Below, piece after piece: positions 1 to 33,148 of a stretch of 33,148 nt of DNA. The notes below the pieces were generated by a model, which was given only the letters and a program-made list of their open reading frames with translations, was not told the DNA's origin and ran no database searches. This stretch comes from Candidatus Gastranaerophilales bacterium (lineage in GTDB: Bacteria > Cyanobacteriota > Vampirovibrionia > Gastranaerophilales > Gastranaerophilaceae), in the NCBI GenBank assembly GCA_944323425.1, contig CALUSL010000022.1, forward strand, positions 1-33,148. The letters run 5' to 3'. The first letter of the stretch is position 1, and every line of letters starts with the position of its first letter. Position numbers and translations under genes: made by a program.

Positions 1-36
1 TCTATGCGAGCTGCTTTTAGATATTGTTTAAAAAAC

Positions 37-65
37 TTGAAAATTGATAATCTGCCTATTATAAT
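37..65 (+). promoter_or_regulatory. Sigma-70 type promoter of clpP
   Basis: TTGAAA at 37-42 and a perfect TATAAT at 60-65 are separated by 17 bp. Transcription would start near 72, giving a leader of about 14 nt that just includes the AAGGAG ribosome site at 75-80. Confidence 0.8.
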
Positions 66-85
66 TTACTTAAAAAGGAGATAAT

Positions 86-685
86 ATGGACGAGAATAAG
101 ATACTTAGCTATATTCCGATGGTTATAGAGCAGTCATCGCGTGGCGAAAGAGCTTTTGATATATTTTCAAGACTGTTGCGCGAAAGAATTATATTTCTTG
201 GTGAAGAAATAGACGATGAGATGGCAAATGTTATAATTGCTCAGCTTTTGCTTCTTGATTCGGAAAATCCGGAAAAAGATATTATGCTTTATATAAATAG
301 TCCGGGCGGGGTAATTACAGCAGGACTCGCTATTTATGATACAATGCAGCATATAAGAGCTGATGTCAGCACTATATGTCTGGGTGAAGCTGCCAGCATG
401 GGGGCATTTTTACTTTCATCCGGCGCAAAGGGTAAACGACTCTCTCTGCCAAGTTCCAGAATTATGATTCACCAGCCATTGGGCGGTGCAAGAGGACAGG
501 CTACTGATATAGAAATTGAAGCAAAAGAAATACTTAGAATGAAATCTATGCTCAATGAAATATTGTCAAACAACTGTTCGCAGCCTCTTGAAAAAATAAA
601 AGAGGATACGGAAAGAGATTATTACATGTCTGCACAGCAGGCTGTTGAATACGGTCTGATAGACAAAGTTATCAGCAGAGTGTAA
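86..685 (+). CDS. clpP: ATP-dependent Clp protease proteolytic subunit ClpP
   Basis: Serine protease subunit that forms the double-heptamer barrel and degrades proteins unfolded by ClpX, ClpA or ClpC in the cytoplasm. The 199 residues match the usual family length. The catalytic Ser104 lies in [14 protein letters not shown], His129 in IMIHQPLGG and Asp178 in [10 protein letters not shown], so the triad is complete. The ATG is set by AAGGAG at 75-80 with 5 nt spacing. The gene has its own promoter (37-65) and terminator (724-759), so it is monocistronic here. The tig and clpX genes that often flank clpP are not in this window. Confidence 0.97.
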
Positions 686-723
686 TAAATGTTAAGATTC
701 CTTAATATTCAAAAATCTTATGT

Positions 724-759
724 TAGGTAGTTTTTCTATATAAGCTACCTATTTTTTTT
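724..759 (+). terminator. Intrinsic terminator after clpP
   Basis: TAGGTAG (724-730) pairs with CTACCTA (745-751), extended inward by weak pairs, and is followed by eight T at 752-759. Confidence 0.8.
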
Positions 760-944
760 ATATTGTTTAAATAACTTATACATATTTGAAAAAATGCTTT
801 TTTCTGAGAAAACAGATATATTAATGGTTTTCCGGGGTTTGATGTCTTTGCTGTATGAATAATTTTACCTGAGCAATTTCATAAAACAAAATGTTTTTAT
901 ATAAATGTAAGGTTAAATAGTTTGGTTATGGTAGGAGACTAAAA

Positions 945-1490
945 GTGTACGCAATATTTACAATGCGAAAACTACAACTGACGCAGCGGATTAATCAGCT
1001 CCAGTACAGACAAATGCAGCTCTCCCAGAGATTGATGGATTTGGCTACGTACGCAGGAAACGTTGCTGACGGTATTTTGACTCCAGGTGAGTTTATGAGC
1101 TCTCCCGCCAGCATCTTCGGGGTTCAGATGAACTTTCTGAATAGCAGTATTCCGAAAGCTCTCTTCCAGGCTGCTACAGCTACCAACATGTATATGACGA
1201 ATATTCATAATATGAATATGCTCTCAGGCGGTCAGTATGGTATGGCTGTGGATCCGAGCAATCCTCAGTCTATATATGCAAACCAGTTCTTTGTATTTAA
1301 CTCTTATTTAAAACAGGCGCTCGAAGCAGCAGGTAAAGCTGAAGCAGCTAAGATTAAGAAACTTGAAACTGAAATTCAGCTGGAAAAACAACAGATAGAT
1401 ACTCAGTTAAAAGCTGCAGAAACTGAACTCAAGTCTGTCGAAGAGGCAGAAACTAAAGGTATAGAGGCTTCGGCTCCTAAATATGCTTAA
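945..1490 (+). CDS. Unknown protein with C-terminal coiled coil
   Basis: I do not recognise a named family. The 181-residue product starts with a GTG, chosen because AGGAG at 933-937 sits 7 nt upstream; an in-frame ATG follows at 963. The N-terminal 40 residues are rich in Gln, Leu and Arg and look helical (RINQLQYRQMQLSQRL). The middle carries Met/Asn-rich stretches (MYMTNIHNMNML). Residues about 120-175 are an Ala/Glu/Lys/Gln coiled coil ending in EAETKGIEASAPKYA. There is no signal peptide or membrane segment. It stands alone between two terminators. The shape resembles a small structural or secreted-substrate protein, but that is a guess. Confidence 0.75.
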   Translation: MYAIFTMRKLQLTQRINQLQYRQMQLSQRLMDLATYAGNVADGILTPGEFMSSPASIFGVQMNFLNSSIPKALFQAATATNMYMTNIHNMNMLSGGQYGMAVDPSNPQSIYANQFFVFNSYLKQALEAAGKAEAAKIKKLETEIQLEKQQIDTQLKAAETELKSVEEAETKGIEASAPKYA

Positions 1491-1557
1491 TAAATAAATC
1501 TAATACATAATTCCTCGATAATAATTCCTCGTTAGTGTGAAAGTGAGAATAAGTGAT

Positions 1558-1587
1558 ACCCCTATTTTTAAATAGGGGTTTTTCTTT
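1558..1587 (+). terminator. Intrinsic terminator after the 945-1490 gene
   Basis: ACCCCTATT pairs with AATAGGGGT around a short T/A loop (1558-1579), followed by a T-rich tract. Confidence 0.85.
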
Positions 1588-1719
1588 ACAATTGCTTGCG
1601 TTAATGCAAAAAAAGGTATAGAATGTTTAAAAGTAAGTACTAAATCAATAGTAAGAGTAGAAATTTTGCATTGGTGGCTATTTACGTGTTATTTATTTTA
1701 AAAACAAGGAGAAATCAAA

Positions 1720-1998
1720 ATGTATCAAGATGAAAAGCTCATCTGCGAGGACTGTGGAGCAGAATTTGTTTTCACCGCAGGCGAGCAAGAATTTTACGCT
1801 GAAAAGGGTTTGGTTAACAAGCCGAAAAGATGCCCCGAATGCAGAAAAAGCAGAAGACAGAATAACAGAAAAAAACTCTTTGATGTGACCTGCTCAAAAT
1901 GCGGCTGTGAAACGAAAGTCCCTTTTAAGCCGACTCAGGGAAAAGAAGTTTATTGTAAAGAGTGCTATCAGGCTATGAAATCTGAAGTACAAGTTTAG
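1720..1998 (+). CDS. Double zinc-ribbon protein
   Basis: The 92-residue protein carries two four-cysteine clusters. Cys9/Cys12 with Cys38/Cys41 match the 'probable zinc-ribbon' (zf-trcl type) arrangement, with the RCPECRKSRR stretch typical of it. Cys58/Cys61 (plus Cys63) with Cys79/Cys82 form a CxxC-about 17-CxxC ribbon. The central basic stretch (RKSRRQNNRKK) suggests nucleic-acid binding, but the function is not established for the family. AAGGAG at 1706-1711 is 8 nt before the ATG. It is followed directly by the shared terminator at 2032-2058 and is probably monocistronic. Confidence 0.88.
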   Translation: MYQDEKLICEDCGAEFVFTAGEQEFYAEKGLVNKPKRCPECRKSRRQNNRKKLFDVTCSKCGCETKVPFKPTQGKEVYCKECYQAMKSEVQV

Positions 1999-2031
1999 TT
2001 TTCTGCTGTTAAATATAAATAAAACCAATAA

Positions 2032-2058
2032 AAAAAGCGTCCATTTGGGGCGCTTTTT
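2032..2058. terminator. Bidirectional terminator between convergent genes
   Basis: AAAAAGCGTCC pairs with GGGGCGCTTTTT (one G-T pair) around a 5-nt loop. On the plus strand it ends the zinc-ribbon gene. On the minus strand the A run becomes a T run directly after the 47-codon gene's stop codon, which supports that small gene being real. Confidence 0.85.
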
Positions 2059-2200
2059 AAAATCTCAATAATGATAACGATGCAACATTTTCTCTTTCGT
2101 AGTTTACATTGGTTACACTTTGCATTGTTGTGTAGAAGGAAATTATTAAAAGCAGCAAAGTTGCTATCAATGTGTAGTTTGCAATTCTTACTTCGTTCAT
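2057..2200 (-). CDS. 47-residue single-span membrane protein
   Basis: This is a small ORF read on the minus strand. ATG at 2200 is preceded by GGAG (2211-2208) with 7 nt spacing, and the TAA stop at 2057-2059 abuts the terminator. The product starts MNEVRIANY, then has a hydrophobic span at about residues 9-25 (TLIATLLLLIISFY) and a polar tail with Asn, Glu and Arg (NVNYERENVA). The positive residue before the span suggests N-in, C-out topology. It lies 53 nt downstream of the 52-codon gene and was probably transcribed with it. The family is unknown to me; length and context suggest a membrane-associated small regulator or accessory protein. Confidence 0.72.
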   Translation of the reverse strand: MNEVRIANYTLIATLLLLIISFYTTMQSVTNVNYERENVASLSLLRF

Positions 2201-2253
2201 ACAATCACTCCGTTCATCTCCAAGTCTATGTAGCCTCTCTTATTACATTATTA

Positions 2254-2412
2254 TTAAGCCATAATGTTCAAAGAGTTGCCTGCTGCCAGTGAACCGGCTG
2301 TTTCTGCGCCCTGTCCAAAGAGCGGCTGCATTTCTTCAGGTTTTTTGTTGTAGGCTAATGAACCTGCTGTTTCTGGTCTAAAGCCGAATGCGCCAATTGA
2401 TTCAATGTTCAT
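2254..2412 (-). CDS. 52-residue protein with duplicated ETAGSLA motif
   Basis: This small minus-strand ORF has a strong ribosome site, AAAAGGAG (2426-2419), 6 nt before ATG 2412; it ends with TAA at 2254-2256. The product begins MNIESIGAFGFRPETAGSLA and carries the heptapeptide ETAGSLA twice, at residues 14-20 and 37-43. The intervening segment includes KKPEEMQPLFGQG. It has no Cys, no Trp and no membrane span. The repeat, the good SD and the tandem position before the 47-codon gene all argue that it is translated. No function can be assigned; the repeat could be a short binding or processing motif. Confidence 0.75.
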   Translation of the reverse strand: MNIESIGAFGFRPETAGSLAYNKKPEEMQPLFGQGAETAGSLAAGNSLNIMA

Positions 2413-2652
2413 ACTTTACTCCTTTTACTTATCACTTATCTTATTGCTTACTCTTTATATACTCTGTATCTCGTACTTATATAAACACATTTAAAAATCT
2501 CCGATTTCAAAGAGGGTTTTAAAATATTACAAAACTTAACAGAAATAGAAACATTTCTTAATAAATATTCTGAAAACCCTTGAAAATTAACGGTTTTTGT
2601 TTTTTTCTAAATATTTCTTTTTCATTAATAGTTAAGAAAATATTAATAAATC
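2413..2652. other. AT-rich divergent intergenic region
   Basis: This stretch separates the minus-strand small-gene operon from grpE. No further ORF with a ribosome site is visible. TATATA-like hexamers on the minus strand between about 2453 and 2485 could serve the small genes, but I see no convincing -35. No CIRCE inverted repeat is present upstream of grpE. Confidence 0.5.
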
Positions 2653-2680
2653 TTGAGTAAATAACTTGATAATCTATAAT
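2653..2680 (+). promoter_or_regulatory. Promoter of grpE-dnaJ
   Basis: TTGAGT (2653-2658) and TATAAT (2675-2680) are 16 bp apart. The predicted start near 2687 fits translation from ATG 2719, with AAAGGA at 2705-2710. Confidence 0.65.
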
Positions 2681-2718
2681 GTATAGTATCTAAAATGAAT
2701 GAACAAAGGACGCTTATT

Positions 2719-3303
2719 ATGGGGAACAATGATAATTCTTTAAACGAAGAACTTCAAACTGCAGAAACATCTGAAACTACGGTTAATAATCCTTTTTCAG
2801 AGGATTGTATTTCTAAAGAAGAAGTGGAAGAAATCACAGAAGAATGCGATAATACCATTGAGAAAATGCAGAGTGAAATCGATAAACTCAACAATCAGTA
2901 TTTAAGACTGGCAGCGGATTTTGACAACTACAGAAAAAGACAGATGCAGGAACGTGAAGCACTTCTGAAATACGGCGCGGAAGACACGCTTAAAAAACTG
3001 ATAGAAACTCTGGATACAATTGACAGAGCTGTTGCTTCTACAGAAAAACTTGAAGATGTCAAAGCTGTTAAAGATAGCTATAATATTGTTTTCAAACAGC
3101 TCTTTGATGCATTAAATAAAATAGGATTGGAAGTTATTGAAACAAAAGACGCAACGTTTGACCCGAATTTGCATGAAGCGGTTATGCAGACACCTACGTC
3201 TGAGTATCCTGAACATACAATAATTGCTGAACTGCAAAAAGGTTACAGACTCGGTGACAGAGTTCTAAGACCGGCTCTGGTTAATGTTGCTGTCAGTGAA
3301 TAG
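2719..3303 (+). CDS. grpE: Nucleotide exchange factor GrpE
   Basis: Co-chaperone that releases ADP from DnaK. An acidic, disordered N-terminus is followed by a long coiled coil (about residues 40-105, with LRLAADFDNYRKR typical of the family) and the C-terminal beta domain, with the signature running from VIETKDATFDPNLHEAV to GDRVLRPALVNVA. I chose ATG 2719 (194 residues) because AAAGGA lies 8 nt upstream. ATG 2695 in frame would add 8 residues but has no ribosome site and sits only about 8 nt after the predicted transcription start. dnaJ follows after 8 nt. There is no dnaK in this window. Confidence 0.95.
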   Translation: MGNNDNSLNEELQTAETSETTVNNPFSEDCISKEEVEEITEECDNTIEKMQSEIDKLNNQYLRLAADFDNYRKRQMQEREALLKYGAEDTLKKLIETLDTIDRAVASTEKLEDVKAVKDSYNIVFKQLFDALNKIGLEVIETKDATFDPNLHEAVMQTPTSEYPEHTIIAELQKGYRLGDRVLRPALVNVAVSE

Positions 3304-3311
3304 AGAGGAAA

Positions 3312-4436
3312 ATGGCAAACTATTACGAGATACTTGGGGTAGAGCAGAATGCAACTCAGGAAGAGATAAAACGAGCTTTCAGACGCAAAGCAAGGGAACT
3401 TCATCCTGATGTAAACAAAGCTCCTGACGCTGAAGAAAGATTTAAAGAGCTTGGAAAAGCTTATGAAACGTTAATGGATGAGCAGAAACGCTCGCTTTAT
3501 GACCGATATGGTGAAGACGGATTGAAAAATGCCGGTTATGACAGTGCCGGACCGTTTGATTTCGGTTTTGGAAATATTAATGATATTTTTGAAACATTTT
3601 TCTCTGGTTTTGGTGGAAGTTACGGCAGGCATGCGGATCCGAATGCACCTGTTCGCGGGCATGATTTGCGGCTTGATATCGAGCTTGATTTTGAGGAAGC
3701 TGTTTTCGGCATAGAAAAAGAAATTAAAATAGATCATCTTGAAACTTGTACCGAATGTAACGGAACAGGTGCAAAGGCAGGCTCAAAACCGGTTACCTGT
3801 CCTACGTGTCATGGTTCGGGGCAGGTTCAACAGGTTACACAAACCATACTGGGTAGCTTTACTCAGGTGACTGTTTGCCCGAAATGTCATGGAAAAGGAC
3901 AGGTTATTGAATCACCGTGCTCAAAATGCCGCGGCGAGGGCAGAGTTGAAACAGAAAAGACCGTCAAAGTAAAAATACCGGCTGGTATTGACGACGGTTC
4001 GAAAATGCGTATTGCAAAAGAAGGTGATGCCGGCAAAAACGGTGGTTCGAACGGTGATTTGTACGTTGTTTTACATGTTCGTCCGCACAAGACATTTAAA
4101 AGAGATGGCTTTAATATTTATTCAGAGGAGTTTATTTCTTTCCCTCAGGCGGTTCTGGGTGATACCATTACTGTCAACACTGTACATGGTGAAAAAACAC
4201 TGAATATTCCTGCAGGTACAGAATTTGGAAAACTATTGACTTTAAAAGGCGCGGGTGTTCCTATTCTCGGTTCTAATGACAGGCATGGCGATCATATTGT
4301 AATGATAAAGTATAAAACGCCAAAGTCTCTGAACGATGAGGAAAAGAGATTGTACAAAAGATTGTTTGAAATATCGACTAATCGTAAATCAAATGATAAT
4401 ATAATTAGTAAGTTTAAAAATGTAATTCATAATTAG
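3312..4436 (+). CDS. dnaJ: Chaperone protein DnaJ
   Basis: Hsp40 co-chaperone that stimulates DnaK ATPase and binds unfolded clients. The J domain (1-67) holds HPD at 31-33. A Gly/Phe region follows with the NDIF motif near residue 90. Four CxxCxGxG zinc repeats have their first cysteines at 146, 163, 189 and 203, and the two C-terminal beta domains run from about 215 to 345. At 374 residues it is a full-length type I DnaJ. A GAGAGGA site precedes the ATG, 8 nt after the grpE stop. The very C-terminus (KSNDNIISKFKNVIHN) is a lineage-specific tail. Confidence 0.97.
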   Translation: MANYYEILGVEQNATQEEIKRAFRRKARELHPDVNKAPDAEERFKELGKAYETLMDEQKRSLYDRYGEDGLKNAGYDSAGPFDFGFGNINDIFETFFSGFGGSYGRHADPNAPVRGHDLRLDIELDFEEAVFGIEKEIKIDHLETCTECNGTGAKAGSKPVTCPTCHGSGQVQQVTQTILGSFTQVTVCPKCHGKGQVIESPCSKCRGEGRVETEKTVKVKIPAGIDDGSKMRIAKEGDAGKNGGSNGDLYVVLHVRPHKTFKRDGFNIYSEEFISFPQAVLGDTITVNTVHGEKTLNIPAGTEFGKLLTLKGAGVPILGSNDRHGDHIVMIKYKTPKSLNDEEKRLYKRLFEISTNRKSNDNIISKFKNVIHN

Positions 4437-4472
4437 ATGGATTAGACAGAAAAAGCACAGTTAGGAAGATAT

Positions 4473-5906
4473 ATGAAGCTGAAAAAGTTATTGGCACTTG
4501 CGCTTGTTTATTTACTTTCAATGGGGGCATCGTTTGCAACAAAACTGCCGGAGCCGATTGAAAAATACATAAAAAAAGAGATTCCTAACACGAGAGTTCG
4601 CTTTGACGGGTTGATTACAACTCCGAACGGAACAAACTATATACCTGTCTTTCCTGCAGAAACCAGCAGAACACCTACTTCTGTTGTGAAGGAAACGTAT
4701 CCTGCCGGCAAAAAGTTTTCTCAGTATCCTGATGTGATACTTTTTGAAAACAATTTTGCGCTTTTGAAATTAATAAAAAATAAACAGGGTCGCCTGACTG
4801 TAACAGCTTCAAAGAATATTCCTCCAGTTGTAAAGGCAGGTGTTTTGCCACAGGATCTTCTTGTTCCTCCCGGCATGATATTGCCTGATGATATGAAAAT
4901 AGTACTGGGAAATTTAAAGATTCCTCTTATAAGTTCTCCTGTAAACAATTTCTTCCAGCAAGATTCTAATGCAAAATCAAAACCTGTTTACAAAAAAATT
5001 ACTCCATTACCGGAATTGAAAAACAAAACACTTTTGATAACAACTCTGGAATCCCAGAATGTAAATGTTGTACCAACAGACTCGGCGGAACCAAAATTCG
5101 TTTTGAAAGTTAATGGACTGCCCAGATTTGTAGAACCTGTAGCAAATGACAATTATATAATGGTTGCGACTTCAGGAAAAACATTCATTGATATTGCTGA
5201 CCTGAATCAGTCTGTTCTTGCAAAAAAAATAGATATTTCTGCAATTCCGTCAGAAATTGTTTTGACACCGGATAAGAATACTGCATATGTAGCTGCGTCT
5301 AATGAAGAGGCTATTTTTGTTATTGACGTTCATTCAATGTCGTTGCTTGAAAAAATAAAGATTGCGGGCTATCCTAAACATATGTATCTTGATTCGAAAT
5401 CCGGTATTATCGGATATATAGATAAAACCTCCGGAAATGTTTATACTTTGACAACAACAATGCCTTATATAAATAAAAGAATTGCAAAAGTCGGCAATGT
5501 CTCAAAGCTTCTTGTTAGTGATAATAAAGTGTACCTTTTATCAAGAACTGAAAACAAGCTCTCTGTCTACGATATAGAGCTTCAGGAAATGATATTCGAT
5601 GTTGACACAGTGGTGAAACCTGTTGATATGATGCAATTCGGAAACAAACTATATATCCTCTCAGGTTCAAACAAGCTCCAGATATTCAATATGGATGATT
5701 TCCTTATGGAAGCGACTGTTACTATTGCAGATAAAGGGTTTACAAAAGATATGGTGAGAGTTCCGAACTCGAATCTCGTTTTGATAACAAATATAGCGGG
5801 CAACAATTATTACGTCTTTGATGTCTCAAAGAATCAGGTTGTTCAGACTGTTCCCACGTCATTGAATATCAATGAATTAAAAATAATGAATGTAAGCGTA
5901 AAATAA
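4473..5906 (+). CDS. Exported beta-propeller protein (YVTN/WD-like repeats)
   Basis: The 477-residue product has a clear signal peptide (MKLKKLLALALVYLLSMGASFA, written here as a 22-residue span at 1-22 with probable cleavage before TKLPEP). From about residue 210 on, repeated strands such as NDNYIMVATSGKTFIDIADL, KNTAYVAASNEEAIFVIDV and NKVYLLSRTENKLSVYDIEL recur every 40-45 residues, as in YVTN-type beta-propellers. Residues 25-200 are a separate, Pro- and Lys-rich region I do not recognise. AGGAAG at 4463-4468 sits 4 nt before the ATG. Its stop overlaps the next start by one base. The role is unknown, probably periplasmic or surface scaffolding rather than catalysis. Confidence 0.8.
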   Translation: MKLKKLLALALVYLLSMGASFATKLPEPIEKYIKKEIPNTRVRFDGLITTPNGTNYIPVFPAETSRTPTSVVKETYPAGKKFSQYPDVILFENNFALLKLIKNKQGRLTVTASKNIPPVVKAGVLPQDLLVPPGMILPDDMKIVLGNLKIPLISSPVNNFFQQDSNAKSKPVYKKITPLPELKNKTLLITTLESQNVNVVPTDSAEPKFVLKVNGLPRFVEPVANDNYIMVATSGKTFIDIADLNQSVLAKKIDISAIPSEIVLTPDKNTAYVAASNEEAIFVIDVHSMSLLEKIKIAGYPKHMYLDSKSGIIGYIDKTSGNVYTLTTTMPYINKRIAKVGNVSKLLVSDNKVYLLSRTENKLSVYDIELQEMIFDVDTVVKPVDMMQFGNKLYILSGSNKLQIFNMDDFLMEATVTIADKGFTKDMVRVPNSNLVLITNIAGNNYYVFDVSKNQVVQTVPTSLNINELKIMNVSVK

Positions 5907-6454
5907 TGATTGAACTGGAAGAAACATTAAAAGAACTTGAGAAAACTCAGCATGAATACTGGAATGTATCAAGGCAAACGGCTGTGTTTATGAGTATGCT
6001 TGTAAAAATTTCCCGTACAAAATCCGCGTTGGAAATAGGAACATCAAACGGTTATTCTACGCTCTGGCTTGCAGAAGCACTGACGCATACGGGAGGACAT
6101 TTAACGACAATTGAATTTTGGGAAAAGCGCCAAAAAATTGCTGTTGAAAATTTGAAAAAACACGGGCTGCTTGAGCACGTTACTCCTATAATAGGTTCTG
6201 CGATAGAAGTTCTTCCGGAACTTGATATAAATCCGGATTTTGTTTTTATTGATGCAAACAAGGCAGAGTACATAAAATATTTCGATATTCTAAAAGATAA
6301 AATGCCTGTTGGTTCAATACTACTTGCTGATAATGTTCTTTCACATAAAGAAAAAGTAAAACCGTTTGTGGATAAAATATCTGCTGATTCTGATTTTCAG
6401 AGTCAGGTGCTGGATTTGCCTGCCGGCATGCTTATGGCTTTAAAATTAAAATAA
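5906..6454 (+). CDS. SAM-dependent O-methyltransferase (class I)
   Basis: The 182-residue protein has a Rossmann methyltransferase fold. Motif I ALEIGTSNGYS is at 41-51, an acidic SAM-ribose site at TTIE (67-70), FIDANKAEYI with Asp116 and Lys119, and ADN at 141-143. This pattern fits the catechol/caffeoyl-CoA O-methyltransferase family (Methyltransf_3/24), in which Asp and Asn residues hold a metal. The substrate cannot be told. The ATG overlaps the propeller stop (TAATG), so translation is probably coupled. A bidirectional terminator follows. Confidence 0.88.
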   Translation: MIELEETLKELEKTQHEYWNVSRQTAVFMSMLVKISRTKSALEIGTSNGYSTLWLAEALTHTGGHLTTIEFWEKRQKIAVENLKKHGLLEHVTPIIGSAIEVLPELDINPDFVFIDANKAEYIKYFDILKDKMPVGSILLADNVLSHKEKVKPFVDKISADSDFQSQVLDLPAGMLMALKLK

Positions 6455-6470
6455 AATTTTATGTATAATA

Positions 6471-6501
6471 AAAAATGCGGAATTTTTATTCCGCATTTTT
6501 T
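6471..6501. terminator. Bidirectional terminator between OMT and rpoD
   Basis: AAAAATGCGGAAT (6471-6483) pairs perfectly with ATTCCGCATTTTT (6488-6500) around a 4-nt loop, with T runs on both strands, between convergent genes. Confidence 0.92.
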
Positions 6502-6503
6502 GT

Positions 6504-7574
6504 TTAAACTTCAACATATTCTCTGAGTCTTTTGCTTCTGTTAGGGTGTCTGAGTTTTCTCAGTGCTTTAGCTTCAATCTGTCTGATACGTTCTCTTGTA
6601 ACACCAAAGAGCTGTCCGACTTCTTCAAGAGTTCTCTGTCTGCCGTCATCCATACCGAATCTGAGTCTGAGAACATCTCTTTCTCTCGGAGAAAGACCGC
6701 TCAAAACTTCTGCAAGGTCTTCTCTTAAAAGTTCATGAGCAACAGTTTTCACCGGTGCATCAGCATCTTTGTCCTCAATAAAATCACCGAGTCTTGAATC
6801 TTCTTCTTTTCCTATAGGAGTTTCAAGAGAGAGTGGTTCCTGTGCAACCTTGATAATTTCTCTGAGTTTTGAAATAGAGATGCTCATTTCCTGAGCAAGT
6901 TCTTCTTCGGTCGGCTTTCTGGAAAGCTCCTGAGCAAGCTTTCTTGTAACTTTCTTTAATTTATTGATAGTTTCTACCATGTGTACAGGAATTCTGATAG
7001 TTCTAGCCTGGTCTGCAATGGCTCTTGTAATAGCCTGTCTAATCCACCATGTTGCATAAGTAGAGAATTTGTATCCACGTTCGTGGTCAAATTTTTCAGC
7101 TGCTCTGATAAGCCCGAGATTTCCTTCTTGAATGAGATCTAAAAAGAGCATGCCTCTTCCGACATATTTTTTAGCAATACTAACAACGAGTCTGAGGTTA
7201 GCTTGTACAAGTTTTCGTTTTGCGATTGCTCCGACATTTCCTCCTTGAATGATTTTTCTCGCCAGATCTATTTCTTCATCTGCAGTTAAAAGTTTTATTC
7301 TTCCGATTTCTCTTAAATACATTCTGACCGGGTCATCAAGCGAAACACCTTTCGGAACAGTAACATCAGCTGTTTCATCCTGTTCTTCATCGTCAGCATC
7401 CATGTACATTTCATCATCTACAGAAGATGTTTTTCCTATAATAACATCCATGCTTCCTGTAGTAATTGTTTCTGGTTCGCTAAAAAGGTCATCTCCTGCG
7501 ACATCATCAGTTTGAAGATCATCTTCATCGATGGTGCTTACGAGTGACTTATCTGACATTCTTTTTCTGCTCAT
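6504..7574 (-). CDS. rpoD: Primary RNA polymerase sigma factor RpoD/SigA
   Basis: Housekeeping sigma factor that recognises -35/-10 promoters. At 356 residues it is a short primary sigma: an acidic tail (1-75) replaces most of region 1.1. Region 1.2 starts at [13 protein letters not shown] (81-93). Regions 2.1-2.4 span about 118-190, including [19 protein letters not shown] and [14 protein letters not shown]. Region 3 starts at [13 protein letters not shown], and region 4.2 is [19 protein letters not shown] (316-334). GGAG lies about 8 nt upstream, inside the end of dnaG. The two genes overlap by one base (TAATG), so expression is coupled. Its consensus matches the TTGACA/TATAAT-like promoters seen in this window. 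Confidence 0.97.
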
Positions 7575-9454
7575 TAATTGTCTCCAGTTCTTAGCTTATT
7601 TTTAATTTTTTCTCTTAGTTGCATTTGGTATTCAATTGCTTGCAGTTCATCGTCATTTACTTTTTTATACATTGAGCGTAAATGACTTTGTTCTTCTTTT
7701 AATTTATATGTATTAATAGTTTCGATATTCTCATTAATTACTGTTTTAAAATCCTTTTCTGACAAGCCTTTGAAACTGTCGGATAAATATATTAAATCTG
7801 TTATCAAATCTTTTATTTCATTATTATCAGCAAATGCTGTGTACAGGGTATCAATTAATTCTTTAACATTATTTACCGTAAGTGATAGTTTGTCAATTGT
7901 ATCTTTTACAATTATTAACTTTTCATTCGTATAGTGTATATTTTTTAAAATAGCATTTAATGATTGAATACTATAAATACTTTCATTTATTAAATATAGG
8001 GACAATAAATTTTTTTGCGCTTTTTCTGAAATATTTAAAGTTTTGTTAACAGAAGGAGCTGCAATAACTTGAGCTTTAGCCTGCTGCGGCAGAGATTTCC
8101 GTAATTCTTTTCTCAGTGAAGATTCGTCGATTTCCAATTTTGTTGATACAATTTTTACGTATTCATCTTTTATTATATTGTTATTAATTTCATCTAAATA
8201 GGGTATAACCTGTTTTACAATATTGCTCTTTTCTATCGGCGTCATATCAGGTGTTTTTTGTTTAAGAATTTTGTTAATTTGATAGTCCAGAAGAAGTGGC
8301 GCACTTTTTACATAGTTTTTGTACTCTTCTGCTCCATGCTCTTTTATAAATTCGTCAGGATCTTTTCCGTCCGGAGGTACAACTACCCTTATCTCGCAGG
8401 CGTATTTGTCATTATTCATTGATGTATAATTTTCATCGAATTGCTTAATGTTTCCGAGTCCGCTGAATGCGTCTTTAATGACCTGCGCTCCGCGTTCTGT
8501 TGCTTTCTGTCCTGCGGAATCAGTGTCAAAAGCAAGATAAATTCTTCTCGACGGGCTAAATCTTGAAATCAGTTTTACATGACTGTCTGTAAGTGCAGTA
8601 CCGCATGCTCCGACACAATTTTCCACGCCGTTTGTCTGCGCAGAAATTACATCAAAATATCCTTCCATAATAATTACCGCATCATCTTTTTTTATTGCTT
8701 CTTTTGCGTGGTAGAGCCCGTATAGTATATGACTTTTGTTGTAAGCAATAGTTTCTGAAGAATTTAAATATTTAGGGGTTTGTCCGTCTTCTATTGCGCG
8801 TGCACCGAATGCGACAACATTTCCTTTCTCATCAAAAATAGAAATCATAAGACGGTTTTTAAACCGGTCTATATACCCGTTGCTGCTTTCTCGTTTTATT
8901 ACCAGCCCGGCCTTTTCAAGAATGTCCATAGAAAAATCTTTTTTTAGCGCGTTTACAAGTGCTTCATAGCTGTTAGGCGCGAGACCGAGTTTATACCGGT
9001 TAATAACTGAGTCATCGAATCCTCTATTTTTAATATACTGATAGCCGTTAGATGTTTTATCGAGAAGTAAATTTCTCATATAAAAATCAGAAGCAGCCTT
9101 CATTGCTTCCAGTACTTGCTGTTTTATACCACGTGCTTCCTGAGCTTTTTGCATATTTGTGGGAAGCGGGATGCCGAAAATTTCTGCCTGTTCTTTTATA
9201 ACTTCCCCAAAGCTCTGATTGTTGATTTTCATAAGAAAGCTCAGAGCATCTCCGCCTTCGCCGCAACCAAAACACTTATAAATCTGTTTAGACGGATTTA
9301 CGCTGAAAGATGGAGTTTTTTCATTATGAAAAGGACAGAGTCCCCAGTAGTTTCCGCCGCTTTTTTTTAGAATAACATGTTTTGATACGACGTCTACTAT
9401 GTCCAGTTTATCTTTTATTTGGGATATTACATCCTGATATGATATTTCACTCAT
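7574..9454 (-). CDS. dnaG: DNA primase DnaG
   Basis: Synthesises RNA primers for replication at the fork with the DnaB helicase. The CHC2 zinc-binding domain has Cys40, His43, Cys61 and Cys64 ([25 protein letters not shown]). The catalytic core and TOPRIM domain include Glu264 in [10 protein letters not shown] and Asp310/Asp312 in FDTDSAG. The C-terminal 200 residues are Lys/Asn-rich and helical, as expected for the helicase-binding part. At 626 residues it has the normal length. There is no SD before the ATG; an extended -10, TGCTATACT (minus strand, 9473-9465), lies 10 nt upstream, within the gap after gmhA, suggesting an internal promoter with an almost absent leader. rpoD follows with a one-base overlap, as in the classic primase-sigma operon but without rpsU. 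Confidence 0.96.
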
Positions 9455-9464
9455 TTCAAAAGAC

Positions 9465-9473
9465 AGTATAGCA
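9465..9473 (-). promoter_or_regulatory. Extended -10 promoter for dnaG-rpoD
   Basis: TGCTATACT on the minus strand combines the TGn extension with a 5/6 match to TATAAT. No good -35 is seen. The predicted start falls within a few nt of the SD-less dnaG ATG. Confidence 0.5.
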
Positions 9474-9484
9474 TAAATATGTTT

Positions 9485-10066
9485 TTAAGACTTTGCAAAT
9501 ATTTCTTTTTCAGCAATTGCACACAAAATATGTCCTATCATTATATGTGATTCCTGGATTTTCGGGGTTTCTTTCGACGGTACTTTTATGCAGATGTTTG
9601 CTCTTTCTTGGGCATGTGAATTTTTTGCTCCGGTCATTACTATACTTGTTAATCCCTTTTTTTTAGCAGATTCAAGAGCTTTTATAATATTTGGGGAATT
9701 TCCGGAGGTTGTTATCGCAATAAAAATATCTCCTTCCCTGCCCAGTGCTTCAATTTGTCTTGAAAAAATATTTATAAAACCGTAATCATTTCCAGCTGCA
9801 GTGAGTACTGAAGTATCAACGGTCAGAGCTACCGCCGGGAGAGCTTCTCTTTCAAAATAAAATCTACAGACGAACTCTGCCGCAATGTGCTGCGCGTCTG
9901 CTGCGCTGCCGCCATTTCCCGCAATAAGTATTTTGTGTCCGTTTTTAATTGCGGCAGCTATTGTATCTCCTGCATTTTTTATTTTTTCAACAAGCGCATC
10001 ATTGTTCATGATGCGCTGTTTTGTTTCTATTGAATCAGATATGTATTCTTTAATAAAGTGTTTCAT
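9485..10066 (-). CDS. gmhA: Sedoheptulose 7-phosphate isomerase GmhA
   Basis: Converts sedoheptulose 7-phosphate to D-glycero-D-manno-heptose 7-phosphate, the first step to ADP- or GDP-heptose for lipopolysaccharide core or glycans. The 193-residue SIS-domain protein has GNGGSAADAQHIAAEF with His60 and Glu64, ITTSGNSPNI (phosphate binding), and QESHIMIGH with Gln171 and His179; these match the zinc/catalytic residues known in the family. ATG 10066 was chosen because the homologous N-terminus begins there; a longer in-frame reading to 10135 would run into the skp-like gene. No SD is visible. It starts 13 nt after the skp-like stop and lies upstream of dnaG. Confidence 0.93.
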   Translation of the reverse strand: MKHFIKEYISDSIETKQRIMNNDALVEKIKNAGDTIAAAIKNGHKILIAGNGGSAADAQHIAAEFVCRFYFEREALPAVALTVDTSVLTAAGNDYGFINIFSRQIEALGREGDIFIAITTSGNSPNIIKALESAKKKGLTSIVMTGAKNSHAQERANICIKVPSKETPKIQESHIMIGHILCAIAEKEIFAKS

Positions 10067-10079
10067 GTTTTTTAAATTT

Positions 10080-10520
10080 TTACTTTTTAGAGTTGAGTAC
10101 TTTGATAACCTGATCTGAAATATCAGTAGCACCATAGAAAGCAGCAGTGCTGGGCATAATCAAATCATAATTTCCTGATTTTCCGACAGATTGAATCGCT
10201 GCTTTTACGTCGACTTCGAGTCCTTTAAGTGCTTCGAGTTTAGCTTTCTGGATAGCTTCCATTTTTGTTTGTAATTCTTTACCGTATTTGTCCTCGAGTG
10301 TTTTTCTTTCAGCGTCTGTTTTTGCTGAAACTACCTTTTTCTGCGCATCTAACATGTAAACACGAATATCAGCTTCCTGTTTTTGGAAGTTTGCATTCAA
10401 AGACTGTGTTTTGCTGTATCCGTTGAGAATTTTGTCAACATCAACTGAAGCATATTTCCCCGCAGCAAATGCCGGTGTCGCAAGAAGCATCATTGTTAAT
10501 AAAAGAACGATTTTTTTCAT
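10080..10520 (-). CDS. OmpH/Skp-family periplasmic chaperone
   Basis: The 146-residue protein has a signal peptide (MKKIVLLLTMMLLATPAFA, cleaved at about 19/20). The mature chain begins with the strand KYASVDVDKIL, continues as a Lys/Glu/Ala-rich helical hairpin (about 40-115) and ends in a conserved-looking C-terminal strand region (NYDLIMPSTAAFYGATDIS). This is the layout of Skp/OmpH, which keeps unfolded outer-membrane proteins soluble in the periplasm. A GAGAG site lies about 8 nt before the ATG. It heads the unit skp-gmhA-dnaG-rpoD, mixing envelope and replication/transcription functions. Confidence 0.85.
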   Translation of the reverse strand: MKKIVLLLTMMLLATPAFAAGKYASVDVDKILNGYSKTQSLNANFQKQEADIRVYMLDAQKKVVSAKTDAERKTLEDKYGKELQTKMEAIQKAKLEALKGLEVDVKAAIQSVGKSGNYDLIMPSTAAFYGATDISDQVIKVLNSKK

Positions 10521-10601
10521 GTTTTATACTCTCTTTCTTGTGTTGTCTCGATTAGAATATCATATTTGATTTAATTAGTAAATATTTTAACATTTATAGA
10601 T

Positions 10602-10630
10602 AAAAAAGGAAGCTTTGTAAGCTCCCTTTT
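10602..10630 (-). terminator. Terminator of the 10651-12766 operon
   Basis: On the minus strand AAAAGGGAGCTT pairs with AAGCTTCCTTTT (one G-T pair) around ACA, and the stem runs into six T. It separates the Lys/Glu-rich gene from skp. Confidence 0.85.
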
Positions 10631-10650
10631 CCTGTATTGAGAATTGATTC

Positions 10651-10995
10651 TTAGAACTTAAAAGAATCTTTCAAATTCTGAATGCTTTTTTTGCGGGCTT
10701 CCTGTCTTTTTTTAGCTTCTTCCTGCTGTTTTTTGATTGCAGCTTCTCTTGCTTCCTGTCTTTTTTTAATTTCTTGCTGCTGTTTTTTTCTAGCTTCTTC
10801 TCTTTGTTTTTGTGCTTCTTTTAATTTAGCTTTGTTTTCTTCATTCTTTTTAGTTATTGAGTCAATTTTGTTCAGAACTTTTTCTTCACGTGCCTGTCTT
10901 TTTTTTGCATATTCTTCGTAGGTTGTAACTGCATAGGACATTGTAGCCGAGAGAATGAATGCTGATGCAATCAATAATGCTGAAAGTTTTTTCAT
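10651..10995 (-). CDS. Exported Lys/Glu/Gln-rich single-helix protein
   Basis: The 114-residue protein has a signal peptide (1-22, ending SATMSYA). Nearly all the rest is charged helix: residues 30-107 are built from imperfect repeats of the type KKRQEARE/KKQQEEA, with no Cys, Pro or Trp. Such i/i+4 Lys-Glu patterns form a stable single alpha-helix or coiled coil. AAGGAG at 11007-11002 sits 6 nt before the ATG. It follows the response-regulator gene by 24 nt and precedes a strong terminator, so it is the last gene of that unit. It could be a periplasmic spacer or cell-wall-associated protein; no function is known to me. Confidence 0.78.
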   Translation of the reverse strand: MKKLSALLIASAFILSATMSYAVTTYEEYAKKRQAREEKVLNKIDSITKKNEENKAKLKEAQKQREEARKKQQQEIKKRQEAREAAIKKQQEEAKKRQEARKKSIQNLKDSFKF

Positions 10996-11019
10996 GTTTT
11001 TCTCCTTCTGTCTTCTAAT

Positions 11020-11745
11020 TTATTTTAGAGCACCGGTTTTGTCTTTGCCGTTTGGCAAAAGTCTGTATCCGCCGCCGTAAATGGTCTCAATATATTCTTT
11101 GTTGTTTGATATTTTTTTTATTTTTGTCCTGAGATGTCTGATGTGCACTCTTATTGTTTCAACGTCATCATTCGGTGCGTACCCCCAGATGTCCTGAAGG
11201 AATTTTGATGATGGTACCATATTTTCATGGTTTTGTACAAGCAAATTTAGTATATCATATTCTATCGGTGTCAGCTTTGCTGTTTTATCACAAATTTTAA
11301 CTGAGTAAGTTTCAGGAATAAGAGTAATATCACCCACTGTTAAAATTTCTTTTGTGGCAAGAGATTCGGGAATAGAGTTGTTCCTTTTTAAAAGAGCCCG
11401 TACTCTGACTCTCAATTCGTCCATTTCAAAGGGTTTTACAAGATAATCATCAACCCCTAAATCAAACCCCTTTACCTTATCTTCAATCATCCCCAGGGCT
11501 GTAAGCATGAGAATCGGAGTATTTTTTGTTTCTTCATTTTCTCTGATTCTTTTTGCGACAGTGTATCCGTCTACTTCAGGCATCATTACATCAAGAACAA
11601 CCAGATCAGGAAGCTCTTGTTTTGCCAGTGCAAATCCTTTAATTCCGTCGGGCGCTGTTATAACCTCGTATCCGCAGAGTTCAAGATTTATTTTTATCAA
11701 TTCATTAATTGCTGTATCGTCGTCTATAACCAGTATTTTACTCAT
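11020..11745 (-). CDS. OmpR/PhoB-family response regulator
   Basis: The 241-residue two-domain regulator has a receiver domain (1-120) with acidic pocket Asp8-Asp10, phospho-acceptor Asp52 in VVLDVMMPEVDG, Thr82 and Lys104 (YLVKPF). A winged-helix DNA-binding domain (about 140-235) carries ETIRVHIRHLRTKI and the final hairpin YIETIYGGGYRL. No histidine kinase is adjacent. The ATG lies inside the last codons of the HtrA-like gene (8-nt overlap), so the two are translationally coupled. It resembles the cyanobacterial RpaA/RpaB type in general, but that assignment needs a tree. Confidence 0.93.
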   Translation of the reverse strand: MSKILVIDDDTAINELIKINLELCGYEVITAPDGIKGFALAKQELPDLVVLDVMMPEVDGYTVAKRIRENEETKNTPILMLTALGMIEDKVKGFDLGVDDYLVKPFEMDELRVRVRALLKRNNSIPESLATKEILTVGDITLIPETYSVKICDKTAKLTPIEYDILNLLVQNHENMVPSSKFLQDIWGYAPNDDVETIRVHIRHLRTKIKKISNNKEYIETIYGGGYRLLPNGKDKTGALK

Positions 11746-12766
11746 ATTTTACTCCAAGTTTTACAGGAATCGTTATCATTTCCTGTATGCCGTTTCTGAT
11801 GAGTCTGAGATTTATTATATCTTCAATGAATTTGCTGTTTATGTAATAAAACAACTCTTTTTCACTGTCAAATGTCAGTCCGTCTATTGAAACAATAATG
11901 TCTCCCTGTAGTCCGAAGCTGTATCCATTTTTAGAAAGACCTATGCCTTTTCTGAGCCCTGCATTATTTGCAGGTGAGTTGTTTTTTATTTTTTCTATTA
12001 CATAGCAGGTATCATTTGGCAGATTTAGTTTTTCTATCATGAATTTTTTAGTCAGTTGCGTGATTTTTGTTATACCAGAAAATGGTTCTCTTTTTCTTCC
12101 GTACAATTTTAATTCATTTGCGGATTTTATCATGGTATTCACCGGTACGATATAAGCAATGTTTTCGTATGCTTTGTTTTTTTCTCCAAAGTATACGGTC
12201 ATGCCTATTAAGTCACCTTTTTCGTTAAAAGCAGGTGCACCGGTGTTTTCATACTTCACGCCGCCGTCCGTTTTTAGCATACCGAAATAATACTCTTCCT
12301 TATCTATTGTGACCCTTTCATTCGTCTCTATTATGTTAACGAAATTTTGAGTATTATTGTTCATTTTTTCTGAAAACAGTCGGATTTTAGCGCCTTTAGA
12401 GGGTGTTTGTATTTCTTTTAGCGGCATGATATTTATTTTTTTTCCGTAAAATGCAGGTATTCTAAGAAGCGCAAGGTTGTTGTATTTGTCTATGCCGATA
12501 AGCTTCGCATTGAATCTTCCGCCGGATGTTGTTTTTATTTTAATGTCCTGTGTCCCCTCAACAGTTTCTGCGGGAGTAATAACATATCCTCCGTTCATAA
12601 TGAGCATGCCAAGGGATGTGAGCTCGCAGTCCGTTTCGACTCTAACAAGGTACGGTGCAGAATTTGTATTTCTTGTTTGTGTTTTTTTTTCTGCAGCAAA
12701 CGTTCCGGAAGCAAAGGTAAGTGTTATTGTAAAAAAAGTTAACAATAAAATTATTGTTCTTTTCAT
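11738..12766 (-). CDS. HtrA-like exported PDZ protein, catalytic triad lost
   Basis: The 342-residue product has a signal peptide (about 1-24), a trypsin-like region (40-215) and a C-terminal PDZ domain (about 240-337; NNSPANNAGLRKG, GDIIVSIDGLTF). The fold landmarks of HtrA/DegP are present but the catalytic residues are not. GYVITPAETVEG has Glu67 where the His should be, YNNLALLRI has Asn97 in place of the Asp, and ENTGAP has Thr175 in place of the Ser of GNSGGP. It should therefore bind but not cut, as a periplasmic pseudoprotease or sensor. A weak site, AAGGGG, precedes the ATG. It is coupled to the response regulator downstream. Confidence 0.85.
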   Translation of the reverse strand: MKRTIILLLTFFTITLTFASGTFAAEKKTQTRNTNSAPYLVRVETDCELTSLGMLIMNGGYVITPAETVEGTQDIKIKTTSGGRFNAKLIGIDKYNNLALLRIPAFYGKKINIMPLKEIQTPSKGAKIRLFSEKMNNNTQNFVNIIETNERVTIDKEEYYFGMLKTDGGVKYENTGAPAFNEKGDLIGMTVYFGEKNKAYENIAYIVPVNTMIKSANELKLYGRKREPFSGITKITQLTKKFMIEKLNLPNDTCYVIEKIKNNSPANNAGLRKGIGLSKNGYSFGLQGDIIVSIDGLTFDSEKELFYYINSKFIEDIINLRLIRNGIQEMITIPVKLGVKYE

Positions 12767-12953
12767 TATAAACCCCTTTATTTGTGTACTTGTATAATAA
12801 ACAAAAAATTAAAAATAAGCTATAATATTTTGAAAAAAATAAAAATTTTTAGCAATAATTCTTTTTTTTTATTTTTATAGTATTATGTTTTTGATTGTAA
12901 AAACTACACCGATAACATAAGGTGAAGTGCAAGTTAGAAAAGGAGAAAACAAA

Positions 12954-13400
12954 TTGGCAAAATCAATGACTTTTGAAAATCCCGTTACGGCATCTAAACC
13001 CAAATATCTGGGACAGCATGTTTTAGCTGAGTTTTTTGAATGTGATCCGAATATTTTGAATAATTCAGAAAAAATAGAAAAACTGATGATTGATGCAGCG
13101 CTTGAGTGTGGTGCTACTATCGTTCAGAAATGTTTCCATATGTTTAGTCCGCATGGTGTGAGCGGTGTTGTAATTATTGCAGAAAGTCATCTTGCTATAC
13201 ATACTTGGCCTGAGCTCGGTTATGCTGCTGTTGATTTGTTTACATGCGGTGAAAAATGTGACCCGAAAGTTGCTTATGAATTTTTGAAAAAGGCTTTTTA
13301 TTCTAACAAAGCATCTTTCTCTGAACTAAAAAGAGGCAGAGTTGATAATATTACAGCTAAGGTTGAAGAAATTCCTTTTCAAATGGTTGAACAGTTCTAA
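12954..13400 (+). CDS. speD: S-adenosylmethionine decarboxylase proenzyme
   Basis: Makes decarboxylated SAM for spermidine synthesis. The proenzyme cleaves itself at Glu-Ser within AESHLAIHTWPE, and Ser78 becomes the pyruvoyl cofactor. The His of ESH and the cysteine-bearing segment DLFTCGEKCDP are also present. I chose TTG 12954 (148 residues, MAKSMTFENP) because AAGGAG at 12940-12945 lies 8 nt upstream. The longer GTG reading from 12927 would translate through that ribosome site. No speE or other polyamine gene is adjacent. It stands alone between a divergent promoter region and a bidirectional terminator. Confidence 0.94.
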   Translation: MAKSMTFENPVTASKPKYLGQHVLAEFFECDPNILNNSEKIEKLMIDAALECGATIVQKCFHMFSPHGVSGVVIIAESHLAIHTWPELGYAAVDLFTCGEKCDPKVAYEFLKKAFYSNKASFSELKRGRVDNITAKVEEIPFQMVEQF

Positions 13401-13425
13401 GAACTTAATATAAAAATTATAACAA

Positions 13426-13464
13426 GAAAGGCACTTTTTAAAAATTTTTAAAAGTGCCTTTTCT
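13426..13464. terminator. Bidirectional terminator between speD and the pilin-like gene
   Basis: AAAGGCACTTTT pairs with AAAAGTGCCTTT around an A/T-rich centre, with short T runs on both strands, between convergent genes. Confidence 0.85.
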
Positions 13465-13492
13465 GTATTAGTTAGTATTTTTTGATTTCTGA

Positions 13493-14164
13493 TTAGTACC
13501 AGTCAATTTTGTTTTCTCTCAGCATTCTGGCTGAACAGCCCCAGCCGGTAGAAGAATCTTCTGTGCAATCATTATCGTTCGTATCTTCTCCGCCGCCGCA
13601 AGGATATACTCCGTCAGCTCTAACCTGGAAGCATACAAGGTCAACACCGACTGTATTAGGTTCATCTGAACCATTCGTATCAACTCGAAAAACACCGCAA
13701 GCATCTTTTACGTAGTTGCCCTCAGAACCGCTGCATTTTTTTGTCTGTCTGCTGTATGTTCCGACTTTGTCATATATCCATACCATACCATCTGCAGTTG
13801 CAAAAGTGTATGAACTACCTTGATTGTAGTTTGTCCCACCGCTGCCGTTCAAAAAATATGTTTCATAGTCATCTTTAAAACATCCGCCTGCTTTTTTACA
13901 GTCTTCAACTGTATTCATTTTTTTTACATACATTTCTGCAATTGTGCTGTCATCAGCCCAACGCCAGAATTGTAGCGGACCGTTTTCAGTTTCAAGTAAG
14001 GTTGTTGTTTGAGCTATAGTTGCATATGCTTTTTGTGCGCCTGTCAAAAATTCTTTTGAATCAGTGCTTCTTTTAAGCGCAGGAATCGTCAGCGCAGCGA
14101 TTATTCCTATAATCGTCATTGACAGCAATACTTCTGACAATGTAAATGCTAATATCTTTTTCAA
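13493..14164 (-). CDS. Type IV pilin-like / pseudopilin protein
   Basis: The 223-residue protein begins with a prepilin signal: MKKILA, then FTLSEVLLSMTIIGIIAALTIP, with predicted cleavage after Ala6 and Glu at position +5. The hydrophobic helix (7-29) would anchor and polymerise the subunit. The globular part holds eight cysteines (for example CKKAGGC, DACGVF, GWGCSAR), presumably in disulfides, and an acidic DTNDND stretch that might bind Ca2+. The start is TTG 14164, supported by AGAAGG 5 nt upstream. It is the last gene of the wecG-ftsEX unit. No assembly ATPase or prepilin peptidase gene lies nearby. Confidence 0.88.
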   Translation of the reverse strand: MKKILAFTLSEVLLSMTIIGIIAALTIPALKRSTDSKEFLTGAQKAYATIAQTTTLLETENGPLQFWRWADDSTIAEMYVKKMNTVEDCKKAGGCFKDDYETYFLNGSGGTNYNQGSSYTFATADGMVWIYDKVGTYSRQTKKCSGSEGNYVKDACGVFRVDTNGSDEPNTVGVDLVCFQVRADGVYPCGGGEDTNDNDCTEDSSTGWGCSARMLRENKIDWY

Positions 14165-14197
14165 ATCAGCCTTCTTTCTCTATAATACTAATTATAA

Positions 14198-15001
14198 TTA
14201 TGCTTTTAGTGACATGAATAATGCATTGGTCTTTTCTTCAATAACTTCTCTGTAGCTATTGAGTGTATCCATTGAAACTCCAAAATTTTCAAGTATTTCA
14301 GGATCAATTTCCGGAAGTTCCGGAGATTCCTGAGCCAGCTGATCACCAATATGGGTCAGGCAGCTGACTTTAGGCATCGAAGATGCCAGCGGGTCATGGT
14401 GATATTTTATACAGTTGGCAAGAAGAACCGAAAGTTTCCATTTCTTTGCAAGTTGAAAACCGATATCAGCATGGTTAGTACCGAAAGCTTCTTCTTCAGC
14501 CTCTATAATATCCATACCATTTGCAACATCCAGTTTTACTTTCTGGTATGTCATTGTATCGAATATGTTGAGTATAATTTTGCCTATATCATGCAAAAAA
14601 CCGATAGTAAATGCGTCACCGGCATCAGCCGAATCCGTTTCACTTGCAAGATATTCGCATGCAACTCCGGCTTTCAGTGAGTGTTTCCACATATCTCTGC
14701 CGCCCTGTGATGTAAGCATTGGTTTCATTGCAACAGCAATAATGATATTTCTTGTCTGGTTCATTCCGAGAAGCGCCAGAGCCTTGTTTATAGAAGTAAT
14801 TTCCTGCGCAAATCCGTAATATGCGGAATTAACCAGTTTCAATACCTGAGATGTAAGCGCCTGATCGTAAGCCATTATCTCAGAAAGTTCTTTTGTTCCG
14901 GATTGATCATTCTTAATGATACCGAGTGCTTTTACGATGACAGTCGGCATAGCCGGAATGTCTTTCATTGTTTCGATTAGTTCTAATGCGTTTTGTGCCA
15001 T
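14198..15001 (-). CDS. HDOD-domain protein
   Basis: The 267-residue protein is mostly one HDOD domain (about 10-210), the helical relative of HD phosphohydrolases found in bacterial signalling. It starts with the typical IPAMPTVIVKAL, followed by VLKLVNSAYYGF and ALALLGMNQTRNII. An HD pair is retained at His137-Asp138 (GFLHDIGKIIL), along with NHADIG and KYHHDP, so metal binding is possible, unlike in many HDOD proteins. No output domain is attached. It starts only 3 nt after the ftsX stop with a weak AGG site. Its position between ftsX and a pilin gene suggests a link to envelope or motility signalling, but this is inference. Confidence 0.9.
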   Translation of the reverse strand: MAQNALELIETMKDIPAMPTVIVKALGIIKNDQSGTKELSEIMAYDQALTSQVLKLVNSAYYGFAQEITSINKALALLGMNQTRNIIIAVAMKPMLTSQGGRDMWKHSLKAGVACEYLASETDSADAGDAFTIGFLHDIGKIILNIFDTMTYQKVKLDVANGMDIIEAEEEAFGTNHADIGFQLAKKWKLSVLLANCIKYHHDPLASSMPKVSCLTHIGDQLAQESPELPEIDPEILENFGVSMDTLNSYREVIEEKTNALFMSLKA

Positions 15002-15004
15002 AAT

Positions 15005-15913
15005 TTATACCTGTAAATGTTTCTTGATTGATAAAAAGCTGCCGCCTGCTCCAAAACCTACTGCCAGAATGAACATAGCAAGAATAACTACATTGTTGGC
15101 AAGTATAGGCGCCGGAACAACGAAAAATTCGTGGACTTTGAGAAGTCCGTTATTGACCGTATTCATGGGAAGAAGAGCAATAAGAGCACCCATAAAACCG
15201 TATATTGCACCCTGCAATATAAGCGGTATTTTTATGTACCAGTTACTCACGCCCATAAGCCTCATAATTTCTATCTCTTCTTTTCGTGATTGTATAACCA
15301 ATTGTATTGTATTATTAATTATCGTAATTGTCAAAATTGCAACCAGTACAACGACTACAAGCGTCACAGTATGAACTACATTGTTAAACATCTGCATTTT
15401 TTTCGCGATATCCTGTGCATAGTTCATGTCCTCAACGTCTTCATATTTTTTAATCTGTGTAAATACATTGTCGATGTTTTCAGGTTTATCTACTTTTACG
15501 TGCAGAGTATCCGGCAGCGGGTTTTCAAAATCAGGAACATCTATTTCTCTTTTCAAATCATTCCATGATTTTTCTTTAGGTATGATTTTAACTCTTTCGA
15601 CGTGCTCTATTGTTTTAATTTTGTCTGCTATCTGATCGGTTTTTGCTGTGTCCTTAAGATAAACAGAGATTTCAAGAACGTTTCCAAGTTCTGTAACAAA
15701 GGAGTTCAGAGACATTGTCGTTCTGAAAAGAGCACCGAAGATTGTTAAAATTGCTGCCATAGTAGTCACAATGGCGAGATTTATCCAGCCAGTCCTTTTT
15801 ATTCCGTTGACTGTTTCAAGTCCTATTCTGTATATTATCCTTAGCTCTCTAAGCCAATCTTTTGGTATATGTGATTTTACCTGTTTTTTTATTCTGCTTT
15901 TTGTATCACTCAT
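15005..15913 (-). CDS. ftsX: Cell division protein FtsX
   Basis: Membrane partner of FtsE; together they transmit ATP hydrolysis to cell-wall hydrolases outside the membrane at the division site. The 302 residues contain a first span at about 44-64, an extracytoplasmic domain (70-175; EISVYLKDTAK, ERVKIIPKEKSW) and three more spans (about 178-205, 232-255, 273-297), the standard four-TM FtsX layout. The RKEEIEIMRLMGVSNWYIKIP coupling loop contacts FtsE. Its start overlaps the ftsE stop by 8 nt. Confidence 0.95.
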   Translation of the reverse strand: MSDTKSRIKKQVKSHIPKDWLRELRIIYRIGLETVNGIKRTGWINLAIVTTMAAILTIFGALFRTTMSLNSFVTELGNVLEISVYLKDTAKTDQIADKIKTIEHVERVKIIPKEKSWNDLKREIDVPDFENPLPDTLHVKVDKPENIDNVFTQIKKYEDVEDMNYAQDIAKKMQMFNNVVHTVTLVVVVLVAILTITIINNTIQLVIQSRKEEIEIMRLMGVSNWYIKIPLILQGAIYGFMGALIALLPMNTVNNGLLKVHEFFVVPAPILANNVVILAMFILAVGFGAGGSFLSIKKHLQV

Positions 15914-16580
15914 AAGTACCTGCTTGTACGTCTCTTATGATTTGACCGCTGTCCAGGGTCAAAACTCTTTTTCTGAAATAATCAACCATTGCGTGGTCAT
16001 GTGTGGACACAAGGACGGTAATGCCTTTTTGATTGATTTGTTCAAGTATTTGCATAATTTCCATTGAATTTTTCGGATCAAGGTTTCCTGTCGGTTCATC
16101 AGCTATCAAAAGCGGCGGACCATTTACAATAGCCCTCGCAATACTGACTCTCTGCTGTTCACCTCCGGAAAGTTCGGATGGTTTAGCTTTCATTTTGTTA
16201 ACTAGCCCGACTACTTTCAGAGCACCGGTAACTCTTGCCTCGATTTCTTTCGAACTCATTCCGAGAGTTCTTATTACATAAGCGCAATTGTCATATACGC
16301 TTTGATTCGTCAAAAGCTTATAATCCTGAAAAACTATGCCCATGCAGCGTCTGAGGTTAGGAACTTCCTCTGCATCAAGATCTGCAATATTTATATTTCC
16401 AATCATAACACTGCCGGTTGTAGGAACCTCTTCTCTGTATAAAAGTTTCATTAATGTTGATTTTCCAGCACCGGATGCACCTGTAATGAATACAAATTCA
16501 CCCGATAGAATATCAAGATTTATATTCTTTAAAGCATAGTTGTTTTTGTATCTTTTGGTTACGCCTCTAAGTTGTATCAT
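15906..16580 (-). CDS. ftsE: Cell division ATP-binding protein FtsE
   Basis: ABC-type ATPase of the FtsEX complex, 224 residues. Walker A GASGAGKS is at 34-41, the signature LSGGEQQR at 137-144, Walker B LLIADEP at 157-163, and the switch histidine lies in STHDH. I start at ATG 16580, because it forms an ATGA overlap with the stop of the upstream transketolase subunit and because FtsE proteins begin MIxLxxVTKxY. The longer in-frame reading from 16610 would add ten residues inside the upstream gene. ftsX follows with overlap. Confidence 0.96.
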   Translation of the reverse strand: MIQLRGVTKRYKNNYALKNINLDILSGEFVFITGASGAGKSTLMKLLYREEVPTTGSVMIGNINIADLDAEEVPNLRRCMGIVFQDYKLLTNQSVYDNCAYVIRTLGMSSKEIEARVTGALKVVGLVNKMKAKPSELSGGEQQRVSIARAIVNGPPLLIADEPTGNLDPKNSMEIMQILEQINQKGITVLVSTHDHAMVDYFRKRVLTLDSGQIIRDVQAGTYE

Positions 16581-17527
16581 AAGTTTTTGACAATCCTCTC
16601 TGCAAGGCATTCGCCCGTGAGTTTATAATAATTCATAAGCATTCTCTGCTCACCGCTCTGCCCGAATTCATCGGCTATTCCTATTCTTGTTACTTTAACA
16701 GGATAATTTTCCGATAGTGTTTCACAAACAGCAGAACCTATTCCTCCTATAATTGAGTGGTTTTCGATTGTGAATACACGGTTTGTTTTTTTAGCAGATG
16801 CTATAATCGTTTCTTTATCCACAGGCTTCACTACGGGCATATGGATTACTTCTGCATCAATATTCTGTTTTGAAAGAATTTCAGCGCAGTCCAGAGTCTC
16901 TGTAAGTGTTTCTCCGTTAGAAACAAGAGTTACGTCTTTACCCTCTCTGATTACATAAGCTTTTTTAGGATTAAATTTATATGTTTCAGGGTTAAAAATA
17001 TTTACTACATTCGTTCTTGCCAGTCTGATATAGACAGGACCATCATATTCTGCCGCAAATTTAATAACTTCATGTGTTTCAACACAATCTGCCGGTACTA
17101 TGACCATCATATTCGGGATAAGTCGCATGAGGGCAACATCTTCAAGTGCCTGATGGCTTGCGCCATCTTCGCCTACAGTAATTCCTCCGTGTGTTGCGAC
17201 AATTTTGACGTTAAAACGTGGATAACAAATAGAATTTCTAATCTGGTCATAAGCGCGACCCGTTGCAAACATTGCAAAAGTAGAAACAAAGGGTATCTTT
17301 CCCGTAGTCGAAAGACCTGCCGCGGTCGTCATTGCATCCTGCTCTGCAATTCCTATGTTAAAGAACCGTTCCGGAAATTCTTTTCCGAACATTGCTGTCT
17401 GGGTAGAACAGGATAAGTCTGCATCCAGAACTACTATATTCTTATTTTTGTGTCCGAGCTCTACAAGCGTTTTCCCGTATTCCGAACGGATGGATTTTTT
17501 TTCTTTTGTATTGTCTTTATTAAGCAT
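16577..17527 (-). CDS. Transketolase, C-terminal subunit (Pyr and C domains)
   Basis: Second half of a split transketolase, which moves two-carbon units between sugar phosphates in the pentose phosphate pathway. It has the pyrimidine-binding domain with the catalytic Glu in IGIAEQDAMTTAAG, THGGITVGEDGASHQ, and the C-terminal domain ending GIADEFGQSGE. I favour ATG 17527 (316 residues), 23 nt after the stop of the N-terminal subunit with a GGAAAG site. A TTG at 17560 overlapping that stop would add 11 residues. Its own stop overlaps ftsE as ATGA. DXS-like activity is less likely, since DXS is normally a single chain. Confidence 0.92.
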   Translation of the reverse strand: MLNKDNTKEKKSIRSEYGKTLVELGHKNKNIVVLDADLSCSTQTAMFGKEFPERFFNIGIAEQDAMTTAAGLSTTGKIPFVSTFAMFATGRAYDQIRNSICYPRFNVKIVATHGGITVGEDGASHQALEDVALMRLIPNMMVIVPADCVETHEVIKFAAEYDGPVYIRLARTNVVNIFNPETYKFNPKKAYVIREGKDVTLVSNGETLTETLDCAEILSKQNIDAEVIHMPVVKPVDKETIIASAKKTNRVFTIENHSIIGGIGSAVCETLSENYPVKVTRIGIADEFGQSGEQRMLMNYYKLTGECLAERIVKNL

Positions 17528-17550
17528 TTGCCCGTCTTTCCGATTCTGTT

Positions 17551-18399
17551 CTATTTGCAAAGTTCATTCATTGCTGCTTCATATTCAGCATCATTAGGTG
17601 CTTTACCATGCCAGCCGGCATTGTTTTCCATATAAGAAACGCCTTTACCTTTTACCGTGTCAGCTATGATTGCTGTGGGTCTGTCCATTGTTTTTGCTGT
17701 TTGGACAGCTTCAAATATTTCTTCTATGTCATGACCGTCAATCTCTATTACATTCCAACCAAACGCTTCCAGCTTGTCCTGAAGCGGATCTATTGCCTTT
17801 ATATTTTCGGTACAGCCGTCTATCTGCAGCCTGTTTCTGTCGATAAATGCAATTATATTATTCAGGTTATGATGTGATGCGTTCATAACAGCTTCCCAAA
17901 CGCTGCCTTCTTGCATTTCTCCATCTCCGAGGTATACATATACTGTCGCAGGATTTTTATCGAGCCTTAGTCCCAGAGCTACACCGCAAGCCATTGAAAG
18001 CCCCTGTCCAAGAGAGCCTGTTGATACTTCAACACCTTTTGCATGTCTGCATGAAGGATGTCCCTGAAGATTGGAGCCGAGTTTTCTAAATCCTGGAAGT
18101 TCTTCTATAGAAAAATAGCCGCATCTTGCAAGAATAGAATAAAGCGCAGCTGATGCATGCCCCTTGGATAGAATAAATCTATCCCTTTTTTCAAAATCAG
18201 GTGAATTTTTCCAGTCCGGACATGTTTTCATACATTTTTTATAGAGAACTGCGAGTATTTCTACAGCGCTGAGGTTGCCGCCCGGATGTCCGGATTTTGC
18301 GCCGTGTATCATCATTAGAATATCTTTTCTCATTTCACGGCAAAGTTTTTTTAACTCCTGAATATCATTTTCCGTTAAAGATTGCAGTTTCTCTGTCAT
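17551..18399 (-). CDS. Transketolase, N-terminal (TPP-binding) subunit
   Basis: First half of the split transketolase, about 282 residues. SGHPGG, LSKGHASAALY and the thiamine-diphosphate motif GDGEMQEGSVWEA ending in NN (residues about 158-181) are all present, so Mg2+-TPP binding is intact. The C-terminus (AGWHGKAPNDAEYEAAMNEL) is typical of the split form. The start is uncertain: ATG 18399 has a weak upstream AAAGGG, while a TTG at 18429 only 2 nt after the wecG stop would add 10 residues. Active enzyme needs both adjacent subunits, made from one message. Confidence 0.93.
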   Translation of the reverse strand: MTEKLQSLTENDIQELKKLCREMRKDILMMIHGAKSGHPGGNLSAVEILAVLYKKCMKTCPDWKNSPDFEKRDRFILSKGHASAALYSILARCGYFSIEELPGFRKLGSNLQGHPSCRHAKGVEVSTGSLGQGLSMACGVALGLRLDKNPATVYVYLGDGEMQEGSVWEAVMNASHHNLNNIIAFIDRNRLQIDGCTENIKAIDPLQDKLEAFGWNVIEIDGHDIEEIFEAVQTAKTMDRPTAIIADTVKGKGVSYMENNAGWHGKAPNDAEYEAAMNELCK

Positions 18400-18431
18400 A
18401 ACCGGCTGTTTCGCCCTTTCAATTTCCAATA

Positions 18432-19169
18432 CTATTTCTCTGATATCACTTCTATTATAACCTTAATCAGGAATAAAGGCAAAGTCGGAAATATTCTTTT
18501 AAATCTCTGCGGTTCTTTTAAAGTTCTGTAGAGCCATTCGAGACCTGTCTTTTGCCATATTTCCGGTGCTCGCTGCACCATTCCCGACCAAACATCAAAA
18601 CTTCCGCCAATCCCTATAAATACGGTCCCTGGCAGCAATTGTTTCATTTCTTTATTAAAAATTTCTTGCTTGGGTGCTCCGAGCGCTGTAAAGATAACAT
18701 CGGGTCCGGCGTTTTTAATATCTTCTTTTATTTGTTGTTCTTCTTCTTTTGAAAAGTATCCGTTTCTTGTGTAAACAATTTTTAGCTCCGGATATTCTTT
18801 CAGGAGATTTTCTTCAGTTTTTTCGATTACTTCCTGCTTTGCACCGAAAAGTGCTATTTTATAGCCATTTTTTGCGCATAGTTCAATTATTTTTTTTGCA
18901 AACTCTATACCTGCTATTCTTTCCTGATTTATACCCTTTAATTTCAGTGCAATTTTAATGCCGACACCATCAGGAAGTATCATTTCAGCATTTTTTAAAA
19001 TCTCATCCATTTCCGGTATGGCATGCCCTTGATTAATCATTTCAGGGTTTATTGTCACAATTTGCATGCCGGATTTATCTCTGATAGAGTCGTCGACCTT
19101 GCAAAGAGCCTCTGAAAAACTCACCAAATCTATACCGTATCCCAGAACTTTTTTTCGTGTTTGTGTCAT
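18432..19169 (-). CDS. WecG/TagA/CpsF-family glycosyltransferase
   Basis: GT26 enzyme transferring a sugar (ManNAc or ManNAcA-like in known members) to an undecaprenyl-linked acceptor for surface polysaccharide or teichoic-acid-like polymers. The 245 residues carry TINPEMI, the putative catalytic Asp67 in LPDGVGIKIA, RIAGIEF, GAPKQEIF and the C-terminal GSFDVWSGMVQRAP segment followed by EWLYRTLKEPQR. There is no SD; a -35/-10 pair (19204-19176) places the transcription start at about the A of ATG. It appears to be the first gene of the 13.5-19.2 kb unit. Confidence 0.93.
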   Translation of the reverse strand: MTQTRKKVLGYGIDLVSFSEALCKVDDSIRDKSGMQIVTINPEMINQGHAIPEMDEILKNAEMILPDGVGIKIALKLKGINQERIAGIEFAKKIIELCAKNGYKIALFGAKQEVIEKTEENLLKEYPELKIVYTRNGYFSKEEEQQIKEDIKNAGPDVIFTALGAPKQEIFNKEMKQLLPGTVFIGIGGSFDVWSGMVQRAPEIWQKTGLEWLYRTLKEPQRFKRIFPTLPLFLIKVIIEVISEK

Positions 19170-19175
19170 AAACTT

Positions 19176-19204
19176 ATTTTAATAAAATCATCCGCAAACT
19201 TCAA
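19176..19204 (-). promoter_or_regulatory. Promoter of the wecG-tkt-ftsEX unit, leaderless
   Basis: On the minus strand TTGAAG (19204-19199) and TAAAAT (19181-19176) are 17 bp apart. The -10 ends 6 nt before the wecG ATG, so the message probably begins at the start codon. Confidence 0.6.
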
Positions 19205-19244
19205 TATTTTATTTTGTTGCAGGCGTTTGTGCCAAATCTATATA

Positions 19245-19469
19245 TTAATGAAAAATATTAAAACCTGTTAAAAATGTAGTCACAAAGAAAACAATAGCAA
19301 CGTACATAGTGAGCTTATTCAGACCGGATTCGGCGTTCTTTTGTGAGGAAAAGACCTGAGAAGCTCCGCCTATTCCCGCAATTCCATCACCCTTGGGCGA
19401 ATGAATAATAACGAGTAAAATCAAAAGCAGTGCTGATATAATCTGTATAATCCAAAGTGCTGTAAGCAT
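19245..19469 (-). CDS. secG: Preprotein translocase subunit SecG
   Basis: Small subunit of the SecYEG channel. The 74 residues form two membrane spans (about 3-22 and 51-71) separated by the conserved SPKGDGIAGIGGASQVFSSQ segment. AGGAT lies about 8 nt before the ATG. It follows yggU by 34 nt and is probably co-transcribed with it. wecG lies 75 nt downstream with its own promoter. Confidence 0.94.
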   Translation of the reverse strand: MLTALWIIQIISALLLILLVIIHSPKGDGIAGIGGASQVFSSQKNAESGLNKLTMYVAIVFFVTTFLTGFNIFH

Positions 19470-19503
19470 GTATTTTATCCTATCTAGTCGTTTTTCTAAA
19501 TTT

Positions 19504-19803
19504 CTATATACTCATACTATCACAAAAACTTTTTATTTGTTCAATTGTATAATTTTCAATATAAACAATCTTTACTTTCGAAGTATTACCCGAATCGATA
19601 GATACACATGATTTTGGAACTTTAAGAGACTTTGAAAGGAATTTTATGAGTTCTTCATTTGCTTTGTTGTCTACAGCCGGTGCTTTTATTTTTACTTTCA
19701 ATGCACTGTCCATAACCCCGCAAAACTGATTTTTTGAGGAATTTGGTACTGCTTTTATTTTTATAATTACGCCGTTTCCTTTTTCTGTATAAAATTCGTC
19801 CAT
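19504..19803 (-). CDS. DUF167 / YggU-family protein
   Basis: Small conserved protein (99 residues from ATG 19803) of unknown function. The family core is visible: IKIKAVPNSSKNQF, LKVKIKAPAVDNKANEELIKFLSK and ISIDSGNTSKVKIV-like strands (VSIDSGNTSK), forming the beta-alpha-beta DUF167 fold. A longer TTG reading to 19842 would extend into the divergent rel/spoT promoter. No SD is evident; a -10-like TATACA (19821-19816) lies 12 nt upstream. In cyanobacteria and proteobacteria this gene is common near yggT; here it precedes secG. Confidence 0.87.
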   Translation of the reverse strand: MDEFYTEKGNGVIIKIKAVPNSSKNQFCGVMDSALKVKIKAPAVDNKANEELIKFLSKSLKVPKSCVSIDSGNTSKVKIVYIENYTIEQIKSFCDSMSI

Positions 19804-19814
19804 AAAAATTCTAC

Positions 19815-19843
19815 TTGTATAGTCTACGTTATAAGTGTACAAT
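19815..19843. promoter_or_regulatory. Overlapping divergent promoters of rel/spoT and yggU
   Basis: Plus strand: TTGTAT (19815-19820), 17 bp, TACAAT (19838-19843), ending 7 nt before the rel/spoT ATG. Minus strand: TTGTAC (19842-19837) and TATACA (19821-19816), 15 bp apart. TTGTA and TACAA form an inverted repeat, so each promoter's -35 overlaps the other's -10 and the two should compete for RNA polymerase. Confidence 0.45.
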
Positions 19844-19850
19844 AAAATTT

Positions 19851-22037
19851 ATGACTGACACATCTTTATTTGATGAAATACGAGAGTTATTAGAGGCGCA
19901 GCATCGTTCGGAAGCTGATATTGCAGATATAAAACGTGCCTTTGACTATGCAGCAAAATTGCATGAGGGTCAATACCGCATCAGCGAGGAACCCTATATT
20001 ATTCACCCTGTTGAAGTTGCAAAAATTTTAATTGACCTTATGGTGGATAAAAATACAATAATTGCCGCACTTTTACACGATATAATAGAGGATACGGACA
20101 CGAAACCGGAAGAGATAAAAGAACTCTTCGGTGAAGATGTTCTTAATCTTGTGCAAGGGGTAACCAAGCTCGGAAAGCTCCAGTTTAAATCAAAAGAAGA
20201 AAGACAAGCTGAAAATTTCCGCAGAATGTTTATTGCCATGGCGAATGATGTCAGGGTTATTTTCCTAAAACTTGCAGACAGACTGCACAATATGCGGACT
20301 CTAAATTATATGGCTGCGGCAAAACAGCAGCGTATTGCTCAGGAAACACTTGATATTTTTGCACCGCTTGCTAACCGTCTTGGTATTGGTAAAATCAAAG
20401 CAGAGCTTGAAGATTTGTCGTTAAGGTATTTAAATCCGGAAAAATATTTTGAAATAGCTCAGCTTGTTGCATTAAAAAAGGCTGAACGTGATGCTACGAT
20501 TCAGGTTCTTATTGAAAAAATAGACAAACTTTTGAAACAAAATCATATTGAAGCAAAAATTTCCGGGCGTTCAAAACATTATTACTCAATTTACAGTAAA
20601 ATGAAACGCCAGAATATAGCCTTTCATGACCTCTATGATATTTCCGCAGTCAGAGTAATTGTAAATACAGTTAATGAGTGTTATGAAGTTCTTGGGATTA
20701 TTCATTCACAGTTTAAACCTATTCCCGGCAGATTCAAAGACTATATAGCTATGCCAAAAGGCAATCTGTATCGTTCTTTGCACACCTCTGTTCTCGGTCC
20801 GAAATCAAAGCCTATTGAAGTCCAAATCAGAACACATGAAATGCATCAGGTAGCTGAATACGGTGTTGCTGCACACTGGAAGTATAAAGAGGTGGGCTCC
20901 AAAGCTCTTACAAAAGAAGATATGTGTTTTTCCTGGATGCGCAAGCTCGCTGAAATGGACAAAGAAACCAGAAACGCTACGGAATATGTAGAAAGTGTAA
21001 AGCTTGATCTCTTTTCTGATCAGGTTTTTGCTTTTACTCCAATGGGAGATGTTATAGACCTTCCTGTTAATGCAACGCCGGTTGACTTTGCTTTCAGAAT
21101 TCATACTGATGTCGGCTTCAAAATTACGGGAGCACTTATAAACGGGCGTATTGCACAGCTGGATACAAAGCTTAAAAACGGTGATATTGTTGAAATTATG
21201 ACGTCTAAAAACGGTACACCGAAGCTGGACTGGCTTAATTTTGTAGTGACAAAGCTTGCCCAATCCAAAATCAGGCAATGGTACAAGAAAAATAATAAAG
21301 AACAGCACGTTCAGCTCGGAAAGAATATGCTTGAGACTGAACTTACTAAACAGAAATTTGATGATTTGCTAAAATCCGGTGAGCTGAGAGATATCGCAAT
21401 TCAGATGAATTATTCTTCACAGGATGATTTGTTCGCAGCCCTCGGGTACGGGGAAACAACCGTAAATAAAATTATTAACAGAATCAAAAAACCAGAGGAT
21501 GTGGAACAGCCCATTATTTCTCATACCAAAACAAGAAAGTCCAAAAATGATATAGTAGGGCTTGAAGGTATGTTGTACAGTTTTGCAAAATGCTGTACAC
21601 CGATTCCGGGTGAGCCGATAATAGGTGTTGTTACCAGAAGCAAAGGTGTTACCGTCCACAGAATAGACTGTCCTCTTCTTGAAAATATTCCAGAAGAACG
21701 CTACATGGACATAAAATGGGCTGACACAAACCTGAACAAAACCTACGTTGCATCAATAAGAATAGATGTTCAGGACAAACTCGGTATACTCAAAGATGTT
21801 ATGATTCAGCTTGCTGATTGTAATACGAATATTGCTTACGCAAACATAAAATCCAATACTGTAAAAAAAATAGGTATTATTGAAATGGGAATTGAGGTGG
21901 ACAATATTAACCGCCTCAGAGATGTAATAACAAAACTCCAGTCCATTCCTGAAGTAATTTCTGTAAAACGTATTCAAGGTACGGCTGAACGTAAATCCAA
22001 TATTCCTTCTGCTCCAAAGAAAAAAACATCAAAGTAA
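19851..22037 (+). CDS. Bifunctional (p)ppGpp synthetase/hydrolase Rel/SpoT
   Basis: Makes and degrades (p)ppGpp, the stringent-response alarmone. The 728-residue protein has an intact HD hydrolase site: His52, His76-Asp77, Glu80-Asp81 and Asp143. The synthetase domain (about 230-345) has GRSKHYYSIYSKM, RFKD at 294-297 and Glu323 in IEVQIR. RxKD rather than ExDD is the mark of bifunctional Rel/SpoT. TGS (389-450), a conserved CC at 581-582 with Cys607, and an ACT domain (about 650-715) complete it. ATG 19851 has no SD, but a TACAAT -10 lies 7 nt upstream; the in-frame TTG at 19815 is itself the -35. It looks like the single long RSH of the genome. Confidence 0.96.
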   Translation: MTDTSLFDEIRELLEAQHRSEADIADIKRAFDYAAKLHEGQYRISEEPYIIHPVEVAKILIDLMVDKNTIIAALLHDIIEDTDTKPEEIKELFGEDVLNLVQGVTKLGKLQFKSKEERQAENFRRMFIAMANDVRVIFLKLADRLHNMRTLNYMAAAKQQRIAQETLDIFAPLANRLGIGKIKAELEDLSLRYLNPEKYFEIAQLVALKKAERDATIQVLIEKIDKLLKQNHIEAKISGRSKHYYSIYSKMKRQNIAFHDLYDISAVRVIVNTVNECYEVLGIIHSQFKPIPGRFKDYIAMPKGNLYRSLHTSVLGPKSKPIEVQIRTHEMHQVAEYGVAAHWKYKEVGSKALTKEDMCFSWMRKLAEMDKETRNATEYVESVKLDLFSDQVFAFTPMGDVIDLPVNATPVDFAFRIHTDVGFKITGALINGRIAQLDTKLKNGDIVEIMTSKNGTPKLDWLNFVVTKLAQSKIRQWYKKNNKEQHVQLGKNMLETELTKQKFDDLLKSGELRDIAIQMNYSSQDDLFAALGYGETTVNKIINRIKKPEDVEQPIISHTKTRKSKNDIVGLEGMLYSFAKCCTPIPGEPIIGVVTRSKGVTVHRIDCPLLENIPEERYMDIKWADTNLNKTYVASIRIDVQDKLGILKDVMIQLADCNTNIAYANIKSNTVKKIGIIEMGIEVDNINRLRDVITKLQSIPEVISVKRIQGTAERKSNIPSAPKKKTSK

Positions 22038-22196
22038 CCGGCATGGAAAAGCGGCGTTTATACCATAAAAAGCCCATGCCTTTAAAGGTATTGTAAATTT
22101 TTATTAAATTTATTATTAAAATAGTAAACATTTTAACGATAATGGATTAATATACATGTACAAATCCCCAAATCTCCTCCCAAGATTATGAAGTAT
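22038..22196 (+). other. Intergenic leader/tail after rel/spoT
   Basis: There is no convincing gene. GGCATGG (22039-22045) and CCATGCC (22073-22079) could pair across a 27-nt loop just after the rel/spoT stop, without a T run. The rest is AT-rich up to the terminator at 22197, about 160 nt beyond the stop, so the message would carry a long 3' UTR. Confidence 0.4.
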
Positions 22197-22220
22197 AAGC
22201 TGCAATGCAGCTTTTTTTTT
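22197..22220 (+). terminator. Intrinsic terminator downstream of rel/spoT
   Basis: AAGCTGC, loop AAT, GCAGCTT, then nine T in a row (22212-22220). Confidence 0.9.
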
Positions 22221-22300
22221 AAGAAGCCTGCATCCGGTATAATAGGGGGAAGAGATTTGAGAAAAGAAGTGGAAATATTGTAAAGTCTTTATTAAAATAT

Positions 22301-22329
22301 TTGTAATCATAAGAAAAAAATGTTACAAT
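22301..22329 (+). promoter_or_regulatory. Promoter of the 22423 gene
   Basis: TTGTAA (22301-22306), 17 bp, then TACAAT (22324-22329), preceded by a TGn extension at 22321-22323. The leader would be about 85 nt. Confidence 0.55.
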
Positions 22330-22422
22330 TTTTTAATAAACAAGATTAAAAAAGGCAATTTTCTTTTTTCCTGATACTTATTAACAGTGTGAAGGTTTAA
22401 AGTAAAAATGTGGAGTCACTAT

Positions 22423-23166
22423 ATGAATGTATCATCAGTTAATTGTTCGCCCATAAGACCTAGCTTTGGTCAGGAACAAACAAATAAAAGACAAACTATT
22501 GATTTTGACAAAGCTGCTGATGTTATTAACAGCATTGATGTTCATAATTTTGATGAGCGCTCTGCCCGTAATATCGCAAAACTTGCAGACGCTATAAATG
22601 AAACTGAAGAAAATGCTAAATATACAAAACCCTTAAAACAATTTTTAACTACTGTTTCTCTGGCATTTGCCAGCGGCATTGTTGCAAAAGGTACAGCTGC
22701 AAAAGTTATGCAGGCTGTTGAAAAGAATGTACCGGTTATGGACTGGATTTCTAAAGAAGCTACCAGATACGGTCAAAAATTTGCTTCAGGTATAAAGGTT
22801 TCTGATGCAAGAAACTTAAAAGGCTTTGTATCTAGACTTGCTGATGACAGCGTAAACTGGGTTAAAGGTTTTGCTAAAAAAGGTTTAAAACAGTCACAAA
22901 TTGATGATTTTATAGAAAAGAATGCAAAAGATGTTGCTAATGCTCAGGAAACAGCATTCTTAAAAGACGCCGCAGCTACTCAGAATGCATTGAGAAAGGT
23001 TATTTCGAACGCAGCTGCGTTGAGTACAGGTGCAGGCGTTATTGTTCAAACAACAAAAGACAAAAATGAAGACGGCGTTCCTGATATGTATCAGGGAAAA
23101 CAGGCAAAAGAAGACGCCTTGAGAGACAAGCTTGTTGAAGCCGCAATTGAAACAATATTGTCATAA
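22423..23166 (+). CDS. Unknown 247-residue protein
   Basis: I recognise no family. I start at ATG 22423, because GGAG (22412-22415) is 7 nt upstream; ATG 22408 would add five residues (MWSHY) and has no well-placed site. The product begins MNVSSVNCSPIRPSFGQEQ, a polar head. Amphipathic helices follow, and residues about 75-105 form a moderately hydrophobic, Ala/Gly/Val-rich stretch (LAFASGIVAKGTAAKVM) that might touch a membrane. The C-terminal part contains KDKNEDGVPD, an EF-hand-like or thrombospondin-type acidic loop that could bind Ca2+. It has its own promoter and terminator. Confidence 0.78.
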   Translation: MNVSSVNCSPIRPSFGQEQTNKRQTIDFDKAADVINSIDVHNFDERSARNIAKLADAINETEENAKYTKPLKQFLTTVSLAFASGIVAKGTAAKVMQAVEKNVPVMDWISKEATRYGQKFASGIKVSDARNLKGFVSRLADDSVNWVKGFAKKGLKQSQIDDFIEKNAKDVANAQETAFLKDAAATQNALRKVISNAAALSTGAGVIVQTTKDKNEDGVPDMYQGKQAKEDALRDKLVEAAIETILS

Positions 23167-23187
23167 TTACTAAATTTTAAAATAACG

Positions 23188-23217
23188 AAAAGCCGGTTTC
23201 TAAAATCCGGCTTTTTT
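23188..23217 (+). terminator. Terminator after the 22423-23166 gene
   Basis: AAAAGCCGG pairs with CCGGCTTTT across a 10-nt loop, followed by a T run. The folP start codon lies only 15 nt further on. Confidence 0.9.
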
Positions 23218-23231
23218 GTTACTATTTTTTT

Positions 23232-24398
23232 ATGAAAAATTTCAAGATAGAATTGTTGACTCCGTCAAAATCAGAGTTAGAAATGACCGGGGTTGATAAG
23301 ATTTATATAGATTCAGCTCTCAAACAACATACATTTAGAACTGTAAAGATAACATCACTTAGCTGTGCACAGGCAAATATTCTGAAGCAGACGGCAATTT
23401 CATGCGGAACAGACTGTTCTGTTCACAGAGAAACAATAACCGGAAAAATAGAAAAAACTGACTGCATTCTTTCCGGAAGTTTGCGTGAGTTCGAAAAAAT
23501 AGCTGAAAAATTGTCTTACCAGCCATTGAAACTAAAATTACTTTCTGAAGAGTTAAAGGAAATTATTTTTGGAAAACCGCAAAATATTGTTGTTAACGGA
23601 AAAATTTTTGACTGGACAAAAACATATATAATGGGGATTTTGAATATTACTCCCGACTCTTTTTCTGACGGCGGAAGCTATTTTGATATGGAAAAAGCCC
23701 TGAGCAGAGCTGCCGGCATGATAGAGGACGGGGTTGATATTATAGATGTTGGCGGTGAATCAACAAGACCTTATTCTGAAATTGTTCCTGTTGATGAGGA
23801 AATATCTAGAATAAAACCTGTCATTGAAGCAATAAGAAAGTTCAATACAGATATTCCCATAAGCATAGATACTAGAAATGCAAAAACAGCAGAAGTGGCT
23901 ATACAATCCGGTGCAAATATTGTAAACGACATTTCTGCGGGAGATTGGGATAGTGAAATGTTTAAAACATGCGCAGAGTTTAATGTCCCATTGATTCTGA
24001 ATCATTCTCAGGGTACGCCTGATAAGATGCAAGACAATCCCCATTATGAAAATTGCATTGACGAAATAAAAACATATCTTTTCAACAAGGCGGAAGAGGC
24101 TAAAAATGCCGGAGTGAAAAATATTATTATTGATCCAGGTATCGGTTTTGGAAAAACGACAGAGCAAAATCTTGATATAATAAAAAATATAGACAGATTC
24201 CTAACTCCTGATTATCCGCTTCTTGTTGGACATTCGAGAAAAACTTTTCTGAGAGAATTGTTTCATACGTCGGATAGAGAAACACTGGATAAAGCAACAG
24301 CAATTGTTTCAGAGTACCTTGCTCAAAAAAGTGTGAATATTTTAAGAGTCCATGACGTAAAGGGGCATAAACCTCTTAAAATTTTCGGCAACTTTTAA
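23232..24398 (+). CDS. folP: Dihydropteroate synthase with N-terminal extension
   Basis: Joins p-aminobenzoate to dihydropterin pyrophosphate in folate synthesis; target of sulfonamides. The catalytic TIM barrel (about 128-388) shows MGILNITPDSFSDGG (134-148), DVGGESTRP (172-180), SIDTRNAKTAEVA, NDISAG, IDPGIGFGK and VGHSRKTFL. Residues 1-120 are an extra domain (TSLSCAQANILKQTAI, LREFEKIAEKL) of the kind found in the roughly 400-residue DHPS of several anaerobes; its role is not known to me. There is no SD; an extended -10-like TGTTACTAT ends 6 nt before the ATG. The last 23 bp overlap the convergent minus-strand gene. Confidence 0.94.
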   Translation: MKNFKIELLTPSKSELEMTGVDKIYIDSALKQHTFRTVKITSLSCAQANILKQTAISCGTDCSVHRETITGKIEKTDCILSGSLREFEKIAEKLSYQPLKLKLLSEELKEIIFGKPQNIVVNGKIFDWTKTYIMGILNITPDSFSDGGSYFDMEKALSRAAGMIEDGVDIIDVGGESTRPYSEIVPVDEEISRIKPVIEAIRKFNTDIPISIDTRNAKTAEVAIQSGANIVNDISAGDWDSEMFKTCAEFNVPLILNHSQGTPDKMQDNPHYENCIDEIKTYLFNKAEEAKNAGVKNIIIDPGIGFGKTTEQNLDIIKNIDRFLTPDYPLLVGHSRKTFLRELFHTSDRETLDKATAIVSEYLAQKSVNILRVHDVKGHKPLKIFGNF

Positions 24399-24843
24399 TT
24401 TTTTTCATGACAGCCTTTACTTTATGCATAGTTGGCATTTTGTAGAAGCCTAATTTTTTCCAGAATTTATACATTTTTTCAGTATTTAAATCTATAACCT
24501 GTCCGTCCTTTGTAATACCGTGTTCTATATTGTTATCATGAGACATTATGCTGGTGAGTCCTGTTACAAAATTTTTTGTAATCATTCCTTCTATTGAACT
24601 CATTGTCGCTTCTTCAGGTTTAAAATTTCTATAGCTGCATTCTATAATATACCCGCGCTGCCATACACGTTTATAACCATCTCCTGTCTTTATATTAAAC
24701 TGGCATTTTACATCTTTACCCAAAGGTGTCGTAAATCTTGCTGTTACGTCGCCTGTCTTTTTATTTTCCAAATACTCGTAATCTTTATATCTTCTTTTTT
24801 TAAAATCAGGGCAAATTAAACAAAACGGTCTTGAAAAATACAT
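24376..24843 (-). CDS. Unknown 155-residue protein
   Basis: No family recognised. The product is basic and polar, with a beta-rich first half (DYEYLENKKTGDVTARFTTP, KCQFNIKTGDGYKRVWQRG) and a Lys-rich C-terminal helix (MPTMHKVKAVMKKIKSC). There is no signal peptide or membrane span. AGGA lies about 7 nt before ATG 24843. It is last in a minus-strand series with the CxxCxxCC, TPR and 112-residue genes, 70 nt after the CxxCxxCC gene. Its final seven codons overlap the end of folP on the other strand, so no terminator separates the two convergent genes. Confidence 0.7.
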   Translation of the reverse strand: MYFSRPFCLICPDFKKRRYKDYEYLENKKTGDVTARFTTPLGKDVKCQFNIKTGDGYKRVWQRGYIIECSYRNFKPEEATMSSIEGMITKNFVTGLTSIMSHDNNIEHGITKDGQVIDLNTEKMYKFWKKLGFYKMPTMHKVKAVMKKIKSCRKF

Positions 24844-24913
24844 AAATAATCCTCATCTTGTGCATGTATCTGAGACAAACCCGCTGAATAAAAATTTTTG
24901 CTAGTTTAATAAA

Positions 24914-25366
24914 TTATTTTTTACGATTGTGCAGCCGTTCAAAAACCTCATCAAATGTTTCAATAGGTGTAAATTTGTATCCGCAGTTCTCCGCAAGTTC
25001 ACCACCCATCATAAAAATAGCTTCCTGAGGATATCTGCGGCAGATTCCAGGGCGTTTTTTATGAATTTTGCATTTGTGAGTTTTTTCATCAAGATTTGTG
25101 CATTCAAAAATTAAACCTATTTCGTCTTTGCCTGTGACTTTTAAATATGTATAAAAAGGGTGCAGGAGCCTGAGCTTTTTATACTCTTCTTCAGTCTGGA
25201 CAACGTTTTTTGCATGTCTGACATAAATTTGTTTGCAGCAGCGACCACAGCCCAGACAGTGACCTGTACGATAATATGTCCGTCTCAAAATATTTTTGTA
25301 AATAAATTTTTTTATTTTACTAAGCACCGAACTGTTCTCTTGCGATAATGACCTTTTTGCATTCAA
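24914..25366 (-). CDS. CxxCxxCC (YkgJ/UPF0153) family protein
   Basis: Putative zinc- or iron-cluster-binding protein of the CxxCxxCC family. The defining CLGCGRCC (Cys37, 40, 43, 44) is followed by Cys89, Cys99, Cys109 (KRPGICRRYPQ) and Cys128, all typical of the family, which has no firmly known function. The N-terminal 35 residues are basic. I give ATG 25366 (150 residues), overlapping the TPR gene by 47 nt without an SD. A GTG at 25327, with AGAG upstream and an 8-nt overlap, is a plausible alternative start giving 137 residues. Confidence 0.85.
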   Translation of the reverse strand: MNAKRSLSQENSSVLSKIKKFIYKNILRRTYYRTGHCLGCGRCCKQIYVRHAKNVVQTEEEYKKLRLLHPFYTYLKVTGKDEIGLIFECTNLDEKTHKCKIHKKRPGICRRYPQEAIFMMGGELAENCGYKFTPIETFDEVFERLHNRKK

Positions 25367-26570
25367 CTTTGCACTTCATTGCGTAAACCATTTCTTTTGT
25401 GTGAGGTTCAGCCATTGTCATTATTCTATCACAAACTTCTACTGCAGCATGGAGCTTTTTTGCCTGCATAAGATCTGATATCTGGTTGTAGAGCATTTTC
25501 ACAACAAAAGGTTCAGGATTGAGAAAAATTTTGTATTTGTCTATCAGCTGTTGAATTTCATCAGAATGAGACTCTGTCAGTATCAAATAGTTTTCATACT
25601 CATCAATTGCCACTTCGTACAAGCATTTATCCTCTGCTTCTTTTGCTTTTTGAAGGTGGGTTTCAATAATTTCACTGTCCCTTGTTACGGAAGATAGTTC
25701 AGCAAGTTTCATCTTTACCTGCAACCAGTGGGAAGTAGATTCTGTCAAATATTCGAAACTTCTTTTGTAATAGCAATATGCATATGACTTGTTCCCGAGA
25801 AGGTATTCCATATTTGCAAGATTGAGAAGAAGAGACGGCGAATACGGAAAGTTTAAATATACTATTGAATAAAATTCACGTGCTTTTTCATAATTTTTGT
25901 CGAAAACAAATATACTTGCCAGATTTGTATAAATATTCGGCTGATTTGCGTATGTAGAAATCAGCATAAGGTATGCTGCTGCAACTTTTTTTAAATCTTT
26001 TTGCGCTTTGTATTCTTCGGATTTTTTCAGATAAAAATCTGTTTTTGCCGTTAAATTTGCGATAGCATGCTTTATTTTTTGATACTCAGGAGAATTTTTA
26101 TTTGTATTATATTTTAAATATTTTTCAAAATATCTGGTTGCTTTTATTCTGTAGCCGAGTTTGTCATAAGCAACTGCAAGATTAAGATTTATTACAGGGT
26201 TTTCAGGACAAGCTGAACCTGCACAATGCCAGTTAAAAATTGCCTGATAAATTTGCCCGTCAGAATAATGTTCATTTCCTATATTCAAATAAGCTGCATA
26301 TTCCAGTGGTGAAAGATCTGTAGCTCTCTGCCAGAACGAGATGGCTTTTTCTTTTTGTCCGAGTTTTTTATAACAATTTCCGAGAAGGACCTGTGCATAA
26401 GCAGTATTCGAGGCTTGAGAGTCAGCTTCCAGGTAGTTTACTGCTTCCTGTATTTGACCGGACGCGTAAAGTTCATATGCCTTTGTGATTTTTGCCGCAG
26501 CTGCTTTTTCACCGGATAAATCTATATCAGAAAGTCCGGTATTATTATTATTTAGATTAATACCATCCAT
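25320..26570 (-). CDS. TPR-repeat protein
   Basis: The 416-residue soluble protein is built of tetratricopeptide repeats from about residue 25 on: AYAQVLLGNCYKKLGQKEKA, AAYLNIGNEHYSDGQIYQA, PVINLNLAVAYDKLGYRIKA, NIYTNLASIFVFDKNYEKA and others, at about 34-residue spacing. A short Asn-rich head (MDGINLNNNNTGLSDIDL) precedes them. No enzymatic domain is seen, so it is a protein-interaction scaffold. It starts 24 nt after the 112-residue gene and overlaps the CxxCxxCC gene, so the three are one unit. It is distinct from the TPR protein at 29969. Confidence 0.88.
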   Translation of the reverse strand: MDGINLNNNNTGLSDIDLSGEKAAAAKITKAYELYASGQIQEAVNYLEADSQASNTAYAQVLLGNCYKKLGQKEKAISFWQRATDLSPLEYAAYLNIGNEHYSDGQIYQAIFNWHCAGSACPENPVINLNLAVAYDKLGYRIKATRYFEKYLKYNTNKNSPEYQKIKHAIANLTAKTDFYLKKSEEYKAQKDLKKVAAAYLMLISTYANQPNIYTNLASIFVFDKNYEKAREFYSIVYLNFPYSPSLLLNLANMEYLLGNKSYAYCYYKRSFEYLTESTSHWLQVKMKLAELSSVTRDSEIIETHLQKAKEAEDKCLYEVAIDEYENYLILTESHSDEIQQLIDKYKIFLNPEPFVVKMLYNQISDLMQAKKLHAAVEVCDRIMTMAEPHTKEMVYAMKCKVECKKVIIAREQFGA

Positions 26571-26594
26571 AGAAAACCCCGTTTTTCAGGAATA

Positions 26595-26933
26595 TTAGCC
26601 GAACAAATCTTTTAGAAAGACGTTGTTGTTGAATATACCTTCAAAAACTTTGTTGTCAAACTCTGCGTCCTGTGCTCCGAAAACATTCTGCGCAACCAGA
26701 ACATTGTGACTCAAATCTTCCGGATCTGACATTGCAAGTGCTGAAAAGCGTTTTATGTCCAAATCCCTTTGGTATCTGTCCATTGCTTCTGTAGAAATGC
26801 TGGATTCATCAATTAAAAGATTTTTGTCAACATTAGCATAAGGGTTTTTCTTATTTAAACTTGTTTTTTCAATTTCATTTTGTTGTATCAGATTTTGACC
26901 GTTAACATCATGATTTGAAACACCATTTAACAT
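26595..26933 (-). CDS. Unknown 112-residue protein
   Basis: No family recognised. ATG 26933 is preceded by GGAG and AGAGGG; the longer TTG reading to 26951 would start inside that ribosome site. The product begins MLNGVSNHDVNGQNLIQQN, is polar and Asn/Asp-rich, and ends with a possible helix (EFDNKVFEGIFNNNVFLKDLF). There is no signal peptide, Cys or membrane span. It is the first gene of the minus-strand unit that continues with the TPR protein, so it may be a partner of that scaffold. Confidence 0.72.
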   Translation of the reverse strand: MLNGVSNHDVNGQNLIQQNEIEKTSLNKKNPYANVDKNLLIDESSISTEAMDRYQRDLDIKRFSALAMSDPEDLSHNVLVAQNVFGAQDAEFDNKVFEGIFNNNVFLKDLFG

Positions 26934-27008
26934 AATCCCTCTTCTCCTCAATATCTATTATGAATATATTTAAAGATTTTTCCATAAACCATTAGATTAG
27001 TGTTTATT

Positions 27009-27059
27009 GACCACATGGTCTATATTTTGGTATATATGAAAAAAAATCAAACATATATA
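27009..27059. promoter_or_regulatory. Two inverted repeats in a divergent intergenic region
   Basis: GACCA-CA-TGGTC (27009-27020), and TATATATG (27031-27038) with CATATATA (27052-27059). They lie between the 26933 and 27114 start codons, upstream of the -35 of the latter. Either could be a regulator binding site. Confidence 0.4.
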
Positions 27060-27063
27060 GTAG

Positions 27064-27092
27064 TTGTTTATTAAATAAATAGATATTATAAT
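27064..27092 (+). promoter_or_regulatory. Promoter of the membrane protein gene
   Basis: TTGTTT (27064-27069), 17 bp, then perfect TATAAT (27087-27092), 21 nt before the ATG with an AAGGG site between. Confidence 0.7.
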
Positions 27093-27113
27093 AATAATAC
27101 GAAGGGAAAATTA

Positions 27114-27833
27114 ATGGCATCAATAACAGATTCAATTAGAGCGGTAAATTCAGACAATTATGCATTACTCAAACTGGGTGCATTTGCATATTTGTTCTAT
27201 CTTTTATTTGAAATGACTACGGCGCCGGCACCAGAAACAGCTAATGCTACAGCTAACACAATAAAAATAAATTATTTCCAGATAGGGCTGCTGACATTTT
27301 TCTATTCAGGCTTTTGTTCTATTATTATGAACAACAGAATATCTCAGTCAGTTGTAACCCTTCCTCCGTTTGATCCTCTAAAGTTTCTTACGGTTTGCGC
27401 TAAATGTACTGTCGTGGCATTGCCTTATCTTGTTGTGGGGATTCCTATTATCATTTATGCTCAAAGTTTTTTCCATTTTGAAGGGGTTGTTCAACTCATT
27501 GCTATATCAATAATTGAATTGATTATTGTCGCAATTATTATAACTGCTATTATCTGTTTTTCACGGGATTTTAAAATACAGGACAGTTATAACTTTAAAA
27601 GACTTATGTCAGGATTTCCTGATGTACTTGTATACACTTTTGTTGCAATAGTTTTGCTTGCATTGTTCAATGCTTTTGTCGCTGTACCGATACTCTGGCT
27701 TGCTTATTCATTTTTTGATGTTGGTCCGGTATTTAGATATGCAGCTGTTTTTCTCACAACAATGAACCTTGCATATCTTGCTGACTACTGCGGTCAACTG
27801 AGTTTTGATATAGAGGACAGAGAAGAATTATAA
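27114..27833 (+). CDS. Multi-pass inner-membrane protein, unknown
   Basis: The 239-residue protein has about six hydrophobic spans: roughly 19-37, 53-72, 98-120, 124-147, 173-195 and 205-225. The first extracytoplasmic loop is Ala/Thr/Pro-rich (TTAPAPETANATAN). The C-terminus is acidic (FDIEDREEL). No transporter or enzyme motif is visible. AAGGG sits 7 nt before the ATG. The gene has its own promoter and ends in a hairpin terminator that overlaps its stop codon, convergent with uvrB. Confidence 0.82.
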   Translation: MASITDSIRAVNSDNYALLKLGAFAYLFYLLFEMTTAPAPETANATANTIKINYFQIGLLTFFYSGFCSIIMNNRISQSVVTLPPFDPLKFLTVCAKCTVVALPYLVVGIPIIIYAQSFFHFEGVVQLIAISIIELIIVAIIITAIICFSRDFKIQDSYNFKRLMSGFPDVLVYTFVAIVLLALFNAFVAVPILWLAYSFFDVGPVFRYAAVFLTTMNLAYLADYCGQLSFDIEDREEL

Positions 27834-27875
27834 TAATGCAATTGTTTGAAAGCCTTGCATTATTATTATTTTTTA
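27831..27875 (+). terminator. Terminator after the membrane protein gene
   Basis: TAATAATGCA (27831-27840) pairs with TGCATTATTA (27856-27865), followed by a T-rich tract. The stem includes the stop codon of the gene and abuts the uvrB stop on the other strand. Confidence 0.75.
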
Positions 27876-29866
27876 TTCGCTTTAGCCATTTCTCTGAGCT
27901 TTTTTAGCTGGTCTCTTATTTCGGCTGCACGTTCAAAATCAAGAATTTTGGCTGCTTTGTGCATATCTTTTTCGAGTTTTTCAATAATTTTAGGTATGTC
28001 AGACACTGAAGCATTCATTTCTACCATTTCTTCTGCAACAATATCCTCAAAGTTTCTGTAGCTTGCGACAAGCTGGAGCAGGTTGTTTTCAACTGGTTTT
28101 TTAATTGTTTTCGGAACAATACCGTGCTCTTTGTTGTACTTCATCTGTATTTCTCGTCTACGGTTTGTCTCATTGATTGCCATTTCCATGCTGTCCGTAA
28201 TTTTATCCGCATACATAATGACTCTACCGCATGCGTTTCTCGCTGCTCTTCCGATTGTTTGAATAAGACTTGTTTCTGAACGCAAGAAACCTTCTTTGTC
28301 CGCATCCATGATTGCAACAAGAGACACTTCGGGTATATCCAACCCTTCTCTTAACAGGTTTACACCAACAAGTACATCGAAATTGCCAAGCCTCAGGTCC
28401 CTCAATATCTCTACCCTTTCAAGTGACTGAATTTCGCTGTGTAAATACCTTACTTTGACGCCTATCTGATTCAAGTATTCTGTCAAATCTTCAGCCATGC
28501 GTTTTGTAAGAGTAGTTATAAGTACACGTTCATTTTTGTCAGTAACGGTTTTTATTTCTTCAATCAAATCATCAACCTGATTTTCTGTGGGTTTGACAGT
28601 AATTTCCGGATCAACCAATCCTGTCGGACGAATAATCTGTTCGACAAGCTGATCAGAAATACTTCTTTCAAAGGCAGCAGGTGTTGCGGAAATAAATATT
28701 TTTTGATGAACTCTTGCCCAGAATTCTTCATCTGTGAGCGGTCGGTTGTCTTTTGCGCACGGAAGCCTAAAGCCGTATTCAATCAGCGTGTCTTTTCTAG
28801 CTGCATCACCTCTGCACATGCCTTTCAACTGGGGCACTGTAACGTGAGATTCGTCTATTACGAGCAGAAAATCGTCTTTAAAATAATCAAGCAGTGTTGC
28901 GGGCGGTGACCCGACTGGACGGCGCTCAAGTATTCGTGAATAGTTTTCAATACCGCTGCAATAGCCCATTTCCTTAATCATTTCGATGTCGTATTTTACG
29001 CGCTGCTCAAGTCTTTGAGCCTCAACAAGTTTGTTCTGTGCGTAAAGCTCGCCCAGCCTTTCCTGTAATTCAAGTCTGATGAGTTTTATTGTTTCTTCAA
29101 GATCCTCATCCGATGACATATAGTGCACAGCGGGAAATATGACCGTTTCTGACGGTGATTCGAGTACTTCACCCGTTACGTTATCTATTCTTGTTATTTT
29201 TTCAATCTCATCACCAAAAAAACTTACGCGTGTTATGACCTTTTCGTACGGAGGCATTATTTCAACAAAGTCTCCGCGTGCCCTGAAAGTTGAACGTCCG
29301 AGTTCAAGATCATTTCTTGTATATTGCGAAGAAACAAGCATTCGAAGCAGGTCATCTCTTTCCAGTGTATCTCCGACTTTTAGGGTCATTGCCCCTTTAA
29401 AATAATTTTCAGGCAGACCCAATCCGTAAATACAGCTTACTGAAGCGACTACGATAACATCCTTTCTTTGATACAGGCTTCGGGTTGTATTGTGCCTGAG
29501 CCTGTCTATTTCATCATTGATTGTTGCCGATTTTTCGATAAAAGTATCTGTTCGGGGGATGTAGGCTTCAGGTTGATAGTAGTCATAGTAGCTGATAAAG
29601 TATTCAACTGCATTGTTAGGAAAAAGTTCACGGAACTCGTTATATAGCTGAGCTGCCAGTGTTTTGTTATGAGCAATAATGAGCGTAGGTTTTTGAACCT
29701 GCTCAATAACATTTGCAATTGTAAAAGTTTTTCCTGAGCCGGTGATTCCGAGAAGTGTTTGCGCATCGCAGCCGAGGTTTATGCCTTCAACAAGCTCTCT
29801 TATCGCTTTTGGCTGGTCTCCTGCCGGTTTGTATTTTGAGACTATTTTAAACTTTTTTTGCTCCAT
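27866..29866 (-). CDS. uvrB: Excinuclease ABC subunit UvrB
   Basis: Damage-verifying helicase-like subunit of nucleotide excision repair, loaded by UvrA and then binding UvrC. The 666 residues include Walker A GITGSGKT near 40-47, the DNA-clamping beta-hairpin region [32 protein letters not shown] and QTIGRAARN. The C-terminal UVR domain that contacts UvrC is also present ([20 protein letters not shown]). I prefer ATG 29866: there is no SD, but an extended -10-like TGTTAATAT ends exactly 6 nt upstream. An ATG two codons earlier (29872) is also open. Confidence 0.96.
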
Positions 29867-29911
29867 ACACATATATTAACATCAAAGATTAAAATAAGCA
29901 TAGACGGGTAG

Positions 29912-29940
29912 TTGTTTACTTGTATTGATTCAGGTATAAT
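29912..29940 (+). promoter_or_regulatory. Promoter of the 29969 TPR gene
   Basis: TTGTTT (29912-29917), 17 bp, then TATAAT (29935-29940). It has the same hexamers and spacing as the promoter at 27064-27092. Confidence 0.7.
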
Positions 29941-29968
29941 CTAATAAACAAAAGACAGGGAGAGGCAA

Positions 29969-31390
29969 ATGAGTACAAAAATTTCCATACCGCAGGCACT
30001 AGCAAAGGCGACAGAATTTGAAGAAAAAGAAGAATTTGATAAAGCGTATGAATGTTTAAAATATGCGTATTCAATGGATAAAACAAATCCTGAAGTTCTT
30101 CAGCAGCTTGCTATGACTGCTCAGCTTATGCACAACAATGAGGATGCTATAAACTATTGGAATGAACTTATGATGGTGCATCCTGAAAATCCTATTTCTT
30201 ATACTCAGCTTCTTGACCTGTATTTTCATGATAACAAATACGAGTACTATATGACCAGAGCGAAATTAAAAACTCTGGAGGGCAGACTTCAACAGGCAGT
30301 ATCTGACTACAAAAAGGCTATTTCAAATACGTCTGATGAAAAAGAAATTATGAATGCAAGATATTTACTTGCACAAAGTCTTGAAATTATTGAAAAGCCC
30401 ATGCAGGCTATTGATGAATATTTAAGGATACTTGACTACGATCACAATGAAAACGTTTATGGCTCTCTTGCCGCAATATATTACAACCATGACAAGGATT
30501 CTGCAATTGATATTCTAAAGCGGGCGCTTGAAGAGTATCCTAAAAATGAAATGTTCAAAGAGCTGCTTGCTAAAATTTACATGGAAACAGGAAACTATGA
30601 AGAGTCTATAAAATATGCAATCAGCCCGCTATCAAAGGCTAAAGCTCTTTTGATGCAGGAAAAGAATGATGAAGCAATGGAAATTTTGGAGCAGTGTTCA
30701 GATGCAGATAAAAAGACACCGAAATATTTGTCATTGCTTGCAGAATATTATTACAACAGAAACGAGGCTGAAAAGGCGCTTTCTTGCATTGAAGAGCTTG
30801 AAAAACTTGACGGAAACAATCCGCTTGTATTCCAGATGAGAGCTCTTGTTTATGAAAAGCAGGGTATGGATTTTGAAGAACACTTCAACTGGGGAAAATA
30901 TTACATCAAGAAAAACAGCTTTGATCTTGCGTTAAATGAATATTTGAATGCGTATAATTCAAACCCGAAAAATACGGAAATTATAAATGAGTTGATAAAC
31001 CTCTATTCTGCTATGGATGACAATATTGCCTCTATAGAATTCACAGAGCGGCTTGTGGAGATTGACAAAACAAATGTGGCTGCACTGAAAAGACTTGCTA
31101 CTTTTTATTCTGAATCGGGTTATGATGATCGTGCGCAAGAATATCTGGAACGGCTTTATGAAATAAATCCGAGAGATTATGAAGTTTTGCTTTCACTTGG
31201 TAAGTATTATGAGGGCAAGAGAAAAATGCAGACTGCTAATGAATATTATCAAGAATTTTTGAAATACGCACCTTCTGCATCACTTGATCGTGAAAGGATT
31301 GAGAAAAAACTCCAGAGTGCTTCTCAGGAGGATGAAATGGAAGAAGAAGGATTTCTCGATAAAATTATAAACTTTTTTTCAAAAAAATAA
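29969..31390 (+). CDS. Large TPR-repeat protein
   Basis: The 473-residue soluble protein consists of about ten tetratricopeptide repeats, for example EEFDKAYECLKYAYSMDKTN, LQQAVSDYKKAISNT, NEAEKALSCIEELEKLDGNN, NSFDLALNEYLNAYNSNPKN and GYDDRAQEYLERLYEINPRD. It ends in an acidic stretch and a short amphipathic helix (EEEGFLDKIINFFSKK) that could bind a membrane. No catalytic domain is seen. GGAG lies 6 nt before the ATG. The stop codon touches the -35 of the tRNA-array promoter at 31391. Confidence 0.9.
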   Translation: MSTKISIPQALAKATEFEEKEEFDKAYECLKYAYSMDKTNPEVLQQLAMTAQLMHNNEDAINYWNELMMVHPENPISYTQLLDLYFHDNKYEYYMTRAKLKTLEGRLQQAVSDYKKAISNTSDEKEIMNARYLLAQSLEIIEKPMQAIDEYLRILDYDHNENVYGSLAAIYYNHDKDSAIDILKRALEEYPKNEMFKELLAKIYMETGNYEESIKYAISPLSKAKALLMQEKNDEAMEILEQCSDADKKTPKYLSLLAEYYYNRNEAEKALSCIEELEKLDGNNPLVFQMRALVYEKQGMDFEEHFNWGKYYIKKNSFDLALNEYLNAYNSNPKNTEIINELINLYSAMDDNIASIEFTERLVEIDKTNVAALKRLATFYSESGYDDRAQEYLERLYEINPRDYEVLLSLGKYYEGKRKMQTANEYYQEFLKYAPSASLDRERIEKKLQSASQEDEMEEEGFLDKIINFFSKK

Positions 31391-31418
31391 TTGACATGAT
31401 ATATTTATTTAGTATTAT
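31391..31418 (+). promoter_or_regulatory. Strong promoter of the tRNA-Val array
   Basis: Perfect TTGACA (31391-31396), 16 bp, TATTAT (31413-31418). It starts one base after the TPR stop codon and faces the tRNA array. Confidence 0.75.
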
Positions 31419-31425
31419 AAATATA

Positions 31426-31537
31426 CGGTTTCCGTCAGGGACCGCACAAGAATAAGTTCAAGGACGTTTGGTTCGTTGAATGACTGGTAAAGAACATGTT
31501 GTTCTAGCTGGAACTTGTAAAAATTAAATAGAGCACT
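31426..31537 (+). repeat. Structured leader with degenerate tRNA-headed cassette
   Basis: No ORF. A hairpin forms at about 31426-31444 (CGGT...ACCG with an inner TCC/GGG). GGACGTTTGGTTCGTTG (31462-31478) resembles the tRNA-Val 5' end. AGAACA-TGT-TGTTCT (31490-31504) is a perfect hairpin, and AAAATTAAATA follows at about 31520-31530, as in the downstream cassettes. I read it as a diverged first copy of the 89-bp unit. Confidence 0.5.
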
Positions 31538-31715
31538 GGCGTTTAGCTCAGTTGCTTAGTGAGGTTTACCTCACACTTTAAATAAAGCTTCCCCTGGGAA
31601 GCGCGTGAAAATTGAATATGGTGAAGGGCGTTTAGCTCAGTTGCTAAGTGAGGTTTACCTCACGCTTTAAATAAAGCTTCCCCCGGGAAGCGCGTGAAAA
31701 TTAAATATGGTGAAG
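31538..31715 (+). repeat. Two 89-bp tandem cassettes headed by a tRNA-Val 5' fragment
   Basis: Unit A (31538-31626) and unit B (31627-31715) differ at only four of 89 positions. Each starts GGCGTTTAGCTCAGTTG, the first 5' bases of the tRNA-Val that follows in register at 31716, and then leaves the tRNA sequence. Each contains three contiguous hairpins: GTGAGG/CCTCAC (31559-31574; 31648-31663), CTTTA/TAAAG (31576-31587; 31665-31676) and GCTTCCC/GGGAAGC (31587-31602; 31676-31691). There is no T arm and no 3' acceptor strand, so they are not functional tRNAs. None of the hairpins has a T run, so they are not ordinary terminators. Confidence 0.9.
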
Positions 31716-31790
31716 GGCGTTTAGCTCAGTTGGTAGAGCGCTTCCCTTACAAGGAAGATGTCGGGAGTTCGAGCCTCTCAACGCCCACCA
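31715..31790 (+). tRNA. tRNA-Val(UAC), CCA encoded
   Basis: 76 nt fold as a complete cloverleaf: acceptor GGGCGTT/AACGCCC, D stem GCTC/GAGC, anticodon stem CTTCC/GGAAG with loop CTTACAA (anticodon TAC, reading GUA), T stem GGGAG/CTCTC with loop TTCGAGC, discriminator A and an encoded CCA. It is followed at once by a terminator. Confidence 0.95.
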
Positions 31791-31795
31791 TTTAT

Positions 31796-31823
31796 AAAAA
31801 GACTACTTTGGTAGTCTTTTTTT
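31796..31823 (+). terminator. Terminator of the tRNA array
   Basis: AAAAAGACTAC (31796-31806), loop TTTG, GTAGTCTTTTT (31811-31821), continuing as T to 31823. Confidence 0.92.
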
Positions 31824-32104
31824 GTTGAGGGCATCTCACTCCCGACGGAGTTCTCCTCTCTTTTTAAACTTGACATTTAGTCAGTGTTGTGTATCAAGGA
31901 TTTTGAGAAAAAGTATCGCGAGTTTGACATGTAAGTCGGAAAGTTTTTGACAAAAAATACTTATTATTAAAAAGATTTTGAAAAATGAGAGAAATTTAAA
32001 CGGTATTTAAATACCGTTTAACAACTGTTTAATAAATGTTCAAAAATTACATCTTTTCAATATACCAATTAGAAATTCCAAAGAGATTCTCTTGTTTTTC
32101 GGCG
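31824..32104. other. Non-coding region with repeats beyond the tRNA
   Basis: No ORF with a ribosome site. It holds a small hairpin ACTCC/GGAGT (about 31840-31853), three TTGACA blocks (31869, 31924, 31947) without well-spaced -10 partners, a 26-bp palindrome (31996-32021) and AAGAGA/TCTCTT near 32081-32093. Confidence 0.6.
31996..32021. repeat. 26-bp perfect palindrome
   Basis: The two arms, TTAAACGGTATTT and AAATACCGTTTAA, meet with no spacer. A related, imperfect inverted repeat (GGTATT, AAAAC, AG, GTTTT, AAATACC) lies at about 32850-32875, on the other side of the small-gene cluster. Confidence 0.85.
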
Positions 32105-32338
32105 TTAAACGGGCACGCTACGCTTCAGCCCTCTGCCGACAAGCCGCAAGTTACGTTGAAGCTGAAAATAGAAATTATATTCCATTGAATTGTCATCTTT
32201 AAAATTGTAAGAATATTTATTTAATTGTGTTCTGCGATAACTTTCAAAAGCAGTCCTGATTTCTTTTGCAAACCTTTTTCTAAATTCAGGATAAGTTATT
32301 TCTAAAGTTTCTCGTGTCAGCCTATTTTTCAAAATCAT
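32105..32338 (-). CDS. Unknown 77-residue basic protein
   Basis: Family unknown. I start at ATG 32338, 7 nt after AGAGGG; a TTG two codons upstream (32344) is also in frame. The product is rich in Arg, Lys, Tyr and Phe (FRKRFAKEIRTAFESYRRTQ, FYFQLQRNLRLVGRGLKR), which would suit nucleic-acid binding. It overlaps the preceding gene by 17 nt. The end of the gene is noticeably richer in G and C than its surroundings. Confidence 0.7.
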   Translation of the reverse strand: MILKNRLTRETLEITYPEFRKRFAKEIRTAFESYRRTQLNKYSYNFKDDNSMEYNFYFQLQRNLRLVGRGLKRSVPV

Positions 32339-32522
32339 CTTCAAACCCTCTTATACTATCAAGTTCTATATTGTATCTTTTGCCTTGTCTATCAACGCAA
32401 GTTGCGTAATCTATCTCTGCATCAGCAAATTTGTTTTTCCAAATACAAATCAGCAAGCCAATTTCTTGTGTTTTTAAATTCAGAACCTTTGTGCCATAAA
32501 GTGCATAGTCTTTTTCTGTCAT
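32322..32522 (-). CDS. Unknown 66-residue protein
   Basis: Family unknown. The start forms an ATGA overlap with the stop of the preceding gene, and AAAGGAA lies about 8 nt upstream. The sequence suggests a small beta-barrel (YGTKVLNLKTQEIGLLICIW, RQGKRYNIELDSI), comparable in look to short phage- or plasmid-encoded accessory proteins. It shows one pair of Cys but no CxxC motif and no signal peptide. Confidence 0.7.
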   Translation of the reverse strand: MTEKDYALYGTKVLNLKTQEIGLLICIWKNKFADAEIDYATCVDRQGKRYNIELDSIRGFEDDFEK

Positions 32523-32737
32523 TGTTCTTTCCTTTCAAGTATTAAATTTGAATAGATATCATCAGGCTTTTGTGGGTCTATTAAAAATTCTTTCATAAAT
32601 ACAAATCTTTCTCCGCAAGTGTTTTCACAAATTACAGTGTCGAAGTTGTAGAAACCGATTACTTTGTAATACTCATTATCAGAGCTCTTAAAACCTTTAA
32701 TCTTTTTAAGCTTGTATTTTTTGCCTAATTCAATCAT
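32519..32737 (-). CDS. Unknown 72-residue protein
   Basis: Family unknown. ATG 32737 is preceded by AAGAGG about 6 nt away. It has the look of a small beta-rich domain (KYKLKKIKGF, YYKVIGFYNFDTVICENTCG, RFVFMKEFLID) followed by a charged tail. Its layout resembles that of the next gene, which it overlaps by 4 nt, so the two may be distantly related or partners. Confidence 0.7.
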   Translation of the reverse strand: MIELGKKYKLKKIKGFKSSDNEYYKVIGFYNFDTVICENTCGERFVFMKEFLIDPQKPDDIYSNLILERKEQ

Positions 32738-32838
32738 TGTTACCTCTTATCAGCAATGACATTCATCACTCTTAATGAGTAAAATATCAAGCAAACTCTT
32801 TCAAAACGTATCATTCAGACACAATTTATTTTTTGAAC

Positions 32839-32875
32839 ACTGTTTGAACGGTATTAAAACAGGTTTTAAATACCA
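32839..32875. repeat. Imperfect inverted repeat related to the 26-bp palindrome
   Basis: GGTATT-AAAAC and GTTTT-AAATACC flank a two-base centre, with one unpaired A. Just to the left, TTTGAAC occurs twice 11 bp apart (32832 and 32843). It lies between the 32737 start and the 32877 stop and could be an operator. Confidence 0.55.
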
Positions 32876-32876
32876 T

Positions 32877-33101
32877 CTAAAAATTCTTGTTTTCAGGATA
32901 ATTTATAAAAAATGCGTTGACTGTATCAGTATCTCGCCTTAAATTTTCGACGATTGGGGTAAGATTATACAGCTCTTCAATTTCTTGTTGCGTCCTGCAA
33001 AAATAATCAATTACAGTGACAATATTATAAATCCGCTCAGCTAATTTTTCTAACTTCCTAAAATCTTTTTGTTTAATCTTGTATTTCTTGCTGTTACTCA
33101 T
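32877..33101 (-). CDS. Unknown 74-residue helical protein
   Basis: Family unknown. I start at ATG 33101, because a near-perfect SD, AAAAGGAGGT, lies 3 nt upstream (33114-33105); the in-frame TTG at 33137 would translate through it. The product is a basic head (MSNSKKYKIKQKDFRKLEKL) followed by predicted helices with Glu/Leu/Ile heptads (TQQEIEELYNLTPIVENL). It is separated from the other three small genes by 139 nt holding the inverted repeat. The strongest SD of the window suggests high translation. Confidence 0.72.
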   Translation of the reverse strand: MSNSKKYKIKQKDFRKLEKLAERIYNIVTVIDYFCRTQQEIEELYNLTPIVENLRRDTDTVNAFFINYPENKNF

Positions 33102-33148
33102 ACGACCTCCTTTTAAGGTGTCGTATTCATCACTCAAAAGTTAGATAA

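What the first reader, a model, noticed from the sequence alone, without database searches (positions are those of the whole stretch)
31426..31790. Tandem cassettes that begin as tRNA-Val and turn into hairpin stacks, upstream of the real tRNA
Seen: two 89-bp units (85/89 identical) in exact register with the tRNA gene. Each starts with the first 17-18 nt of tRNA-Val and then carries three back-to-back hairpins in place of the D-loop end, anticodon and T arms. The last hairpin, GCTTCCC/GGGAAGC, resembles the tRNA's own anticodon stem with its loop removed. A more diverged copy precedes them, and a TTGACA promoter drives all into tRNA-Val and a terminator. Differences between units keep or improve pairing (position 31575 A versus 31664 G lengthens the second stem). 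Inference: a polycistronic precursor in which tRNA-like heads may recruit or compete for RNase P, a synthetase or a modifying enzyme, or stable small RNAs made from a tRNA promoter. Replication slippage of a dead tRNA is the plain alternative.
Basis: partly seen in the sequence, partly recalled or inferred. Interest (0 to 1): 0.82.

Follow-up and report, generated by a model that had tools for sequence, protein, structure and literature searches.

The report
Hairpin cassettes embedded in tRNA-gene ends
The repeats in front of this tRNA-Val gene belong to an order-wide, apparently undescribed class of small non-coding cassettes in gut Gastranaerophilales that sit inside the ends of many tRNA genes and carry a spare copy of the tRNA end, so the tRNA is left intact.

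Summary
In detail: two 89-bp units in exact register with tRNA-Val, each starting with its first 17-18 nt. It is not a local oddity. In this genome 12 of 37 tRNA genes carry a copy of their own 5' head upstream, and 9 of 36 a mirrored copy of their 3' end downstream (other tRNAs' heads: 0.6-0.9% of pairs). Two other genera, one in another family, show the same. A unit reads: tRNA head; inserted hairpin core (several interchangeable classes); a sense fragment and an inverted copy of the same tRNA arm; a leader motif (5') or terminator (3'); then the intact tRNA. The best-sampled core covaries strongly. Its model hits nearly every sampled genome of Candidatus Gastranaerophilales and none of the listed genomes outside that order. 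Copy number and presence differ between species of one genus, with a near-clean empty site at tRNA-Ser. Identical cores occur on different tRNAs and, in one genome, in dispersed ~300-nt repeats. Best explanation (about 0.5): small non-coding integrative cassettes inserted in D or T arms that regenerate the tRNA end and expand by head-to-head recombination. A leader-RNA function is not excluded. No mobilising enzyme was found, and I found no Rfam family or paper.

The parts
31391..31418 (+). promoter of the array and tRNA-Val (TTGACA-16-TATTAT, 11/12)
   Evidence: a closely similar promoter region precedes arrays in L002, L003, L005
31426..31536 (+). diverged older segment (unit 0) ending in the shared tail GTAAAAATTAAATA
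   Evidence: family D3; no head copy detected
31537..31625 (+). cassette unit 1: head 31537-31554, core hairpin GTGAGG-TTTA-CCTCAC 31559-31574, sense fragment GCTTCCC 31587-31593, antisense GGGAAGCGC 31596-31604, tail motif TGAAAATTGAATA 31606-31618
31626..31714 (+). cassette unit 2, same layout: hairpin 31648-31663, GCTTCCC 31676-31682, GGGAAGCGC 31685-31693, tail TGAAAATTAAATA 31695-31707
31715..31790 (+). intact tRNA-Val(TAC), the only Val(TAC) gene found in G000
31801..31823 (+). terminator hairpin GACTAC-TTTG-GTAGTC plus T-run
   Evidence: sequence; homologous terminators in G001 and G003
31824..31925 (-). relic 3' cassette pointing into tRNA-Val: antisense of the T arm 31824-31846, sense fragment GAACTCC 31848-31854, GAGAGG 31855-31860, loop GACTAAATGTC 31872-31882; outer boundary uncertain
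   Evidence: intact equivalents at G001 (three identical 237-nt units) and G003

Best explanation
The units are non-coding integrative cassettes of about 80-240 nt. Shown: each occupies a position inside the D arm (5' type) or T arm (3' type) of a tRNA or tmRNA gene; it leaves an orphan head of the tRNA outside and carries, at its inner edge, a complete copy of that head plus its own leader motif or terminator, so the gene stays intact. Shown: the insert holds an interchangeable hairpin core and an inverted copy of the tRNA arm; arrays of 1-4 or more units differ between close species. Inferred: a core module moves between sites; array growth and loss occur by recombination between the repeated heads; the cassettes persist because they do not break the tRNA. 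Not known: the enzyme, and whether the inverted copy is a guide, a structural need or a by-product.
For: Own-head enrichment at both ends in three genomes of two families. Same grammar in 94 class-b units. Ser-GGA: G002 has an outer terminator homologous to G000's, head, insert, a second unrelated terminator, then an intact tRNA; G000 has that outer terminator joined straight to the tRNA. Val-TAC 3' in G001: three identical 237-nt units with an outer terminator unlike the inner ones. Eight exact cores are found at two or more tRNA identities or ends. Classes c and b alternate within one array on one head (L390). At least nine near-identical dispersed repeats carry the core in G179. Presence and number differ among four species of one genus. 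20 of 80 contig ends in G000 fall within 300 nt of a tRNA or unit (1.1 expected). Core covariation, Watson-Crick almost throughout.
Against: No mobilising enzyme identified: Y1/RAYT and IS110 are absent from G000-G003, and no larger coding element was seen at these sites. Head, sense fragment and inverted copy are specific to each tRNA, which simple transposition of a fixed element does not explain. The 5' tail motif is shared across tRNAs, which hints at a leader function. Few clean empty and occupied pairs: Ser-GGA is the clearest, and its direction (gain or loss) is not settled.
Confidence: 0.5

Rival explanations
1. Cis-acting leader RNA. The 5' units are co-transcribed with the tRNA; head and antisense form a switch that either leaves the tRNA free to fold or sequesters its D arm or anticodon stem, controlling tRNA maturation.
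For: One promoter upstream of array and tRNA. The antisense matches its own tRNA: at least 9 nt in 54 of 120 5' units versus 2% for other isotypes; 51 of 120 include positions whose target is absent from the unit, so they pair only with the real tRNA. Antisense follows anticodon-stem changes. Conserved tail motif. Some units fold well (z -3.6, -3.0, -2.9).
Against: The same grammar is mirrored at 3' ends outside the terminator. Many tRNA genes, and orthologous genes in close species, lack units. Related cores sit in dispersed repeats. G-U pairs are rare in the core helix. Folding of unit plus tRNA was not informative.
Confidence: 0.25
2. Purely local DNA errors. Palindromic tRNA arms trigger template switching, giving direct-inverted-direct (tandem inversion duplication-like) structures that then expand by slippage, with no mobile element.
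For: Order sense, inverted, sense at each end; short turn palindromes such as CTCCCGTCGGGAG; arrays of near-identical units; both tRNA ends affected.
Against: A shared core of the same sequence and structure is present at many tRNAs and order-wide. Inner terminators are not copies of outer ones. Identical cores on different tRNAs.
Confidence: 0.15
3. Tandem sRNA genes using the tRNA promoter, giving stable tRNA-5'-half-like RNAs (decoys for RNase P, a synthetase or a nuclease).
For: Layout and hairpins.
Against: No tRNA or Rfam match in the units; modest folding of the Val units; rapid turnover; 3' copies beyond terminators.
Confidence: 0.07

Closest known systems
Phage and island integration into tRNA genes with restitution of the tRNA end (for example Ms6 in the tRNA-Ala T-loop, PMC1762012)
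   Same: Crossover inside a tRNA arm; direct repeats of the tRNA end; the insert supplies a replacement end so the tRNA stays functional
   Different: About 80-240 nt, non-coding, no integrase; also at 5' ends (D arm); tandem arrays; each unit carries its own leader motif or terminator and an inverted copy of the arm
Rickettsia palindromic elements and other interspersed palindromic repeats (RPE, Correia, ERIC; from general knowledge)
   Same: Short, hairpin-forming, multi-copy, lineage-specific, mobilised by an unknown route, tolerated near or in genes
   Different: Concentrated at tRNA and tmRNA ends with target-specific flanking segments and regeneration of the gene end
REP/BIME elements mobilised by RAYT (Y1) transposases
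   Same: Palindromic repeats; the core here also occurs within REP-like hairpins
   Different: No Y1 transposase in G000-G003; RAYTs of relatives sit beside a different palindrome (TAGGTTGGGC..GCCCAAC)
Tandem inversion duplications
   Same: Direct-inverted-direct order
   Different: Shared core inserted; terminators not duplicated but different
Bridge RNA of IS110 elements (works-like comparison only)
   Same: Sense left-target and antisense right-target segments flank a hairpin
   Different: No IS110 transposase in G000-G008; segments far longer

Membership tests
tRNA-integrating genetic elements | direct repeat of a tRNA end flanking the insert, intact tRNA at one side | tested here: met
tRNA-integrating genetic elements | integrase gene inside the element | tested here: not met
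   units of about 80-240 nt hold no gene; almost no head copies beyond 420 nt
tRNA-integrating genetic elements | excision or circular form | not testable with these tools
   needs reads or PCR; an empty site at Ser-GGA fits
REP/RAYT system | Y1 transposase in the genome with matching palindromes beside it | tested here: not met
IS110 bridge-RNA system | IS110 DEDD transposase | tested here: not met
Known RNA family (tRNA, T-box, riboswitch and others) | Rfam match in the units | tested here: not met
Tandem inversion duplication | direct-inverted-direct copies of one segment | tested here: met
Tandem inversion duplication | flanking segments are copies of each other with no foreign insert | tested here: not met
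   shared core; inner and outer terminators differ
Interspersed palindromic mobile element | same hairpin at unrelated sites in a genome | tested here: met
Structured RNA | covariation with an RNA-like share of G-U pairs | tested here: inconclusive
   covariation strong (96 both-side cells vs 35), but G-U rare; DNA hairpin equally possible

The most novel reading that the evidence does not exclude
The inverted segment, complementary to the target tRNA arm across the insertion point, guides the cassette (as RNA or single-stranded DNA) into its own tRNA gene, so re-insertion builds arrays: a tiny non-coding element aimed by base pairing and mobilised in trans.
Probability: 0.1. Interest if true: 0.95.

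Novelty: new variant of a known kind. Interest (0 to 1): 0.8.

Why it matters
A large share of tRNA genes in a whole bacterial order carry these cassettes in series, at either end, yet I found no Rfam family and no paper that describes them. They offer a natural system to ask how DNA can invade essential structured genes without harm, they appear to break MAG assemblies at tRNA genes, and they would mislead annotation of tRNA fragments, promoters and terminators. If the antisense part acts, tRNA supply in these uncultured gut bacteria may be controlled by a leader switch.

Tried and rejected
RAYT/REP mobilisation and IS110 bridge RNA: enzymes absent from the window's genus. Rfam, strict and permissive: only real tRNAs and chance hits. 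Phage collection: only tRNA similarity. Kink-turn reading of the core: the tandem G-A pattern does not hold. Group I intron reading (GACTAAATGTC resembles a conserved strand): no Rfam support, units too short; dropped. Unit-plus-tRNA folding to test whether the antisense insulates or traps the tRNA: shuffled controls gave the same result, probably because enclosing extra helices is rewarded in the multiloop energy, so not used. A crude terminator finder did not separate 3' flanks with and without units (43/83 vs 89/197). Search for larger autonomous versions: only longer arrays in the cases looked at. 16S: none in this MAG, so taxonomy rests on organism names of matching loci.

Full report
WHAT IS THERE. 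The window holds two 89-nt units (31537-31625, 31626-31714; 96% identical) directly before tRNA-Val(TAC) 31715-31790. The head GGCGTTTAGCTCAGTTG occurs three times at spacing 89. A near-consensus promoter lies upstream of all of it (31391-31418) and a terminator follows the tRNA. The units are not tRNAs (ARAGORN and Rfam find only the real gene) and match no Rfam family even permissively. Folded alone, each Val unit is a closed module with the head paired inside it, but only modestly more stable than shuffled sequence (z -1.2 and -1.4).

NOT LOCAL. A DNA search of 59 related genomes found the units before tRNA-Val(TAC) in other genera and another family; others have a plain promoter directly before the same tRNA (L012, L015-L018). 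All tRNA genes of the window's genome were then examined. Copies of the tRNA's own first 11-20 nt precede Thr, Lys, Met, Pro, Asp, Arg, Ala, Leu and Val genes at spacings of 88-274, often in perfect tandem (Arg-ACG, 89 bp, at least three units). Mirrored units lie at 3' ends (Tyr, Gly, Met, Arg, Lys, Leu), with the tRNA 3' end as head and a terminator in place of the tail. Quantified: own head in 12/37 5' flanks and 9/36 3' flanks in G000, 11/32 and 10/32 in G008 (another genus), 5/30 and 12/30 in G048 (another family), against 0.4-0.9% for other tRNAs' heads in the same flanks.

GRAMMAR. In 94 units with the best-sampled core (class b) the order is: head, usually ending at tRNA C11 (GTGGC) or in the D loop; core; tRNA sequence resumed near G18; inverted copy of the D arm; tail; tRNA. 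Class a (Val, Arg, Asp, Gly) uses a GTGAGG..CCTCAC-type hairpin and an AGATWAWG motif; class c begins AAGGACTCC or AGGGACC; class d is seen at 3' ends of Ser and Gln. The inverted copy matches its own tRNA: at least 9 nt in 54/120 5' units (2% for other isotypes) and 33/83 3' units (6%); in 51/120 it covers tRNA positions absent from the unit. That set includes loci chosen for carrying a core, so its frequencies of units are not unbiased; those are. Where the Val anticodon stem is CCTCC rather than CTTCC, the inverted copy changes with it (L014, L019). The motif TGAMAATTRAATA occurs 24 times in the genome (reverse control 1), mostly just before tRNAs or between units.

THE CORE. An alignment of 39 distinct 45-nt class-b cores shows strong covariation in a 12-bp helix (96 cells changed on both sides; shuffles 35, sd 5.5; 0 of 500 reach it; slid controls 24 or fewer). 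G-U pairs are rare among the varying cells, so a DNA hairpin is as good a reading as RNA. The alignment was seeded by an exact pattern, so its invariant ends prove nothing. In a sample of 244 genomes of the phylum the model hit 106, all in the window's family or (one genome) a second family of its order; the two listed family members without a match are G068 and G262, and every listed genome of other orders or the rest of the phylum has none.

MOBILITY AND TURNOVER. Eight exact cores occur at more than one tRNA identity or end. One array alternates classes c, b, c on one head (L390), and in G179 at least nine near-identical ~300-nt dispersed repeats carry the core. Of the class-b pattern hits, 45 had no tRNA within 700 nt downstream on the same strand; on reading several are 3' cassettes of tRNA or tmRNA on the opposite strand, others lie in REP-like hairpins. 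Among four species of the window's genus, presence and number of units differ at orthologous tRNAs. At Ser-GGA, G002 has an outer terminator homologous to that of G000, a head copy, the insert, a second terminator unlike the first, then the intact tRNA; G000 has the outer terminator joined straight to the tRNA. At Val-TAC 3' in G001 three identical 237-nt units follow an outer terminator unlike the inner ones. Thus the inserted segment lies inside the tRNA and brings its own tRNA end and terminator; simple duplication of local sequence does not give that. 20 of 80 contig ends in G000 lie within 300 nt of a tRNA or orphan unit (about 1 expected), so array sizes are underestimates.

INTERPRETATION. 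Best: non-autonomous, non-coding integrative cassettes that use D and T arms as insertion sites and restore the gene end, with arrays changing by recombination between heads. Mechanism of movement is unknown: RAYT and IS110 enzymes are absent from the window's genus, the RAYTs of relatives have another palindrome beside them, and no longer coding version was found. The strongest argument for an RNA role is the inverted segment that can pair with the real tRNA; the strongest against is the mirrored occurrence outside terminators at 3' ends and in dispersed repeats. A folding test was uninformative.

KNOWN OR NEW. It works like tRNA-integrating elements that restore the tRNA end (compare Ms6 in the T-loop, PMC1762012), and like small palindromic repeats, but fails the defining features of integrase islands (no integrase), REP/RAYT and IS110. 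No description was found in the papers searched (open-licence papers only). I call it a new variant of a known kind; a guide-directed mode of insertion would make it categorically new but is untested.

Noticed in passing
G000 contigs C1-C40, ends: 20 of 80 contig ends lie within 300 nt of a tRNA gene or orphan cassette (about 1 expected): these repeats appear to fragment MAG assemblies.
   Followed up: partly
L381-L389 (G179): Near-identical ~300-nt dispersed palindromic repeats (GTCACCCTGAAC...TTCAGGATGACAG ends) that contain the class-b core.
   Followed up: partly
L120: A tRNA-Ile-like sequence with the class-b core in place of part of the anticodon-arm region and an unusual long variable region; at least two tandem copies.
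   Followed up: no
G000:C6:85915 (L058): Tail motif TGAAAATTGAATA upstream of a non-tRNA element with arms GAGATGAACCCACA / TGTGGTTCATCTC; identity unknown.
   Followed up: no
G000:C3:44497 (L365) and C41:4391 (L366): Two dispersed class-c modules (AGAACTCTGTT..TAGAGGCAGGCGACGTCAGAAGCGAAGCTTCTGC) away from tRNAs.
   Followed up: partly
L189, L191, L193, L197 (relatives): RAYT-like Y1 transposase genes beside a different REP, TAGGTTGGGC..GCCCAAC.
   Followed up: partly
L369 and L079/L148/L152: tmRNA genes carry the same mirrored 3' cassette; in G000 its core is altered.
   Followed up: partly
window 32105-33137, minus strand: Run of small ORFs of unknown function beyond the tRNA-Val 3' relic, up to the contig end; not searched against families.
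   Followed up: no
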